Assembly: GCA_018401695.1 (NCBI GenBank)
Contig: JAGYKD010000002.1
Coordinates: 62,001 to 126,000 of the forward strand
Direction of reading: 5' to 3'
Length of the DNA stretch: 64,000 nucleotides
Source of the DNA: Flavobacteriales bacterium
GTDB taxonomy: Bacteria > Bacteroidota > Bacteroidia > CAIKAF01
The notes below the pieces were generated by a model. That model had not been told where the DNA came from and made no database searches. It saw only the letters and a program-made list of their open reading frames with translations. Shown piece after piece: positions 1 to 64,000 of the stretch. Position 1 is the stretch's first letter; each line of letters begins with the position of its first letter. Made by a program: the position numbers and the translations under genes.

Positions 1-279
1 CTTGAGGTTAAAAAAGAAGCCTGCAAAATGATGGAATTGGGCATTCCTGAAGAGGAACTGCAATTGGTCAAAAATTATATCGCAGGTCAAAGAGCTCGAG
101 CCTTTGATGGGCCATTTTTGCAAATGGACCAATGGATATGGCGTAATCATATGGGGTTGGATGCTGCATGGATTGTAAACCAACAGCTAGATTTAAAGGA
201 ACTTAAGCCCGAAGACGTGCAAAAGGCCGCCCAAAAATACTTGCCTGAGGACCAATGGTTGGTGGCTTGGGCAGGTTAA
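1..279 (+). CDS. M16-family zinc peptidase, C-terminal fragment
   Basis: The open frame enters from the left edge and ends at TAA 277-279, leaving 92 residues of a longer protein. The segment with GIPEEELQLVKNYIAGQ followed by a DGPF motif and a tail where the product is helical (KPEDVQKAAQKYL) matches the C-terminal half of M16 (insulinase/pitrilysin-like) peptidases, which usually act in the periplasm of Bacteroidota. The zinc-binding HxxEH motif would lie upstream, outside the window, so activity cannot be judged. The stop codon overlaps the end of the convergent small gene at 276-446. Confidence 0.75.
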   Translation, partial: LEVKKEACKMMELGIPEEELQLVKNYIAGQRARAFDGPFLQMDQWIWRNHMGLDAAWIVNQQLDLKELKPEDVQKAAQKYLPEDQWLVAWAG

Positions 280-446
280 TTACCGAAGACCTTTACAAAC
301 ACCAGAACCAAGGCAATTAAAAACATAAAAATCGAAATACGATTGATGCCGTGCATCATTCGAAGGTTGATGTTTGGCTTATCTTCTGAGGACGACCTGC
401 GGAAAAGGGTAAGCGGGTTCAGGTAATGAAGTAGCTTTTGAAGCAT
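276..446 (-). CDS. Small conserved one-helix membrane protein (DUF6728-like)
   Basis: A 56-codon frame runs from ATG 446-444 to TAA 278-276. The product has a basic, serine-rich N-terminus, then the motif NLRMMHGINRISIFMF and one strongly hydrophobic helix ending a few residues before the stop. I recall very similar short proteins, with NLRxMHGINRIS before a single membrane helix, as a conserved family of unknown function in Bacteroidota; the DUF6728 name is from memory. It converges on the M16 peptidase gene and the two stop codons overlap by 4 nt. The function is unknown. A TATATTTA box lies upstream on the minus strand but I see no convincing -33 partner. Confidence 0.6.
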   Translation of the reverse strand: MLQKLLHYLNPLTLFRRSSSEDKPNINLRMMHGINRISIFMFLIALVLVFVKVFGN

Positions 447-514
447 GGCGTGTTACTTTATTTAAATATAACAACGCCAAGCTGTTTTTCGTTTTGTTTG
501 GTCAAAATTAATTT

Positions 515-531
515 TTGGCACGGGACTTGCT
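515..531 (+). promoter_or_regulatory. Sigma-54 (RpoN) -24/-12 promoter
   Basis: TTGGCACG (515-522), four bases, then TTGCT (527-531) matches the RpoN consensus TTGGCACG-N4-TTGCW at every defined position, with the GG and GC dinucleotides exactly 10 nt apart. The predicted start is about 12 nt after the GC, near 542, which leaves an 18-nt leader before the ATG at 560. It should drive the two LPP20-like genes and would require an enhancer-binding activator, which is not in this window. Confidence 0.8.
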
Positions 532-559
532 TTGTATATAGAAACCAAAATTCAAGATC

Positions 560-1138
560 ATGAAACTCCGTGTTACATCCCTCATGTTGGTCTTAGCTTC
601 GGTGGGAGCATTAGGCCTCAGCTCCTGCAAAAGCAAAAAAGTGACCAAAGACCAAGTAGGTACCGAACTCAAAAGTTTGCCCTGCCAAGGTCCCAAGTAC
701 ACTACCGACGACAAATTTTTCCGTTCCTCTCAAATTGGAACATCCAGCGACATATCATTGGCTAAAGAAAAGGCCTTGACCTTGGCTAAGCAGCAATTGG
801 CGGCCTCTATTCAAACCAAGATTAAATCGGTTACCGATCGTTACGTTAACGAGCGTGAAATTGGCAATCAGTCCGATTTTAGTCAGAAGTTTGAGAACCT
901 TACCCGTGAGGTGGTAGATCAAACCTTGATTGATATCCGCACCGTTTGCGAGCAAAGCACCGTGCTTGAGGATGGCCGATTCCGCACCTTTGTTGCTTTG
1001 GAAATTAACAAAGAGACCTTAAAAAATGGCATCAGCGAGCGAATTTCTCGTCAGGACTTGATTCAGTTGGAGTACGACAAGAAAAAGTTCGAGGAGATTT
1101 TTGACGAGGAGATGCGTAAAATAGAAGAAGGACAATAA
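560..1138 (+). CDS. LPP20-like lipoprotein, copy 1
   Basis: The 192-residue product starts with a lipoprotein signal peptide; the lipobox LSSC places the acylated cysteine at about residue 23. The mature part resembles the LPP20 lipoprotein family: a segment rich in Ala and Lys (SLAKEKALTLAKQQLAASI) followed by a two-part alpha/beta region and a charged C-terminal helix. The cellular role of LPP20 proteins in Bacteroidota is not established; outer-membrane attachment is inferred. The gene lies directly behind a sigma-54 promoter and 4 nt before a paralogue with the same architecture, so the two are probably co-transcribed. Confidence 0.75.
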   Translation: MKLRVTSLMLVLASVGALGLSSCKSKKVTKDQVGTELKSLPCQGPKYTTDDKFFRSSQIGTSSDISLAKEKALTLAKQQLAASIQTKIKSVTDRYVNEREIGNQSDFSQKFENLTREVVDQTLIDIRTVCEQSTVLEDGRFRTFVALEINKETLKNGISERISRQDLIQLEYDKKKFEEIFDEEMRKIEEGQ

Positions 1139-1142
1139 AACC

Positions 1143-1724
1143 ATGCCTATGTTTGCCCGTAGTTCCCTTTTTATTTGGCTCATGTTGCTTGCCCTAAGCA
1201 CCAACTATGCTTGCAAAAGCAGAACACCTAATGTAGGTGGTGAAAAAGTTACCCGCCTGGATGAGCCCTTTAGTCAACGCAAATACCGTTCGAACAAGAA
1301 GTTCTTTAGGGCGGTAGGCTCTGCCGAAAGCAGCAATTTGAATTTTTCTAAAGAAAATGCGCTGTTCAACGCGAAAAAGGAACTGGCTTCTAATGTCAAT
1401 ACCATGATGAAAGGAGTTACCGAAAGGTATGCGGGCGAACGAAACGTTGGGGATGCCATGGAGTTTAATCAGAAATTTCAGGACATAACCCGGGAGGTTC
1501 TAAATACTCGTTTGGCAGGTGTAAAGGTTTTGGGTGAGGAGTCTTTTAAGAAAGACAACAATAGGTTTTTGACTTATGTTGCGGTGGAAATAGACATGGA
1601 GTCCTTTTACTTTGCCCTTACCGAACGCATTGCAAGCCGCAAGGAAATTAGGCAGGATTGGAATGCCGAAAAATTCCGAGAGGTATACAATAGAGAAATG
1701 GACCGACTGTACGGCGAAGAGTAA
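1143..1724 (+). CDS. LPP20-like lipoprotein, copy 2
   Basis: The 193-residue product has a hydrophobic signal and a cysteine after the Tyr-Ala of NYAC, close to a lipobox. It is clearly paralogous to the upstream protein: both contain KFFR, then SKENALFNAKKELAS or its equivalent, VTxRY, and FxQKFxxxTREV in the same order and spacing. The pair therefore arose by tandem duplication followed by strong divergence. The ATG lies 4 nt after the upstream stop, which suggests translational coupling. A strong terminator follows. The function is unknown beyond likely surface or periplasmic lipoprotein. Confidence 0.75.
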   Translation: MPMFARSSLFIWLMLLALSTNYACKSRTPNVGGEKVTRLDEPFSQRKYRSNKKFFRAVGSAESSNLNFSKENALFNAKKELASNVNTMMKGVTERYAGERNVGDAMEFNQKFQDITREVLNTRLAGVKVLGEESFKKDNNRFLTYVAVEIDMESFYFALTERIASRKEIRQDWNAEKFREVYNREMDRLYGEE

Positions 1725-1748
1725 AGGTTTTTCGCTAAAAACTGAAGC

Positions 1749-1780
1749 GGCTCTGCACCTAAGTGCAGGGCCTTTTTTTT
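1749..1780 (+). terminator. Rho-independent terminator of the LPP20-like operon
   Basis: A 10-bp stem (GGCTCTGCAC pairing with GTGCAGGGCC through one G-T pair) with a 4-nt loop is followed by eight T residues. It ends the two-gene operon. Confidence 0.9.
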
Positions 1781-1997
1781 GGTTTTAGCTTTAAAGAATA
1801 CAGGATTTTTAGAAAGGAGGCCACCCGGCCCAAAGGAGGGCCGCCGAAGCCCAAAAGCCGCAACAGCTAAGCGAGGAGGCGGTCCCGACACTTCGGGAAA
1901 GCCACCGCAGCACTGCTGTTGCGTGCATTTGGGCGAGGTCGACCGGGAAAAGGCCGGCATTGGAAGATGAAATAACATCGGAGGGAAGGCCCCCCTA
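1781..1997. other. GC-rich intergenic stretch with small palindromes
   Basis: The segment is far richer in G and C than the flanking genes and includes CCCGACACTTCGGGA, a small hairpin of the stem-plus-CTTCG style found in several other gaps here. Frames on both strands are open but show no protein-like composition. I see no gene in it. Confidence 0.5.
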
Positions 1998-3308
1998 TTA
2001 CAAAGACCAAAATTGAGTAGCGGCGTAGGAAAGCATTAAGGATATGGAGCCTAGGTAAAAGCTGCGTTTGGGCAGACAAAGTTGGAAGTCCGGGATGCGC
2101 ACATGGAAGGTGTAGGCCATGAGGAGCATTTTTTCGATGGCAAAGGCCACTACCGTGGCCCAGGCGACGCCGATGATGCCAAAGGATTGGATCCACCAAA
2201 GGCTGAGGCCAATGTTGAGCAGCCATTCTATGATACCGATTATGAGTAAGGCTCGGTTTTTGCCATGGGCGAGCAGCAAGGTTTGTGGAAAAAGCATGCG
2301 CGGAATCACCAGTAATAAGTAAAGTCGAAAGATTTCTGCGGAGGCTTTGAAGTCGCTGCCAAAAACCAGTTCAAACAATGTTGGTGCAGTCCACATGAGC
2401 AAAATGGAGGGGACAAAGCTGAGCAAAAGAATGCTTTTTTGGCTTGAATACCAGTTTTGGTATGCGCCGGAGTTTTTGTAATTGAGGGCTTGGGATTCAG
2501 AAAAACCACTGGCGAGTAGTTGGCTTAGGGGAAATTCGCGGGCGCCGTATTGGAAAATCAAAAAGGCTAGCGGACCTCCAAATCCAAGCACAATGGTGCC
2601 GTCTATTTGCAGGCCATAACCACCAATCAGGCTGAGAAAAATTAAAGGCCAGGAAAGGGATAAGAGCTGCTTTAGTTCTTTGATTTTGAAGTCCGAAAGG
2701 TGCATTCTAAAGGCGATATTCAAGGCCCAAATACTTCGCAATAAGGTTAAAATGGCGAGGCATTGAAAGATTTGGCTTATGGACACGTCTTGGAGAAAAG
2801 CAAAAGGAAGAAGAGCGCACAAGGGATAAGCGGTGTGCAGCAAGGAGCCCCAACGCCAAAGGGCGCGGAAATTGCTTTGGTGGAGCCAAAGGTAGTCGAG
2901 CAAAAATCCTGTGGTGAGGCCAAAGAACCAAAGCCTGAACCACCATTTTTCTTCGAGGCTGGCAAAGAGGTAGTTTCGGTCAAATTTTTGAGCAATCCAT
3001 GGTTCGAGCAACTCAAGGCTTAGTAAAGCAAGCAGGGCAAAAGCAGCGAGGCTGAAATAGGTTATAAGCCCCGGTTTTTTTGGGGCCAGGGTGGAGAGAC
3101 CTGCACGCAGTAATCCGGAGACCCAGGCTTGGCTGAGCAGGGAAGCGGTTAGGAGTAGGGCTTCGAAGCGTGCCAGCTCAAGGCGGTTGTTGAGAAGTTG
3201 GGCCATACCTATGCTCAACAGCAGCAAAGAGGCGTACCTAAGTATTTGCTGCCATTGCCAAGCGTGGTCTCGGCGCAACTTGGAAAAAAGTAAATAGAAG
3301 CGTTTCAA
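1998..3308 (-). CDS. MOP-superfamily polysaccharide flippase
   Basis: This 436-residue protein is almost entirely made of hydrophobic helices, about 12 to 14 by eye, with short charged loops and a basic N-terminus. The arrangement fits the oligosaccharide flippase (Wzx/MviN-type, MOP) superfamily that moves lipid-linked sugars across the inner membrane. Segments such as SLSWPLIFLSLIGGYGLQID and the Pro-rich turn before the last helices are typical of that family. No glycosyltransferase genes are adjacent, so the substrate cannot be inferred. The start codon lies just upstream of the tRNA-His gene, which is transcribed divergently. Confidence 0.7.
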   Translation of the reverse strand: MKRFYLLFSKLRRDHAWQWQQILRYASLLLLSIGMAQLLNNRLELARFEALLLTASLLSQAWVSGLLRAGLSTLAPKKPGLITYFSLAAFALLALLSLELLEPWIAQKFDRNYLFASLEEKWWFRLWFFGLTTGFLLDYLWLHQSNFRALWRWGSLLHTAYPLCALLPFAFLQDVSISQIFQCLAILTLLRSIWALNIAFRMHLSDFKIKELKQLLSLSWPLIFLSLIGGYGLQIDGTIVLGFGGPLAFLIFQYGAREFPLSQLLASGFSESQALNYKNSGAYQNWYSSQKSILLLSFVPSILLMWTAPTLFELVFGSDFKASAEIFRLYLLLVIPRMLFPQTLLLAHGKNRALLIIGIIEWLLNIGLSLWWIQSFGIIGVAWATVVAFAIEKMLLMAYTFHVRIPDFQLCLPKRSFYLGSISLMLSYAATQFWSL

Positions 3309-3358
3309 GTTTGGAATAAACTGTATATTTGCACTCCCTTTGAACAGGTCTTTGAAAT

Positions 3359-3433
3359 GGAGGGCATAGTTCAGTTGGTTAGAACGTCAGATTGTGGTTC
3401 TGAAGGTCGTGGGTTCGATTCCCACTGTTCTCC
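3359..3433 (+). tRNA. tRNA-His (GTG)
   Basis: A full cloverleaf folds: acceptor GAGGGCA with TGTTCTC, D arm GTTC/GAAC, anticodon stem TCAGA/TCTGA around the loop TTGTGGT (anticodon GTG), and T arm GTGGG/CCCAC. The extra G at 3359 and discriminator C at 3433 form the G-1:C73 pair diagnostic of tRNA-His. CCA is not encoded. A TATATTTG -7-like box sits at 3324-3331. The antisense strand is the 3' end of the TraB/GumN-like gene. Confidence 0.95.
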
Positions 3434-4384
3434 CTTTGTTTCTTGAATGGGTTCCATAGTGAACCCATTTTTTTTGAGCTGTTCCAACAAGCCATTTTTG
3501 CCAGGCAAATATTCTGCTCCCACTAAGACAACTAGGTTTTGGTTTTTGCTTTGTTTCAAAATAAGAGGCATCCATTGGTTTACCTGTTGGGTAACCAAAA
3601 GGTGAAATAAGGAAGGAAAGGGATAGTATTGGTTCAGTTCTTGTTCCCAGGTCGAAAAATCTTTTCGGCATTGGTCTTTGAGGCAGATTTGGGCATAAGT
3701 TCTAATCCTACTCATGCGTTGGGGCAATTCGACCAAGTAATTTACTTGTTGTTTTAGGGGGAAGGAATCGGAGAGAAAGTGGTCGCGGTTTAAGTTAGAC
3801 ATAGGAATTCCTTGGGTAGACCCCATAGCCATGAATAGGGATTCCAGGGATTCGCTGTAGCCCTGAATTTTTGAAATAAAGGCGGCTTCTTCAAACAAGT
3901 TTCGGAGTAAAATCATAGGGTAAACCCGGTCGTAGTCTTCTAAATTTACGTTGAGGCTATCGACACACCAGCGTTGGAGTCTTTGAAACTTTAGGGGGGA
4001 TATAGCCGATTTAATAGACCATTGATTCGGCATTTGAAACGCTTCCAAAATGGAGTGGGGAGGATTTACATTCGCGACTCGATTTTCGAGAAGGAGGTGG
4101 TCAGCCTCAATAATAAGTTTACGTTCCTTTCCGGAAAGGAGCACGCAAGAACCGGTGGCTCGGCTAAAGTAGCCCTTGATAAAAATATACTGCTTTTGGT
4201 TTGCTGAGCTTGCCTTCCAAGCCAAGCCGGGAGAGGCTGGTTTGGCCTCTAAAAAAGGTTTTTGGACACGGAGGGACTTGGCTTTTGGGGAAGGGTCACA
4301 ACCGTTCAAAAGCAAGAGTATAAAGCCTAACCACGCAAGGAATAGACGTATTCTTAAACCTTTCGTTCCACTAAGGTAATCCAT
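3371..4384 (-). CDS. Divergent TraB/GumN-like lipoprotein
   Basis: The 337-residue product begins with a signal peptide and lipobox (LLLLNGC, Cys near 29). The N-terminal LAWKASSANQKQYIFIKGYF and the C-terminal LVVLVGAEYLPGKNGLLEQL correspond to the two signature regions of the TraB/GumN family. The usual GTxH and GAxHLPG histidines are replaced (KGYF and AEYLPG), so the metalloprotease-like site seems lost. The last 24 or so codons run antisense through tRNA-His, giving an unusual tail. The start overlaps the end of the upstream methyltransferase gene by 31 nt, which suggests coupling. It is the last gene of the operon that begins at ffh. Confidence 0.6.
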   Translation of the reverse strand: MDYLSGTKGLRIRLFLAWLGFILLLLNGCDPSPKAKSLRVQKPFLEAKPASPGLAWKASSANQKQYIFIKGYFSRATGSCVLLSGKERKLIIEADHLLLENRVANVNPPHSILEAFQMPNQWSIKSAISPLKFQRLQRWCVDSLNVNLEDYDRVYPMILLRNLFEEAAFISKIQGYSESLESLFMAMGSTQGIPMSNLNRDHFLSDSFPLKQQVNYLVELPQRMSRIRTYAQICLKDQCRKDFSTWEQELNQYYPFPSLFHLLVTQQVNQWMPLILKQSKNQNLVVLVGAEYLPGKNGLLEQLKKNGFTMEPIQETKGEQWESNPRPSEPQSDVLTN

Positions 4385-5223
4385 CCGGTAAGCAATTTTT
4401 TTCCAAACTGGTCCTGAAGATAAAGCGGACCGTGGGTTATTTTAAGGTAAAAGGGCAATTTATTGTTGAATAATTCTTCTAAGGTACTTGAAATTCCTTG
4501 GGTATAGGTATTCAAAATTAAAAAGCTTTTAGGTTGCAGCAGATGAAGGGCATTCTCCCAAAGTTCAGGAATTTGGCTTTTGAGTTGCCAGCGTTTGCCG
4601 CCGGGTGCTCTGCCAAAGGCGGGGGGATCCATAACAATTCCATGGTATGTTTTGCCTCTTTGGCGTTCTTTTTTGAGGAAACTGAGGGCGTCGTCAACAA
4701 CCCATCGGATGCCTTGTACATTTGATTTTTCCTGGTTTATGGCTGTCCAATCTACCAATTGCCTTAGGGCATCTACATGAACGACATCGGCTCCTGCTGC
4801 TCTGGCGGCAATACTGGCCGCACCGGTATAGGCAAAGGCATTAATGAACTTGGCTTCGGATTGAGGCATTAGGTTAGAAAAGATGAACTCCCAATTGACT
4901 TGTTGTTCCGGAAACAGTCCCACATGCTTGAATTGGGTACGTTTTAGGTTCATTTTAAGACCATTTCCGATAGGGAGGCAAATGTCCCAGCGGTCGGGCA
5001 TGGATTTAAAAATTTCCCAAGAGCCTTGGTGGGGGCCCGTTTGAGTGAACAAAGCCTGGGCTTCTTTTTTCCAGTTTTTTAATGGTGTGCTGGGTTTTTC
5101 AGTAGCACGTGGTTCCGGTCGAATGAGTCGGTAGGCTCCAAATTGTTCGTATTTGAATTGGTCTCCAAAATCAAGAAGTTGATAATCGGACCAACCCGTG
5201 CTGCAAAACTCACGGAAGTGCAT
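4354..5223 (-). CDS. Class I SAM-dependent rRNA methyltransferase (RlmI/RlmK-like)
   Basis: The 289-residue product has the SAM-binding motif NAFAYTGAASIAARAAGA followed by HVDA, and the catalytic-type motif DPPAFGRAPGGKRW, both characteristic of COG1092 enzymes that make 5-methylcytosine or related marks on 23S rRNA. An in-frame ATG lies 84 nt further upstream, but the start at 5223 is preferred: it overlaps the thioesterase stop as TAATG, a normal coupling arrangement, and gives a sensible N-terminus. The PUA domain of E. coli RlmI is absent. The exact target nucleotide is not predictable. Confidence 0.75.
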   Translation of the reverse strand: MHFREFCSTGWSDYQLLDFGDQFKYEQFGAYRLIRPEPRATEKPSTPLKNWKKEAQALFTQTGPHQGSWEIFKSMPDRWDICLPIGNGLKMNLKRTQFKHVGLFPEQQVNWEFIFSNLMPQSEAKFINAFAYTGAASIAARAAGADVVHVDALRQLVDWTAINQEKSNVQGIRWVVDDALSFLKKERQRGKTYHGIVMDPPAFGRAPGGKRWQLKSQIPELWENALHLLQPKSFLILNTYTQGISSTLEELFNNKLPFYLKITHGPLYLQDQFGKKLLTGWITLVERKV

Positions 5224-5657
5224 TAGTTTCCAATTTTTTGGACAAACAAGGTAAGCTGTCCTTTGGCGGTAACATTTTCTTTTGGGTCGGTGCAAAGGGT
5301 TTCCCAAACCTGTACGCTCTTGCCTATGCGCACCGGGCGACAGATGGCCTCCACCGGGCCTTTGTTTTCTAAAATGCCCCTTAAATGACTTACATGCAGG
5401 TCGAGTCCTAATGCCAAATGGGTTTTGGGGTTAAGGGTCATATTGGCGGCTACACTGCAAATGGTTTCGATAAGGGCGGCGGTGGCTCCACCATGCAATC
5501 TTCTGGCCGGTTGCACGGTTTGCGCATTTACGGGCATTTGGGCTTTGAGGTAATCTTCTCCAATTTCCAAAAAGCGAATGTAAAGATGATCAACCAGGCT
5601 GTTTTGGCACCAGGTGTCGAGCATTTCGGGACTAAATTCTTTAAACCAAATGGACAT
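5223..5657 (-). CDS. Hotdog-fold thioesterase (PaaI/YdiI type)
   Basis: The 144-residue protein matches the PaaI/YdiI hotdog family: RRLHGGATAALIET is the family signature at the start of the central helix, followed by LGLDLHVSHLRG and a C-terminal beta-strand GQLTLFVQK. Family members hydrolyse acyl-CoA thioesters, for example the DHNA-CoA intermediate of menaquinone synthesis. The substrate here cannot be told from the sequence. It sits in the ffh-folD operon with 4 nt between its ATG and the WD40 gene upstream. Confidence 0.8.
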   Translation of the reverse strand: MSIWFKEFSPEMLDTWCQNSLVDHLYIRFLEIGEDYLKAQMPVNAQTVQPARRLHGGATAALIETICSVAANMTLNPKTHLALGLDLHVSHLRGILENKGPVEAICRPVRIGKSVQVWETLCTDPKENVTAKGQLTLFVQKIGN

Positions 5658-5661
5658 AATT

Positions 5662-6576
5662 TCAGATTATTGGTAATTCCCATAAGCGCAGGCTTTTGTC
5701 ATCTCCGGCGGTAAGCAGGGTTTGGTTGTTGAGCCAGCACAGGTCGTTTACGGAGTGTGTATGGCCTTGTTTGTGGTTGGGTCGTCCCAGCCTTCCTAAG
5801 AGCTTTCCGGAATCGGCTTGCCACCATTTGGCCGTTTTATCGCGGCTAGCGGTGGCGAAGCATTTGCCGTTTGGACTTAATTTTATGCGGTAAATGGCAT
5901 AATTATGGGCTTCTAATCCGGGGAATATGAGACGATTTTGTGCGTTTAGGAAGTACAATCGAGCGTCTTTTCCTCCTAAAATTCGTTGTCCATTCTTTAG
6001 GCTTAGGCAACTAAACAATGGCCAGTCGGCCAGGGCGATTTTTTGGATTTCATGTTCGGGGTTTTCGGGGTCAAAAATCCAGAGAAATCCTTCGTCGGCG
6101 CAAATATTCCAACGTTTGCGTGTGCTATCCCAGCACATTTGGCGGCATTTATTGGCCGGCAAAGGCCATGATTTGGACAAAGAGCCGGTTTGGAGGTCAT
6201 AATAATCCAATCTGCCGGAGTGCCCCAAAACAGCCAAGTGCTTTTGGTCGGGAGCCAAGCTCAGATGAAAAATCGGGTCTTTCCCAGCTTCAATGCGTTT
6301 ATTAATGCGTGCATTGGCTAAGTCCAACCAAAGCAAGCTGCCGTCGGCTTGTCCAACCCAGAGGCTTTGGTGTTTTTCGTCAAAACAAAGAGCATATACG
6401 GTTGCGGTAGTTTGAGCTATGGCTTGCACTTCGGATGGGCTTTTCCAATGCAACACCACCCGGTCACCCCCTGCCGAAAACCACTCTTTTCCATTGTTCA
6501 TGGGACACAAGGCATAGACAGGCTGGCTGTGTGCCTTAAGCACAAGGGGTTCATTGCTAGGGCTCTTGGTATTCAT
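5662..6576 (-). CDS. WD40-repeat beta-propeller protein
   Basis: The 304-residue product contains about six to seven WD40-like blades, best seen as ATASRDKTAKWW near residue 240 and TAGDDKSLRLWELPI at the C-terminus. There is no signal peptide, so it is probably cytoplasmic. Such small propellers are scaffold proteins and nothing more specific can be said. It overlaps the PorE-like gene by 4 nt (ATGA), which links it to the same operon as an envelope protein. Confidence 0.8.
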   Translation of the reverse strand: MNTKSPSNEPLVLKAHSQPVYALCPMNNGKEWFSAGGDRVVLHWKSPSEVQAIAQTTATVYALCFDEKHQSLWVGQADGSLLWLDLANARINKRIEAGKDPIFHLSLAPDQKHLAVLGHSGRLDYYDLQTGSLSKSWPLPANKCRQMCWDSTRKRWNICADEGFLWIFDPENPEHEIQKIALADWPLFSCLSLKNGQRILGGKDARLYFLNAQNRLIFPGLEAHNYAIYRIKLSPNGKCFATASRDKTAKWWQADSGKLLGRLGRPNHKQGHTHSVNDLCWLNNQTLLTAGDDKSLRLWELPII

Positions 6577-8207
6577 TGAGCTTCTAGGAGAAAAACTTTG
6601 GTTACTGCATTGGTTTTACCTTCCAACCGTTCCACCCTAAAGGATTCTTCGGCAGGTGCAAATCCGGGGACAACAGCTTTGAGCACATACTCTTGATTTC
6701 CTTCTACGGAAAGCAAGTAGGTGCCGTTTTCTCCGGTTTCGAAGCGTTCCAAGAGTTTGCCATCGGCGGTAAAAAGTTGTAGTTCAATTTCCAAAGGCTC
6801 GGCGGTTAGTTTATTCAGCACCTTGCCTTGAATCAGGCACACGGTTGGTTTTTGTGGTCCTTCGTTTTTGCGGTCGAGAGGAAACACATATTGACTTAAA
6901 TCAATTTCATAAATATCGTAACTGGCTCCTAAGCTTTCGGGCCTGCGGCTACTTACCCAGGCTTTGTTTCCGTCCGGGCTTACCGAAAAATACACTTCAT
7001 CGCCGGAGCTATTGATGGGGTAGCCAAGGTTTACGGGAGGTAGCCATTTACCCCCTTCTTTGCGGGACATGAATATATCGTAGCCACCCATAGATTCGGG
7101 ACGGTTTGAGCTAAAAAAGAGGGTTTTCCCATCGGGGTGAATAAACACAGAGTTTTCGTCGTAAATGCTATTGAGAGGTGCTCCGGGATTTTCTTGATGG
7201 TCGTAGGCATATTTGCTGTCTTTTTTAAGGATCCAAATGTCGCCACGGCCTTGTGCTCCCCGTTTTTCTCTTTCGCTTATGATGTATAACTTTTTGCGGT
7301 CGGCACTTATAGAGGCTCCGGATTCAAAATAGGAGGTATTTACCTGACCTTCCATGGGTTTGGGGACACGGTATTCCCCGGTGCGTTTGCGGCGTGTGTA
7401 ATAGATGTTTCCTCCTTGTTCGCTTTTGTATACAAAAAGCAGGTCGCCTTGTGGGTTAATTCCAAGGCTGGCATCGTGTTCGGACGTGTTCACATCGCCG
7501 GGCAATAGCGCCGGTTCAGACCAAGCATGGGTGCTGCTGTCCCAAGTGGCGTACCAAATGTCTTGAAAATACATGTCGAAGGCTTCGTCCTTGCCGGTAC
7601 CTGTATTTTCTTTGCGGCTGGAGGTAAAAAAGAGGGTTTTGCCATCTAAACTAAGACAGGAGGAGCTTTCGTGTCCGGCGGTATTGACTTCAGTAATGGG
7701 GCTAAGCTTTACATTTTCGGGGTTTTGCATGTATGCTTCCCGGTTGGAAATGTAACTCAAGTAGAGGCTTGCTTCGCTTTCTGTCTTTTCTTTGTCGTTC
7801 AATCCTTGCAAGGCTAAGCCGAAATGGATTTTGGAGGAGTCGATTTGATTGGTAATAAACAGGGCCTTACCTAGGCACACATGATAGTCTTCCGGCGCTT
7901 CTTTGCCGGTGAAGTCGGCTTGGCCAAAAAATGCTAAGGCCTCTTGGTAACGGCGAAGTTCAAAGGCTGATTTTCCTGCCAAAAAGTTGATTTCGGGATG
8001 GTTCTGGACTTCCAATAAAAGGGCTTCGTAGCCTTTTTTGGCTTCTAAAAAATAGCCTGTTCTAAAGTTTTGGTTGGCATCGGAAAGTTTGAGTCTTTGT
8101 CCGACCGAAAGAGGTTCCTGAGCAAACAGTCCTTTGGAGAAGAGGCCAAGCAGTACTAGAACGGACAGCGCAAGGCGGTTGGCATACGGTGATGGAAGGG
8201 CATTCAT
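6573..8207 (-). CDS. PorE-like envelope protein: TPR, PD40 propeller, carboxypeptidase-regulatory-like domain
   Basis: The 544-residue product has a signal peptide ending near LFAQ, TPR-like helices at about 35-150, a PD40/WD40-like propeller at about 170-440 with repeated blade motifs (LFFTSSR, LFFSSNRPES, AWVSSRRPE), and a carboxypeptidase regulatory-like domain at about 450-540. This order matches T9SS protein PorE, except that the C-terminal OmpA peptidoglycan-binding domain is missing. I infer a periplasmic or outer-membrane role, possibly T9SS-associated. It overlaps both neighbours by 4 nt. Confidence 0.75.
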   Translation of the reverse strand: MNALPSPYANRLALSVLVLLGLFSKGLFAQEPLSVGQRLKLSDANQNFRTGYFLEAKKGYEALLLEVQNHPEINFLAGKSAFELRRYQEALAFFGQADFTGKEAPEDYHVCLGKALFITNQIDSSKIHFGLALQGLNDKEKTESEASLYLSYISNREAYMQNPENVKLSPITEVNTAGHESSSCLSLDGKTLFFTSSRKENTGTGKDEAFDMYFQDIWYATWDSSTHAWSEPALLPGDVNTSEHDASLGINPQGDLLFVYKSEQGGNIYYTRRKRTGEYRVPKPMEGQVNTSYFESGASISADRKKLYIISEREKRGAQGRGDIWILKKDSKYAYDHQENPGAPLNSIYDENSVFIHPDGKTLFFSSNRPESMGGYDIFMSRKEGGKWLPPVNLGYPINSSGDEVYFSVSPDGNKAWVSSRRPESLGASYDIYEIDLSQYVFPLDRKNEGPQKPTVCLIQGKVLNKLTAEPLEIELQLFTADGKLLERFETGENGTYLLSVEGNQEYVLKAVVPGFAPAEESFRVERLEGKTNAVTKVFLLEAQ

Positions 8208-9085
8208 GGGTTTAACGATTTAAAAGCTTCTAAAGTGTTGTAGAGTAAACCAATACGTGTCATAGGTCCTACGCCGCCGGGCACCGGGCTAATGGCTAGG
8301 GTTTTTGAGGCTACGTGTTCAAAGTCAACGTCGCCTTTGAGTCGCCAACCACGGGCACTAGAAGGGTCTTGGACCCTTGTGGTTCCCACATCAATAACCA
8401 CAGCCCCTTGCTTTACCATATCGGCAGTTACAAAACCGGGTTTTCCTAGTGCGGCAATAATGATGTCGGCACGAAGGCAATGGGCCTTTAGGTTTTTGGA
8501 TTTGGAGTGCAGGAGGGTAACGGTTCCGTTGCCGTATTTTGCGGAAGAAGATAAAAGTACACTAAGGGGGCGGCCTACAATGTGGCTGCGTCCTATGATT
8601 ACAATTTCTGCGCCTTCGGTTGGGATTTGGTAGTGATTTATCATGGCCAAAATTCCCCAAGGAGTGGCAGGAACAAAACTTGGCAGGCTTAGCATCAAGC
8701 GTCCGGCATGAAGGGGATGAAACCCATCCACATCTTTCGTGGGGTCAATGGCTGCTAGGATGGTTTGTTCGTTTATGTGAGACGGCAAAGGAAGTTGCAC
8801 AATATAGCCGTGCACCGAAGTGTCTTGGTTCAGGGCTTCTATGGTTTCGAGCAGGGATGCCTGAGTCGTATCTTCTGAGAGTTGAATTAATTTGCTTTCA
8901 AATCCAACATCTGTGCAGTCTTTTATTTTAAATTGAACATAGGATTGGCTTGCCCCATCGTTGCCCACCAAAACCGCAGCTAGGCAAGGTTTTTGCTTAA
9001 AGGAGGCACAGGCGTCTTTGATTTTTTGTTTCCAAAGCGCTGCCAAAGCATTACCATCAAGGAGCTGAAAAGAATTGCGGCTCAT
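8204..9085 (-). CDS. folD: Methylenetetrahydrofolate dehydrogenase/cyclohydrolase
   Basis: The 293-residue protein has all FolD landmarks: YVQFKIKDCTDVGF with the catalytic lysine, QLPLPSHINE, KDVDGFHPLHAGRL, the NADP-binding IIGRSHIVGRPLS, and PVPGGVGPMTRIGLL near the C-terminus. It interconverts 5,10-methylene-, 5,10-methenyl- and 10-formyl-tetrahydrofolate for purine and one-carbon metabolism. It follows ffh with a 2-nt gap and overlaps the PorE-like gene by 4 nt. Confidence 0.97.
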   Translation of the reverse strand: MSRNSFQLLDGNALAALWKQKIKDACASFKQKPCLAAVLVGNDGASQSYVQFKIKDCTDVGFESKLIQLSEDTTQASLLETIEALNQDTSVHGYIVQLPLPSHINEQTILAAIDPTKDVDGFHPLHAGRLMLSLPSFVPATPWGILAMINHYQIPTEGAEIVIIGRSHIVGRPLSVLLSSSAKYGNGTVTLLHSKSKNLKAHCLRADIIIAALGKPGFVTADMVKQGAVVIDVGTTRVQDPSSARGWRLKGDVDFEHVASKTLAISPVPGGVGPMTRIGLLYNTLEAFKSLNP

Positions 9086-9087
9086 AG

Positions 9088-10431
9088 TTAAGGCATTTTA
9101 CCCATGTTTGGGGGCATAGACTTCATCAACCGCCCCATTTGTTGTTTATTGCCCATGAGCTTCATCATTTTTTTCATCTCTCCAAATTGTTTCAGCAATT
9201 TGTTTACGTCTTGCACAGAGGTGCCGCTACCTCGAGCAATGCGGTCTTTTCGTTTGCCGTTGATGATATGCGGCTGACTGCGCTCTTCGGGGGTCATGCT
9301 ATGGATGATGGCTTCTACGCTTTTGAAGGCGTCGTCGTCTACATTCACATTTTTCATGAGTTTTCCGGCGCCGGGAATCATACCCATCAAATCTTTGAGG
9401 TTGCCCATTTTTTTGAGCTGGTTGATTTGCCCCAAAAAGTCGTTGAAATCGAATTGGTTTTTTTCGATGCGTTTGCGGAGCTTTTCGGACTGCTTTTCGT
9501 CGTATTGCTCCTGGGCTTTTTCTACTAAAGAAATAATGTCGCCCATGCCCAAAATTCGACTGGCCATGCGTTCGGGGTAGAACACGTCCATGGCATCGAG
9601 TTTTTCCCCGGTACCCACAAACTTTACCGGCTTGTTCACCACCGAGCGAATGGTGAGGGCTGCTCCCCCTCTGGTATCGCCATCGAGTTTGGTAAGGATT
9701 ACCCCGCTAAAATCCAGGCGATCGTTAAACGCTTTGGCTGTATTTACGGCATCCTGGCCGGTCATGGCATCGACCACAAACAAGATTTCGTCGGGGTTCA
9801 CGGCCTTTTTGATGGCAGCAATTTCTTGCATCATGTCCTCGTCCACGGCCAATCGGCCGGCGGTATCGATAACTACAACAGAGTAGCCATGATTTTTGGC
9901 TTCGGCAAGGGCACGTTTGGCTATATCGACCGGGTCTTTGCTGGATTTGTCGCTAAAAACCGGCAAATCCAATTGTTCACCCAACACATGCAATTGGTCA
10001 ATGGCTGCAGGTCGGTACACGTCGGCAGCTACCAACAGGGCTTTTCGGCCTTTTTTGTTTTTTAGATAGTGCCCGAGTTTTCCGGTAAAAGTGGTTTTTC
10101 CTGAGCCTTGCAATCCTGCCATGAGAATTACGGCAGGTTTATTGTTGAGCTGAAGGTCGGTGTGGGTGCCGCCCATGAGCTCCGTAAGTTCGTCTCTTAC
10201 GATTTTAACCATCAATTGGCCCGGAGAAACGGCGCTTAGCACTTCCTGCCCTAGGGCTTTTTCTTTGACAGTATCGGTAAACTCTTTGGCGATTTTATAG
10301 TTGACGTCGGCATCGAGAAGGGCACGCCGCACATCTTTAAGGGATTCGGCTACGTTGATTTCCGATATTTTCCCCTGTCCACGCAGGCCTTTAAGGGCCG
10401 ATTCCAGCTTTTCTGATAAATTTTCAAACAT
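9088..10431 (-). CDS. ffh: Signal recognition particle protein Ffh
   Basis: The 447-residue GTPase targets nascent membrane proteins together with 4.5S RNA and FtsY. Visible elements are the N-domain start [20 protein letters not shown], the P-loop [31 protein letters not shown], and a methionine-rich M domain ending [12 protein letters not shown]. The frame is open a further 81 codons upstream, but that part is GC-rich and low in protein character, so the start at 10431 is used. A TATCTTTG -7-like box lies at 10455-10462 on the minus strand. It opens the operon that ends with the TraB-like gene. Confidence 0.97.
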
Positions 10432-10747
10432 GCGATTTGTGCTAAAATGCAGCACAAAGATAGCAAGACCAAAAGACAGTAGCTGTACCCCAAGGGGGTT
10501 GGTTGAGCAGACTGCATTTGGAAGGGGATTTTCGGCCAGGGGCTGCGGCGATACCGCGCCCTGCGGCGGGCCTGTTTCGGCCCCGGAGGCCCGGCGACCA
10601 TAGGAAGCCCGGCCCCCGGGTTTGCCGAAGCGCCCCGGGGCAGGGGGTAGTAAAGCCAAAGACCCGGCCCCCATGGGGACTTAAAAAGGCCCAATGGGGG
10701 GGACGCCAAAAAAAGCTTTCTTATTTTCACCGAAACCTTTTATTGCA
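10432..10747. other. GC-rich divergent intergenic region between ffh and the aminopeptidase
   Basis: The middle, about 10500-10690, is very GC-rich (for example GCCCCGGAGGCCCGG and GCGCCCCGGGGC) and contains nested palindromes. It resembles other GC-rich gaps in this window in style but I cannot align it well to them. I looked for 4.5S RNA next to ffh and did not find its GGAA/AGCA tetraloop core. No gene is supported. Confidence 0.5.
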
Positions 10748-11905
10748 ATGAACTACCTTTTTACCCTAGGTTTAGCGCTGGGCTGCAGTTGGTCCCTTTT
10801 GGCGCAGGAAACGGTTAAACCGCACAAAGACAGTAATATTCAGCTTACAAAGCAGGTCGATTTGGAATCCACCGAGGTAAAAAATCAACATCGGTCCGGG
10901 ACTTGCTGGAGTTTTTCGAGCCTTTCTTTTCTCGAGTCTGAGTTGATTCGCATGGGGAAAGGGCAACATGATTTGGCAGAAATGTTTGTGGTTCACCAAG
11001 TATATTTGCTTAAAGCTGCAAAGTTTGTGCGCATGCACGGAACAAATAATTTCGGTCCGGGCGGTGCGTTTCATGACCCTTTGTACATTTTGAAGCATAT
11101 AGGTTTGGTGCCGCAATCGGCTTTTCCCGGCATTAATTACGGAGAAAAAGAGATTTTTCACGGGGAATTGGATGCTGTATTGGAAGCTTATGTAAAAGCG
11201 GTGGTGAGCAATCCCAACCGCAGGCTCAGCACGGCTTGGCTAAAAGGCTTGGAAGGCATTTTAGATGCTTATTTGGGCGAAGCACCCAACGCGTTTAGTT
11301 ACCAGGGCAAAAGCTATACGGCCCGTAGTTTTGCGGATGAAATGGGGCTTAAAGCCGAAAATTATGTGGATTTGACTTCATTTACACACCATCCTTTTTA
11401 CTCCTCTTTTGCCATTGAAATTCCCGACAATTGGAGCTGGGAGCCCGCATGGAATCTGCCCATTGATGAGCTAATGCAAGTGTTGGACCATGCTTTGGAA
11501 AATGGATTTACGGTTGCCTGGGGTGCAGACGTTTCCGACAAAGGATTCATGCATCGCGAGGGAATTGCGGTGCTGCCCGACGGCGATTGGGCGGACCAAG
11601 ACGCAGATGCCCGCAAGGCGGCGGCGAAAGAGCCTTTGGCCCAGCAAAAGGTGAGTCAAACCATGCGCCAAGAGGCCTTCGATCGCTACGAAACTACCGA
11701 CGACCACGGCATGCAAATCACCGGAAAGTATACGGATCAAAACGGCACCACCTACTACAAAGTGAAGAACTCTTGGGGCGATGATTCCAACGATTGCGGC
11801 GGTTATTTTTATGCCACGGCTGCCTATCTTCGCCTGCGTACTATCAATTTTTTGGTGCACCGCGATGCTGTACCTGCGGCTATTTTGTCTAAGCTAAAGA
11901 TGTAA
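10748..11905 (+). CDS. C1-family aminopeptidase (bleomycin hydrolase/PepC type), exported
   Basis: The 385-residue product has a signal peptide (LALGCSWSLLAQE) and the papain-like triad of the C1B family: RSGTCWSFSSLSFLESE for the nucleophile, DDHGMQITG for the histidine, and KVKNSWGDD for the asparagine. C1B enzymes are aminopeptidases that often form hexameric barrels. A signal peptide points to the periplasm or envelope, unlike cytosolic PepC. The start at 10748 is chosen because the upstream ATG (10694) adds a segment with no signal-like character. Confidence 0.85.
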   Translation: MNYLFTLGLALGCSWSLLAQETVKPHKDSNIQLTKQVDLESTEVKNQHRSGTCWSFSSLSFLESELIRMGKGQHDLAEMFVVHQVYLLKAAKFVRMHGTNNFGPGGAFHDPLYILKHIGLVPQSAFPGINYGEKEIFHGELDAVLEAYVKAVVSNPNRRLSTAWLKGLEGILDAYLGEAPNAFSYQGKSYTARSFADEMGLKAENYVDLTSFTHHPFYSSFAIEIPDNWSWEPAWNLPIDELMQVLDHALENGFTVAWGADVSDKGFMHREGIAVLPDGDWADQDADARKAAAKEPLAQQKVSQTMRQEAFDRYETTDDHGMQITGKYTDQNGTTYYKVKNSWGDDSNDCGGYFYATAAYLRLRTINFLVHRDAVPAAILSKLKM

Positions 11906-12126
11906 TTGGGGGCGGCCTGTTCCTGCTCTCGGAACTAGTGCCCCCCAAACCAAGCACGCCGGCCCACGGGCTGCGGGGTCCCCCGAAGTATCGGGGGCCT
12001 CCTCGCTCCGGGGCCGGCGGCTTGCTTTTGGTGTCAGCTAGTTTCCTCCATCAGGGGCCGGAGATTATCTTCCAAATCATAAATTGGAGTAGGAGAGGAG
12101 GTTCACAGAGACGGAGGGGTACCTGC
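11906..12126. repeat. GC-rich palindromic intergenic repeat
   Basis: This 220-bp stretch contains CCCCCCAAACCAAGCA, the perfect hairpin CCCCCGAAGTATCGGGGG (about 11983-12000), and GGGGCCGGCGGC. The CCCCAAACCAAGC motif recurs in the GC-rich repeat at 41156-41337. I find no gene in it. Confidence 0.5.
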
Positions 12127-12324
12127 GAGACGAGAGGCATCCCGTCTTTGCGGCATCCTGGGGAGACGGGAGGGAACACGTCTTTACGGCATCTTGGGGA
12201 GACGGGAGGGAACACGTCTTTACGGCATCTTGGGGAGACGGGAGGCATCCCGTCTTTGCGGCATCTTGGGGAGACGGGAGGCATCCCGTCTTTACTGAGA
12301 GACGGAGAATCCTCCGTCTTTACC
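12127..12324. repeat. Array of six 36-bp units, each a hairpin
   Basis: Four full 36-bp units start at 12127, 12163, 12199 and 12235, and shorter units start at 12271 and 12299. Each begins GAGACG and contains an inverted repeat. In units 4 and 5 the arms are AGACGGGA/TCCCGTCT. In unit 6 they are AGACGGAG/CTCCGTCT, so the inner pairs changed on both sides. Units 2 and 3 keep only the outer five pairs. It lies between two convergent genes and stops 6 bp before the protease stop codon. Confidence 0.85.
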
Positions 12325-12329
12325 ATTAG

Positions 12330-14333
12330 TTACGGTTTTATGACGAGTTTTTGGTACAGTGTTCCGAGGCCTTCCACCTGAACTTCTATCACGTATAGAC
12401 CTGCGGATTGGCCACTCAGTGAGATGTTTGCCTCTTGGACAGCCGCATCAAAGTTTTGGGTATGCAGTACTCTGCCTCGCATGTCGAGGAGGCGCAAGCC
12501 AAGGATAAGGGACTGGCCTTTATTTTGTATGTACACTACCTCAGAGGCAGGATTTGGAGCAAGGGACAACTGCAGTTCTTCCCAAAGGGCAAGAGAGGAG
12601 TTGGTATTTCTAACAACGGTGTCTGAGAATAAGGTGAAGTTGCAAAGTTGCAATTGGATTATGGCAAAATAGCTACCATCTTGCAGGGGGATGATGGTGT
12701 TTTGGGTAGCGCCGGGGATGGGACCGTTTTGGTCATACCATTGATAACTGGCGTTGGCATATACAGGCACCGAGTAAGTACCGGCGATGATTTGAATGCT
12801 CGGATCGGGTGGAGCTACGGTTACTTGAACGGTAACCACATCGGAAACATTGCAGTTGCCATCGTTGGCAATAACAGTATAGTTTCCGGAGTTTTGGCTG
12901 GTAACGTTGGGAATACGGATGGTGTCGCCGGTAGCATTGAATCCGTTTGGTCCGGTCCACTGATACGTAATAGTGTCCACCCCTGCAGTGGTAAGCACTA
13001 AGGTGTCTCCCTCACAAAGTGGGGCATTGGTATTAAGTTGCGGATCGGTTCCCGGGATGGTGCCTAAACAGCTGGCATTGTTGTGGCTGATTTCATCGCG
13101 AAGATTTTGACCGGGCAAAGGCCCAAAACCCAGATTAAAGTCAATCCCCTGATTTGTGAGATGGCAGTAACTCATAATGGTTCCTTTCCTGGGAATAACC
13201 GGACCGGAGTAGCAGTTGCCTTCTACGGCGTAACAAGAATCAATAGCACCGCCCGGCCAGTTGCAGCTGTGGGTATGACGACTTCCAATATTATGCCCCA
13301 TTTCGTGGGAGAAGACCATTACGGTCCAACTGTAAGTAGGCACTCCCTGAAAATTATTGGCAATATTGGAATAAGCAAATCTACCGGAATTGGAGTTGGG
13401 GTTAAAGCTTCGGCAAAGAACGTCTAGCCAAGCAATTCCACCATTGCCAAAATTTCCGGTAGTTACCCAGTGGGCTAAGTCGCCGTTAAAATTGTCTTGA
13501 CGCTGCTGCCCATAGGCTTGAAGTGCAGCAGAGGAAGAGTTGGTAGGAATTTGGTCTTGTGAGGTCCAAACAAAAATTTCGCTAATGGCCACATTCACTC
13601 CTTCATTTGCGTAAAGAAGCGCTACCTCATTAAAAAATGCGGTAAAGAAGTTTTGAACGTTGGTTACCGAGCTGTTACGGTCTTGGTAAGTTTTGAACGA
13701 AGCTTCCATATAGACCCCGATTAACCGACAATCGTTGGTTGCTTCAGGTGAAGCTTCTTGCAGCTCTTGGGCATTGGAAGGTAGTTCCGGTAGTCCTTCT
13801 GTGTGGCAGTCAAAGGGCATTTGGCCGGCAATTTGGAGATCTGGGTAGGCAACATGCCATTCTTGTAGGCTTCCATTTGGGTTGTCTAAGGGAGCCACAA
13901 CAACATTACCCTTGTCGGATCCGAAAATAGCAACGGCGTGGTCTTCGTAAACGGATAGGCTAAGGGTCTTTTTATCTTCGCCTGCAAATCGTCCATGGAA
14001 GTGAAGACCGGGATCTGCTTGATGAGCCATGGCATCCGAACTGCGTAATTTGTAGCCGGGCTTAAAAATATGGCTTGGAGTCATGTAAGCTATACGCTCT
14101 AGGCCATCCCCGTCGGGTATCCTTACCGCAAAAGGAGCATGTCCAAGACTTTGGATTTGATTTAAGCCTTGCTTATTAATAGTGTATAAAGAATAACGCT
14201 CAAGGGATTGGGACAAATCAGGGGCAGAGTTGTTGGCAGGAGCCGGGTCAAATAATTGTACCGTTTCTTGGGCAATTGCTAGGGAGTTCAAGCTCCAGGC
14301 AAGGGATAAAAAAAGAGTAATCCTTAACTTCAT
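12330..14333 (-). CDS. Secreted M12B-like zinc metalloprotease with T9SS sorting domain
   Basis: The 667-residue product has a signal peptide (LSLAWSLNSLAIAQE), a reprolysin-type zinc site HEMGHNIGSRHTHSC at about 343-357 with the downstream Met-turn IMSYCH, an Ig-like domain at about 430-510 (ITYQWTGPNGFNATG), and a type A T9SS C-terminal sorting domain from about 585 (APNPASEVVYI to KLVIKP). It should be exported through Sec and then across the outer membrane by the type IX system, and act extracellularly. The substrate is unknown. Confidence 0.92.
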   Translation of the reverse strand: MKLRITLFLSLAWSLNSLAIAQETVQLFDPAPANNSAPDLSQSLERYSLYTINKQGLNQIQSLGHAPFAVRIPDGDGLERIAYMTPSHIFKPGYKLRSSDAMAHQADPGLHFHGRFAGEDKKTLSLSVYEDHAVAIFGSDKGNVVVAPLDNPNGSLQEWHVAYPDLQIAGQMPFDCHTEGLPELPSNAQELQEASPEATNDCRLIGVYMEASFKTYQDRNSSVTNVQNFFTAFFNEVALLYANEGVNVAISEIFVWTSQDQIPTNSSSAALQAYGQQRQDNFNGDLAHWVTTGNFGNGGIAWLDVLCRSFNPNSNSGRFAYSNIANNFQGVPTYSWTVMVFSHEMGHNIGSRHTHSCNWPGGAIDSCYAVEGNCYSGPVIPRKGTIMSYCHLTNQGIDFNLGFGPLPGQNLRDEISHNNASCLGTIPGTDPQLNTNAPLCEGDTLVLTTAGVDTITYQWTGPNGFNATGDTIRIPNVTSQNSGNYTVIANDGNCNVSDVVTVQVTVAPPDPSIQIIAGTYSVPVYANASYQWYDQNGPIPGATQNTIIPLQDGSYFAIIQLQLCNFTLFSDTVVRNTNSSLALWEELQLSLAPNPASEVVYIQNKGQSLILGLRLLDMRGRVLHTQNFDAAVQEANISLSGQSAGLYVIEVQVEGLGTLYQKLVIKP

Positions 14334-14557
14334 AGAACGCAGTTTGAGGGAAATTGTAGGATATAAATATACGTTTCAGCCCACTATTTGTTGACTTTTC
14401 CCTTGGTTATTTCTTTGATAAATTTTCAAAGTGGTTGCTATCGAAGTAGTTATAACTCGCTTGCCTATTTAAATTTAATAGAGGAACCAAAGAACTAACG
14501 AAGCCTATTTAGGCAGCCAATGAGGGCTTGGTTGGAAGTGGGCAAAACATGCGTTCA

Positions 14558-14593
14558 TAAAAAAGACTTACAACGCAACCGCTGTAAGTCTTT
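14558..14593 (-). terminator. Terminator of tRNA-Arg
   Basis: On the minus strand AGACTTACA and TGTAAGTCT-like arms form a hairpin with a GCGGTTGCG-type loop followed by a run of T. It lies 10 nt after the tRNA-Arg 3' end. Confidence 0.8.
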
Positions 14594-14602
14594 AATATCT
14601 AG

Positions 14603-14676
14603 TGACCCCGAAGAGATTCGAACTCCTAACCTTCTGATCCGTAGTCAGATGCTCTATCCAGTTAAGCTACGGGGCC
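14603..14676 (-). tRNA. tRNA-Arg (ACG)
   Basis: Minus-strand cloverleaf: acceptor GGCCCCG with CGGGGTC, D arm GCTT/GAGC, anticodon stem TCTGA/TCAGA around loop CTACGGA (anticodon ACG), and T arm AGGAG/CTCTT. The discriminator is A and CCA is not encoded. Confidence 0.95.
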
Positions 14677-14736
14677 TTATTAAGGAGTGCAAATATATAG
14701 TCCTTATTTCTATTCCCAAAGCATTTGTGCTCTTTT

Positions 14737-14767
14737 TTTGGAAACGCAGCAAAAAAGACTACCTTTG
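14737..14767 (+). promoter_or_regulatory. Bacteroidota housekeeping promoter of rpsU
   Basis: TTTG (14737-14740), 19 bases, TACCTTTG (14760-14767) matches the TTTG/TAnnTTTG consensus. Transcription should start near 14773, giving a leader of about 24 nt that holds the Shine-Dalgarno site. Confidence 0.8.
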
Positions 14768-14778
14768 CCCTCCAGACA

Positions 14779-14787
14779 AAAGGAGGT
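14779..14787 (+). promoter_or_regulatory. Strong Shine-Dalgarno site of rpsU
   Basis: AAAGGAGGT is fully complementary to the 16S rRNA 3' end and lies 9 nt before the rpsU ATG. Bacteroidota genes mostly lack such sites. In Flavobacterium johnsoniae, bS21 helps hide the anti-SD, and an SD on rpsU lets ribosomes lacking bS21 translate it preferentially, which is an autoregulatory loop. Confidence 0.9.
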
Positions 14788-14796
14788 GTTTTTATT

Positions 14797-14994
14797 ATGT
14801 TGATTATTCCAATAAAAGAAGGCGAAAATATCGACCGGGCCCTAAAGAAGTTCAAAAAGAAATTTGAGCGTACAGGAACCATGAAGCAACTGCGTGGTCG
14901 TCAGAATTTTACCAAACCTTCGGTAAAGCGTCGTGACGAAGTGCTAAAGGCTGCCTATCGTGAGCGCATGCGAAGCCAAGAAGAAAATGCCTAA
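14797..14994 (+). CDS. rpsU: 30S ribosomal protein bS21
   Basis: The 65-residue basic protein starts MLIIPIKEGENIDRALKKFK and contains the KxRRDEVLKAAYRERMR tail typical of Bacteroidota bS21. It sits at the 30S platform near the anti-Shine-Dalgarno strand. The start at 14797 is fixed by the perfect SD 9 nt upstream; the frame is open further upstream but crosses the promoter. It begins the conserved run rpsU-xer-hpf-tRNAs-tuf. Confidence 0.97.
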   Translation: MLIIPIKEGENIDRALKKFKKKFERTGTMKQLRGRQNFTKPSVKRRDEVLKAAYRERMRSQEENA

Positions 14995-15006
14995 TTCTGA
15001 TTGCGC

Positions 15007-15930
15007 ATGTCGGAGCCAAGCGATACTCTAGTTCCGTCATTCGTAGCCTATTTGACATCTGAGCGCAGATGTTCAGCACATACCATTAAAGCATATAAGG
15101 AAGACCTGAATCAAGTTCAGGTCTTTCTTTTTGGTTTGGGCCAAAGCCCCAATTGGTTGTTGGTTGAGCCGGAAGATTTTAGCAGGTATTTGGTTTGGCT
15201 TCAACACCGAGGACTTGCAAAGACCAGCATCAATCGAAAAATTTCGGCCATACGCTCCTTTTACCGGTATTTACGCAAAAAAGGACTGCAAGTAAAGCAT
15301 CCATTAAGAGATATAACCAACCTGAGAGTTGCCGAAAAGACGCCCAGATTTTTAACGGCTAAACAAGCCGAGGGATTAAAGACACTGGTTTTTGGGGAGG
15401 ACTTTTCGGGGTACAGAGACAAGCTCATGTTGGGGCTGTTTTTGTGGACCGGAATGCGAAGTGCGGAGCTTATTGGCTTAACATTAACCGATGTAGACCT
15501 AACGCGAGCTCAATTACGTGTTATGGGAAAAGGGAATAAAGCAAGAATATTGCCTTTGCATGCCTTGTTGATTGATCAGTTGAGTACTTATTTACATGTG
15601 CGTACTCTTTTTTTGAAAGATATAGGAGTTCAAAGGCCGGAGCTATTTCTTAACGACAAAGGGGGGGCGCTTCAGGCGAGTTGGCTATACCGTAGGGTAC
15701 GCTATTACACCGGTCAGTTGACCAAAGAGAGTTACAGAGGTCCGCACCTTTTGCGTCATTCTTTTGCCACATGGATGTTAAATAATGGAGCGGATATTCA
15801 GGCGGTGAAGGAGCTGCTTGGCCATGCAAATTTAGCGGCAACTCAGGTGTATACGCATGTGGAATTTGAGCGCATGCGGGAGATGTATAGAAAAGCACAT
15901 CCGAAAGGCAGAAGCAAGGATGGAGAGTAA
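15007..15930 (+). CDS. xerC: Tyrosine recombinase XerC/XerD family
   Basis: The 307-residue protein has an N-terminal SAM-like core-binding domain (AYLTSERRCSAHTIKAYKEDL) and the catalytic residues of the Xer family: R in WTGMRSAELIGL, K in VMGKGNKARILPL, HxxR in HLLRHSFATWML, H in LLGHANLAATQ, and the Tyr nucleophile in VYTHV. It resolves chromosome dimers at dif. Its place between rpsU and hpf is the usual one for the housekeeping Xer recombinase in Flavobacteriia; whether it is XerC or XerD by homology is uncertain. A TTG at 15001 is a possible alternative start. Confidence 0.9.
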   Translation: MSEPSDTLVPSFVAYLTSERRCSAHTIKAYKEDLNQVQVFLFGLGQSPNWLLVEPEDFSRYLVWLQHRGLAKTSINRKISAIRSFYRYLRKKGLQVKHPLRDITNLRVAEKTPRFLTAKQAEGLKTLVFGEDFSGYRDKLMLGLFLWTGMRSAELIGLTLTDVDLTRAQLRVMGKGNKARILPLHALLIDQLSTYLHVRTLFLKDIGVQRPELFLNDKGGALQASWLYRRVRYYTGQLTKESYRGPHLLRHSFATWMLNNGADIQAVKELLGHANLAATQVYTHVEFERMREMYRKAHPKGRSKDGE

Positions 15931-16091
15931 TGTAAGCTTAGAAGATGAACGATGAGTTATAGAGTTGAATGAAGTAATTTTTAAGAGCGCAGATTCAAAT
16001 ACTTTGAGACAATTTAAGAGAAAGCTAAAGAGGGTGACGGAAAGAATGCTCGGCAACTTCTATATTTAGGCAAAATTTAAACCATACTACG

Positions 16092-16385
16092 ATGAACATA
16101 CTGATAAATCCGGTTAATTTTAACATAGAGGAATCTTTGAAAGACCATACGCAAAAGAAAATGGAGAAGTTGTATGGTTTATATGAAGAGATTGTGGGGA
16201 TAGAAGTGAACTACAAATTGGAGAACAACTCAGAGGATTCGAATAAGACAGCAGAAGTTCGGGTGAAAGTGCCGGGCAATGATTTATTTGCAGGCAAGAC
16301 AGGCAAGACCTTTGAGGAGTCTTTGGATGCCTGCATGGATGCCTTGAGGAAGCAGGTAGAGAAGCACAAGGAGCGCCACCGTTAA
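16092..16385 (+). CDS. hpf: Ribosome hibernation-promoting factor, short form
   Basis: The 97-residue protein has the HPF/RaiA fold: a beta-strand with NILINPVNFNIEESLKDHTQKK, a Lys-rich helix, the strand VEVNYKLENNS-like middle, and a C-terminal helix ending in EKHKERHR. It binds stationary-phase ribosomes. It lacks the C-terminal dimerisation domain of long HPF. It is located between xerC and the tRNA-tuf operon. Confidence 0.92.
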   Translation: MNILINPVNFNIEESLKDHTQKKMEKLYGLYEEIVGIEVNYKLENNSEDSNKTAEVRVKVPGNDLFAGKTGKTFEESLDACMDALRKQVEKHKERHR

Positions 16386-16400
16386 TTTTTTTTTAGCGGT

Positions 16401-16433
16401 TTTGGTAATTGAATAAAAACTTTACTACATTTG
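16401..16433 (+). promoter_or_regulatory. Promoter of the tRNA-Thr/tuf operon
   Basis: TTTG (16401-16404), 21 bases, TACATTTG (16426-16433) fits the Bacteroidota consensus and lies 17 bp before tRNA-Thr. Confidence 0.75.
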
Positions 16434-16450
16434 CAGCCCTTTGCGCACCA

Positions 16451-16524
16451 GCCGGTGTAGCTCAGTTGGCCAGAGCAGCTGATTTGTAATCAGCTGGTCG
16501 GGGGTTCGAATCCCTCCACCGGCT
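16451..16524 (+). tRNA. tRNA-Thr (TGT)
   Basis: Acceptor GCCGGTG/CACCGGC, D arm GCTC/GAGC, anticodon stem GCTGA/TCAGC with loop TTTGTAA (anticodon TGT), and T arm GGGGG/CCCTC are all present. The discriminator is T. Confidence 0.96.
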
Positions 16525-16544
16525 CCGTTCTTTATGCGCAAAAT

Positions 16545-16627
16545 GGGGAGATACTCAAGCGGTCAACGAGGACAGACTGTAAATCTGTTGCCAATCGGCT
16601 TCGTAGGTTCGAATCCTGCTCTCCCCA
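16545..16627 (+). tRNA. tRNA-Tyr (GTA)
   Basis: Class II tRNA with acceptor GGGGAGA/TCTCCCC, anticodon stem ACAGA/TCTGT with loop CTGTAAA (anticodon GTA), a long variable arm (TGCCAATCGGCTTC), and T arm GTAGG/CCTGC. The discriminator is A. Confidence 0.96.
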
Positions 16628-16644
16628 CTATTTCGTTTTGGATG

Positions 16645-16674
16645 TTGCAAATTAGTTGGAAACGACTACCTTTG
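16645..16674 (+). promoter_or_regulatory. Internal promoter before tRNA-Gly
   Basis: TTG (16645-16647), 19 bases, TACCTTTG (16667-16674) matches the Bacteroidota consensus and lies 22 bp upstream of tRNA-Gly. It gives the second half of the tRNA-tuf cluster its own start. Confidence 0.7.
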
Positions 16675-16695
16675 CACCCCGTTGCGAGGTAAAAA

Positions 16696-16769
16696 GCGGG
16701 AGTAGCTCAGCTGGCTAGAGCATTAGCCTTCCAAGCTAAGGGTCGCGGGTTCGAATCCCGTCTCCCGCT
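16696..16769 (+). tRNA. tRNA-Gly (TCC)
   Basis: Acceptor GCGGGAG/CTCCCGC, D arm GCTC/GAGC, anticodon stem TTAGC/GCTAA with loop CTTCCAA (anticodon TCC), and T arm GCGGG/CCCGT fold cleanly. The discriminator is T. Confidence 0.96.
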
Positions 16770-16801
16770 CAAGTCCCTTGGGACATTTGTTCTTTATGAA
16801 A

Positions 16802-16874
<73 letters not shown>

Positions 16875-16917
16875 CTGACAATTGAATCATTGCACAACCG
16901 GTTCTAAATCTCTAAAC

Positions 16918-18105
16918 ATGGCAAAGGAGAACTTCCAGCGGACAAAACCGCACCTTAACATTGGTACCATCGGTCACGTTGACCACGGTAAAACTACCTT
17001 AACAGCCGCAATTACTTCGGTATTGGCAGCTGACGGTCATTCTCAGGCAAGGTCTTTCGATTCGATCGACAACGCCCCGGAAGAGAAAGAGCGTGGTATC
17101 ACCATCAACACATCGCACGTAGAATACGAAACTGCGAATCGTCACTATGCACACGTTGACTGTCCTGGTCACGCCGACTATGTAAAAAACATGGTTACTG
17201 GTGCAGCTCAAATGGACGGAGCCATTCTGGTAGTAGCCGCTACGGATGGTCCTATGCCGCAAACCCGCGAGCACATCCTTTTGGCTCGTCAGGTAGGCGT
17301 TCCACGTATTGTAGTGTTCATGAACAAAGTGGACATGGTGGATGACCCCGAATTGCTCGAGCTCGTTGAAATGGAAATTCGTGATCTTCTTTCGTTCTAC
17401 GAATTTGACGGCGACAACACTCCGGTTGTTCAAGGCTCCGCCTTGGGTGGCTTGAACGGAGAGGAGAAATGGGTTCAAACCGTACGCGATCTTATGGCTT
17501 CGGTAGATGAATTTATCCCTGTACCTCCGCGTGATGTGGAAAAAACCTTCTTGATGCCGGTAGAGGACGTGTTCTCTATTACAGGTCGCGGTACTGTAGC
17601 TACAGGTCGTATTGAAACCGGTGTAATCCTTTCCGGAGAGGAAGTGGAAATCATTGGAATGCAAGAAGAGAAAATGAAGTCCGTGGTAACGGGTGTAGAA
17701 ATGTTCCGTAAAATTCTTGACCGTGGCGAAGCCGGCGATAATGTTGGTTTGTTGCTCCGCGGTATTGACAAGAAGGACATCCGTCGTGGTATGGTAATTG
17801 CCAAGCCGGGTTCTATTACACCTCATACCGAATTCAAAGCTGAGATTTACGTGTTGAAGAAAGAAGAGGGTGGACGTCACACTCCTTTCCATAACCGTTA
17901 CCGTCCTCAGTTTTACTTGCGTACCACTGACGTTACCGGAGAAATCACGCTTCCTGAAGGACGTGAAATGGTAATGCCAGGGGACAACGTAACCATTACA
18001 GTGAAACTCATTGTACCGGTTGCAATGGACAAGGGTCTTCGTTTTGCCATCCGCGAGGGTGGACGTACGGTAGGTGCCGGCCAGGTTATCGAAATCATCA
18101 AGTAA
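16918..18105 (+). CDS. tuf: Elongation factor Tu
   Basis: The 395-residue GTPase delivers aminoacyl-tRNA to the ribosome. It shows [14 protein letters not shown] (P-loop), [13 protein letters not shown] (switch I region), [25 protein letters not shown], and the C-terminal barrel ending [14 protein letters not shown]. The start at 16918 ([19 protein letters not shown]) is the family start; an ATG 12 codons earlier lies just after tRNA-Thr and is not used. tRNA genes precede it and a strong hairpin follows. Confidence 0.99.
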
Positions 18106-18123
18106 TATTGATCGACCTGATAT

Positions 18124-18170
18124 GCGGTTGGTGCCTTCCTGGGTATTCAGGAAGCGCCAACCGCTTTTTT
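18124..18170 (+). terminator. Terminator after tuf
   Basis: A long hairpin (GCGGTTGG...CCAACCGC outer arms, TTCCTG/CAGGAA inner arms) is followed by six T residues. Because tRNA-Trp starts 1 nt later with no clear promoter between, read-through or processing probably feeds secE-nusG. Confidence 0.85.
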
Positions 18171-18241
18171 ACGGGTGTAGTTCAAGGGTAGAATAACGGT
18201 CTCCAAAACCGTTGATCTTGGTTCGAATCCAGGCACCCGTG
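18171..18241 (+). tRNA. tRNA-Trp (CCA)
   Basis: Acceptor ACGGGTG/CACCCGT, D arm GTTC/GAAT, anticodon stem ACGGT/ACCGT with loop CTCCAAA (anticodon CCA), and the T-loop TTCGAAT. The discriminator is G. The tRNA-Trp-secE-nusG order is the conserved one. Confidence 0.96.
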
Positions 18242-18257
18242 CAAAAAAAAGAATAAG

Positions 18258-18455
18258 GTGAAACTGAAAGCCTACATACAAGAAAGTTACGAGGAGCTGG
18301 TCAATAAGGTCTCATGGCCTACTTGGACAGAACTTCAAAGCAGTTCCATTGTGGTTCTTGTGGCCTCTCTTTTGATTGCCCTTGCAGTTTTTGCAATGGA
18401 CTCTGTATTTAGCAGGGTTATGAAATTGGTGTATGACTTGCTGTTTGGCAGCTAA
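18258..18455 (+). CDS. secE: Preprotein translocase subunit SecE
   Basis: The 65-residue single-span protein has the SecE motif EELVNKVSWPTWTELQSSS just before one membrane helix (IVVLVASLLIALAVFAMD). It clamps SecY in the translocon. The start is GTG at 18258, directly after tRNA-Trp. nusG follows by 15 nt. Confidence 0.96.
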   Translation: MKLKAYIQESYEELVNKVSWPTWTELQSSSIVVLVASLLIALAVFAMDSVFSRVMKLVYDLLFGS

Positions 18456-18470
18456 ATATCAAAGAAGGAG

Positions 18471-19019
18471 ATGTCCGAGACGGTAAAAAAATGGTATGTG
18501 GTGCGGGTCATTAGTGGGCAAGAGAAAAAAATCAAGTCCTACATTGAAATGGAGGTCCGTCGTGCCGGAATAGAGGTTTATTTGAATCAAATCCTTATCC
18601 CGACAGAGAAGATTTACCAAATTCGCAAAGGGAAAAAGGTGAGCAAAGAGCAAAGCCTGTATCCCGGATACATATTTATTGAGGCTGCCTTAATAGGTGA
18701 ATTGCCGCATACCATAAATAATGTTCCAGGAGTAATTAATTTTTTGGGTGAAAAGGGCGGAAGTCCCCAGCCATTAAGTGCTTCTGAAGTGAACCGAATG
18801 CTGGGTAAAGTAGATGAGCTTGCCGAAAGTGAAGAGGAATTAAATATTCCCTTTATGGTAGGTGAATCTGTAAAGGTTATTGATGGGCCCTTCAATAATT
18901 TCTCTGGAATTATTGAACATATCAATGAAGAAAAGAAAAAACTCAAAGTATCGGTTAAGATTTTTGGACGGAAAACCCCATTGGAGCTTAGCTACATGCA
19001 GGTCGAAAAAGAAAGTTAA
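18471..19019 (+). CDS. nusG: Transcription termination/antitermination factor NusG
   Basis: The 182-residue protein has the NGN domain (KKWYVVRVISGQEKKIKSYI, then LYPGYIFIEA) and a C-terminal KOW motif (VIDGPFNNFSGIIEHI). It binds RNA polymerase and couples it to ribosomes or Rho. An insertion between the domains is short, as is usual for Bacteroidota. Confidence 0.97.
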   Translation: MSETVKKWYVVRVISGQEKKIKSYIEMEVRRAGIEVYLNQILIPTEKIYQIRKGKKVSKEQSLYPGYIFIEAALIGELPHTINNVPGVINFLGEKGGSPQPLSASEVNRMLGKVDELAESEEELNIPFMVGESVKVIDGPFNNFSGIIEHINEEKKKLKVSVKIFGRKTPLELSYMQVEKES

Positions 19020-19043
19020 CGCACAAACGTATATTTAATCGTC

Positions 19044-19484
19044 ATGGCAAAGGAAGTAAGTGGTTTTATTAAGCTACAAGTCAAAGGAGGGCAAGCAAAC
19101 CCTTCTCCCCCGATTGGCCCCGCCTTGGGTGCGAAGGGAGTCAACATTATGGACTTCTGCAAGCAATTTAACGCCCGCACCCAGGAGCAAATGGGCAAAG
19201 TGCTGCCGGTGGTTATTACCGTGTATGCCGATAAGTCATTCGAATTTATCATTAAAAGTCCCCCGGTACCGGTTTTGCTTGTCGATGCAAGCAAGGTGAA
19301 AGGTGGCTCCCCAGAACCCAACCGTAAAAAAGTAGGTTCTGTAAATTGGGATCAAGTGCGTGAAATCGCAGAAATTAAAATGAAGGACCTGAACTGTTTT
19401 GAGGTGAATAGCGCCATGCGCATGATAGCCGGAACAGCTCGTTCTATGGGTATAACCGTTGAGGGAGAGTTTCCCGCGAATTAA
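19044..19484 (+). CDS. rplK: 50S ribosomal protein uL11
   Basis: The 146-residue protein begins [20 protein letters not shown] and contains [23 protein letters not shown]-type uL11 sequence. It forms the stalk base with 23S rRNA. It is the first gene of the L11 ribosomal operon here, 24 nt after nusG. Confidence 0.98.
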
Positions 19485-19492
19485 TTACAGCA

Positions 19493-20188
19493 ATGGCAAG
19501 GTTAACAAAAAAAATGAAAGCAGCCCTTGGTAAGGTAGAAGCCGACAAGGAATATAGCCTAAGTGAGGCAGCTGCACTTGTTAAAGATCTTTCAATTACC
19601 AAGTTTGATGCCAGCGTGGACATAGCCGTTCGCCTTGGTGTTGATCCCCGCAAAGCGGACCAAATGGTTCGTGGTTCTGTGAAGCTTCCTCATGGAATTG
19701 GTAAAAGCGTGCGCGTGTTGGTGCTTTGTACTCCCGAAAAGGAGGAAGAAGCTAAGGCCGCCGGCGCTGACATGGTTGGGCTTGACGAATACATTGAAAA
19801 AATCAAAAATGGTTGGACCGATGTAGACGTTATTGTTACAATGCCAGCCGTTATGGGTAAAATTGGTGCTTTAGGGCGTATTTTAGGCCCACGTGGCCTA
19901 ATGCCTAATCCCAAAACCGGAACGGTAACCATGGAGATTGGTAAGGCTGTTGAAGATGTGAAAGCCGGTAAAATTGACTTTAAGGTCGATAAGTATGGTA
20001 TCGTGCACACGACCATAGGCCGGACCTCATTTGAGGCAGAAAAGTTGCAGGAAAATGCCCGCGAGTTCCTGCAAACCATTGCCAAACTCAAGCCTTCTTC
20101 CGCTAAAGGTACTTATGTGCAGAGCATTTTTATGTCTCCAACCATGGGTCCCGGTGTGCGTGTAGAGGCTAAAACTGTCGTAGGTTAA
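19493..20188 (+). CDS. rplA: 50S ribosomal protein uL1
   Basis: The 231-residue protein has the uL1 signature DADQMVRG-like [20 protein letters not shown], the domain II motif [12 protein letters not shown], and the C-terminal [14 protein letters not shown]. It binds the L1 stalk and in many bacteria represses its own operon. It follows rplK by 8 nt. Confidence 0.98.
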
Positions 20189-20206
20189 TTAAAATCCGTA
20201 AAGCTG

Positions 20207-20731
20207 ATGACCCGATCAGAAAAAAGTCAGGCCATTGAAGCAATTCTCGAAACGCTCGACGGCAACAACGTTTTTTACTTGGCAGATACCTCTGGGATGT
20301 CTGCTGAAAAAACAACCAAATTGCGCCGTGTATGCTTTGAGAAGGGTATAAAACTTAACGTAGTTAAGAATACCCTCTTGCGCCAAGCTATGGAGCGTTC
20401 CGAAAAGGATTTTTCTCCGCTGTTTGAATCGCTTAAAGGTACCACCGCACTTATGGTGGCCGAAACCGGGAATGTACCCGGAAAGCTTCTTAAGCAGTTG
20501 GGAAAAGAAATGGGCAAGCCTACCTTAAAAGCGGCTTACATTGATGCTGCCACCTTTGTGGGTGAGGAGCACTTGGAAGCTCTGGCTTCGCTTAAATCCC
20601 GCGAAGAATTGCTCGGCGATGTTATTGGTTTGCTCCAATCTCCTGCCAAGAACGTTATTGGCGCTCTTCAAGGAGGTGGTGGTCAAAAAATCGCCGGCTT
20701 GGTCAAAGCGCTTCAAGAACGCGCTGCTTAA
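20207..20731 (+). CDS. rplJ: 50S ribosomal protein uL10
   Basis: The 174-residue protein has an N-terminal rRNA-binding domain (FYLADTSGMSAEKTTKLRR, VVKNTLLRQAM) and a C-terminal helix (GLVKALQERAA) that carries bL12 dimers. Only 18 nt separate it from rplA, so there is no room for a full L10 leader of the classical type. Confidence 0.98.
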   Translation: MTRSEKSQAIEAILETLDGNNVFYLADTSGMSAEKTTKLRRVCFEKGIKLNVVKNTLLRQAMERSEKDFSPLFESLKGTTALMVAETGNVPGKLLKQLGKEMGKPTLKAAYIDAATFVGEEHLEALASLKSREELLGDVIGLLQSPAKNVIGALQGGGGQKIAGLVKALQERAA

Positions 20732-20781
20732 ATCTTCATTCTAAATTTTCACCGAATCCACATCTTTAAACAATTATTATC

Positions 20782-21156
20782 ATGGCAGAAGTAAAGGAAT
20801 TGGCCGAACAACTGGTCAACCTCACCGTGAAGGAAGTCAATGAATTGGCTACTATTTTGAAAGAGGAGTATGGCATTGAGCCTGCTGCTGCTGCAGTAGC
20901 TGTTGCTGCTCCAGGCGCCGGAGCCGGCGATGCTGTAGAAGAAAAAACATCCTTCGATGTTATCCTTAATAGCCCAGGTGGTTCCAAACTTAACGTGGTA
21001 AAAGCCGTTAAAGAACTTACAGGTCTTGGCCTCAAAGAAGCCAAAGAACTTGTAGACGGAGCTCCTAAAGCCATTAAGGAAGGTATCTCCAAAGAGGAAG
21101 CTGAAGCTATTAAAGCTCAGCTGGAAGAAGCAGGTGCGGAAGTTGAGCTTAAGTAA
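20782..21156 (+). CDS. rplL: 50S ribosomal protein bL12
   Basis: The 124-residue protein has the N-terminal dimerisation domain, an Ala/Gly-rich hinge ([15 protein letters not shown]) and the factor-binding C-terminal domain with [18 protein letters not shown]. It recruits translation factors. It lies 50 nt after rplJ. Confidence 0.98.
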
Positions 21157-21186
21157 GTTCATCCAATCACCGAAGCGAATCCGACA

Positions 21187-21220
21187 GACCCAAACCCCAT
21201 ATTTGGTATGGGGTAGGGTC
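21187..21220 (+). terminator. Hairpin between rplL and rpoB (attenuator or processing site)
   Basis: GACCC (outer) and CCCCAT (inner) pair with ATGGGG and GGGTC to form a long interrupted stem. A U-rich pyrimidine stretch follows some 20 nt later. In other bacteria the rplL-rpoB gap carries a partial terminator that sets the ratio of ribosomal protein to polymerase; I infer the same here. Confidence 0.6.
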
Positions 21221-21279
21221 TTATCCTGTTTACTCAGGTTCTCTTTTTATTTCTCTTTTCCTTAATTTCGTCCTATCTT

Positions 21280-24200
21280 ATGGCGGTGGCATCGAATTCT
21301 TCTACCCAAAAATCGAATTTGCCTACAAGGCACAATTTCGCTTCCATTCAAAATCAGGTAGATTACCCTGATTTTTTGGAAATTCAATTAAAATCTTTCA
21401 GGGACTTCTTTCAATTGGAAACTACTCCTGAGAACCGCATAAACGAAGGACTTTACGCGGTTTTTAGTGAGAATTTTCCTATTACAGATGCCCGAAACCA
21501 ATTTGTGCTGGAATTCCTCGATTACTATATCGACCCCCCTCGGTATACCCTCGACGAATGCATCGAAAGGGGCTTAACTTATGCTCTGCCCCTCAAAGCC
21601 AAACTCCGACTCTATTGCACCGACCCGGAACACGAAGATTTCGAAACTATTGTCCAAGATGTCTATCTGGGCACTATCCCTTATATGACTCCCAAAGGCA
21701 CCTTTGTTATTAATGGTGCAGAACGGGTAATTGTATCTCAATTGCACCGTTCTCCAGGCGTGTTCTTTGGCCAAAGCCGCCATGCCAACGGTACCAAACT
21801 TTATTCAGCGCGCATTATCCCCTTTAAAGGGAGCTGGATTGAGTTTGCCACCGACATCAATAATGTGATGTATGCCTACATTGACCGGAAAAAGAAATTA
21901 CCCGTTACTACTTTGTTTCGTGCCATAGGCTTCGAATCCGATAAAGATGTTTTGGGTATTTTTGATTTGGCCGATGAGGTTAAAGTCAATAAAACCAACC
22001 TTAAAAAGTGCGTTGGCCGCAAACTGGCAGCCCGTGTACTTAAAACCTGGATTGAGGATTTCGTAGACGAAGATACCGGAGAAGTGGTTTCTATTGAACG
22101 GAACGAGGTTATCCTTGACCGTGAAACTATTATTGAATCCGATCATGTAGAAGAAATCTTGAACTCGGGTACCAAATCGATTATTCTTCATAAAGAAGAT
22201 GGAAGTTCTGCCGATTTCAGCATTATTTACAATACACTTCAAAAGGATACCACAAACTCTGAAATTGAAGCAGTAGAACACGTCTATCGTGTCCTAAGAA
22301 ATGCCGACCCCCCCGATGAAGAAACCGCTCGTGGTGTTTTGGATAAACTGTTTTTCTCAGACAAACGCTACGATTTAGGTGAAGTAGGCCGTTACCGAAT
22401 CAATAGAAAACTGGGTTTGAATATTGGTTCTGAAACCCGCGTGCTTACTAAAGAGGATATCATTGCTATTGTTAAGCACCTGATTCAGCTCATTAACTCC
22501 AAAGCCAACGTAGACGATATCGACCACTTGTCAAACCGCCGCGTGCGTACCGTGGGTGAACAACTCTACAACCAGTTCGGTGTTGGCTTGGCCCGTATGG
22601 CTAGAACCATTCGTGAGCGTATGAATGTACGCGACAACGAGGTGTTTACTCCCATTGACCTGATTAACGCTAAAACCCTTTCATCGGTAATTAATTCTTT
22701 CTTTGGCACAAACCAGCTGAGCCAATTCATGGACCAGACCAATCCATTGGCTGAGGTTACCCATAAGCGGCGCCTTTCTGCCCTGGGACCCGGTGGCTTA
22801 TCCAGAGAAAGGGCAGGATTTGAGGTGCGTGACGTCCATTACACTCATTATGGACGTTTATGTACGATTGAAACCCCAGAAGGACCAAACATTGGTCTCA
22901 TCTCCTCTCTTTGCGTATATGCCAGAATCAATAAGCTTGGCTTTATCGAAACGCCTTACCGCAAAGTAGATGAAGGTCAGGTAAAGTTGACCAACGAAGT
23001 GGTATATCTTTCTGCAGAAGAGGAGGAAGCCAATATCATTGCTCAGGCTAACGCTATCTTAGACGATAAAGGAAACTTCCAAAGCCAACGCATTAAAGCG
23101 CGTTTTGAAGGAGATTTCCCGCTTTCTGAGCCGCACGAGGTAAAACTCATGGACGTAGCTCCAAATCAGATTGCATCCATTGCAGCATCCTTAATTCCCT
23201 TCCTTGAGCATGACGATGCCAACCGTGCGCTTATGGGGTCAAACATGATGCGCCAGGCGGTTCCTTTACTTCAACCCGACGCGCCTATTGTTGGAACAGG
23301 GCTCGAAGAACGCGTAGCTCGCGATTCGCGACTCCTGCTTAACGCAGAATACGATGGGGTAGTAGAGTATGTTGATGCAGGGAAAATTAGCATCCGATAC
23401 GAAAGAACCGACGAGGAAAAACTCGTAAGCTTCGACGATGATGTTAAAACCTACAAACTCATTAAATTCCGTAAAACCAACCAGAATACTACCATTAACT
23501 TAAAACCTATTGTTAAAAAAGGGCAACGAGTTAGTCGCGGACAGGTACTCTGTGAAGGTTTCGGTACAGAAAAAGGGGAACTTGCTCTAGGACGTAACCT
23601 TCTGGTCGCTTTTATGCCATGGAAAGGCTACAACTTTGAGGATGCCATTGTGATTTCAGAAAAGGTTGTCAGGGACGATACCTTTACTTCTCTCCACATC
23701 GATGAGTTTATCATGGAGGTGCGGGATACCAAAATGGGTCAAGAAGAGCTTACCGCCGATATTCCCAACGTTTCCGAAGAAGCCACACGCGATTTGGATG
23801 AAAATGGCCTAATCCGAATAGGGGCCGAAGTAGTTCCCGGAGATATCCTTATTGGTAAAATCACTCCTAAGGGCGAGTCTGATCCTACTCCCGAAGAAAA
23901 ACTGCTGCGTGCCATTTTTGGCGATAAGGCCGGAGATGTAAAGGATGCTTCTATGAAAGCACCCCCTTCACTCTACGGAGTTGTAATTGATAAAAAGTTG
24001 TTCTCTAAGTCCATGAAGGACAGAAGAACAAAGGCAGAAGATAAAAAAGAGCTTGAGATCCTTGACAAAGTATACGAAAAGGAATTCTTTGAACTTAAAG
24101 ATAAGCTCATTACTCGTTTGCTGAGCTTGCTGGAAGGCAAAACGGCTCAAGGAGTATTCAATAACCTCCGTGAGGAAGTTGTTAAAAAGGGTAGCAAGTT

Positions 24201-25113
24201 CACGCGTAAAGCGTTATCGCATATTGATTACATACACATTAATCCCGAAAATTGGATTAAGGACGATGAAATCAATGCGAAGGTTAAATTGCTTATTCAC
24301 AATTACTCCATTAAGCATAACGATTTGCTCGGGGTACACAAACGCAAAAAATACAACATCACTGTAGGGGATGAATTGCCCTCCGGTATTGTTCAACTCG
24401 CCAAAGTGTACATCGCTAAAAAACGTAAGCTTAAGGTAGGTGACAAACTAGCCGGTCGACACGGTAACAAAGGTATTGTGGCACGCATCGTTCGTCCTGA
24501 AGATATGCCTTTCCTCGACGACGGCACTCCGGTAGATATCGTGTTGAACCCTCTAGGGGTACCTTCACGGATGAACCTTGGTCAGATTTATGAGACTATC
24601 TTGGCTTGGGCCGGGCATAAGTTGGGAAAGAAATACGCTACCCCAATTTTTGACGGAGCTTCTATTGAAGATATTCAAAACGAAGTAGAGAAAGCCGGGT
24701 TACCCAGGTTAGGCAAATCTTACCTCTACGACGGCGGAACCGGCGAACGTTTCCACCAACCGGCAACCGTGGGCATAATTTATATGCTCAAACTAAGCCA
24801 TATGGTAGATGACAAAATGCACGCAAGATCTATTGGACCCTACAGCTTAATTACCCAGCAACCTTTAGGTGGTAAAGCTCAGTTCGGTGGCCAGCGTTTT
24901 GGAGAAATGGAAGTATGGGCTCTCGAAGCATTCGGAGCAGCCAATATTCTTCAAGAAATGCTCACCGTTAAAAGCGATGACGTTATGGGAAGGGCAAAAG
25001 CATATGAGTACATCGTAAAAGGTGAACCTATGCCCATTCCCGGCATTCCTGAGTCGTTCAACGTGCTCTTGCATGAACTCAGAGGGTTGGGCCTCAAAAT
25101 AACCCTAGAATAA
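21280..25113 (+). CDS. rpoB: RNA polymerase beta subunit
   Basis: The 1277-residue subunit carries the catalytic-cleft half of RNA polymerase. The rifampicin region reads [20 protein letters not shown] to LSALGPGG and keeps the main sensitive-type residues (Asp516, His526 and Ser531 in E. coli numbering). The residue after the conserved RLC is Thr rather than the usual Pro (codon 22864-22866). Late motifs include [15 protein letters not shown] and [20 protein letters not shown]. It is followed by rpoC after 33 nt. Confidence 0.99.
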
Positions 25114-25146
25114 TTTCGGAAGTAAAACCTTATCTAAGCGGATCAT

Positions 25147-28100
25147 ATGGCCTTTCAAAAAGATGCCAAAACCGGTAGCGACTTTTCTAAAATCGTAATC
25201 AGCCTTGCCTCTCCCGATCATATTCTGGAGCAAAGCCGAGGAGAAGTCACTAAACCCGAAACTATCAATTACCGGACCTTTAAACCCGAAAGGGACGGGC
25301 TCTTCTGCGAACGCATTTTCGGCCCTGTTAAAGACTGGCAATGCGCCTGCGGAAAATACAAAGGCATACGCTACAAAGGCATTGTGTGCGACCGTTGCGG
25401 TGTTGAAGTTACCGAGAAAAAGGTGCGCCGCGAACGCACCGGTCATATCATGCTCACAGTTCCTGTAGCGCATATATGGTATTTCCGTTCGCTGCCTAAC
25501 AAAATTGGCTTGTTGTTGGGTTTGCCTACCAAAAAGCTCGAATCCATTATCTACTACGAAAAGTATGTGGTGGTGCAACCCGGACCTAAAGCGGATTCTC
25601 TTGCAGTCTTGGATTTTCTTTCCGAGGAAGAATACTTGGATATCCTAGAAGAACTTCCCAAAGAAAATCAATTCCTCGACGATCACGACCCCAATAAGTT
25701 CGTGGCCAAAATGGGTGGGGAAGCCTTATACGATTTGCTCCAAAGGGTAGATTTGGACGATTTGTCCTACAAACTTCGTCACCAAGCCAACAACGAAACC
25801 TCTCAGCAAAGAAAGCAAGAGGCATTAAAAAGACTTCAGGTAGTTGAATCCTTTAGAGATGCCAACTCCAGAATGGAGAACCGACCCGAATGGATGGTTA
25901 TTAAGGTTATTCCAATCACTCCTCCAGACCTTAGGCCTTTAGTGCCATTGGACGGTGGACGATTCGCAACATCCGACCTAAATGACTTGTACCGAAGAGT
26001 TATTATTCGAAACAATCGTCTTAAGCGACTTATTGAAATTAAAGCCCCTGAGGTAATTCTGCGCAACGAAAAACGCATGCTCCAAGAAGCGGTTGACGCT
26101 TTGTTCGACAATTCGCGCAAGTCTTCGGCGGTTAAAACCGATGCCAACCGTCCGCTCAAGTCCTTGTCCGACTCACTTAAAGGCAAGCAAGGCCGTTTCC
26201 GCCAAAACCTATTAGGAAAGCGTGTAGATTATTCTGCACGTTCCGTGATTGTTGTGGGCCCCGAAATGAAGCTCCACGAATGCGGATTGCCTAAAGATAT
26301 GGCCGCCGAGCTCTTCAAACCTTTTGTGATTCGTAAGCTCATTCAACGCGGACTTGTTAAAACCGTTAAGTCCGCTAAGAAAATTGTTGATCGACGCGAT
26401 CCCGTCATTTGGGAGATCTTGGAAAGTGTGCTTAAAGGACACCCTGTGCTGCTTAACCGTGCACCAACTTTGCACCGCTTGGGCATACAGTCTTTCCAGC
26501 CTAAACTTATTGAAGGCAAAGCCATTCAATTGCACCCCCTGGCATGTACCGCATTCAACGCCGACTTTGACGGTGACCAAATGGCGGTTCACGTGCCCTT
26601 GGGCAATGCAGCCATCTTAGAAGCTCAAATTCTAATGTTGGGTGCACACAACATCATTAACCCCGCCAATGGTGCCCCTATTGCTGTTCCTTCGCAGGAT
26701 ATGGTACTTGGTCTTTATTACATTACCAAGAATCGTAAGCACACCGAGGAATACCCTGTACGGGGAGAAGGTTTAACTTTCTACGGCCCCGAGGAAGTAA
26801 TCATTGCCTACAATGAGGGTAGGGTAGACCTTCATGCCGAAATCAAAGTGAAGGTGAATGTCCGGCAAGCCGATGGAAGCCTTAAAAATGAACTCTTGGA
26901 TACCACGGTAGGTCGTGTGCTCTTTAATGAGGTAGTGCCTCAAGGTACAGGCTTCATTAATGAATTGCTTACCAAGAAATCTTTGCGTGACATTATTGGG
27001 CGCATCTTTAAGCAAACCAATATGGCTACCACCGCTAAATTCTTGGATGAGATTAAGCGTCTTGGTTTCCAAATGGCATTTAAAGGAGGACTTTCCTTCC
27101 TAATCGATGACTTGGTAATCCCTGAAGAAAAAGTTGAGCTTATTAATGATGCTCAATCTCAGGTAGAGGAGGTGTGGAGCAACTACAACATGGGCTTTAT
27201 TACCAACAACGAACGCTACAACCAAATCATTGATATTTGGACACACACCAACAGTAAGCTGACTCAAATCCTCATGAAACAAATCAGTGAGGACAAACAA
27301 GGCTTCAACCCGGTGTACATGATGCTCCACTCCGGTGCAAGGGGTTCTAAAGAACAAATTCGCCAGCTTTGCGGCATGCGTGGTCTTATGGCTAAGCCAC
27401 AAAAATCCGGCGACACCGGAAATGAAATTATCGAGAACCCCATCCTTTCTAACTTTAAAGAGGGTCTTTCTATTCTCGAGTATTTCATCTCGACCCACGG
27501 TGCCCGTAAAGGATTGGCCGATACCGCCCTAAAAACCGCCGATGCCGGATACCTTACTCGGCGCTTAGTAGACGTTGCTCAGGATGTTATAATCACTGAA
27601 GAGGATTGCGCTACCCTCCGTGGACTGCAAATGACAGCCCTCAAAATCAACGATGAAGTGGTGGAATCGCTCCATGACCGAATCCTTGGCAGAGTTTCAT
27701 TGAATGAAGTAATTCACCCCAATACCGGTGAAGTACTTATTGAGGCAGGTCAAGAAATCGACGAAGAGTTGGCCGCTAAAGTGGATCAATCGCCCATCGA
27801 AATGGTGGAAATTCGTTCTGTACTTACCTGCGAAACCAAACGCGGTGTCTGCAGTGCCTGCTACGGTAGAAACCTATCCAGCGGTAATATGGTGCAGCGG
27901 GGTGAGGCCGTTGGTGTTATCGCCGCTCAATCCATCGGTGAACCCGGTACTCAGCTTACCTTGCGTACTTTCCACGTAGGTGGTGTGGCTGGGGGCATTG
28001 CCTCACAATCCAAATTGGTAGCCAAATACGACGGTAAACTCGAAATTGACGAACTCCGTACCGTAGACCATAGCTCCCCGGATGGCGAATCCAAAACTGT

Positions 28101-29469
28101 TGTTATCGGTCGCTCTGCTGAAATGCGTTTGGTCGATAAAAATACCGGTATCGTACTTACTACAAGTAATATACCCTACGGTTCCACCCTCTACGTCAAG
28201 GAAGGCGATCTCGTTAACAAAGGCGACATCATCTGCGATTGGGACCCTTGGAACGCTGTTATCATCTCCGAATTCGAAGGTAAAGTCGACTTTGAAAATA
28301 TCGAAGCAGGCGTTACTTACCGCGATGAGCAAGACGAACAAACCGGATTTACCGAAAAAGTTATTACCGAGCGCCGAGACAAAACCAAAAACCCCATCAT
28401 TCGGGTATTGGATAAAAAAGGCGAGGTCTTGCGGTCTTACTCGCTTCCTACTGGTGCACATATCATGGTAGAAAACGGGGCAAAGGTGGAATCCGGAAAA
28501 GTATTGGTTAAAATTCCACGGAGCTCTGGAAAAACCGGCGATATCACCGGTGGTTTGCCTAGAGTTACCGAGCTTTTTGAAGCCCGTAACCCAAGCAACC
28601 CTGCTGTAGTTAGTGAAATCGATGGATTGGTAAGCTTTGGGAAAATAAAACGAGGTAACCGGGAAATTGAAATTACCTCACGGACCGAGGAAGTTAAAAA
28701 ATACCTGGTTTCTCTTAGCAAACACATTCTTGTTCAGGAAAACGATTTCGTGAAGGCCGGTCAACCCCTTACCGACGGTGCCACCACTCCTTCCGACATC
28801 TTGGCCATCAAAGGCCCAACCGCTGTTCAAGAATACTTGGTAAATGAAATCCAAGAAGTTTACCGTCTTCAAGGCGTGAAAATCAACGATAAGCATTTCG
28901 AAGTGATTGTACGCCAAATGATGAAGAAGGTTGAAATTCTTGATTCAGGGGATACCAGCTTGCTTGAGAATGCCTTGGTGAACAAGGTGGAGTTCATGGA
29001 GAAAAACGACGCCATCTTTGGTCATAAAGTGGTTACCGAACCTGGAGACTCTTCGGAACTAAAGGCCGGTCAAATCATTACAGCTCGTCGTTTGCGCGAC
29101 GAAAACAGTGCCCTTAAGCGCAAAGACGCTAAATTGGTGGAGGCCCGCGATGCCATTGCGGCAACATCAAACCCCATTCTGCAGGGCATTACCCGGGCTT
29201 CTTTGCAAACCGATAGCTGGATTTCCGCCGCGTCTTTCCAAGAGACCACCAAGGTCTTGAACGAGGCTGCGGTAAGCGCCAAGCAAGACTTCCTCGAAGG
29301 ACTCAAAGAGAACGTTATCGTAGGACACTTAATTCCTGCCGGTACCGGACTTAAGGCCTATCGCAAACCAGTGGTTTACCACCGCGACGATTACGAGCGC
29401 ATGGCTCAGCAAGAAGAACAAGCAGCACCCGCTAAGCGTGAACGCAGCCGTTCTGTGGTTGAGGAATAA
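25147..29469 (+). CDS. rpoC: RNA polymerase beta' subunit
   Basis: The 1440-residue subunit holds the active-site motif [15 protein letters not shown], the N-terminal zinc site ([20 protein letters not shown]) and the second zinc site ([20 protein letters not shown]). The C-terminus ends in a charged tail ([12 protein letters not shown]). The length and order of domains are normal for Bacteroidota. A strong terminator follows. Confidence 0.99.
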
Positions 29470-29494
29470 TTGCACACCCAATAATACAATTTCA

Positions 29495-29528
29495 AAAGGC
29501 TTTTCCATCCGGAAAAGCCTTTTTTTTC
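29495..29528 (+). terminator. Terminator after rpoC
   Basis: AAGGCTTTTCC and GGAAAAGCCTT form an 11-bp stem with a 4-nt loop followed by T residues. It ends the rplKAJL-rpoBC transcription unit. Confidence 0.93.
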
Positions 29529-29533
29529 TTTAG

Positions 29534-29758
29534 GGCCTAGATTCCAATCCAAGTTCATCATCCTATCCGGACCTTGTTCCGGCTAGCCAAGCCTATGTTC
29601 GTTTGGATGCATCTACAATAGAAGTGTTCTACCTTCAGTTGATGATCAATTCAATAAAGGCTTTACCCGGTTTCCTCCAACAAACGCAGGCTTGGCCGGG
29701 CCTCCCTTGGGGTCCGGGTACATATACCTCTACCATAGCGTAGGGGAGGCCATTCTAT
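29534..29758. repeat. GC-rich intergenic repeat, copy 1 (diverged)
   Basis: The start (GGGCCTAGATTCC ... ATCCTAT ... CCTTGTTCCGGCTAGCC) and end (CTCTACCATAGCGTAGGGGA then GGCCATTCT) align with the repeats at 38735-38935 and 41156-41337. The middle is diverged. No gene is visible between the rpoC terminator and 30300. Confidence 0.6.
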
Positions 29759-29793
29759 TAAATTCGTTTACCCTATCTGGACCTTTGCATTTT

Positions 29794-29988
29794 GAGACCG
29801 TTGAGGCGTTGTGTTTTCAAGGTTTTTGAATGCGGACCTTAGCGTTGGTGCGAATTAAGGCACGGTCTAATTGAAAGCCCCCTGACGCTTCGGTCAGGAT
29901 AAAATACTTGAGGTTTGCCCGTAACGCAAACCCTGACGCTGCGGTCAGGACAGGATCGCCGCCAGAATAGCAACGCCTCAACGGTCTC
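29794..29988. mobile_element. MITE-like element, copy C (195 bp)
   Basis: The ends are GAGACCGTTGAGGCGTTG and its exact reverse complement. Perfect 5-bp direct repeats ATTTT flank it at 29789-29793 and 29989-29993, as expected for a transposition target duplication. The interior shares TTTTCAAGG, GCGAATTAAGGC, AACGCAAA and GCCGCCAGAATAGC with the other copies. It has two insertions relative to the 143-bp copies, each centred on an 18-bp CCTGACGC palindrome. It encodes no protein. Confidence 0.85.
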
Positions 29989-30016
29989 ATTTTTGAGGTC
30001 TTTGGCGATTAATTGT

Positions 30017-30122
30017 ACTTGTGCAGCTCTCCGAGCCCACCCAAGGCAAAGATCGCCATTCCTCCACAGCAAGCCGTTTATTAAACGATTATAAACGTTA
30101 GGGCTCAGAAAATGCAGGGTTC
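30017..30122. repeat. 106-bp direct repeat, copy 1
   Basis: This segment is identical to 30219-30324, offset by 202 bp. It ends with the sequence that in the second copy encodes the last eight codons of the di-haem peroxidase (NPAFSEP and stop on the minus strand). A diverged relative lies near 39057-39145. Confidence 0.9.
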
Positions 30123-30218
30123 CGTTCCTCGGACCTTAACGCGTTAAGAAGGTTTGTAAGGTCTCAAATTTCTCCGTTTTTGGCCTTGAATTTTTTGGAG
30201 TCTTTGGCGGTTCATTTC

Positions 30219-30324
30219 ACTTGTGCAGCTCTCCGAGCCCACCCAAGGCAAAGATCGCCATTCCTCCACAGCAAGCCGTTTATTAAACGATTATAAACGT
30301 TAGGGCTCAGAAAATGCAGGGTTC
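30219..30324. repeat. 106-bp direct repeat, copy 2
   Basis: Identical to 30017-30122. It covers the 3' end of the peroxidase gene and its downstream flank, including the small palindrome CGTTTAT...ATAAACG. The upstream 12 or so bases of both copies (TCTTTGGCG) are also similar. Confidence 0.9.
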
Positions 30325-31349
30325 TGCACAAACTCCTCGTCGGTAAGTGCTTCCATAAAGGCTATGAGCGCATCAATATCCTCTGTACTTAAATTTAGTC
30401 CTGTTCCCACATGCTTCATCAATGGATCTACCGTAGAGGAGGGATGCCCGCCCATATTGTAATGATCCATTACTTCCCTCAAATCGGAGTGGCGACCGTC
30501 GTGCATATAAGGCGCAGTTAGAGCAATGTTTCGTAGAGTAGGCACTTTAAATTGCCCTATGTTGAATGGATTGCCGCTCACGGCACCCAAACCGGAATCT
30601 TGCATGGCCCCCTCCGGATCCAGTCCGTTATTCATAAACGAATTGGTGGTAAACAAAAAGCGCTCTTCAAAAGGGTGGCAATGGAAACAATCGCCCTCTT
30701 CGGTGCGAAACAGGTCAAAGCCTCTTAACTCTAAAGTGGAAAGTTGCCCCTCTCCTCGGATAAATTGGTCAAATTTGGAATTTCCGGAAATCAGGGTGCG
30801 TAAAAATTGAGCCAAGGCTTTGGCCACATGGGTAGAATCAAAGGTATAGGTACCAAAGGCATCGTAGAACATGCCCCGGTAGGCTTTGTCGGCCTGTAAG
30901 CGGGCTACTGCATCGGTCCATGAAAGATCCATTTCTATGGGATTGGGCACCGGTTCCAGCAGTTGTTCTTCGAGGCTAAAGGCTCTGCCGTCCCAAAACA
31001 TACGGTTTCCATAAGCCAGATTGATTAATGCCATGGAATTACGGGTACCGCTTTGGTTGTCGACACCTATGCTAAATTGCTTAGGGTCCGAAAAGCTTTT
31101 ATTTTGAGGATGACAGGAGGCACAAGAGATGGAAAAATCTCTACTGAGCATGGGTTCGTAAAACAAATTTCTGCCAAGTTTTACGCCTTCTTCCGTTAAG
31201 GGGTTTGAGGCAGGAATGGGGGGAGGGCTAAAGTGTTCCGGAATTTGAAGTGTGTAGGGTGTGGCTTGGTGAGGAATACCGGGGTTTTCATTTTCTTCGC
31301 TGCACGAAAACAGCAGCAAAACCACACCGAACCACCAACAAAGCTTCAT
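30300..31349 (-). CDS. Di-haem cytochrome-c peroxidase (MauG/CcpA family), lipoprotein
   Basis: The 349-residue product starts with a lipoprotein signal (VLLLFSC) and has two CxxCH haem sites: SCASCHPQNKSF and DCFHCHPFEERF. The PxLRNIALTAPYMHDGR motif is the calcium/haem-interface signature of bacterial cytochrome-c peroxidases. It likely reduces H2O2 in the periplasm with electrons from c-type cytochromes. An ATG 9 codons upstream exists, but the chosen start gives a proper signal peptide. The 3' end lies in a duplicated 106-bp segment. Confidence 0.9.
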   Translation of the reverse strand: MKLCWWFGVVLLLFSCSEENENPGIPHQATPYTLQIPEHFSPPPIPASNPLTEEGVKLGRNLFYEPMLSRDFSISCASCHPQNKSFSDPKQFSIGVDNQSGTRNSMALINLAYGNRMFWDGRAFSLEEQLLEPVPNPIEMDLSWTDAVARLQADKAYRGMFYDAFGTYTFDSTHVAKALAQFLRTLISGNSKFDQFIRGEGQLSTLELRGFDLFRTEEGDCFHCHPFEERFLFTTNSFMNNGLDPEGAMQDSGLGAVSGNPFNIGQFKVPTLRNIALTAPYMHDGRHSDLREVMDHYNMGGHPSSTVDPLMKHVGTGLNLSTEDIDALIAFMEALTDEEFVQNPAFSEP

Positions 31350-31390
31350 TCTATAAAGATAGCAAATTCCATTCAAGTTGTTTAGTCGTT

Positions 31391-31921
31391 TTAATAAATG
31401 GTGCGGGCTTCGCGTTTGATTAAGTCAATGGCTTTTTGGGTAGGCAATTCATCAATTTCCATGGCCAATTCCAAAATAGTTTTGGAGAGCTCAATAGCAG
31501 GAGCATCTGCCGGGACTTTAGTAGCGGCGATGTTTATGAGCTTTACGGATTCCTCTTTGGCTTTTTTTACGGCTTCCCAGGCTCCTCTTGACATATAGAT
31601 TTGCTGGGTTAGGTTGTGTTCGTATTCGCTACGGATGTTTTGAATAAGCTGACTTTGAAATTGTTTGGCTTGCATACCCGGTTTGTTGAGGCGCATCACC
31701 AAATGGTTAGGGCTTATGCGGTCTAGAAGCAAAACCACGCGTTCGTAGGCTTGTAAGCGGGTGGGGGTAACGCTTTGCTGATTTAGGCGGCGGATTTCGA
31801 GCTGGGATTTTTGCCATTGTTGCTCAAAGAACTGTTTTTGGATAAGGAAAACGGCGATAAATGCCACAATAGAGGGGAGGGTATATTTTATAACCTCAAG
31901 AAACACGTAGGAAGCTTCCAT
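31391..31921 (-). CDS. Uncharacterised membrane-anchored protein
   Basis: The 176-residue product has one N-terminal membrane helix (YTLPSIVAFIAVFLIQ) followed by a coiled-coil-like, charged cytoplasmic part with RLQAYERVVLLLDRISPNHL and a helix-rich C-terminus. I recognise the pattern as a conserved Bacteroidota protein of unknown function but cannot name it. The start at 31921 is preferred because the upstream extension of 21 residues adds a second hydrophobic run of poor quality. It lies 41 nt upstream of the peroxidase gene and may be co-transcribed with it. Confidence 0.65.
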   Translation of the reverse strand: MEASYVFLEVIKYTLPSIVAFIAVFLIQKQFFEQQWQKSQLEIRRLNQQSVTPTRLQAYERVVLLLDRISPNHLVMRLNKPGMQAKQFQSQLIQNIRSEYEHNLTQQIYMSRGAWEAVKKAKEESVKLINIAATKVPADAPAIELSKTILELAMEIDELPTQKAIDLIKREARTIY

Positions 31922-32228
31922 ACTAGTTTTGCGCTTAATTCGAGAAAGTAAAAGTAGCAAAATCCCGAACGTTGGAGCAAGCACTTATATTGTACAAGGG
32001 CGAGGGCGGAGGTGGATGCCCCTGTGCTTGGTGAGGCTATGACTGACGGCTTTGGGCGCGGCAGGCCACAGGACTGACCCGACCAAAGCCAGACAGGCAA
32101 GCCTACCCAAGTGCAGGGCAGGAGCCGTAGACCGGTGGCGGCTATAGCCTTGGCCTGCGGGTGCCACGCCCCCAAAGAAAAAGCCTAAGGATGAAGCTTT
32201 CCGTTTGGGAATTTAGTAGTATTGCCTT
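31922..32228. other. GC-rich intergenic segment upstream of the aminotransferase
   Basis: From about 31990 to 32175 the sequence is GC-rich (GGGCGCGGCAGGCCACAGGAC and similar) and unlike the flanking genes. I see no gene, no TIRs, and no clear alignment to the other repeats. A promoter for the aminotransferase gene is expected near 32200 but no consensus match is convincing. Confidence 0.45.
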
Positions 32229-33437
32229 ATGAAATCTGCGAAACAGCGTTGGACCGCACAGCGCGTGCTGGATATGTCCGAGTCGGAGACTTTGGCCATG
32301 GCGCGCAAAAGCCGTGAATTGCAGGCTGCGGGCAAGAATATCATCAATTTGTCGCTGGGGGAACCTGATTTTGATACTCCCGATTTTATTAAAAAGGCGG
32401 CTATTCGGGCCATTGAGGAAAACTATTCGCATTATACCCCTGTGCCCGGCTATGCCGATTTGTTGGAGGCTATTTCGCGGAAGTTTAAGCGCGATAACCA
32501 ATTGGAATACCAAAGCAATCAAATAGTTGTATCTACCGGTGCAAAGCAAAGCATTGCCAATTTATGTTTGGCGGTGCTTAATCCGGGCGATGAGGTAGTG
32601 GTTCCGGCGCCCTACTGGGTCAGTTACCGCGAAATCATTCGTTTGGCCGGTGCAGTGGCCGTGCCGGTACTGGCCGGTGTAGCACAGGATTTTAAGGTTT
32701 CTGCAGAGCAGTTGCGTGAGGCACTAAGCCCCAAAACCAAAATGCTCTTATTTAGCAATCCTTGCAATCCCACAGGAGCCGCTTACAGCAACGAAGAACT
32801 GGAAGCTTGGGCCCAAGTGCTGCGCGATTATCCTAATGTGTTGGTGGTTTCAGACGAAATTTACGAGCGCATTCGATTTGAGGGAAGCCACCAAAGCATG
32901 GCGGCATTTGAGGGGATGTATGAAAGAACAGTTACCATAAATGGTTTAAGCAAGGGTTTTGCGATGACCGGGTGGCGATTGGGTTATTTAGCGGGCCCGA
33001 CGGAAATAGCCGCCGCTTGCAGCAAAGTGCAAGGACAGCTTACTTCGGCCACATGCAGCATTAGTCAACGGGCTGCGATTGCCGCCTTGGATGCCACCGA
33101 AGAAGCTACGGCCTATATGGTGGAGGCCTTTAAAAATCGCCGCGATTTGATGCATCCCCTGTTGTTGGAAATACCCGGTTGGGAAGTTCCGTTGCCGCCC
33201 GGGGCTTTTTATTTTTTTCCGGAGGTAAGCCATTATTTTGGTAAAGTTTTTGGTAACACCCCAATAAATGATGCTAATGACTTGTGCATGGTATTGTTGG
33301 AAGAAGGTGGGGTGGCCACCGTACCCGGCGATGCGTTTGGCATGCCGGGTTGTCTTAGGCTTTCGTATGCCACCGACGAAGCTACTTTGCGTGAGGCCGT
33401 GCGCCGCATACGGGAAACCTTAGCTTTATGCCGGTAA
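32229..33437 (+). CDS. PLP-dependent aminotransferase (aspartate aminotransferase type)
   Basis: The 402-residue class I aminotransferase has the N-terminal NLSLGEPDFDTPDF signature, VPAPYWVSY, FSNPCNPTGAAYS, VSDEIYE and the PLP lysine in NGLSKGFAMTGWRLGYLAGP, and the C-terminal RLSYA arginine for the alpha-carboxylate. It probably makes aspartate or aromatic amino acids from oxaloacetate or a similar keto acid. An internal ATG 15 codons in is an alternative start. It overlaps the following TrkH gene by 10 nt. Confidence 0.9.
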   Translation: MKSAKQRWTAQRVLDMSESETLAMARKSRELQAAGKNIINLSLGEPDFDTPDFIKKAAIRAIEENYSHYTPVPGYADLLEAISRKFKRDNQLEYQSNQIVVSTGAKQSIANLCLAVLNPGDEVVVPAPYWVSYREIIRLAGAVAVPVLAGVAQDFKVSAEQLREALSPKTKMLLFSNPCNPTGAAYSNEELEAWAQVLRDYPNVLVVSDEIYERIRFEGSHQSMAAFEGMYERTVTINGLSKGFAMTGWRLGYLAGPTEIAAACSKVQGQLTSATCSISQRAAIAALDATEEATAYMVEAFKNRRDLMHPLLLEIPGWEVPLPPGAFYFFPEVSHYFGKVFGNTPINDANDLCMVLLEEGGVATVPGDAFGMPGCLRLSYATDEATLREAVRRIRETLALCR

Positions 33438-35272
33438 AAGCCTTAATTCGAGCGCTGAGGGAGCGGATCAATGTCCGTATTTACTCCTCCAAGCAGCGGG
33501 TCATAAACCTTTTGCGTGGCTTACGTTTTTTGGTTTCTTTTGGCATGATTGGCCTGTTGGTTTATGTGCATGGTTTTCCCAACTCTGCGCTTAGTTTTGA
33601 GACTTACCAATGGTGGATAAGCGGTAGTTTTTTATTTTTTATTGTTAGCTTTTTAATTCGGCTATTTTTTGATTTTGAACCGGGAAGATTTCTGCGGGGC
33701 AACTGGTTGGAGGGCAGCTTGCTGTTGGTGGTGACAGCCGATTTGGTTAGTCGAATTATTTATCAAAAGCCCTTGATTGCGCATTTCATGGCTAATTTGC
33801 CCGCCGAAGCGGCCAGTCAGGTGTTTTTTGTGTTTTCTCAACTGGTGCTTTTGTTGATTGTGCTGTTGGAATTAGGCAAGTTTTCGCAGCGTTTGTCGGT
33901 GCTTAAGCTCAATCCCTCCTTGTTGTTTGTAGGGAGCTTTTTGCTCTTGATTGGAGTTGGCACCGGCTTGCTCATGTTGCCGGCAATGACACAAGCACAG
34001 GTCTCCATGCCCTTTTTGGATGCCTTGTTCACCTCTGTCAGTGCCTCTTGCGTCACCGGATTGATTGTGGTGGATACGGCCACCTATTTTTCGATGAAAG
34101 GTCAATTGGTGATTTTGGTACTGATTCAATTGGGAGGCTTAAACATTATTTCTTTTGCCAGCTTTTTTGGGACTTTTTTGCGAAGAGGGATGGGTATTCG
34201 CCAGCAGCGCATGATTAAGGATTTTATGAGCTATGACTCCTTAAACAGCACCCGAAGTTTGCTTAAGCGGGTTATCGTGTTTACGCTGCTTTTTGAGAGT
34301 TTGGGTGCGGCCTATATTTTTTTAACCTGGGATCCATCGGTTCCTTTTGCACATGCCGGAGAACGTTTGTTCCACAGCGTGTTTCATTCCATTTCGGCCT
34401 TTAACAATGCCGGTTTTAGCACCTTTACCGGAGGCATGTTTGAACCGGGAGTGCGCAACAGCTACATCCTGCATTTGGGCATTGCTGCTTTGGTATTTTT
34501 TGGAGGTATTGGAATAACCGTGTTGAACGATTTGTTTGACCCGGTGCGTATGCGTAGGCGCTTGCGTGAGCCTTGGCGCCGCTTGGAGCCGGGGAGTCGC
34601 TTGGCTTTGTACACCAGTTTGCTGCTGTTGGTGGCGGGTGCCTTGGTTTTTGGTTTGGTAGAGGCTCGAAATCCTGCCCAGTTGGTAGAAGGAGGTTTTA
34701 GGCAACAAAACTGGTTTGAACAAACCATTACCGCTGTTTTTCAAAGTATGATTACGCGTACTGCCGGATTTAACACCACGGATATTGGCATTTTAGCCAC
34801 CCCGACCTTACTCTTTTTTATTTTCCTCATGTTTATTGGTGCCGGGAGTGGCGGTACCGGTGGGGGGGTAAAAACCTCTACTTTTTCCGTGATTTTTTTG
34901 TCTGCCTTGAGCACCATACGCGGAAAGCGATTGGTCGAAATTTACCGGCATACCATTTCTTCTGAGTTGTTGAATAAAGCCTTTTCTATTTTCTTGTTTT
35001 CGGTTTCCGTAATATTTGCCGGCTTGTTTGTGCTCACCTTTACAGAGCCCGACGTTCCTTTTTTGCAATTGCTTTTTGAAGAGGTTTCGGCTTTTGCTAC
35101 CGTGGGCTTGAGTACCGGAATCACCTCTGACTTATCTGAAGCCGGTCGGCTGGTGCTTATGGTTTCTATGTTTTTGGGTAGGGTAGGTGTGCTGACTTTG
35201 GCCGTGGCCGTGAGCCGCAAAGCCATTACCAACAATTATAAGTACCCCGATGCCTACCTAATGTTGGGTTAA
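33428..35272 (+). CDS. TrkH/KtrB-type potassium uptake channel
   Basis: The 614-residue membrane protein has the four P-loop half-repeats of the SKT superfamily: SVSASCVTGLIVVDT, ISAFNNAGFSTF, TRTAGFNTTDIG, and ATVGLSTGIT, each with the selectivity glycine. It takes up K+ with a cytoplasmic regulatory subunit (TrkA/KtrA), which is not found in this window. It begins inside the aminotransferase gene (10-nt overlap). Confidence 0.92.
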   Translation: MPVKALIRALRERINVRIYSSKQRVINLLRGLRFLVSFGMIGLLVYVHGFPNSALSFETYQWWISGSFLFFIVSFLIRLFFDFEPGRFLRGNWLEGSLLLVVTADLVSRIIYQKPLIAHFMANLPAEAASQVFFVFSQLVLLLIVLLELGKFSQRLSVLKLNPSLLFVGSFLLLIGVGTGLLMLPAMTQAQVSMPFLDALFTSVSASCVTGLIVVDTATYFSMKGQLVILVLIQLGGLNIISFASFFGTFLRRGMGIRQQRMIKDFMSYDSLNSTRSLLKRVIVFTLLFESLGAAYIFLTWDPSVPFAHAGERLFHSVFHSISAFNNAGFSTFTGGMFEPGVRNSYILHLGIAALVFFGGIGITVLNDLFDPVRMRRRLREPWRRLEPGSRLALYTSLLLLVAGALVFGLVEARNPAQLVEGGFRQQNWFEQTITAVFQSMITRTAGFNTTDIGILATPTLLFFIFLMFIGAGSGGTGGGVKTSTFSVIFLSALSTIRGKRLVEIYRHTISSELLNKAFSIFLFSVSVIFAGLFVLTFTEPDVPFLQLLFEEVSAFATVGLSTGITSDLSEAGRLVLMVSMFLGRVGVLTLAVAVSRKAITNNYKYPDAYLMLG

Positions 35273-35343
35273 TGGCGGCAATTGCTGCGAAGCTTGTATC
35301 TTTGCCCACCTCAACATTCCGCAATTCCTCTTGTTAAGTTCAC

Positions 35344-36063
35344 GTGCAAGTAAAACCATACGACCGCGAAGGGTCAAAAAAAGAACAAGTAGCCGAAATG
35401 TTCGATAATATTTCCGGCCGCTACGATGCCTTAAACCGCATCCTTAGCATGGGAATTGATATCCGGTGGCGCAATAGGGTGATGCGTGAGGTAGCCCGGC
35501 AGGCTCCAAACAATCTATTAGATGTAGCCACAGGAACCGGCGACTTGGTGCTGGCTCTGGCCAAAGTAGTGCCCGGGCCTTTGGTTGGTTTGGACCTTTC
35601 GCCGGGAATGCTCGAAAAAGGCAAACAAAAGGTACAACGAAGCCGTTTTCATGCACGCATTGAAATGATGGTGGGCGATAGCGAAAATTTGCCCTTCGAA
35701 TCCGATAGTTTTGATGCGGTAAGCGTGGCTTTTGGCGTTAGAAATTTTGAAAACCTCGAAGCAGGTCTTGCCGAAATGCAGCGGGTCACCCGCCCCGGAG
35801 GTATGGTGTATGTTTTGGAGTTTAGCAAACCCAAAAATCGGCTCTTTTCTAAGGTTTACCTCACCTATTTTAAGCATGTATTGCCCCGTTTGGGCAAGCT
35901 GATTAGTGGAGATGCCTCTGCATATACCTATTTGCCTGAAAGTGTGCAGGCATTTCCGGATGGCGATGCCTTTTTGGCTTGTTTGCATGAGGCAGGGTAC
36001 AAAGAAGGCCGCTCTATTCCTTTAACGGGAGGCATTGCCACCCTTTATGTGGCTAAAAAATAA
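35344..36063 (+). CDS. ubiE: Demethylmenaquinone/ubiquinone methyltransferase
   Basis: The 239-residue class I methyltransferase has the MenG/UbiE signature RYDALNRILSMGIDIRWR followed by DVATGTGDLVLAL and GLDLSPGML. It makes menaquinone from demethylmenaquinone. The start is GTG at 35344. A TATCTTTG -7-like box lies at 35297-35304. The stop is directly before the porT-like ATG, a known gene order in Flavobacteriia. Confidence 0.95.
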   Translation: MQVKPYDREGSKKEQVAEMFDNISGRYDALNRILSMGIDIRWRNRVMREVARQAPNNLLDVATGTGDLVLALAKVVPGPLVGLDLSPGMLEKGKQKVQRSRFHARIEMMVGDSENLPFESDSFDAVSVAFGVRNFENLEAGLAEMQRVTRPGGMVYVLEFSKPKNRLFSKVYLTYFKHVLPRLGKLISGDASAYTYLPESVQAFPDGDAFLACLHEAGYKEGRSIPLTGGIATLYVAKK

Positions 36064-36825
36064 ATGAAGACTAGCCACGTTATACCTATTATGATGCATA
36101 GGCATTGGTGGCTGGTTATGGTTTTGGTTTTATGCGTCGGTCAGGCAAAGGTTCAAGCCCAACGAACTACCAAGCGCCGCGCACAGCCCACCATTCGTAC
36201 AGAAAATATGCCTAAATACGACCGGAGGCGTTTCCACTTTGGCATCAATTTGGGTATTGCGCATTCCGGACTGGCCATTCGGCCCATTCCGGAACTTCGC
36301 GATTTATTGCCCGATACCCTGTATGGCGTTCGTTCCATTTGGCAACCCGGTTTTTCCATGGGCATTGAGTCCAACATGCGTCTAAGCGATCATTGGGATT
36401 TACGTTTTACCCCAACCCTTACCCTTGCTTCTCGGTTGTTGGAGTTTGATAGACCCGGTGGAGAAATAGACCAGTTTCAATTTGAATCTACCCTGGCGGA
36501 GTTTCCGGTATACTTTAAGTTTAAATCTGTGCGGCTTGTGAACTTCCGAGCTTATGTTATAGGTGGATTTAAGTATACTTTTGATTTATCCAGTAAAGTA
36601 GGTGCCGACGACGCGGCCTCTTATCCCGTAAAGCTGCGTCCACACGATTTATTGGCCGAGTTGGGTTTCGGAATGGATTTTTACACAGGATTCTTTAAGT
36701 TTTCTCCCCAGCTCAAGGTATCTTGGGGCATGATGGATTTGCATTACCCGGAGGGTAACTTGTATAGCCGATCCATAGATATGATGCAAACCCGAACGGT
36801 GTACATTTCTTTTTTGTTTGAGTAA
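36064..36825 (+). CDS. porT: T9SS outer-membrane protein PorT
   Basis: The 253-residue protein has a signal peptide ending near KVQAQR and the family blocks RRRFHFGINLGIAHSGLAI and SIWQPGFSMGIESNMRLSDH, then alternating beta-strands of an 8-stranded barrel to the C-terminus. PorT is needed for type IX secretion in Porphyromonas and Flavobacterium. Its position next to ubiE is typical. Starts at 36064 or at one of two ATGs 9-10 codons later are possible. Confidence 0.85.
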   Translation: MKTSHVIPIMMHRHWWLVMVLVLCVGQAKVQAQRTTKRRAQPTIRTENMPKYDRRRFHFGINLGIAHSGLAIRPIPELRDLLPDTLYGVRSIWQPGFSMGIESNMRLSDHWDLRFTPTLTLASRLLEFDRPGGEIDQFQFESTLAEFPVYFKFKSVRLVNFRAYVIGGFKYTFDLSSKVGADDAASYPVKLRPHDLLAELGFGMDFYTGFFKFSPQLKVSWGMMDLHYPEGNLYSRSIDMMQTRTVYISFLFE

Positions 36826-38388
36826 ATGAGGCATCAGCATCTGCAGTTGCAGCTTAGTCCGGACCAGGCAAGCGGGGAGGCCTTGGAAAAAGTCCTTAGG
36901 TCCAAATTAGGCTGGGATTTTGTGTCCGGCTATGAAATTTTAAAGCGTTCCATTGATGCCCGGGGCCGAAGGATAAAATTCCAGCTTTCGGTTTTGGTTT
37001 GGCAAGGAGAAGCTCCGGAAAGAGATGCGGTTACCGAACCACAAGCCAAACAAGTAGATGCTGCCCCCGAGGTGCATATAGTGGGGGCAGGACCTGCCGG
37101 ATATTTTGCAGCGTTACGCTTGCTTGAGCTGGGCTTTAAGCCCATCATTTTAGAACGTGGGAAGCCCGTGCGTGAACGTCGGCGAGATTTGGTGCAAATT
37201 ACCCGACACGGCATAGTAAATGAGGATTCAAACTATTGCTTTGGCGAAGGTGGCGCAGGAACTTATTCCGATGGCAAGCTGTATACCAGAAGTGGAAAGC
37301 GAGGCAGCATAAAGCAAGTTTTGGATTGGCTTATTTATTTTGGAGCCCCCACAGATATTCGCGTAGATGCCCGCCCGCACATTGGCACCAACAAACTGCC
37401 GGGCCTCCTTACCCAGATGCGATTGTTTATCGAAGCTCATGGGGGAGAAGTGCGCTTTGAAACCAAGGTCACCGCTTTTGAGCGAAAGGGAAATCGGATT
37501 ACAGCGCTATGGGTCAATGGTCGAGAACGACTTTCTGTACATCAAACGATGCTGCTAACCGGCCACTCCGCACGCGATATTTTTAGGCTTTTGGTGCAGT
37601 CCGGTATAGAGGTGCAAAACAAAGCCTTTGCTATGGGCTTACGGATTGAACATCCCCAGGAGCACATCGACCAAATGCAGTACCATGGATGTCAAAAGGA
37701 GTATGCCCTTCCCCCGGCGTATTATAGCCTGCAAACCCAAGTGAAGCAATGGGGGGTTTATAGTTTTTGCATGTGTCCCGGAGGAATTATAGCACCCTGC
37801 GCCACCGAACAGCATGCGGTGGTAACCAATGGTTGGTCGCCAAGCAAGCGAAACAATCCCTTTGCCAATTCAGGTTTGGTAACCGAGGTTCCCTTGAGCG
37901 AAACAGCTGCTTTCCAAACCAAAGATGGTTTGCACGCTCTGGCCTTTCAAGAAAAGGCAGAACAAGAAGCTGCTTTGGCAGGAGGGGGCATGCAAGTGGC
38001 TCCGGCCCAAATGCTGGGCGATTTTTTGGCTCGAAAAAGCAGCAGTGCGCTCCACCCATGCAGTTACCGCCCCGGAGTGCAGCCGAGCAATCTGCACCAG
38101 GTGCTTCCCAAACAAATAGCTCAAAGGCTGTGGCAGGCCTTTAAGCATTGGGAAAAGCACCTGCCCACCTTTGCCCATAAGGAAGCGGTTTTGGTGGGCG
38201 TCGAAAGCCGCACTTCGAGTCCGGTGCGCATTCCCCGCGACCCCGATACACTGAACCACCCGCAGATTGAGAATTTGTATCCCGGTGGGGAAGGGGCAGG
38301 CTATGCCGGTGGCATTGTATCGGCAGCCATGGATGGGATTCGCCTGGCCCAAGCCTTAGCGGAGCAAGCGAAATACCGGGAGAATTAG
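36826..38388 (+). CDS. FAD-dependent oxidoreductase (COG2509 type)
   Basis: The 520-residue flavoprotein has a Rossmann FAD motif (VHIVGAGPAGYFAALRLLEL) followed by ILERGKPVRERRRDL, the FGEGGAGTYSDGKLYTR block and the C-terminal YPGGEGAGYAGGIVSAAMDG. This is the COG2509 family of putative dehydrogenases whose substrate is unknown. An N-terminal domain of about 60 residues precedes the FAD fold. Its ATG follows the porT stop without a gap, so the three genes ubiE-porT-FAD form one operon. Confidence 0.9.
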   Translation: MRHQHLQLQLSPDQASGEALEKVLRSKLGWDFVSGYEILKRSIDARGRRIKFQLSVLVWQGEAPERDAVTEPQAKQVDAAPEVHIVGAGPAGYFAALRLLELGFKPIILERGKPVRERRRDLVQITRHGIVNEDSNYCFGEGGAGTYSDGKLYTRSGKRGSIKQVLDWLIYFGAPTDIRVDARPHIGTNKLPGLLTQMRLFIEAHGGEVRFETKVTAFERKGNRITALWVNGRERLSVHQTMLLTGHSARDIFRLLVQSGIEVQNKAFAMGLRIEHPQEHIDQMQYHGCQKEYALPPAYYSLQTQVKQWGVYSFCMCPGGIIAPCATEQHAVVTNGWSPSKRNNPFANSGLVTEVPLSETAAFQTKDGLHALAFQEKAEQEAALAGGGMQVAPAQMLGDFLARKSSSALHPCSYRPGVQPSNLHQVLPKQIAQRLWQAFKHWEKHLPTFAHKEAVLVGVESRTSSPVRIPRDPDTLNHPQIENLYPGGEGAGYAGGIVSAAMDGIRLAQALAEQAKYREN

Positions 38389-38473
38389 CCCCTGTGTAAA
38401 ACTTTTAAAGGTTCCATTATACCAAAAGAGGCTAAAATGCGTATATTGAAGTGTTAACCTAAAAACGAGGCTT

Positions 38474-38662
38474 ATGGAAGATCCTATGCTGAGTTTTTGC
38501 AAAAAGGTCCTGCAGCGTGTTAGCTTTGACGAAGGACTTTTTAGGCATGAGCTCCACAAATCGCTTCGCCGCCTCAACGAGGATCAGGCGGCAAAACTCA
38601 AAGATTGGGTCACCCAAACGTTTGGGGAACTCGAGTTTGCAGCCGACCCGAACCCATCGTGA
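38474..38662 (+). CDS. Small conserved hypothetical protein
   Basis: The 62-residue protein is acidic and helical, with LQRVSFDEGLFRHELHKSL followed by LKDWVTQTFGELEF. I have seen this VSFDxxLFxxEL pattern in short Flavobacteriia proteins of unknown function. It has no signal or membrane helix. A strong terminator follows, which supports it being a real, single-gene transcript. Confidence 0.7.
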   Translation: MEDPMLSFCKKVLQRVSFDEGLFRHELHKSLRRLNEDQAAKLKDWVTQTFGELEFAADPNPS

Positions 38663-38683
38663 ATTTTTTGTTTCTAATTTTCG

Positions 38684-38713
38684 CAGCCTTTCTTTGGAAA
38701 GGCTGTTTTTTTT
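38684..38713 (+). terminator. Terminator after the small hypothetical gene
   Basis: CAGCCTTTC pairs with GAAAGGCTG across a 4-nt loop and is followed by eight T residues. Confidence 0.92.
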
Positions 38714-38734
38714 GCGTCTAGGATATCGGTTTTT

Positions 38735-38935
38735 GGGCCTCGGTTCCATGGGTAGTTCCCTTATCCTATACGGCCCTTGTTCCGGCCAGCCTTTCCCCTG
38801 CCTGGTTTGGGCGGCCTGCGGTGGCTTCTTTCGTCCATAGACCTTCCCAAACCTAAGCAGCGGCTGCGGCGGGTCCTCCTTAGTCCATAGACCCCTACCG
38901 TAGCGTAGGGGGCCGGGAGGCCATTCTTTGCAGCG
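38735..38935. repeat. GC-rich intergenic repeat, copy 2
   Basis: This roughly 200-bp copy aligns with 41156-41337 over GGGCCTCGGTTCCATGGG, AGTTCCCTTATCCTATACGG and the following GCCAGCC...CCTGGTTTGGG. It contains the inverted pair TGGTTTGGG/CCCAAACC and the palindrome CCCCTACCGTAGCGTAGGGG. It lies between a terminator and the next repeats and encodes nothing visible. Confidence 0.85.
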
Positions 38936-39009
38936 TTTCTACTCTATAAAGTATTTTCTACTCTCAGGATTGAAATCGGGAGGCTAGGCATCCGGAAAGC
39001 TGGTCTTTT

Positions 39010-39145
39010 GGAGATTTGCGTCTGATTTCTCTCCAAAAAACTCCATGTATCTGGCGTGTTCATCCTGTGCAGCACTCCGTGCCCACCCATGGGCAAATTT
39101 CGGGGTTTCCCAAGCTAAAATCGTTTATTATACGCTTATAAACGT
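39010..39145. repeat. Diverged relative of the 106-bp repeat
   Basis: CTGTGCAGCACTCCGTGCCC then ACCCATGGGCAAA and GTTTATTATACGCTTATAAACG correspond in order to the 106-bp repeats at 30017 and 30219. The palindrome CGTTTAT...ATAAACG is retained. Confidence 0.65.
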
Positions 39146-39227
39146 TTATCGGGGGGGGGCGACAAAAGGCATGCCTGCTCGTTCCTCCATTTCGGGCCTT
39201 TCCTCCGCTTTGCATCATGGATTTTAG

Positions 39228-39330
39228 GCGGCCCTTGTTTCGGCCAGCCTTGCCCCTGCCTGGTTTGGGCGGCTTGGAGTGGCTTCCCTTATTCATTTAT
39301 CTCTACCGAAGCGTAGGGGAGCCATTTTAG
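39228..39330. repeat. GC-rich intergenic repeat, copy 3 (partial)
   Basis: It starts at CGGCCCTTGTTTCGGCCAGCC and shares CCTGGTTTGGGCGGC and the ending CTCTACCGAAGCGTAGGGGA with copies 1, 2 and 4. The front part of the repeat is missing. Confidence 0.75.
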
Positions 39331-39384
39331 CCGGTATTCCGGATGGATGGGGCCCTGGATTAACATCCGGGGTTTGGGCACCTT

Positions 39385-39515
39385 AACATTCCCAGCCTTG
39401 GGTAAAGATCAAAGTGGATGGCCTTTTGGTGGAGGCTTCTAAAGTTTTGGCTAATGAAATTACCCGTGGGGCTAAGGCAGAGTTGCGACCTTATAGTTTG
39501 GCTCCTAATTTTTAA
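39385..39515 (+). pseudogene. Degenerate C-terminal remnant of an FGE-like lipoprotein gene
   Basis: After a 4-nt deletion near AGCCTTGG, the frame reads VKIKVDGLLVEASKVLANEI...KAELRPYSLAPNF and stops at 39513-39515. It aligns without gaps to the C-terminus of the proteins at 43008 and 43747 (VKSKEGGRLVQASEVPAHEI...KAELRPP). No start or N-terminal part can be found upstream. It is a broken third member of that family. Confidence 0.75.
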
Positions 39516-39557
39516 TGGGGCGGCTTTGGTTGGATATAAGGCAATCCTTTTTGAGAT

Positions 39558-41087
39558 TTACCTTGGGTATTCCAAACGCACCGGGGGATAGGTTTTTTGG
39601 GTAGGCTTATTTAATTGCTTTATGTAATACCAAGTGCCCACTGCCTTCTCTTGGTTTAAATCTATTCGAAGGTACCCATGCCGTTTTAGGTCCAGGTATT
39701 TGGCGTGTGGATTTAACTCTAGGTCTCTAAGTTTGTTTTCTAGGATACTAACTTTCCACCCTGCGATGTATTCGTCCAGATTTGCGGAGCTAATGCTTGG
39801 GGTTACCCATTCGGCTCCAAAGGCTGTTTGGGCACTATCTAAATTGCTTCTCAATTCAAAAGCAAAGGAGGCATGTACGTCACCTGTCAACACAAGCAGC
39901 CCGGTTATTTCTGATTTTTGTAAGGCATCTGCAATAAAATCGCGTTCCACAGGATAGCCTTCCCACATGTCCATACTTTTGGGATTGGTTTTTTCCAGTT
40001 TGGGCGGTAATCGGTACGACGAAAAGATAACTTGGTTGCCTACCAATTTCCAATGCGCTGTGGATTGGGTCAAACCATCAATCAACCATTGGGTTTGGGC
40101 TTTTCCAAGCATGGACCGTTCGCTAGAAAAGCGGGCCGAATCTTCCGGAGAATCTGCTTGAGGGCTGCGCCCTTCCAAACGGCCATCCAGCATAAACAAC
40201 TCAGCGAAATTCCCAAAGCTAAACTTCCGCCGTACTCCACCCTGGGTGCCTTCCTCAATAGGTAGCCAAGAAAAGTATACTTTTTTGGCAACTTCTTTCC
40301 TTACTTCCCAAGGGCCTTCGGTTTCGGCTTGATGGTTTTGGGCACCGCTAAGATGCGCATCGTTGGCTATTTCGTGGTCGTCCCAAACGGTAATGAAGGG
40401 ATGCATGCGGTGCGCTTCCTGGAGGTCTGCATCCAGTCGGTATTGGGCATAGCGACTTTCGTAGTCTGCCCGGGTAACAATTTCGTAGCTCGGAATGTGC
40501 TTTCTTGGCAATTTTTCGTCGCCGTATTTTCCCACGCCATATTCATAAATATAATCTCCCAAATGAATAACGGCTTGTAAGTTCTTTTCCTTAGCAATAA
40601 GTCGGTAGGCATTAAAATAGCCCCATTCGTAATTGCTGCAGCTGGCCACGGCAAAACTCAGGCTATCCGTATTTGTAGATGCGGTTAGGGTTCGGCCTAT
40701 GGGGCTGCAAGCGTCTTCGGAACAAAACCGGTAATAATAGGTGGTTCCGGGCATTAAATCAGTGGCCAAAAGCTTCACATTATAGAAGTTTTGTCGCTGA
40801 GCCAACAAAGGTCTGGTGAAGATGATGTGTTTGAAATTGCTGTCTAAGGCCATCTGCAAGTTTACCTCTAAGGATTGGGCGGAAGGATGCCATAGGCGGG
40901 TCCATAACACCACTTGATTTTCTTTTGGGTCGCCGGAGGCAAGTCCAAAAGGGAACCGAAGCTGTTTTTCGGCAAGCAAAGAATCCATGGCAGGCACATA
41001 CAGCGGAGTGCTTTGTTGTGCCTGAACAAAAACACACAGGCAGTAGAAGGGAACAATCCAACGCATGCACAAAGAACTAAAGTGCAT
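39558..41087 (-). CDS. PhoD-like alkaline phosphatase/phosphodiesterase
   Basis: The 509-residue secreted enzyme has a signal peptide ending near FVQAQ, a fibronectin-like N-terminal domain (FPFGLASGDPKENQVVLWTR), and the PhoD metal ligands HLGDYIYEYG, WDDHEIANDA and LTGDVHASFAFEL. It probably releases phosphate from phosphodiesters or monoesters outside the cytoplasm. The PhoD core is complete. It stands alone between repeat-rich intergenic regions; no Pho box was seen. Confidence 0.92.
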   Translation of the reverse strand: MHFSSLCMRWIVPFYCLCVFVQAQQSTPLYVPAMDSLLAEKQLRFPFGLASGDPKENQVVLWTRLWHPSAQSLEVNLQMALDSNFKHIIFTRPLLAQRQNFYNVKLLATDLMPGTTYYYRFCSEDACSPIGRTLTASTNTDSLSFAVASCSNYEWGYFNAYRLIAKEKNLQAVIHLGDYIYEYGVGKYGDEKLPRKHIPSYEIVTRADYESRYAQYRLDADLQEAHRMHPFITVWDDHEIANDAHLSGAQNHQAETEGPWEVRKEVAKKVYFSWLPIEEGTQGGVRRKFSFGNFAELFMLDGRLEGRSPQADSPEDSARFSSERSMLGKAQTQWLIDGLTQSTAHWKLVGNQVIFSSYRLPPKLEKTNPKSMDMWEGYPVERDFIADALQKSEITGLLVLTGDVHASFAFELRSNLDSAQTAFGAEWVTPSISSANLDEYIAGWKVSILENKLRDLELNPHAKYLDLKRHGYLRIDLNQEKAVGTWYYIKQLNKPTQKTYPPVRLEYPR

Positions 41088-41413
41088 GTGTTTTAATTGT
41101 TACCTTAACTTTAGTCTTGAACAACCAAGCCTTTAAACAGACTTTTGGCTAGGGTCTCGTGTATTTGGGCCTCGGTTCCATGGGTAGTTCCCTTATCCTA
41201 TACGGCCCTTCTTCCGGCCAGCCTTGCCCCTGCTTGGTTTGGGGGGCCTGCGGTGGCTTTCTTTGGTCGCCTCCTCGGCCTCCCCAAACCAAAGCAGCGG
41301 CTGCAGCGGGTCCTCCCTTAAGGCCTTTGAGGCTATTCTAGTGGTTTCCCTAAATTAAAGGAGCCCCGGATTTCAATCCGGGGCTCCTTCAATCCGGGGT
41401 TGCGGTACGGGGA
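41088..41413. repeat. Intergenic region with GC-rich repeat copy 4
   Basis: The gap before the AAA_14 gene holds the GC-rich repeat at about 41156-41337, aligning with 38735-38935 and carrying GGTTTGGGG/CCCCAAACC as an inverted pair. A terminator hairpin at 41358-41389 follows. No gene is visible. Confidence 0.85.
41358..41389 (-). terminator. Perfect 15-bp hairpin after the AAA_14 gene
   Basis: AAGGAGCCCCGGATT and AATCCGGGGCTCCTT form a perfect inverted repeat with a 2-nt loop. On the minus strand it follows the ATPase gene by about 25 nt, with a modest T content after it. It is probably a terminator, perhaps in both directions. Confidence 0.7.
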
Positions 41414-42535
41414 TTATTCAATGATCACAAATTCTCTAAAATTTTCTTTATCAATTATTTTTGTCTCAGCACGGTAGGCCTCAGTGAAGGTTTTTGGCAG
41501 TTTCCGATTGTTTTTTTTCTTCCATTTGAATTCAAATCCAAAGATGTTTCCTCCAACCTCCTCTACGAAATCAACCTCCTGTTGTTGTTTTGTTCTCCAG
41601 AAATAGGGACGAGCAAGACTTTCCTTGTACTCAAGCTGTTTCATTCTTTCCGATATTAAAAAATTCTCCCAAAGCGCGCCTTTGTCCGTCCTGAGTTCTA
41701 TGGGGTTGAAATTACCAATCACCATGTTTCGTATTCCATTGTCATAGAAGTAGATTTTTTTATTGGTTTTTATTTCATTCCTTAGGTTTCGACTAAAACT
41801 ACTCAACTTAAAAATGATGTACCCTTTTTCTAAGATGTCAATGTATTTGCTAACCGTATTCTTGTCTACGTTAAGCATTTGAGCCAATTCCGAATAGTTA
41901 ACTTCACTACCAACCTGGAGAGCAAGCGCTTGAACAAGCTTATCGAGAACCTCCGGCTTGCGAATATCGGCGTAGGAAAGAATGTCTTTGTACAAATAGC
42001 TGTTCACCAAATTCCGTAGGACCCCAATTTCGTCCCCCACGTGATTTAAAACATCCGGGTAAAAGCCATAGAGTAGTCTATGCTCTAAACTCTGCTCTGC
42101 ATGTAAAAAACCGTGATGGTTTTCATACTCTTCCCAAGAAATAGGGAATAGCTGATATTCCCATTTCCTGCCGGTTAAGGGTTCATTGATTTTATTGGTT
42201 AAATCAAAAGAGGAGGAGCCACTGGCAAACAATTGAACGTTTTTGAATCTATCGGTTACTATTTTCATAGTAAGCCCAATTCCCTCAATTCTTTGAGCTT
42301 CATCTATGAAAACGTATCTGTAATTCCCTATTATCCTGCGAATCTGTTCGGTGTTCGGCTCGGTTAATAAAGTTCGTGTTTTAGGATCATCTCCGTTTAG
42401 CAGTAAGTAGTCTTTTGATTCGAGGATCGATTCGAGGAGCGTAGTTTTCCCCACTTGCCTAGGACCAATTACAACAATAGCCTTGCCTGAATCTATGCGT
42501 TTCTTAATTCGTGTACTAAGGTACCTTGAGTACAT
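41414..42535 (-). CDS. AAA_14/DUF4143 ATPase
   Basis: The 373-residue protein has the Walker A motif VIGPRQVGKTTLLES, Walker B YVFIDEAQRI, an ATPase core typical of AAA_14, a winged-helix-like segment (YSELAQMLNVDKNTVSKYID) and a C-terminal DUF4143 nuclease-like domain (FWRTKQQQEVDFVEE). The family is widespread, probably mobile or defence-related, and its function is unknown. The start at 42535 fits a TACCTTTA box at 42546-42553 in front of it; the upstream ATG at 42577 would lie in the promoter. Confidence 0.85.
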   Translation of the reverse strand: MYSRYLSTRIKKRIDSGKAIVVIGPRQVGKTTLLESILESKDYLLLNGDDPKTRTLLTEPNTEQIRRIIGNYRYVFIDEAQRIEGIGLTMKIVTDRFKNVQLFASGSSSFDLTNKINEPLTGRKWEYQLFPISWEEYENHHGFLHAEQSLEHRLLYGFYPDVLNHVGDEIGVLRNLVNSYLYKDILSYADIRKPEVLDKLVQALALQVGSEVNYSELAQMLNVDKNTVSKYIDILEKGYIIFKLSSFSRNLRNEIKTNKKIYFYDNGIRNMVIGNFNPIELRTDKGALWENFLISERMKQLEYKESLARPYFWRTKQQQEVDFVEEVGGNIFGFEFKWKKKNNRKLPKTFTEAYRAETKIIDKENFREFVIIE

Positions 42536-42545
42536 GGTTTTTTTG

Positions 42546-42599
42546 TAAAGGTAATAACTTTCGATTATTATATTCACTAATAGTTATGTTTTTTAGTGA
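42546..42599 (-). promoter_or_regulatory. Promoter box and operator-like inverted repeat of the AAA_14 gene
   Basis: On the minus strand TACCTTTA (42553-42546) is a near-consensus -7 element. Just upstream is the inverted repeat TCACTAA (42574-42580) ... TTAGTGA (42593-42599), spaced like a dimeric repressor site. This suggests autoregulation or control by a neighbour, but no binding protein is identified. Confidence 0.5.
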
Positions 42600-43007
42600 T
42601 TATATACCGAATTTTTTTTGAGGAACCCTCTTTGGTGCTTTATGGGCATCTTTTTGTATTCTGCCCAATTGGGCATCTCTTGCCAACGGAAGCCGCTCCT
42701 TTTTAAACCCAAGTTTCTGAGGTGCAGACACCCGCGCTCCGGGCTAGTTCGCTATTTTAGCGGCAGTTTAGCGTAATCTACCATGCATTGGTCCGATCTG
42801 TTTTTGACTTAGCGCGCCTTTTTGCTGTGCTGCACCCTTCAATCATTTTGAGCAATCCAAGGTTGTTTTGATTCTTTTTTTTTGCAAATTAAAGATACTT
42901 AAGGTATATTTGACTGATGTTTGGCATGTAAACCTAAAGGTTAGAGCACAATAAATGGCCGCATCAATAGTTTATATGAACTGCAGTTGAATCCTTAATG
43001 TTTTTGC
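42600..43007 (+). other. Gene-free region before the FGE-like lipoproteins, with promoter
   Basis: About 400 bp have no coding signal. The 3' part contains a promoter: TTTG (42881-42884), 20 bases, TATATTTG (42905-42912), matching the Bacteroidota consensus. It leaves a leader of about 90 nt before 43008. GCTGTGCTGCAC-type short palindromes occur further left. Confidence 0.55.
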
Positions 43008-43631
43008 ATGATGCTTAGATACTTGGCTCTGGTATGTTTATTTGGCCTATTCGCTTGTGACTCCGCTCGGAAAACCCCTTATCATTGGGGCTTGCCTCTG
43101 GAAGAGCGTTTTTATTTGGACGCGGAGCCTCTTTATGTTAGCAGCTACAATGAGTTTTTGTATTATTTAAAAAATTACCGAGCAGATACCAATGCCTATT
43201 GGGAAAACATACGAGATACTTCCCTCCTAATACAAAAGTACCCTCAATGCAGTGGAAACGAAGCGCTTAAACATGGGAAGTTTAGGGATTCTGTTTTGGT
43301 GGGTGTATCTTTTTCAAAAGCCATCAATTATTGCAAATGGCGGTCGGAGGTAGTCCGTAAAACTGACTTTAAAGCTCGAGGTATTTGGTACAGCCTACCA
43401 AGCCCTGAAGACTTTAAAAAAGCAGAAGGTCTTGCTGCAGGGCGAAACGATAAGGAAAACTGGAAGTACCTATTCGAAGGTCCACCCGAATGGACCAATA
43501 TCCCCGGCTACGTTTGGGTGAAATCCAAAGAAGGCGGTCGTTTGGTTCAGGCTTCGGAAGTTCCGGCACATGAAATTACCTTTAGGTGCAAAGCAGAGCT
43601 AATGCCTTATTCCGGAACTACTTTTTTTTGA
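43008..43631 (+). CDS. FGE/GldK-like lipoprotein, copy 1
   Basis: The 207-residue product has a lipoprotein signal (LFGLFACD) and a truncated formylglycine-generating-enzyme (FGE/SUMF1)-like core: YVSSYNEFLYYLKNYRADT, DSVLVGVSFSKAINYCKWRSEV, and SLPSPEDFKKAEGLAAG, which recall the VGVSWxxAxxYCxWR and LPTEAEWE motifs of GldK/GldJ and sulfatase-modifying factors. The LPTEAEWE equivalent is degenerate. The C-terminal about 45 residues are nearly identical to the next gene. Its role may be in gliding/T9SS, but that is inference. Confidence 0.6.
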   Translation: MMLRYLALVCLFGLFACDSARKTPYHWGLPLEERFYLDAEPLYVSSYNEFLYYLKNYRADTNAYWENIRDTSLLIQKYPQCSGNEALKHGKFRDSVLVGVSFSKAINYCKWRSEVVRKTDFKARGIWYSLPSPEDFKKAEGLAAGRNDKENWKYLFEGPPEWTNIPGYVWVKSKEGGRLVQASEVPAHEITFRCKAELMPYSGTTFF

Positions 43632-43746
43632 TGGTAGCACTTAGCCGGAAGGATTATAATTTTGAATTCAAATTCCAGCCAAAAAATGGTGTTTTTTGGT
43701 TTTTTAGCCTAAACATTAGTCTTTATTCATCCTAACAAAAATCTCC

Positions 43747-44391
43747 ATGATTATTCGCTTTTTCCTCTTATGTATTTTAGTGTTTTTTGTCTCCTGCACT
43801 TCAAACCGAGGCAATACGGATAGGTATAATGCAGCTCTAGAAGACAGCTTGTTTTTGGATAAGGCTCCGGTGCGAAACTTAGGATATCAGTTTTTTTTGT
43901 TTTCCCTTCAATATTACCGTGCAGACACCCCAGCTTCTGTAGAACATATACCGGATTCCTCCTTGATTCATCGGCGATACCCAAGCATTTATTCTCGCGT
44001 CCTGCCCCGGATGAATTCTACGTTTTTTGACTCCTCCGTGGTGGGTGTATCTTTTGAAAAGGCTCAATCCTATTGCAGGTGGAGAGCAGAAGAAAGTCGG
44101 AGGGAAGTGTACCGCAAGTCAAAGTCTAGAAAAGATTTGTTGGTTAATTACAGCTTACCCGGTCCCGAAGACTTTAAAAATGCAGAACGTTTGGCTGCTG
44201 GGAGAAAGGATAAGAACAACTGGCAATACCTATTCGAAGGTCCTCCCGAATGGACCAATATTCCCGGCTACGTTTGGGTGAAATCCAAAGAAGGCGGTCG
44301 TTTGGTTCAGGCTTCGGAAGTTCCGGCACATGAAATTACCTTTAGGTGCAAGGCGGAATTGCGACCTCCCATTTTGCCTCCTATCTTTTAA
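43747..44391 (+). CDS. FGE/GldK-like lipoprotein, copy 2
   Basis: The 214-residue paralogue has its own lipobox (LVFFVSCT) and the same truncated FGE-like core with VGVSFEKAQSYCRWR and LPGPEDFKNAERLAAG. The first two thirds differ from copy 1, but 125 bp at the 3' end (44227-44351) match with only two differences, and 89 bp are identical. This suggests recent gene conversion of the C-terminal part. No clear terminator follows. Confidence 0.6.
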   Translation: MIIRFFLLCILVFFVSCTSNRGNTDRYNAALEDSLFLDKAPVRNLGYQFFLFSLQYYRADTPASVEHIPDSSLIHRRYPSIYSRVLPRMNSTFFDSSVVGVSFEKAQSYCRWRAEESRREVYRKSKSRKDLLVNYSLPGPEDFKNAERLAAGRKDKNNWQYLFEGPPEWTNIPGYVWVKSKEGGRLVQASEVPAHEITFRCKAELRPPILPPIF

Positions 44392-44866
44392 GGACTTGGA
44401 TTGAAAATAATCCCATGCGCTGTTGGTACTTCGGCAAGATTAAGCACACCTATTTTGTGTAGTCTTGAACCTCAAAGTCCTTAAACCTCATTTTTGGCTA
44501 CGCTCTCTTTGGCGCAGGGACTGAGCCGATACCCCCTGCGCTGTGTGCCCCTGTGCCAAGGGCACACGGAGCGACCCCCCTACGCTACGGTAGGGGTCTA
44601 TGGATGAGGAAGCTCCCGTGCGCCCTATGGAGACTGTTGATGCATTGCGTTTTCAAGGCAAATTAAGGCGCAGGCAAATAGAAAGGCCGCAGTTTACTAA
44701 TTGTAAATGAGGACCTTGATATTTGACTGCAACGCAAAGTTGCCGCCAGAATAGCATTGCATCAACAGGCTCCTATGGCACAGGTGGCACACAGGGTAGG
44801 GAGTAAAGGGGAAGGCCCGACCTTTAGGGCGCCCCAAATCAAAAAACACACCTAGCCGGGCCTAAA
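44392..44866. repeat. Intergenic region holding MITE copy A and palindromes
   Basis: The gap after copy 2 contains a CCCCTACGCTACGGTAGGGG palindrome (about 44577-44596), the MITE-like element at 44630-44772 and GC-rich sequence to 44866. No gene is visible in it. Confidence 0.7.
44630..44772. mobile_element. MITE-like element, copy A (143 bp)
   Basis: Terminal inverted repeats start GAGACTGTTGATGCA and end TGCATCAACAGGCTC. Perfect 5-bp direct repeats CTATG flank it at 44625-44629 and 44773-44777. It is 143 bp, the same as copy B, and about 95 percent identical to it, including TTTTCAAGGCAAATTAAGG and GTTTACTAATTGTAAATG. The arms show paired A/T changes relative to copy B (GCA/TGC versus GCG/CGC). 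Confidence 0.88.
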
Positions 44867-46009
44867 TTAACCTTCCAGCGCTTGCTTTAAATCGGCTACC
44901 AAATCCTCTCCGTCTTCTACACCAACGGACATGCGAATGAGGCCGTCGGTAACTCCTGATTTTTCCCGGATTTCTCTGGGAATGCTGGCATGGGTCATGC
45001 TGGCCGGATGCGAAATCAAGCTTTCTACGCCGCCTAATGACTCTGCAAGGGTAAAGACTTTGGTGCGGGTCATAAGTCTTTGACTGTCGCCCACAAACTC
45101 GGGCTTAAGTTCAAAGGACACCATACCTCCAAAACCGCGCATTTGCCGTTTGGCAATCTCGTGGCCGGGGTGGCTTTCCAAACCCGGATAAAATACTTTT
45201 CCTACCCTGGGGTGGGACACCAGCATGTCCACAATGGCTGCGGCATTTTTTTCGTGGGCTTGCATACGCAAATGCAGGGTTTTTATTCCCCTAAGTGCTA
45301 AAAAGCAGTCCATGGGACCGGGGGTGGCGCCGGTGCTTTTTTGATTAAAGAAAATTTGTTCGGCCAAGGTTTCGTCGCTGGTGATTAGCGCGCCCATAAT
45401 TAAGTCGGAATGGCCGCCCAGGTATTTGGTGGCGGAATGCATGACCACGTCTGCTCCCAAATCCAGCGGGTTTTGCAGCCAAGGCGAGGCAAAGGTGTTG
45501 TCGGCTACCAAAATAAGGCCATGTTGCTTCGACAAGTTTCCGCAAGCTTCTATGTCTATGATTTTAAGGGTAGGGTTGGTGGGGGTTTCTATCCAAATCA
45601 TTTTGGTGTTTGGATTCACCAGTTGAGCCACCGCATCCATATCGTCGAAAGACACAAAATGAAATTTGATGCCATAAGCCGCAAAGGTTTGGCTAAACAG
45701 CCGGTAGGTGCCGCCATACAAATCGTTGGTGGCAATGACCTCATCGCCGGGCTTTAAGCATTTGAGTATGGCATCTACTGCGCCCATTCCACTGGAGAAG
45801 GCAAAGCCGAATTTGCCGTTTTCAATGGCGGCTAAATTGTCTTCTAAGGCTTTACGGGTGGGGTTCCCGGCACGTGAGTAATCGTAGCCTTTGTGCTGGT
45901 CAGGAAATTCCTGAGCATAGGTTGAGGTAAGGTATACGGGAGTCATTACGGCACCGGTAGAGGGGTCGGGGTGCTGTCCTGCGTGAATCAACTTGGTTGC
46001 TAACTTCAT
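44867..46009 (-). CDS. Cystathionine gamma-synthase/lyase family enzyme
   Basis: The 380-residue PLP enzyme has the Cys/Met-metabolism signature SATKYLGGHSDLIMGA with the PLP lysine, plus SSGMGAVDAILKCLKPGDEV and NPTLKIIDIE earlier. It could form cystathionine from O-acyl-homoserine and cysteine or cleave it; the sequence alone does not decide. The start at 46009 (MKLATKLIHAGQHPDPSTGA) is the family start. A TACCTTTG -7-like box lies at 46028-46035 on the minus strand. Confidence 0.9.
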   Translation of the reverse strand: MKLATKLIHAGQHPDPSTGAVMTPVYLTSTYAQEFPDQHKGYDYSRAGNPTRKALEDNLAAIENGKFGFAFSSGMGAVDAILKCLKPGDEVIATNDLYGGTYRLFSQTFAAYGIKFHFVSFDDMDAVAQLVNPNTKMIWIETPTNPTLKIIDIEACGNLSKQHGLILVADNTFASPWLQNPLDLGADVVMHSATKYLGGHSDLIMGALITSDETLAEQIFFNQKSTGATPGPMDCFLALRGIKTLHLRMQAHEKNAAAIVDMLVSHPRVGKVFYPGLESHPGHEIAKRQMRGFGGMVSFELKPEFVGDSQRLMTRTKVFTLAESLGGVESLISHPASMTHASIPREIREKSGVTDGLIRMSVGVEDGEDLVADLKQALEG

Positions 46010-46053
46010 AAATATTGAGGCTTTGTACAAAGGTATAAGGCTTGGGCAAACCG

Positions 46054-46572
46054 CTAAAAAATTTGGGAAGAATCGGTCGGTGGATTCTTTTTTGGAATGC
46101 TTTGCAGGTTGGTGAATAAGGCCTTCAGGTTGGTTTGGGCCTTGGGAACTTCCGGATGCTTGGGGTATTGGGTAATGAATTGCTGATAAGCTTCGGCCGC
46201 AGCTTCTTTTTGGTTGAGCAGGGCATCGTAAACCAAGGCCTTAACAAACAGTGCGTCGCCCATTTTGGGGTATTGAGGATATTGGTTTTCGAGGGTTTGA
46301 ATGCAAGCCAAGGCCGAGTCGCCTTTGTCCAAACTCATAAAGAGTTGCGCTGCATTGTAGAGTAGGGGAGCGCAGGCAGAATCCTCCGGGAAGGCCCGCA
46401 CAAAAGCCGTGGCTTCTTGGGTAAAGGCCTCCGCTATTTGACTGTTGTATTTTTCTTGTAAGGCGTTTTTATGTTCTCTAAGTTGTTGTAGTCGGTCGGC
46501 TCGGCTTGGTCCACAGGCCGAACTCATAACCACCATCAAAAACAAGGCAGGGAAAAAGGAGAAACGCATCAT
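46054..46572 (-). CDS. TPR-like lipoprotein (BamD/tol-pal YbgF-like)
   Basis: The 172-residue product has a lipoprotein signal (MVVMSSACG) and a helical TPR region: FPEDSACAPLLYNAAQLFM, LENQYPQYPKMGDALFVKAL, and AYQQFITQYPKHPEVPKAQ. It resembles small BamD- or YbgF-like lipoproteins that work in outer-membrane assembly, without being either clearly. It is the last gene of a tight four-gene operon and begins directly after the stop of the 46573 gene. Confidence 0.65.
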   Translation of the reverse strand: MMRFSFFPALFLMVVMSSACGPSRADRLQQLREHKNALQEKYNSQIAEAFTQEATAFVRAFPEDSACAPLLYNAAQLFMSLDKGDSALACIQTLENQYPQYPKMGDALFVKALVYDALLNQKEAAAEAYQQFITQYPKHPEVPKAQTNLKALFTNLQSIPKKNPPTDSSQIF

Positions 46573-48036
46573 TTAGTCTTTGGTTTGAATGCAAAGGAAA
46601 CGGATTAGGGAGTCTTCCTTGGAAAGAAGCAAAAGGTAGCTGCTGAGTTCGGTTTGGATTTCGGGCAAAAGGGTGCCTTCGGCTTTAAGTTGCACCTCGC
46701 TTTGGTGCAGCAATTTTCCGTCCAAGCCAAGCCAACGGGCTTCCCAAAGCCCTTCCAAGCCAACGATGGTTCTCTGGCTTTCGGATTTGGCAGGGTTGGG
46801 CATGATTTGTGCTTTGAGCGCTTGATTGCTAAGCGTTGGGTTGTTCATAACAAAGCCATTGACTCCATCGCCCAAAGGCCCAAGTCGTTCGATATAGGCC
46901 GATATTTGACCCAAGCCAATATCGTTGGTATGCCCGGTAAGGATATAACCTCCGTCAAGGCTTTGGCTTACTTGGGCAAGTTCTTGGTTTCCATTGCGCA
47001 CAAAGGTTTTAGCAAGCTGAGGAAATAAACCGGAAATGCTATCGTATACGGTATTCCATGAGCCGAAATTCACATCGTAAAAGTTGGAGAGTATGGCATG
47101 GCTTGCTCCGGCTGCCAGAAAAAAGGCATGGCTGTTTTTTCGTTCTACGGCTTGGCTTAGTCCCAGGTCTATTCTAGCAATATCGACACCTGAAGTATCT
47201 ACACGCCAAAAGAAGTTTTTCCAACGGTCTTGGCTGTCTTTTAAGTTGCCGGAAATCAAAAAATAGGGTTGGTTGGCCGCATTTCGGTAGGGACAAATGG
47301 TTTGCACCATTTCGTCGCCTGCTACTCCGCTTTGGCTAAGGAAAAGGAGGGTATCGGCATGGGTATCCCAACCCATGGCCCAAACGTCTTTTTCGCCCTC
47401 AGATCCGGGGAAAATGGTTCCTGTGGCATACAACCCTTCGCGGTAATCGATAAGCAAATCTTCTACGGCCAGGTCCTGACCGGGAAAATGCAGGCTGGTA
47501 TCCTTTAGTACGGCTCCGTTGGGATGCACTAAAATCAGCCTTAAAGATCCGCTCTGGTCGTAGGACGAGTAATCCTGAATGCCCAACCAAAAATTGCCGG
47601 CGCTATCTCGGACCATGGCTTTGCCTAAATCCCAAGCGTTTCCTCCGAAACGTTGGGTGCGCAGGGTATCTCCCTGCGGCGAAAAAACCACCAAAAGGGC
47701 GTCGTAGCCGCCTTGTCCTAAACTGTTGGTGCTTCCCAGGGCCCAAAGCTCCGTTGAGTCTTTGTTCCAACTAGCTTGGCTAATGGTTTCCTGGCCTTCC
47801 CAACCAAAAGGCTTAAAGCTTAAAAAGGGCCCGTCGGCCTGAATTTCGGCCGCAAAAAGATCCCCACCTTGCTCTCCGGCTACTCCCAAAAGCAAAAGTG
47901 TGCTGTCAGGACGCTCTACCACCACCTGACCCTGGGTAAATCCAAGCCAGGAATAGGTGCGGAACCAAGTTTGCTGTCCGGCGGCATTGGAGACCAAAGC
48001 AAAAAGCGCCGAGAGACCCAAAACGAACTGCTTCAT
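46573..48036 (-). CDS. Secreted beta-propeller-like protein with degenerate T9SS-type tail
   Basis: The 487-residue product has a signal peptide (LSALFALVSNAAGQ) and repeats with GYDALLVVFSPQGDTLRTQRF and similar, as in SBBP-type propellers. The C-terminus (NPAKSESQRTIVGLEGL ... LLLLSKEDSLIRFLCI) resembles a weak type A sorting domain. It is probably secreted or surface-bound. It overlaps the DUF5723-like gene by 4 nt at its 5' end. Confidence 0.6.
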   Translation of the reverse strand: MKQFVLGLSALFALVSNAAGQQTWFRTYSWLGFTQGQVVVERPDSTLLLLGVAGEQGGDLFAAEIQADGPFLSFKPFGWEGQETISQASWNKDSTELWALGSTNSLGQGGYDALLVVFSPQGDTLRTQRFGGNAWDLGKAMVRDSAGNFWLGIQDYSSYDQSGSLRLILVHPNGAVLKDTSLHFPGQDLAVEDLLIDYREGLYATGTIFPGSEGEKDVWAMGWDTHADTLLFLSQSGVAGDEMVQTICPYRNAANQPYFLISGNLKDSQDRWKNFFWRVDTSGVDIARIDLGLSQAVERKNSHAFFLAAGASHAILSNFYDVNFGSWNTVYDSISGLFPQLAKTFVRNGNQELAQVSQSLDGGYILTGHTNDIGLGQISAYIERLGPLGDGVNGFVMNNPTLSNQALKAQIMPNPAKSESQRTIVGLEGLWEARWLGLDGKLLHQSEVQLKAEGTLLPEIQTELSSYLLLLSKEDSLIRFLCIQTKD

Positions 48037-49295
48037 GGCTTAACAAAATATTTGGTGAAGGTAATGCCTGCCCCCAAGCCGGTAGAAAAGCTGTTGGGGA
48101 TTAAGCCTTCCACGTTTCCTGTGCGCAATTGGAGGGTGTAGCCTTTGCCAAAATTGAACCCTAAATCTAACCCGGCTTGAAAGGTCCCGTAACCGCCATA
48201 ACCCAAGGTTCCGGCCAATCGTAAAGGAATTTTCTCCGGACTCCAGAGAAATCCAAGCGTGCTCAGAGGCAACCAGGGACTCAAAGGACGCCATCGGATT
48301 TGTCCATAGCAGGCCAAAGGCAAGCTATGAAATTTGTAGCCGTAAGAAATATTGAACTGCATGGGCAAGGCAGTGCTAAATGCTCGGTTTGGGTTTTCGG
48401 TAAGGTAATCTCCTTGCAAACTGTCGGCATAATCCTCAAAAAAGCCCTCGGAAATGTTGGTAATATTAGGTAGTACAACGCCTTCCCAACGGATACTTCC
48501 GTCCAAATCAGAGGAACTGCTTTTTTGACTCCAACGGATAAATCCTACATCGTTGGCCGAAAATGCCAGCATATGCCGCTTTTTCCAATGCCATTCGTAT
48601 TGAAAAGAAAAAGAAACACCGGTTCCATTTGGGAAAAAGAATCCGTTTTCTTCGGGGTTGCTGGTTTCAAAGCGCCAATCCTCGGCTTCAAAATCTATGT
48701 AACTACCGATGGGATCGGTATACCAAGTTCCGGAAGGAGCGTCGAATCCGCGGTACCAATTGGCATTCACAAAACCTACCGAAAAGGCCATGGAAGCAGC
48801 AGCTTTTTCCGAAACCCAAGATTTAACCATGCCTACTTCCACTTGCTGGTACATATAACTTTGCGCAAAAGCGTCTCCCACTTGCAAGGTCTCTCCGGCC
48901 GTCGGAGCGTTGCCATCCAACAACAGGTTAAAAGCATCGCCATGGTAGCGGGACTCTGCAATGAGTCGATTGCTAAAGGCAAGGGTATAGCCCCAACCTT
49001 TACCTCCAAAGGCAGAGTCGTTTAGGTTGGTGTATCTGAGTTGTGTATTCCAGTCGCCTCCCAAACGCTGTCCGGGGCCTGTGGCGCGCAGGCTGTTTTT
49101 CAAGGCCTCATCTACCACTCCACCTTGAAGCAAGAGGTACATGCCATCGGTAGACAAGTGCGAAGACTGCACCGAAGCTTCGGTATGAAAACTCAACAGT
49201 TGGTCGGCTTGGCGGTATTGATCCCTCCACAGCAAAGGACTTTGGTTGCTGTTGAGAAACATAAAAAACGGAAGAAAAATGGGAACAGGATTCAT
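48033..49295 (-). CDS. Outer-membrane barrel, DUF5723-like
   Basis: The 420-residue product has a hydrophobic N-terminus and a beta-strand pattern with many aromatic residues, including HLSTDGMYLLLQGG and the C-terminal GLGAGITFTKYFVKP. It fits the Bacteroidota DUF5723 outer-membrane barrel family. The start at 49295 is chosen: it overlaps the stop of the upstream lipoprotein gene as ATGA, whereas the longer frame adds a poor signal. The family's role is unknown. Confidence 0.65.
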   Translation of the reverse strand: MNPVPIFLPFFMFLNSNQSPLLWRDQYRQADQLLSFHTEASVQSSHLSTDGMYLLLQGGVVDEALKNSLRATGPGQRLGGDWNTQLRYTNLNDSAFGGKGWGYTLAFSNRLIAESRYHGDAFNLLLDGNAPTAGETLQVGDAFAQSYMYQQVEVGMVKSWVSEKAAASMAFSVGFVNANWYRGFDAPSGTWYTDPIGSYIDFEAEDWRFETSNPEENGFFFPNGTGVSFSFQYEWHWKKRHMLAFSANDVGFIRWSQKSSSSDLDGSIRWEGVVLPNITNISEGFFEDYADSLQGDYLTENPNRAFSTALPMQFNISYGYKFHSLPLACYGQIRWRPLSPWLPLSTLGFLWSPEKIPLRLAGTLGYGGYGTFQAGLDLGFNFGKGYTLQLRTGNVEGLIPNSFSTGLGAGITFTKYFVKP

Positions 49296-50890
49296 TCGTT
49301 CTGTGCTGCTTGGGATTGAAGCAAGGCTTGAACAATCACTTGTATGTCCAAACCGTAGTCTTGGTACATCCAAAGTCGATTTCCCGGAGGAAGGGTGCTG
49401 ACTTCGGCTTGAATCAAAAATCGCGTAGTTTGCTTCAATGCTTGCACTTGGGAGGGGCCAAGCACACTGCTTAGTATGCTTTCTCGCGGCTGATCTACTT
49501 TTAAGTTGGCATTCAAGGCTGCGGCATCTATGCGTTGGTTTAGCATTAGGGTATCCAAAATCTGATTATTGGCATCCAAAGCAATCAAATGCAAGCTCAT
49601 TTCCATGGGAAATTGATTCAGGGCCCTTAATCGAATTTCTCCTTCTACCAAATGGTTGAGTTCTTGAATTTGAACCAAATCTGCATCGATGGTGTCTTGC
49701 AACTTAAGGTCTTGCACAGAAAACTTTATGGGCACCTCGGCATCTACCCGCAGTTGGGGCAAATAGGCGGGATAAATAAAATCTTGCAAACCTGCGGTAT
49801 TTCCCAAAGGATTCACGGTAATTCCCAAATCAAAAATCAGTTGATCCGGCAGCACCTCCAACCAAGGCACCAGATTGGAGTTTTGGTCGTTTATGAACCA
49901 ATCGGCCCTGCTCGGTGTAGGTCCCGAATTGGCCACTCCCTCGGTGGCTCGATCCAAAAACACCGTGCTGCCCACCAGGCTATGTTGCAAATTCAGACTT
50001 TCTCCTGTGCGGCTATTGGTTGCTCTCAGCTTTGCCGGTCGAATCCTTAATTCTGCCCCCAAGGTATTGATGAGGGATAATTGCAATTGCGCAGATTCTA
50101 AATCCAACATTCCTGCTTGTACGTTCTTTAGGAGATCTAAGTTTAGGGTGTCCAGCTGAATGTCCAACTCCTGTGTGGCCAGTGCTCCTCTCAAATAGCT
50201 GGCCTCAAGCCCCTTTAGTTGGTTCTCTACCGAAAACAGCTCCATGTTTTGGGTCAACAGCAAGCTGTCTTCCCCCGCAGCTATGGTCGGAACCACCGAA
50301 ATTTGAATACGGTTCGATGAAATCAGCTGCTCGCCTCTTAAATCCAATGCATAGCCACCCAGGGGAAAAGACCGGGTAAAAGTTTGAGGATTTGGTCCTC
50401 CATCCCAAGCCGGCAATTCGTCTTCGAAATGCAAGGCCTGTCCATTTTTGGTTGCCAAGGGAATGCTGTAAGTAAATCGAACTTTTCTTGGGATTTTAGA
50501 CTTAAAGGTAATTTCAGCGCTGCCGCTTTTTAGCAAGGCATACACCACTTCCGCCTCGGGTATATCAAACCGAATTTCAATCGGATCCAAAGGAATGGCC
50601 ACATTAGGAGGGATAGCAATTTGCCCAAAATTCCAGGTAAAAGTATCTTCACTGGCAATAGCATCGAGCTGAGCCAAGGTATCCAAAGCCAAATCCAGCA
50701 CATCGCCGCGGTAACGCAGCACCAACTGGTCGGATGCGTTGACTTTTAACAGGGTGTCGCCCGTAAGCTGCTGCAAGGTCAACCGGGATTTAGCCAATGG
50801 TGCCAACCACTCCGACTCCCATTGGGTGGTTTCCGGATTACAGGCACTCAAAACTGTAAGCCACAAAAGGGCAAAGCGTAGCATCTTCAT
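49292..50890 (-). CDS. Large lipoprotein of unknown function
   Basis: The 532-residue product has a lipobox (LTVLSACN) and a long beta-rich mature part with repeated RFDIPEAEVVYALLKSG, VPIKFSVQDL and similar strands. It has no match I can name. It is the first gene of the four-gene operon (lipoprotein, barrel, propeller, TPR lipoprotein), all coupled by 4-nt overlaps or no gap, which suggests an outer-membrane complex. A promoter box upstream is not convincing. Confidence 0.65.
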   Translation of the reverse strand: MKMLRFALLWLTVLSACNPETTQWESEWLAPLAKSRLTLQQLTGDTLLKVNASDQLVLRYRGDVLDLALDTLAQLDAIASEDTFTWNFGQIAIPPNVAIPLDPIEIRFDIPEAEVVYALLKSGSAEITFKSKIPRKVRFTYSIPLATKNGQALHFEDELPAWDGGPNPQTFTRSFPLGGYALDLRGEQLISSNRIQISVVPTIAAGEDSLLLTQNMELFSVENQLKGLEASYLRGALATQELDIQLDTLNLDLLKNVQAGMLDLESAQLQLSLINTLGAELRIRPAKLRATNSRTGESLNLQHSLVGSTVFLDRATEGVANSGPTPSRADWFINDQNSNLVPWLEVLPDQLIFDLGITVNPLGNTAGLQDFIYPAYLPQLRVDAEVPIKFSVQDLKLQDTIDADLVQIQELNHLVEGEIRLRALNQFPMEMSLHLIALDANNQILDTLMLNQRIDAAALNANLKVDQPRESILSSVLGPSQVQALKQTTRFLIQAEVSTLPPGNRLWMYQDYGLDIQVIVQALLQSQAAQNE

Positions 50891-51311
50891 AGAAGCCTCT
50901 AAGGTACAAAACCTGGAGGTTAACTTTTTAAGGCCCTTGGCTCAAAGGCAAATTAGCGTCTTTTTCAGTTTTTTTGTTCTTGGGCGCCATTTCCGTCTCC
51001 GTTTCCAAGCTTAAAGAGTCCTGACCGAAGCGTCAGGAGCCTCGGCCCTCCATCAGCTTTTGCTTGTCGGAGTATGTGTGTTTTTTGTTTTTGGGCGCCT
51101 TTTCCGTCTCCGTTTCCAAGCTTAAAGAGTCCTGACCGAAGCGTCAGGAGCCTCGGCCCTCGGTCTGCTTTTGCCCGTCGGAAAGGGAGTTTGCTGCGCG
51201 CCACTCCTTTCCTCCTGCAAAAGCTAGCCTTCGTTCCTCCGGGCTTTCCAACTCCACCGGGGCGCTTATCGCTCCGAAACAGGATTCCCCACTAGCTGTT
51301 TAGCACCGGTT
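50891..51311. repeat. Gap with a 111-bp tandem direct repeat
   Basis: Two copies (50971-51070 and 51082-51181, period 111 bp) share TGGGCGCC(A)TTTCCGTCTCC, AAGCTTAAAGAG and the palindrome CCTGACCGAAGCGTCAGG. The rest of the gap is GC-rich with no gene. Confidence 0.8.
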
Positions 51312-52616
51312 TTAGGTCTCTTTTTCTCCCGGATGATCTATTTTTTTTCGCCATTCCAACCACCTCTGAATCTCCTGCTCTCGTTGGCTGTCGCCCGGAA
51401 CAAAAAAATCGGGCAATTTCAATCCTTCCGGATTGTAGGATTGAGCTACCACATGCTGTGGGTAATTGTGTGGATATAGATAAGCGTCGCCATAGCCCAG
51501 CTCTTTCATAAGCTTGGTAGGTGCATTTCTTAGATGCAAAGGAACGGGCGCATCGGCATGGTTTCTTACAAAATCGAGCGCTTGGTCCATGGCCAAATAG
51601 CTTGCATTGGATTTGGGGCTACTGGTTAAATATACGCAAACTTGGGCTAAAATAATTCGGGCTTCCGGCATTCCAATTTGTCGGACTGCATCAAATCCGG
51701 CCGAAGCCACGGCCAGAGCGGTAGGATTGGCCAAACCTATATCCTCGGAGGCTAAAATCACCAGCCTTCGGGCAATAAATACTGGGTCTTCCCCTCCGTG
51801 AATCATCCTGGCCATCCAGTAGAGGGCAGCATTAACGGCTCCTCCGCGCACCGATTTAATAAAGGCCGAAATGATGTCGTAATGCATCTCTCCTCCTTTG
51901 TCGTACCTCGGCACGCGTTGCTTTATGGTTTCTTGAACCAGCGCATTGCTCAGACTAACTTTTCCCTCCTTTTGGTGCGTGGCCACCGTCCATTCCAAAT
52001 AATTCAATAATTTTCGTGCATCCCCTCCCGATAGAGCCAGCAAAGCTTCGTCTTCCAAAACCTTGACCTCAAAATTGTTAAGCCAAGGGTCTTTTTCAAG
52101 GGCTTGATGGTATACACTGCGGAGTTCATCAGCACTTAGGGCTTCCAAAACCAATACTTGGCACCGGCTGAGCAGGGCGGGATTTACTTCAAAGGAGGGG
52201 TTTTCTGTGGTAGCCCCAATAAGGGTACAGTCGCCTTTTTCTACCGCTGATAATAGGCTGTCTTGTTGGCCTTTGTTGAATCGATGGATTTCGTCAATAA
52301 AAACAATGGCTTTGCCGCCTTTATCTAAAATGTGCGGTTTTGCCGCCTTTTCCAAGGTTTCGCGCACTTCCTTTACTCCGGAAGAAACCGCGTTTAATGC
52401 AAAAAAACGGCGCCCCGATTCTTCGGCCAGTACTTTAGCCAGGGTAGTTTTACCCACTCCGGGCGGCCCCCAAAATATGATGGAAGGCAGCATGCCGCTT
52501 TGGAGCATGTGGTGCAAATTGCCAATAGCCGCTGCCTGACCGGCTATTTCTGCAATTTTTTTTGGACGCATGCGTTCTGCAAGGGGTACATCGGGAACTT
52601 GAACCATAGATGTCAA
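51312..52616 (-). CDS. rarA: Replication-associated recombination protein RarA/MgsA
   Basis: The 434-residue AAA+ ATPase has WGPPGVGKTTLAKVLAEESG, FIDEIHRFNKGQQDSLL and GATTENPSFEVNPALLSRC, as in RarA (MgsA/WRNIP1), and the C-terminal clamp-like domain (MIHGGEDPVFIARRLVILA). It acts at stalled replication forks. A TATTTTTG -7-like box (52621-52614) lies upstream on the minus strand. Confidence 0.94.
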   Translation of the reverse strand: MTSMVQVPDVPLAERMRPKKIAEIAGQAAAIGNLHHMLQSGMLPSIIFWGPPGVGKTTLAKVLAEESGRRFFALNAVSSGVKEVRETLEKAAKPHILDKGGKAIVFIDEIHRFNKGQQDSLLSAVEKGDCTLIGATTENPSFEVNPALLSRCQVLVLEALSADELRSVYHQALEKDPWLNNFEVKVLEDEALLALSGGDARKLLNYLEWTVATHQKEGKVSLSNALVQETIKQRVPRYDKGGEMHYDIISAFIKSVRGGAVNAALYWMARMIHGGEDPVFIARRLVILASEDIGLANPTALAVASAGFDAVRQIGMPEARIILAQVCVYLTSSPKSNASYLAMDQALDFVRNHADAPVPLHLRNAPTKLMKELGYGDAYLYPHNYPQHVVAQSYNPEGLKLPDFFVPGDSQREQEIQRWLEWRKKIDHPGEKET

Positions 52617-52743
52617 AAATAGAGAATTGGCTGCTAGTGGCTAAAGCCTTAGTTTCCCCATATCTTGATATGGGCTTCCATGCTTCTTTTTTGTTCCTTT
52701 GTTATTGATTCAGGACATTCAAAAACCTTCTTTTTCAGCACTT

Positions 52744-53667
52744 ATGTCCATAGTAGTTAATGAGGTAAGCAAAAGTTACGGCACACAATTGGCCTTAAAT
52801 AAGGTTTCATTTGAGGTACACCCCGGAGAAATTGTTGCATTTTTAGGCCCCAACGGCGCAGGTAAAAGCACCCTAATGAAAATCCTTACCGGATTCATTC
52901 CTCCAAGTTCCGGAGGAGCTGAAGTAGCGGGCTACTCGGTGCGCACCAAATCCATGGAAGTCAGGAAAAGGGTAGGTTATTTGCCGGAACATAATCCATT
53001 GTATCCGGATATGTATGTACGCGAATATCTGTCGTTTACTGCAGCACTTCACGGTATTGGAAAAGGCCGAAAGGCTAGGGTAGAGGCCATGATAAAAGAA
53101 ACAGGACTGAGTCTGGAAGCCCACAAAAAGGTAGGAGCCTTGTCTAAAGGCTACCGCCAAAGGCTTGGCTTGGCCGCTGCAATTATTCACGATCCAGAAG
53201 TATTGATTTTAGATGAACCCACTTCCGGCCTAGACCCCAATCAGCTGGTGGAAATTCGTCAACTGATACGCAACTTGGGCCAAAACAAAACCTTGCTTTT
53301 GTCCACACATATTTTGAAAGAGGTGGAGGCGGTTTGCCATCGGGTACTCATCTTGGATAGAGGGCAACTCAAAGCCAATGAAAGACTCGAAAACCTGAGT
53401 AAATCAAATCAAACCGAAGGCAGTAGAGTTTGGGCGGTAGGTTTTGATACGCCTCTTGCATTAAGCCAAATCAAAAAGATTGCAGGAGTAGACCGTGCCC
53501 AACAATTGGATGAACAAAACTTCCTTATTGAAAGTGCCTCGGGAAAAGCATTTCAATTGGAGTTGAGCCGTTGGGCTTTAGACCAAGGTATCGCCTTAAA
53601 TACCCTAACTGAGTATAAGCAAGAACTAGAGGAGGTATTTAGAAAATATACCGGTCCTAAGTCTTAA
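52744..53667 (+). CDS. gldA: Gliding motility ABC transporter ATPase GldA
   Basis: The 307-residue ABC ATPase has Walker A LGPNGAGKSTLMKIL, the signature LSKGYRQRLGLAAA and Walker B VLILDEPTSGLD. The N-terminal MSIVVNEVSKSYGTQLALNK fits Flavobacteriia GldA, which pairs with GldF and GldG. Those permease genes are not in this window. The start at 52744 is chosen; an upstream ATG extends it by 15 residues unlike the family. The 3' end overlaps the convergent GIN-domain gene by 4 nt. Confidence 0.85.
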   Translation: MSIVVNEVSKSYGTQLALNKVSFEVHPGEIVAFLGPNGAGKSTLMKILTGFIPPSSGGAEVAGYSVRTKSMEVRKRVGYLPEHNPLYPDMYVREYLSFTAALHGIGKGRKARVEAMIKETGLSLEAHKKVGALSKGYRQRLGLAAAIIHDPEVLILDEPTSGLDPNQLVEIRQLIRNLGQNKTLLLSTHILKEVEAVCHRVLILDRGQLKANERLENLSKSNQTEGSRVWAVGFDTPLALSQIKKIAGVDRAQQLDEQNFLIESASGKAFQLELSRWALDQGIALNTLTEYKQELEEVFRKYTGPKS

Positions 53668-54356
53668 CGAGTAGGCCTGTTTCTTCGGGTAATAATTCCA
53701 CCCAAACCTTTGGTGAGCATATATTGAGGGACATTGGGCTGGCAAATGATTTCTCCGGCGGTATTCACCTTGCCTTCAATTTTTTGCTTAGGATACACCA
53801 TAATTTTACCATTGGTATTGGCTGTTACAGAAGCCTCTGAAACATCATAATCCTCTAAATCCACTATCCCTCCTGTATTGGCAACGGCAACCACTTTTAC
53901 GGCGCCTCCCTTAAGGAGAATGGAAGCTCCGCTCTCCGCGGTGCAAAATACATGCTCAGCCGCAAGCATTAAATTCACTTGACCATCTCCTGTGCTTACA
54001 ATTCGAATGGTTCCGGCTTGCAAAGGAATATCGCTAACAATTACTCCTCCCGAAGAAGTCCCTAAATAGTACAATTCCTCGGGAAGGCCCATGCGCACTT
54101 CTCCTTTAGGACCATCGATAAGCTCTCCGGTGGAGATGGTTAGTTTGTCTTGTTCTTGCTTGGTTTGCACTTCATAGGCACCGCCTTGAACCATGTTGAT
54201 TTTGATTTGTCCGGGGGAGAGTTCAGAATCAAATACCAAACGCAGGTTGTGTTTTACCTCAATGCGGGTAATTCCTTCAAACTGTCGACTTTCGCCTTGG
54301 GCATATAGGTTGCCTAAGCTCAAGAAAATTCCAAGGACGGAAAAGATACTACGCAT
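53664..54356 (-). CDS. DUF2807 head-GIN domain protein
   Basis: The 230-residue product has a signal peptide (FLSLGNLYAQG) and repeated beta-helix strands with G-rich turns (GTSSGGVIVSDIPLQ, NTGGIVDLEDYD, TNTNGKIMV), typical of the DUF2807 (putative autotransporter adhesin head GIN) family. It is presumably periplasmic or surface-exposed. A sigma-54-like promoter lies directly upstream. Confidence 0.8.
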   Translation of the reverse strand: MRSIFSVLGIFLSLGNLYAQGESRQFEGITRIEVKHNLRLVFDSELSPGQIKINMVQGGAYEVQTKQEQDKLTISTGELIDGPKGEVRMGLPEELYYLGTSSGGVIVSDIPLQAGTIRIVSTGDGQVNLMLAAEHVFCTAESGASILLKGGAVKVVAVANTGGIVDLEDYDVSEASVTANTNGKIMVYPKQKIEGKVNTAGEIICQPNVPQYMLTKGLGGIITRRNRPTR

Positions 54357-54375
54357 AATGTTTTATTTTCAATAC

Positions 54376-54392
54376 AACAAGGATAGTGCCAA
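54376..54392 (-). promoter_or_regulatory. Sigma-54-like promoter of the GIN-domain gene
   Basis: On the minus strand TTGGCAC (54392-54386), then TTGTT at the -12 position, keeps the exact GG-N10-G spacing of a sigma-54 site but has GT instead of GC at -12. Transcription would start about 10 nt before the ATG. The same bases include TATCCTTG, close to a sigma-A -7 box, so this call is less certain than the one at 515-531. Confidence 0.5.
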
Positions 54393-54547
54393 AGTCTGAC
54401 TTTTTTGAGGCACTTATTCAACTTTTAAGCTTTTTTGCTTCTGTTTTTGAAATCCGGAATTGCAATGCCAATAAGTAGTAATGCAGTTTAGCGTGGCCAT
54501 GCCTTGATTTGGGCTAAGCCAATGCGCTTTATATGTATTTTTGCTTT

Positions 54548-54973
54548 ATGGCAAAAAATACCAAATTTTGGCTGGCAAGTCCTTTTCTTTTGATTTTTAT
54601 AGTCATAGCACTGTTCCCTATTCTATATGTGCTTTGGGGAGGTATTGGCTCTGTTGTTGGCCTTGTAGACCACGGAATGTCCAAAGACCAAGAAACCCGA
54701 AGGCAGCTTACACCCCATGCATTTTTAAGAACAGGAAGCCAAGAAGCTACCCTGTATTTGGAAATGGGACTCATAGAAAAACCCATTTTGGAATCGGTAG
54801 ACTCCTTGTGGCAAGGTGAGGACTTGATGGCTGCTTACGGAAACCAAAAATGGCTCGTACTTTCCGATCAAGGAGAGGCTCCTAAATTTCTTACAGCTCA
54901 TACCTACCCAGATTTTCTGACCTTGAAAACACAAATGCTACTACCCGCTGATGCTAGGCTTAACCCTTTGTAA
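54548..54973 (+). CDS. Small membrane protein of unknown function
   Basis: The 141-residue product has one N-terminal membrane helix (FLLIFIVIALFPILYVLW) and a polar C-terminal part without recognised motifs. An ATG 5 codons upstream (54533) is an alternative start. A possible promoter (TTTG 54508, TATTTTTG 54536) is too close to the 54548 start for an ordinary leader. Function unknown. Confidence 0.55.
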   Translation: MAKNTKFWLASPFLLIFIVIALFPILYVLWGGIGSVVGLVDHGMSKDQETRRQLTPHAFLRTGSQEATLYLEMGLIEKPILESVDSLWQGEDLMAAYGNQKWLVLSDQGEAPKFLTAHTYPDFLTLKTQMLLPADARLNPL

Positions 54974-54990
54974 TTCGAACAGGTACTAGC

Positions 54991-55020
54991 TTTTTGCTCC
55001 CAATTATTCTGCTATATTTG
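54991..55020 (+). promoter_or_regulatory. Promoter-like sequence before metK
   Basis: TTTTTG (54991-54996), 16 bases, TATATTTG (55013-55020) resembles the Bacteroidota consensus with a short spacer. No SAM riboswitch fold was seen in the 25-nt leader. Confidence 0.45.
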
Positions 55021-55045
55021 TCGCCTGAATTTTTGACTTTTAGAT

Positions 55046-56302
55046 ATGCCTTATTATTTCACCAGTGAGTCCGTTAGTGAAGGACATCCCGACAAAATAG
55101 CTGATCAGATTTCAGATGCGCTGATCGACCACTTTTTGGCTTTTGACCCCAACTCCAAAGTGGCTTGTGAAACTTTGGTAACTACAGGTCAGGTGGTGCT
55201 TGCAGGTGAGGTCAAAACCAATACCTACCTCGACGTTCAGGAAATTGCCAGGGAGGTAATCCGCAAAATTGGTTACACGAAGTCCGAATACATGTTCGAA
55301 GCCGATTCCTGTGGAGTGCTTTCGGCTATTCACGAACAATCTCAAGATATCCGTCAGGGAGTAGACCGAGCTTCCGCCGAAGAACAAGGAGCCGGAGACC
55401 AAGGTATGATGTTTGGTTATGCTTCTAACGAAACCCAAAACTTCATGCCTTTGGCATTGGATATGTCCCACGCTATCCTAAAAGAATTGGCAGATATTCG
55501 GCGCCAAGGTGACAATGGTTCCATGCCTTACCTGCGTCCCGACGCTAAAGCTCAAGTGACCCTTGAATACAACGACGACAATAAGCCGGTTAGAATCAAA
55601 GCCATTGTTATATCTACCCAACACGATGCTTTTGGTGACGACCAAAGCATGATGGCCACCATCCGTAAGGACATGTTGGAAGTGCTTATGCCGCGTATCA
55701 AGGAAAAGTACAGCCGTTATGCCTCTTTCTTTAACGAGGATATCGATTACCACATCAATCCTACCGGTCGTTTTGTTATTGGTGGGCCACACGGAGATAC
55801 CGGGCTAACCGGCAGAAAAATTATTGTGGATACCTACGGAGGTAAAGGAGCACATGGTGGAGGAGCATTTTCCGGGAAAGACCCTAGTAAAGTGGATCGT
55901 TCCGCAGCTTACGCTACCAGACATATAGCCAAAAATATGGTAGCCGCAGGTATTTGCGACGAAGCCTTGGTTCAAGTAGCTTATGCCATCGGGGTGGCTC
56001 AGCCCATGAATTTGTATGTGAATACTTATGGCACAGCTAAAGTTCATATGTCAGACGCTGCTATTGCCGAAAAGTTAATGGAGATTTTCCCCATGACTCC
56101 TTATGCCATTGAGACTCGGTTAAAACTTAGGAATCCAATCTATACCGAAACAGCTGCCTATGGCCACATGGGGCGCAGCAACGAAGTTGTTTCCAAAACC
56201 TTCAAAAACCCCAACGGCGAAACCGTTATACGCGAAGTTGAATTGTTTACCTGGGAAAAACTCGATTTTATAGATAAAATCAAAAGCGCTTTTAGCCTTT
56301 AA
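55046..56302 (+). CDS. metK: S-adenosylmethionine synthetase
   Basis: The 418-residue enzyme has [27 protein letters not shown] and the catalytic [19 protein letters not shown], all MetK signatures. It makes SAM from methionine and ATP. The protein is slightly longer than E. coli MetK. A terminator follows. Confidence 0.98.
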
Positions 56303-56327
56303 TCCAACACTTTAACGATAAACTATT

Positions 56328-56357
56328 AGCCGGCGCAACTGCACCGGCTTTTTTTTT
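56328..56357 (+). terminator. Terminator after metK
   Basis: AGCCGG pairs with CCGGCT around a GCAACTGCA-rich loop, followed by a run of T. Confidence 0.85.
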
Positions 56358-56452
56358 CTTTCCTTTTACTAAAATCCAAGGCATCTTGGTGAACAATATA
56401 TGCCAATAGCCTGTTCCATATCCATTAGTGATTCTTAAGCTCAGGCAAAACG

Positions 56453-57358
56453 GTGGGACAGTATTCTATAAAAGAGATTGAACAACTTACGGGCATCAAG
56501 GCCCATACCATTCGTATTTGGGAACAACGTTACGGCTTTGTAGAACCGCATCGTACCGATACCAATATTCGGTTTTACGATGATGAGCAGCTTAAGCTCT
56601 TACTCAATATCAGCGCTCTTATCCGAAATGGACGAAAAATCTCTCATGTCTCTAAACTTAGTAAAGATGACATCAAACAAGAGCTGCAACAGTTAACTAG
56701 CCAAAGCGATCACGAACAAGACTATTATGCCATTCAAGTTGATGCCCTGGTAGTAGCCATGATTGACATCGATGAGGCCCGTTTTGAAAAGGTTATTTCC
56801 AGCTGTACTTTAAGGTATGGATTTGAGTCGGTAATGGTTCACCTTTTGATTCCTTTTTTGCACAAGGTCGGTTTGTTATGGACTACTGGAGAAATTAATG
56901 TCGCTCAAGAGCATTTCATCACCAACCTCATCCGTAGGAAGCTGCTGGTAGCCATAGATGGTCATGTGGGCAAAAGACTTCAAAAACAAAAATTTATTTT
57001 GTTTTTGCCCGATGGGGAGCTTCATGAAATTGGCCTTTTGTTTGCTAAGTACCTTATACGCAGCCGTGGCTTTCCCTTAATTTATTTGGGCCAATCCGTT
57101 CCAATGCATGACCTGCACGCCATTTGCAAAAGTTACAACCCCGATTTTTTGCTTACCTATTTTACTGTCGGTTATCAGGCAGACCAAGTGCGGGGTGTGG
57201 TCCAAGAATTATCAGAAACTTATTCCCAAACACGTTTCATTATTTCCGGTCCTTTGGCAGGCGCAGCCGGCAAATCACTCCCAGACAACGTAGTACGGAT
57301 TGGAAGTGTCGAGGAAATGATATCCTTCCTAAATAATCTCACCATTCAGGAGGCCTAA
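56453..57358 (+). CDS. MerR-family regulator with B12-binding domain (CarH/LitR-like)
   Basis: The 301-residue product has an N-terminal MerR helix-turn-helix (YSIKEIEQLTGIKAHTIRIW) and a C-terminal cobalamin-binding region. Trp143, Glu153 and His154 form the W-x9-EH motif (WTTGEINVAQEH) and ELHEIG (E189, H191, G194) matches the E-x-H-x-x-G motif; both are hallmark positions of CarH, the AdoCbl light sensor. The start is GTG at 56453. It sits upstream of two ECF sigma genes, beyond a repeat-rich gap. It probably represses transcription in the dark. Confidence 0.85.
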   Translation: MGQYSIKEIEQLTGIKAHTIRIWEQRYGFVEPHRTDTNIRFYDDEQLKLLLNISALIRNGRKISHVSKLSKDDIKQELQQLTSQSDHEQDYYAIQVDALVVAMIDIDEARFEKVISSCTLRYGFESVMVHLLIPFLHKVGLLWTTGEINVAQEHFITNLIRRKLLVAIDGHVGKRLQKQKFILFLPDGELHEIGLLFAKYLIRSRGFPLIYLGQSVPMHDLHAICKSYNPDFLLTYFTVGYQADQVRGVVQELSETYSQTRFIISGPLAGAAGKSLPDNVVRIGSVEEMISFLNNLTIQEA

Positions 57359-57365
57359 ACCACCT

Positions 57366-57639
57366 GAGACTTTTGACCCGTTGTGTTTTCAAGTTTATAA
57401 CCCTGACCAAGGCATCAGGGGCGAATTAAGGCGCGGACAAATGGAAAGTCTCCTGACGCTTCGGTCAGGACAGGCTAAAGTTTACTGGTTGTAAATGTGG
57501 AACCACTGACGCTTCGTGCTGACGCTGCGGTCAGCATCTTTGAGTCAGGACAAAATGCTTGAGAATTGAACCTAACGCAAACCCTGACGCTGCGGTCAGG
57601 ACAGGATTGCCGTCAGAATAGCAGCGCGTCAACGGTCTC
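57366..57639. mobile_element. MITE-like element, copy D (274 bp, with inserted palindromes)
   Basis: It runs from GAGAC to GTCTC between perfect 5-bp direct repeats CACCT (57361-57365 and 57640-57644). Its ends are more diverged than in A-C. Internally it keeps CGAATTAAGGCG, AGTTTACTGGTTGTAAATG and CGTCAGAATAGC but is expanded by palindromes of the CCTGACGC...GTCAGG type at the places where copy C also has them. Confidence 0.8.
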
Positions 57640-58473
57640 CACCTGCTCTAGTGTGCTATTTCCAATCACAAATCCTAAAAGAGTTTTTCCAAGGCATTCA
57701 AATCCATCTAAAGCTCTCAAACGGATCGAAATCCAAACCTACGGTTCAATCACTTGATGGTAACTGAGGCCCACCCCTGACGCTTCGGTCAGGGTTATAA
57801 ACCTCATCGCTGCGGTCAGGATTCAAAAACCAAATGCTACATGCTGATGCTTCGTGCTTACGTGGCGCTTAGCATCTTTGAGTCAAGAAAGAATCGCCGT
57901 CCGAATAGCAGTGCGTCATTAGGCTCAATGCGTCAACAGTCATATATAGATGTCCGCAGAGGTAAAAAGTGTCAAGAAGTAACGTGGGGCGGCATTTCCT
58001 GCCCTTCCTTATACGCTTCGGCTTGCAAACACGCAGGGCTAAGCGGTGCGTGGGCCTCCCAAAAATAGGGAGGCCTCCGCCCGCCAAGCCCTACGGCTCA
58101 CAAGCCTGCAGGGTAACCGGTCGGTCAGGGCCGCAAGTGTACCTTGTTCTGGTATTCGCCCTTTTGATCCTTTTAAGGGTTCCAGACCCTTGAGTGTATG
58201 CTATTCCGGAGGCTCCCATGTAGCCTGTTCAAAGCGTCATGGCACCCACCACAATCTCAAAACTAAAGTATCCTAATTTTTCAACGCTCTTGAGCCTGCC
58301 CCAATGCTCTCTGGAGTCTGACCTTGCCCCTAGGTTCGAAACAACTGGCCTGAAGAATACCGTTTAATCACCCTAGATAAAAGGCCTCTCCTGAAGTAAA
58401 AATTGTAAAGGAAAGCCCTCAATGTTAAGAAAATGAAATTCGGCCTATGGAGCGGACTTTCTTGTTTAATCAA

Positions 58474-58506
58474 TTTGGATAAATATTAAACAAAAGCATA
58501 TCTTTG
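58474..58506 (+). promoter_or_regulatory. Promoter of the first ECF sigma gene
   Basis: TTTG (58474-58477), 21 bases, TATCTTTG (58499-58506) matches the Bacteroidota consensus. It is followed by GGAGGT at 58511-58516. Confidence 0.7.
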
Positions 58507-58522
58507 AAATGGAGGTATGGTT

Positions 58523-59044
58523 ATGAAAACAACAGCATTTAATTTTCAAAACGAAGTAATAGCACTTAAAGATCCCCTAAGGTACTTTGCTTTAAGTCTT
58601 ACACACGATGATAATGATGCCGACGACTTGGTCCAAGAAACCATGTTGAAGGCGCTCATTTACAAGGACAAGTTCGCAGAGAACACCAATCTTAAGGCTT
58701 GGTTGTTTACCATAATGAAGAATCTATTCATCAACAACTACCGCAAAAAGACCAAGGTGCGCATGGTTTTTGATGGCAGTAAGGAGCTTTTTCAACTCAA
58801 TATCCCCGAAACCAAAAAAGCGTACGACCCCGACGCACAAATCAATTACAAGCAAATTCAAGAAGCCATGGATGCTTTGGATGAGGATTACGGAAAGCCG
58901 CTTCGCTTGTATTTTGAGGGGTATAAATACAAGGAAATTGCCGATATGTTGGAACTGCCCATTGGAACTGTTAAAAGCAGAATCTTTTTGGCGCGCAAGC
59001 AATTGGTGAACCCTCTAAAAGCCTTTATTTACGAGCATTCTTAA
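58523..59044 (+). CDS. ECF-type RNA polymerase sigma factor 1
   Basis: The 173-residue product has sigma region 2 (DDADDLVQETMLKALIYKD-like, NTNLKAWLFTIMKNLFINNY) and region 4 (YKEIADMLELPIGTVKSRIF). It belongs to the sigma-70 ECF group common in Bacteroidota. An unusually good SD (GGAGGT) lies 6 nt before the ATG at 58523, which is preferred over the ATG at 58517. No anti-sigma gene is adjacent. Confidence 0.88.
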   Translation: MKTTAFNFQNEVIALKDPLRYFALSLTHDDNDADDLVQETMLKALIYKDKFAENTNLKAWLFTIMKNLFINNYRKKTKVRMVFDGSKELFQLNIPETKKAYDPDAQINYKQIQEAMDALDEDYGKPLRLYFEGYKYKEIADMLELPIGTVKSRIFLARKQLVNPLKAFIYEHS

Positions 59045-59134
59045 TGCTGTTTAACTTTTTAACGTTTTTTGACCTTAAAAGAGGCATTCGGTTAAACAAG
59101 GGCAAGTTTCTGTAAATGTGTAGATTATGTAACA

Positions 59135-59160
59135 AAAGCGGCTTTAAAGCCGCTTTTTTT
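59135..59160 (+). terminator. Terminator between the two ECF genes
   Basis: AAAGCGGCTTT and AAAGCCGCTTT form a nearly perfect palindromic stem followed by T residues. It separates the transcripts of the two sigma genes. Confidence 0.85.
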
Positions 59161-59225
59161 AATTGTACGAACCTGCATTATGTTTAACTTTTTATATCTT
59201 AGCTGTAAACAAAAGTCCAGCAGTT

Positions 59226-59762
59226 ATGGCACATTCTTCTTTTAATTTTTCTGCAGAAGTTATTGCGTTCCGGGAGCCGTTAAGGTATTATGCATTGAGC
59301 CTAACATCTAGTCGCGAAGAGGCAAACGATTTAGTTCAAGAAACTATGCTTAAAGCTTTTACTTACCAAAAGCGATTTAAAGCAAACACCAATTTGAAGG
59401 CATGGCTATATACCATCATGCGTAATATTTTCATTAACAACTACCGCAGAAATCAAAAATTTCGCACCATTGTTGATACCACCAAGGAATCCTACTACTT
59501 AAACATTCCTCAATCTACCAAGGATCCTAACAACCCGGAATCAGCGCTCCGGTACAAGGAAGTGTATAGCGAAATGAATGCCCTTACCGAAGATTTCAGA
59601 GTCCCACTCATTATGTACTTCGAAGGGTTTAAATACAAGGAGATAGCCGAAAAGCTTGACTTGCCTATTGGCACCGTAAAAAGCAGAATATTTTTGGCTA
59701 GAAAACAAGTGGCTCTTGCTTTGCAAGACACACAAAAGCTTCCGGTGGCCCAAGCTTCATAA
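59226..59762 (+). CDS. ECF-type RNA polymerase sigma factor 2
   Basis: The 178-residue paralogue has the same regions: EANDLVQETMLKAFTYQKRF, NTNLKAWLYTIMRNIFINNY, and YKEIAEKLDLPIGTVKSRIF. It is clearly a tandem duplicate of ECF1. The start at 59226 (MAHSSFNFSAEV) is chosen because a TTG 21 codons earlier gives a poor N-terminus. It has its own terminator and no anti-sigma partner here. Confidence 0.88.
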   Translation: MAHSSFNFSAEVIAFREPLRYYALSLTSSREEANDLVQETMLKAFTYQKRFKANTNLKAWLYTIMRNIFINNYRRNQKFRTIVDTTKESYYLNIPQSTKDPNNPESALRYKEVYSEMNALTEDFRVPLIMYFEGFKYKEIAEKLDLPIGTVKSRIFLARKQVALALQDTQKLPVAQAS

Positions 59763-59782
59763 CAGAGTTCTTTTCGCTTTTG

Positions 59783-59816
59783 GCTCTATGTTTTTTACAG
59801 CATAGAGCTTTTTTTT
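59783..59816 (+). terminator. Terminator after the second ECF gene
   Basis: GCTCTATG and CATAGAGC pair across a 10-nt loop, followed by eight T residues. Confidence 0.92.
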
Positions 59817-60210
59817 GCCCCAAACCCAATCAAATTTCTCTAAGGTACCCCTTCCTATTTTCTCTGGGTGCTTGTAAGCTTAGGTCCAAAGAATTTGGAT
59901 CGGGAAAAATCAACATCCTACCCGCTTTAACGTAGACGACTTTTTTAAGGAATGGAGACTGTTGATGCGTTGCGTTTTCAAGGCAAATTAAGGCGCAGGC
60001 AAATAGAAAGGCCGCAGTTTACTAGTTGTAAATGAGGACCTTAATATTTGACTGCAACGCCAAGTTGCCGCCAGAATAGCGTCGCATCAACAGTCTCGAA
60101 TGCTTAGGACTTGACTGGGTCAAATAAGTGACCACTCCTTTGAAAAGATACCGTGGCAACCCACTTAGGCTTTCAGGGACATCCAAAAAGCAAGCGGCTT
60201 AAGCATGTTA
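59817..60210. repeat. Intergenic region with MITE copy B
   Basis: This gap after the second ECF terminator holds MITE copy B (59955-60097). The rest is unremarkable AT-rich sequence. No gene is visible. Confidence 0.75.
59955..60097. mobile_element. MITE-like element, copy B (143 bp)
   Basis: The ends are GAGACTGTTGATGCG and CGCATCAACAGTCTC, a perfect 15-bp inverted repeat. It is flanked by the 5-bp direct repeats GAATG at 59950-59954 and 60098-60102. Its interior is nearly the same as copy A (GTTTTCAAGGCAAATTAAGG, GTTGCCGCCAGAATAGC). Confidence 0.9.
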
Positions 60211-62322
60211 TCAGCGGTTCGATTTTTTAAACTGGGCAGCTCGGAAACGGTAGCGAACCTGAACTTTGAAATCACTACGTGTATTTCCCTGTATTTCATC
60301 TAGGCCGGAACCTACGGTTTCTCTGTCTGGGAAATAGGTTTGAGACCACCTGAGCCATAGGGTTAAGCTGCGGCTGATTTCCCATTTAGCATTCAAATAG
60401 GTACGCATTCCCTCTCCGGAAAAGCCCGGTACAGTGAAACTATAAAGCACATCGTTTTCGTAGGTATACACTCTGGTATCGAACCCGTCGGTCTGAAAAA
60501 AGGCAATTCTACCCGAAAAGTCTACTGGAAATTTGCTCGGCTTGTACACCACGTCTTGATAGACCAAAAAACCAAACTCATCCGCCGGACGGTCAGGGCG
60601 TGACTGATGCACCAATTCTAATCTATTCCTCAATTGTAGGGTACGAGAAACCCTAAATGTGAAATTGAATCGGTAGTTTGTTCTACCAAACTGCACGGTT
60701 TCCGGGGTGATTGGGTCTCGTTCATCATCGTCGGGTCGGAATTGATGCCGGACACGAATATAGGACTCCAACTTGTTGTTGGGAATAAAGGAGGCTTGAA
60801 ACAAATACTCGTAGCCTTTGGATGGGGTGGATATGCCAAATCTGGCCCAAGGGTAGCTAAAGAGGTCAAAATAGCCCTGAAATTTAAAATACTTTATGGG
60901 CGTAGTTTCAAAACCGATGTATAAGCCTTCCTCGTTTTGGGTGCCGAACCTATCCGATATAGCATTCGAATTTAAGTTCTGATAGTCCCTTCCAAAGTTT
61001 CGATACAAAGCGGCAAGACTAAAGTTGGGGTGTAAGGAAGCCTGCATGCCCTGCAACATGGCCAAGCCCCCATTGTCGCTCATGGAAATTTCGCCAAATA
61101 AGTAAAACTTGTTTAACAATAAATCGTAATCTACACCGGCATTAAATAGTTTGTCTCCTGCAAATTCGTACAAATTATATACCTGGTCATTCGGGGTAAT
61201 GGGAGCAGAAAATTGCGTGCTGTAGGCCGTGGCCCCCAGATTGAACTTTCCTGCTCTCCAGGTTACGTTTCCCCCAAACATAGTTTCGTCCAATGCATTT
61301 TTTTTGCTCAACTCCGACTGGGTGCGGTGCAGTCCCGACAGCAAAAATGAACTGATCTCCAAAGCTTCTCCGGTGAGGGTATCCAATTGCGCAATTCCAC
61401 CGTCGATGGGTTTATGGCTTACAAACGCGGTTACATCCAAGGGCCCTAGGCGCAGCTCTGCCGCTGCTCCCCGGTTAAAAGTAAATTGGTTGGTGGCCGT
61501 ATACTGTCTTAAACCCACGGCAAAACGTTTAATATTCATGGTATAGGCAGTTTTTCGAAAACCAATACCTGTCCACATCGTTAAGCCTTGACCAAATTGC
61601 AACTGGTAATCCCCAATGGCAATTTTTCTAAAAATGCCTACATCCCTAAGAAAAAGATGGGCAGAATAAAAGTCAAACCCTTGCGGCTGGCTGCCCCCAA
61701 ACCACTCTTCTCCCCGGTCTTTTTCTGCTGTAAAGCCTAGGCTCACCTTGTCCTTGTAGCGAAAACGGTAACGCAAAAAGGTTTGGTAGGATGGCCCTAA
61801 ATAGCCGTCCGTTGGGTCTTCTTCGTTTCTGCGAAATCCTTCTTGTTGTTCCAATACATCGTAATACCGCGCCACCAGCTCGTGTTTGCCATAAAGCCAA
61901 ACACTTTTTAATTTAATTTTCTTTTTCGTTTCAACAGGGGCAACCTCCAAAAAAGGTAGCAACATGTATATCAATTCGTTGTTCCAGCCTCTTATGTAAT
62001 TGACCTCGTACATGGACAGCAGGGGACCATTGATGGACAGGTAGGTTTGTAAATTTTTGATTTGTAATTCTGAAATCAAATTCAGACGTCGTAAATCGTC
62101 CGGCTCTGCCTGATTCAAATTGATGGGGTGGTCATAAAAATAACTAAGGTCTTCTACAAAAGTGGTGTAGTCGATTTCGTTTTCTGCGTTTTCCGAAATG
62201 GTCTCAATCAACCGCTCAATGATGTTTTCTTTTAGCGGGTCATTACTGCCCCCGCTTTGCCCCCAAAGGTTTGAAGACCCTAGGCAAAGCATTACGCTTA
62301 AGCAAACAATAAGGTACCTCAT
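60211..62322 (-). CDS. Helix-hairpin-helix domain outer-membrane protein
   Basis: The 703-residue product has a signal peptide, a ComEA-like helix-hairpin-helix region at about 65-130 (NLNQAEPDDLRRLNLISELQ) and then a long beta-barrel-like part with aromatic strands to the C-terminus. In Bacteroidota such HhH-barrel proteins are annotated as outer-membrane proteins of unknown function; DNA binding by the HhH part is possible but unproven. It overlaps the PorV-like gene by 4 nt. Confidence 0.75.
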   Translation of the reverse strand: MRYLIVCLSVMLCLGSSNLWGQSGGSNDPLKENIIERLIETISENAENEIDYTTFVEDLSYFYDHPINLNQAEPDDLRRLNLISELQIKNLQTYLSINGPLLSMYEVNYIRGWNNELIYMLLPFLEVAPVETKKKIKLKSVWLYGKHELVARYYDVLEQQEGFRRNEEDPTDGYLGPSYQTFLRYRFRYKDKVSLGFTAEKDRGEEWFGGSQPQGFDFYSAHLFLRDVGIFRKIAIGDYQLQFGQGLTMWTGIGFRKTAYTMNIKRFAVGLRQYTATNQFTFNRGAAAELRLGPLDVTAFVSHKPIDGGIAQLDTLTGEALEISSFLLSGLHRTQSELSKKNALDETMFGGNVTWRAGKFNLGATAYSTQFSAPITPNDQVYNLYEFAGDKLFNAGVDYDLLLNKFYLFGEISMSDNGGLAMLQGMQASLHPNFSLAALYRNFGRDYQNLNSNAISDRFGTQNEEGLYIGFETTPIKYFKFQGYFDLFSYPWARFGISTPSKGYEYLFQASFIPNNKLESYIRVRHQFRPDDDERDPITPETVQFGRTNYRFNFTFRVSRTLQLRNRLELVHQSRPDRPADEFGFLVYQDVVYKPSKFPVDFSGRIAFFQTDGFDTRVYTYENDVLYSFTVPGFSGEGMRTYLNAKWEISRSLTLWLRWSQTYFPDRETVGSGLDEIQGNTRSDFKVQVRYRFRAAQFKKSNR

Positions 62323-63146
62323 TTCTTTTTGCGGAATTTGTACGAAAGTCCGATTTGGGGAGAAAAGCCAAGGTTTTGATGCCAGGCAGAGGCCACGTCT
62401 AAATTAAATTGCTTAAACTTCAAACCCAATCCAAAACTTGGCGACACCGGATTGGTATTAATACCTCCTCTTAAATACACCGCTTCTACTAAATGATATT
62501 CCAAGCCAATGCGCACGGTCGGATCCCGCTCCAAGTCTTTTTCCATTTCAGCGCTTGCCACCAATTTGTCGTCAAAGTTATAGGCTGTGCCTATCCTGAA
62601 TATGGTAGCTATTTTTTCTCGATCAAAACTGTTGAGCGGCGTTCGCGTTGGGTTAAATACATGGGCCGCAATGGTCCAATCTTCGGTGGCTTTTACCAAA
62701 AAGGAAAGCTCACCCGAAGCAGTAAATAAACTGCCAAAATCCTCACCCATTTGAAAAAAATGGAGGTTTAGCTGCAAGCCTGCCGAAAAAATCTCTCCAA
62801 ACTTCCGGCTGTAGGCAAAGCCCATTTTGTTTTCGTTGTAATTGGTGTAGCCAAAACGGTACAGATTTACACCAAAGGTGCCCATCTGTTTTACCGGAAG
62901 AGCAAAGGCTGCTCCCTGAGCACCAAGCTCCGGTGTCAAAAAGCGGTTTTCGTAAAATGCTCCTACGGTGGTTTCCTCCAACCAGGCAAGACCTGCCTGA
63001 TTGTTAAAACTCGACCAAATATCGGTAAGGCCAACCGAGGCATGCCCCATAGCAGCTGACCGAACTCCCGCCGGCCAGTTTTGTCCTGCCAAAGTTCCTA
63101 GGCCAAGCCATGCGGCCAAGAGAATAAGGAGTAGTCGTTTTTTCAT
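62319..63146 (-). CDS. PorV/PorQ-like outer-membrane barrel
   Basis: The 275-residue product has a signal peptide ([12 protein letters not shown]) and the PorV/PorQ family opening [20 protein letters not shown] then [12 protein letters not shown], followed by a 14-stranded barrel ending [10 protein letters not shown]. It may belong to the T9SS attachment complex or be a relative of unknown role. It is between purE and the HhH gene with 4-nt overlaps on both sides. Confidence 0.75.
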
Positions 63147-63697
63147 TCCTTTGTTTTGGTTTGGAATGCGGTTTCAGGAACCGGCACTTGTTGCGAATAG
63201 TCAAAGGAATGGAAAGCTGATTGGCTTTCCATTACTTTTTGCGTTAATCCTTTTTTAAATACTTCTAACCTTTCTTGAATGTCTTGCCTATGGCTGCCCA
63301 AAATTCGAGCGGCCAACAGACCCGCATTTTTCGCGCCATTCAAGGCTACCGTGGCCACCGGGATTCCTGCCGGCATTTGCAATATGCTCAGCACCGAATC
63401 CCATCCATCCATGGAGTTGGAAGAGTGTATAGGTACGCCAATTACCGGTAAATTGCTCATGCTTGCCACCATCCCAGGTAGGTGCGCCGCTCCTCCGGCG
63501 CCGGCAATAATAACCTCTATTCCGCGAGAGGCTGCCTGTTGTGCATAGCCATACATTCTTTCAGGGGTGCGGTGCGCCGATACTACCGTCATTTCAAAGG
63601 CAATGCCCAACTCCTCGAGCACCTCGGCGGCCTCTCGCATAACAGAAAGGTCTGAACTGCTGCCCATAATAATGGATACCAAGGCCTTTTTTTCCAT
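63143..63697 (-). CDS. purE: N5-carboxyaminoimidazole ribonucleotide mutase
   Basis: The 184-residue enzyme has [49 protein letters not shown] and [18 protein letters not shown], the class I PurE signatures. It moves the carboxyl group in purine synthesis. The C-terminus is extended by about 20 residues beyond most PurE. The start at 63697 is chosen over a TTG three codons upstream. It overlaps the PorV/PorQ-like gene by 4 nt. Confidence 0.95.
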
Positions 63698-63719
63698 AGC
63701 CTCCAAATGTAAGCAAAAG

Positions 63720-64000
63720 CTATTTGCCTGCCGTCACTTTTACCTTGGTCGAAATTTCTTTTGCTTTTTGCTCTAAGCCCTTGATATCATCGCTTAGTAA
63801 ACAGATGTGCCCCATTTTGCGGTAAGGTTTTACCTCTGTTTTTCCGTAAAGGTGCACGTAGCAGCCTTCTTCTTTAAATAAGCCTCCCAGTGCACTGTAA
63901 TCCGGTTTTCCATGTGCATTGGGGGCGCCTAATAGGTTCACCAAAGCTGAGGCCCCCGAATTTTTTGTAGCACCGGGAGCTAAGCCTAGCAAAATCCTTA
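63720..64000 (-). CDS. purK: N5-carboxyaminoimidazole ribonucleotide synthase, C-terminal part
   Basis: The open frame enters from the right edge and ends at 63720. The 93 or so visible residues ([20 protein letters not shown] ... [19 protein letters not shown]) are the C-terminal domain of PurK, the ATP-dependent carboxylase that acts before PurE. The stop is 23 nt before purE. The ATP-grasp core is outside the window. Confidence 0.9.

Follow-up and report, generated by a model that had tools for sequence, protein, structure and literature searches.

A conserved palindrome suggests that a CarH-type B12 regulator controls ECF sigma factor and proteorhodopsin genes in Bacteroidota

A CarH-type regulator encoded ahead of two ECF sigma factor genes in a Flavobacteriales genome probably represses both of them in the dark, together with an unlinked proteorhodopsin-blh operon, and would release all of these genes in light. 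The same 30-bp palindrome lies at the two ECF promoters and upstream of rhodopsin genes in many families. Across Bacteroidota, we think it fairly likely that CarH directly represses proteorhodopsin through this palindrome, in some lineages within a folE-rhodopsin-carH-crt operon; one sensor would then serve both photoprotection and light-energy capture, and proteorhodopsin would be tied to B12 supply.

RESULTS

The carH-ECF locus

The window is the whole 64,000-nucleotide stretch analyzed (G000:C12:62001-126000), taken from a host genome of 2.99 Mb. The features discussed here are listed with their positions in the window, most of them followed by the evidence.

55046..56302, + strand: metK, family-conserved upstream neighbor of carH, outside the proposed circuit
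56453..57358, + strand: carH-type regulator, 301 aa (ORF, domains, sequence and fold comparison)
57359..58375, no strand: dispersed genomic repeats of two different families in the carH-ECF1 gap (genome matches, repeat search)
58463..58492, no strand: proposed CarH operator at ECF1, TGTTTAATCAATTTGGATAAATATTAAACA (upstream comparison, motif search)
58499..58506, + strand: Bacteroidota -7 promoter box TATCTTTG (TAnnTTTG), directly after the ECF1 operator (motif position)
58517..59044, + strand: ECF1 sigma factor, 175 aa, with ATG 58523 as an alternative start (ORF, domains)
59181..59211, no strand: proposed CarH operator at ECF2, TGTTTAACTTTTTATATCTTAGCTGTAAACA, spacing 19, with the -7-like sequence TATCTTAG inside
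59226..59762, + strand: ECF2 sigma factor, 178 aa from ATG 59226 (ORF, domains, upstream comparison)

ECF1 and ECF2, which the earlier note had recognized as two ECF genes following the regulator, each contain sigma regions 2 and 4 and no region 3. The TTG start listed for ECF2 at 59163 is probably wrong, the ATG given above being the conserved start. The carH-ECF1 gap measures 1158 bp in the window and 628 bp in the closest relative. It had been described as a 1.16-kb block of mobile repeats, and both its length and its repeats are real: the gap sequence matches the genome at 77 places, its own included (approximately 76 elsewhere), with 73–100% identity. The description does not extend to the final ~140 bp before ECF1, which are non-repeat, are conserved in the closest relative, and hold the promoter and the proposed operator. 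The dispersed repeat at 57359-58375 recurs at 59946-60106, where a second copy flanks ECF2; it has tens of genome copies and several CTGACGCTTCGGTCAGG-like units.

The order metK-carH-ECF is kept in the genus, and both ECF copies are present in all six genus genomes. The rest of the family has a single ECF gene, which is unlinked from carH in genomes G001, G003, and G015. In a tree of the ECF proteins the window copies fall into different subgroups with moderate support, ECF1 grouping with the one ECF protein that genus g2 has and ECF2 with the genus copies. No Rfam RNA elements were found near the locus; elsewhere in the window, Rfam models marked a six-tRNA cluster at 14603-18241 and one more tRNA at 3360-3433.

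A CarH-type regulator without the upper-ligand histidine

Apart from the regulator, no MerR-B12 protein was found in the whole genome. The domains of the regulator run in the order MerR DNA-binding domain, four-helix B12 cap, and Rossmann B12-binding domain; the MerR_1 and B12-binding_2 Pfam matches exceed their cut-offs, and the Rossmann domain falls under its threshold (25.9 bits against 32.1). Thermus CarH is the best solved relative by sequence comparison (E 2e-29, ~27% identity), and it is also the top PDB fold match (5c8d, E 6e-16) of an AlphaFold2 model with a pLDDT of 89.6. Compared with full-length Thermus CarH, the predicted model gives TM values of approximately 0.57–0.64 overall and approximately 0.8 for the B12 part. 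The NCBIfam CarH equivalog is the top match among such models at 125 bits, where the cut-off is 400; this cut-off is an annotation threshold and not a mechanistic feature.

Both motifs that the earlier note read as signs of an AdoCbl photoreceptor, W-x9-EH and E-x-H-x-x-G, are present. The cap motif Wx9EH is intact (W143-x9-E153-H154), and the lower axial ligand motif D/ExHx2G/P appears as E189-L-H191-E-I-G194. Across 115 Bacteroidota relatives, W143, E153, H154, E189, and H191 are invariant, and G194 is variable (kept in 61). In the alignment, the remainder of the B12 motif (x41-SxT/V-x22-27-GG) partially resembles the consensus, with TYFT at ~235–238 and GP at 266–267.

The regulator has Thr144 where Thermus CarH has His132. 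None of the 115 Bacteroidota CarH proteins carries His at this position, and Gln is the commonest residue, so that, as far as the alignment tells, there is a phylum-wide change at the position of the light-state ligand; the photolysed state must be stabilized differently from that of Thermus, or not at all. This substitution and the sub-threshold Rossmann domain would both suit a protein that no longer senses light and regulates simply in response to B12, or independently of it. We consider such a loss very unlikely, because the lower-ligand His and Wx9EH are invariant and the latter separates B12-dependent CarH from B12-independent CarA (PMC9304148). Thermus CarH has also been solved as the H132A variant, both dark and light-exposed, which means that the cap forms without His132. 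The literature gives a His after the cap Trp for "many CarH" (PMC9304148), not for all, so we do not treat this residue as defining CarH.

Our preferred reading is that the regulator is a Bacteroidota form of CarH, predicted to bind AdoCbl and to leave DNA when illuminated, and we hold this to be probable jointly with the whole explanation of which it is part. The AdoCbl cofactor is probably present in the host, since the genome encodes IcmF, a B12-dependent enzyme, beside its rhodopsin operon, and IcmF enzymes use AdoCbl.

A palindrome at carH-ECF promoters

Comparison of upstream regions yielded a 30-bp palindrome, TGTTTA-N18(19)-TAAACA, usually TGTTTAA-N16-TTAAACA. A strict search placed the motif in 50 of 60 carH-ECF gaps, compared with 0.48 in shuffles; 59 copies in these gaps have spacing 18 and seven have spacing 19. 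Among exact copies in 80 Bacteroidota CarH loci from other genomes (1.46 Mb), 75 of 77 adjoin carH, that is, lie within -600/+900 bp. The window genome contains three exact copies, one at each of the ECF1 and ECF2 promoters and one inside an ORF. Sixteen family genomes hold 40 exact sites, compared with 10 for the reversed pattern, and comparison of coordinates puts 24 of the 40 at ECF, carH, or rhodopsin genes. The palindrome stays at the ECF gene where this is unlinked from carH (exact in G001, one mismatch in G003 and G015). The TAnnTTTG box overlaps or abuts the palindrome in 31 of 50 loci, compared with 5.2 in shuffles, as expected for a repressor site.

This palindrome is new here, and CarH is the probable binding protein. 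Each half of the palindrome, TAAACA, agrees with the TnnACA half-site published for CarH (PMC9304148), here arranged as an inverted repeat with a fixed spacing of 18 or 19. Known CarH operators, including those of Thermus and Bacillus, are instead tandem 11-bp direct repeats with TnnACA and not palindromes; that arrangement is not universal, and operator design is described as plastic (PMC9304148). Tandem TAAACA..TAAACA direct repeats in the carH-ECF gap were considered as candidates and rejected because they have no preferred spacing. A genome-wide listing with one mismatch allowed gave 15 sites in the window genome, not above the reversed-pattern control, and for this reason only conserved or well-placed sites are used.

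The direct-repeat form of published operators would also fit a palindrome that belongs to another dimeric regulator or to an ECF feedback loop, with CarH working elsewhere. Some CarH genomes have no motif near carH, as in 22 of the 31 CarH loci that lack a neighboring ECF gene (called by script), and a near-motif occurs in G014, a genome in which no CarH was found (L169:8974-9543, a same-family ECF with a one-mismatch palindrome). Nevertheless, the clustering of exact sites beside carH and the match to TnnACA speak for CarH, a symmetric site is an unexpected shape for a sigma factor promoter, and in genomes G149 and G175 carH itself lies inside apparent operons headed by the palindrome. Ownership by another regulator is, in our judgment, distinctly unlikely.

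Several further sites were seen in the family. In G011, an exact palindrome lies directly before folE (GTP cyclohydrolase I; L203:4971-5000), a gene that in G149 and G175 also belongs to the apparent rhodopsin-carH operons. In G015, a palindrome overlaps the start codon of a photolyase-like gene (L214:4857-4886) and may be there by chance. G001 has an exact copy beside carH as well as at its ECF gene, and a further copy before an AhpC/TSA-like gene.

The palindrome upstream of proteorhodopsin genes

The rhodopsin gene of the window genome (G000:C18:8304-9065) is preceded by a palindrome with one mismatch, 48 bp 5' of the ATG. A rhodopsin gene occurs in all six genus genomes, and its upstream region holds an exact palindrome in G005, G007, and G008 and a one-mismatch palindrome in G000, G006, and G009. 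In the three genomes with exact copies, the palindrome is intergenic and stands directly before a Bac_rhodopsin gene, which is followed by a beta-carotene dioxygenase gene. The rhodopsin has the DTE proton-pump motif; its class was assigned from the Bac_rhodopsin Pfam match of the G007 orthologue, which is 98% identical to the window-genome protein. For the G007 blh product, blh_monoox scores 78 bits, under its 95-bit cut-off, and the BCD Pfam exceeds its cut-off. Marine Flavobacteria have the same arrangement in their proteorhodopsin-blh operons, with a beta-carotene dioxygenase gene after that of the DTE-type pump (PMC3587595, PMC4831467).

A close rhodopsin was found in 83 of 395 genomes of the class. 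Outside the genus, 21 of the 73 readable rhodopsin upstream regions have an exact palindrome and 41 have one within one mismatch (shuffles: 0% and 1.5%, respectively), and these sites occur only at spacings 18/19 (42, compared with 1–6 at other spacing pairs). Control upstream regions of 582 other genes gave no exact and two near sites; they come from CarH loci and not from the same genomes, and the shuffles serve as the composition-matched control. Related genomes are not independent, so that Fisher values against the control upstream regions overstate the enrichment; the spread of exact copies across 12 families is the better measure. Within the rhodopsin-bearing genomes, CarH is present in 76 of 77. 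Approximately 44% of rhodopsin upstream regions have no motif within 250 bp, CarH being nonetheless present.

Two genomes bring these genes together. In G149 (L333:1884-5167) and G175 (L334:2105-5105), an exact palindrome heads the order queD-like gene, folE, rhodopsin, carH, which explains two of the rhodopsin genes without a site directly upstream. The order runs on into crtI and crtB in G149, where light sensor, pump, and carotenoid genes apparently form one operon, and the G175 contig ends within carH.

Earlier work found PR, NaR, and ClR genes to be light induced in the flavobacterium Nonlabens (PMC4831467), described PR as constitutively expressed in Dokdonia PRO95, and stated that flavobacterial proteorhodopsin regulation needed further work (PMC3587595). 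The titles, abstracts, and passages available, with most subscription journals outside reach, contained nothing relevant tying CarH, LitR, or MerR to proteorhodopsin regulation. To a system with light-induced expression in one strain and its regulation left open, the present comparison adds a candidate regulator and operator.

Carotenoid genes and the proposed output of the circuit

The window contains no crt genes, as the earlier note had observed. The genome does have an intact crtZ-crtI-crtB-crtY operon 427 kb from the carH locus, and crt is unlinked from carH throughout the family; missing linkage alone therefore implies no new output, and the argument for one from the missing crt neighbor fails. 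We found no support for envelope genes, the output that had been suggested. The additional output to which the operator lends support is proteorhodopsin with its retinal-making enzyme. Sequence, fold, and the shared operator support both the CarH type of the regulator and its proposed control of the ECF genes, for which binding is predicted.

The CarH-ECF-crt arrangement is common in Bacteroidota, many of the 80 CarH loci having carH-ECF-crtI-crtB in a row. Cytophagales clusters (Algoriphagus, Pontibacter, Roseivirga, and others) share with the window the same ECF family after carH and the same palindrome in the gap; the window differs in having two ECF genes with one operator each and crt unlinked. 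A separate ECF promoter before crtI was rejected in Cytophagales because the ECF-crtI spacing is too short, and these genes look like one operon.

The tight carH-ECF-crtI-crtB cluster of Cytophagales and the complete crt operon of the window genome would agree with an ordinary carotenoid switch, in which the ECF factors drive the unlinked crt genes and the motif at rhodopsin genes is either incidental or the site of some other factor. All six genus genomes have an AACA-N16-GTTA pattern 5' of crtZ. If this is an ECF promoter, it would favor such a switch, but the pattern is weak, is drawn from the genus crtZ upstream regions, and is only a lead. The motif is far above chance upstream of rhodopsin genes in many families, and G001 and G003 retain CarH and ECF with no crtB found (L037, L039, L167, L168, L201, L336), so the output in these two genomes cannot be crt. 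We regard a purely carotenoid circuit as unlikely. The palindrome was also considered as a shared motif at crt and rejected: none lies 5' of crtZ or crtI in the family, bar one two-mismatch site in G011. Elsewhere on the window's contig, a second crtI-like gene is followed by a small membrane-protein gene with a putative likeness to CruF (G000:C12:187379-188839, L022), a possible second carotenoid locus.

DISCUSSION

In the explanation that we favor, AdoCbl-bound CarH would sit on TGTTTAA-N16-TTAAACA palindromes in the dark as a dimer or larger oligomer. Where these overlap or abut TAnnTTTG promoters, CarH would repress ECF1 and ECF2, and the unlinked proteorhodopsin-blh operon would be repressed likewise. 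Light would split the cobalt-carbon bond, CarH would leave the DNA, and the ECF and rhodopsin-blh genes would be transcribed; a second tier of genes, probably driven by the ECF factors, would follow, and the unlinked crt operon may be among them. This model builds on the motif itself, on where it lies and how it is conserved, and on the joint occurrence of CarH and rhodopsin; it predicts CarH as the palindrome binder, a need for AdoCbl, release in light, and the ECF targets. Against it stand the CarH-free near-motif of G014, the carH loci and rhodopsin upstream regions without a motif, the direct repeats of published operators, the constitutive proteorhodopsin of Dokdonia PRO95, and the motif-free crt promoters of the genus.

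The regulator is like CarH/LitR of Thermus thermophilus, Bacillus megaterium, and Myxococcus xanthus in domain order, the Wx9EH cap, the lower-ligand His, the TnnACA half-site, and regulation beside a sigma or crt locus. It differs from the Thermus protein in lacking a His after the cap Trp, and from all three systems in having ECF and rhodopsin genes as its proposed targets. Light control in Streptomyces, which belongs to a different phylum from the host, likewise involves a MerR-B12 regulator with an ECF sigma gene next to it (LitR-LitS).

Among the proteins that harvest light in the surface ocean, proteorhodopsin is a major one. The conserved operator and the B12 photoreceptor together offer a specific candidate answer to how it is controlled in flavobacteria, and the palindrome lets a putative CarH regulon be read directly from Bacteroidota genomes. 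If the model is true, B12-short cells would make the pump in darkness as well, and ocean B12 limitation would be linked to phototrophy. An operator before both an ECF pair and a proton-pump gene in a marine-type bacterium suggests how many Bacteroidota may switch on proteorhodopsin in light.
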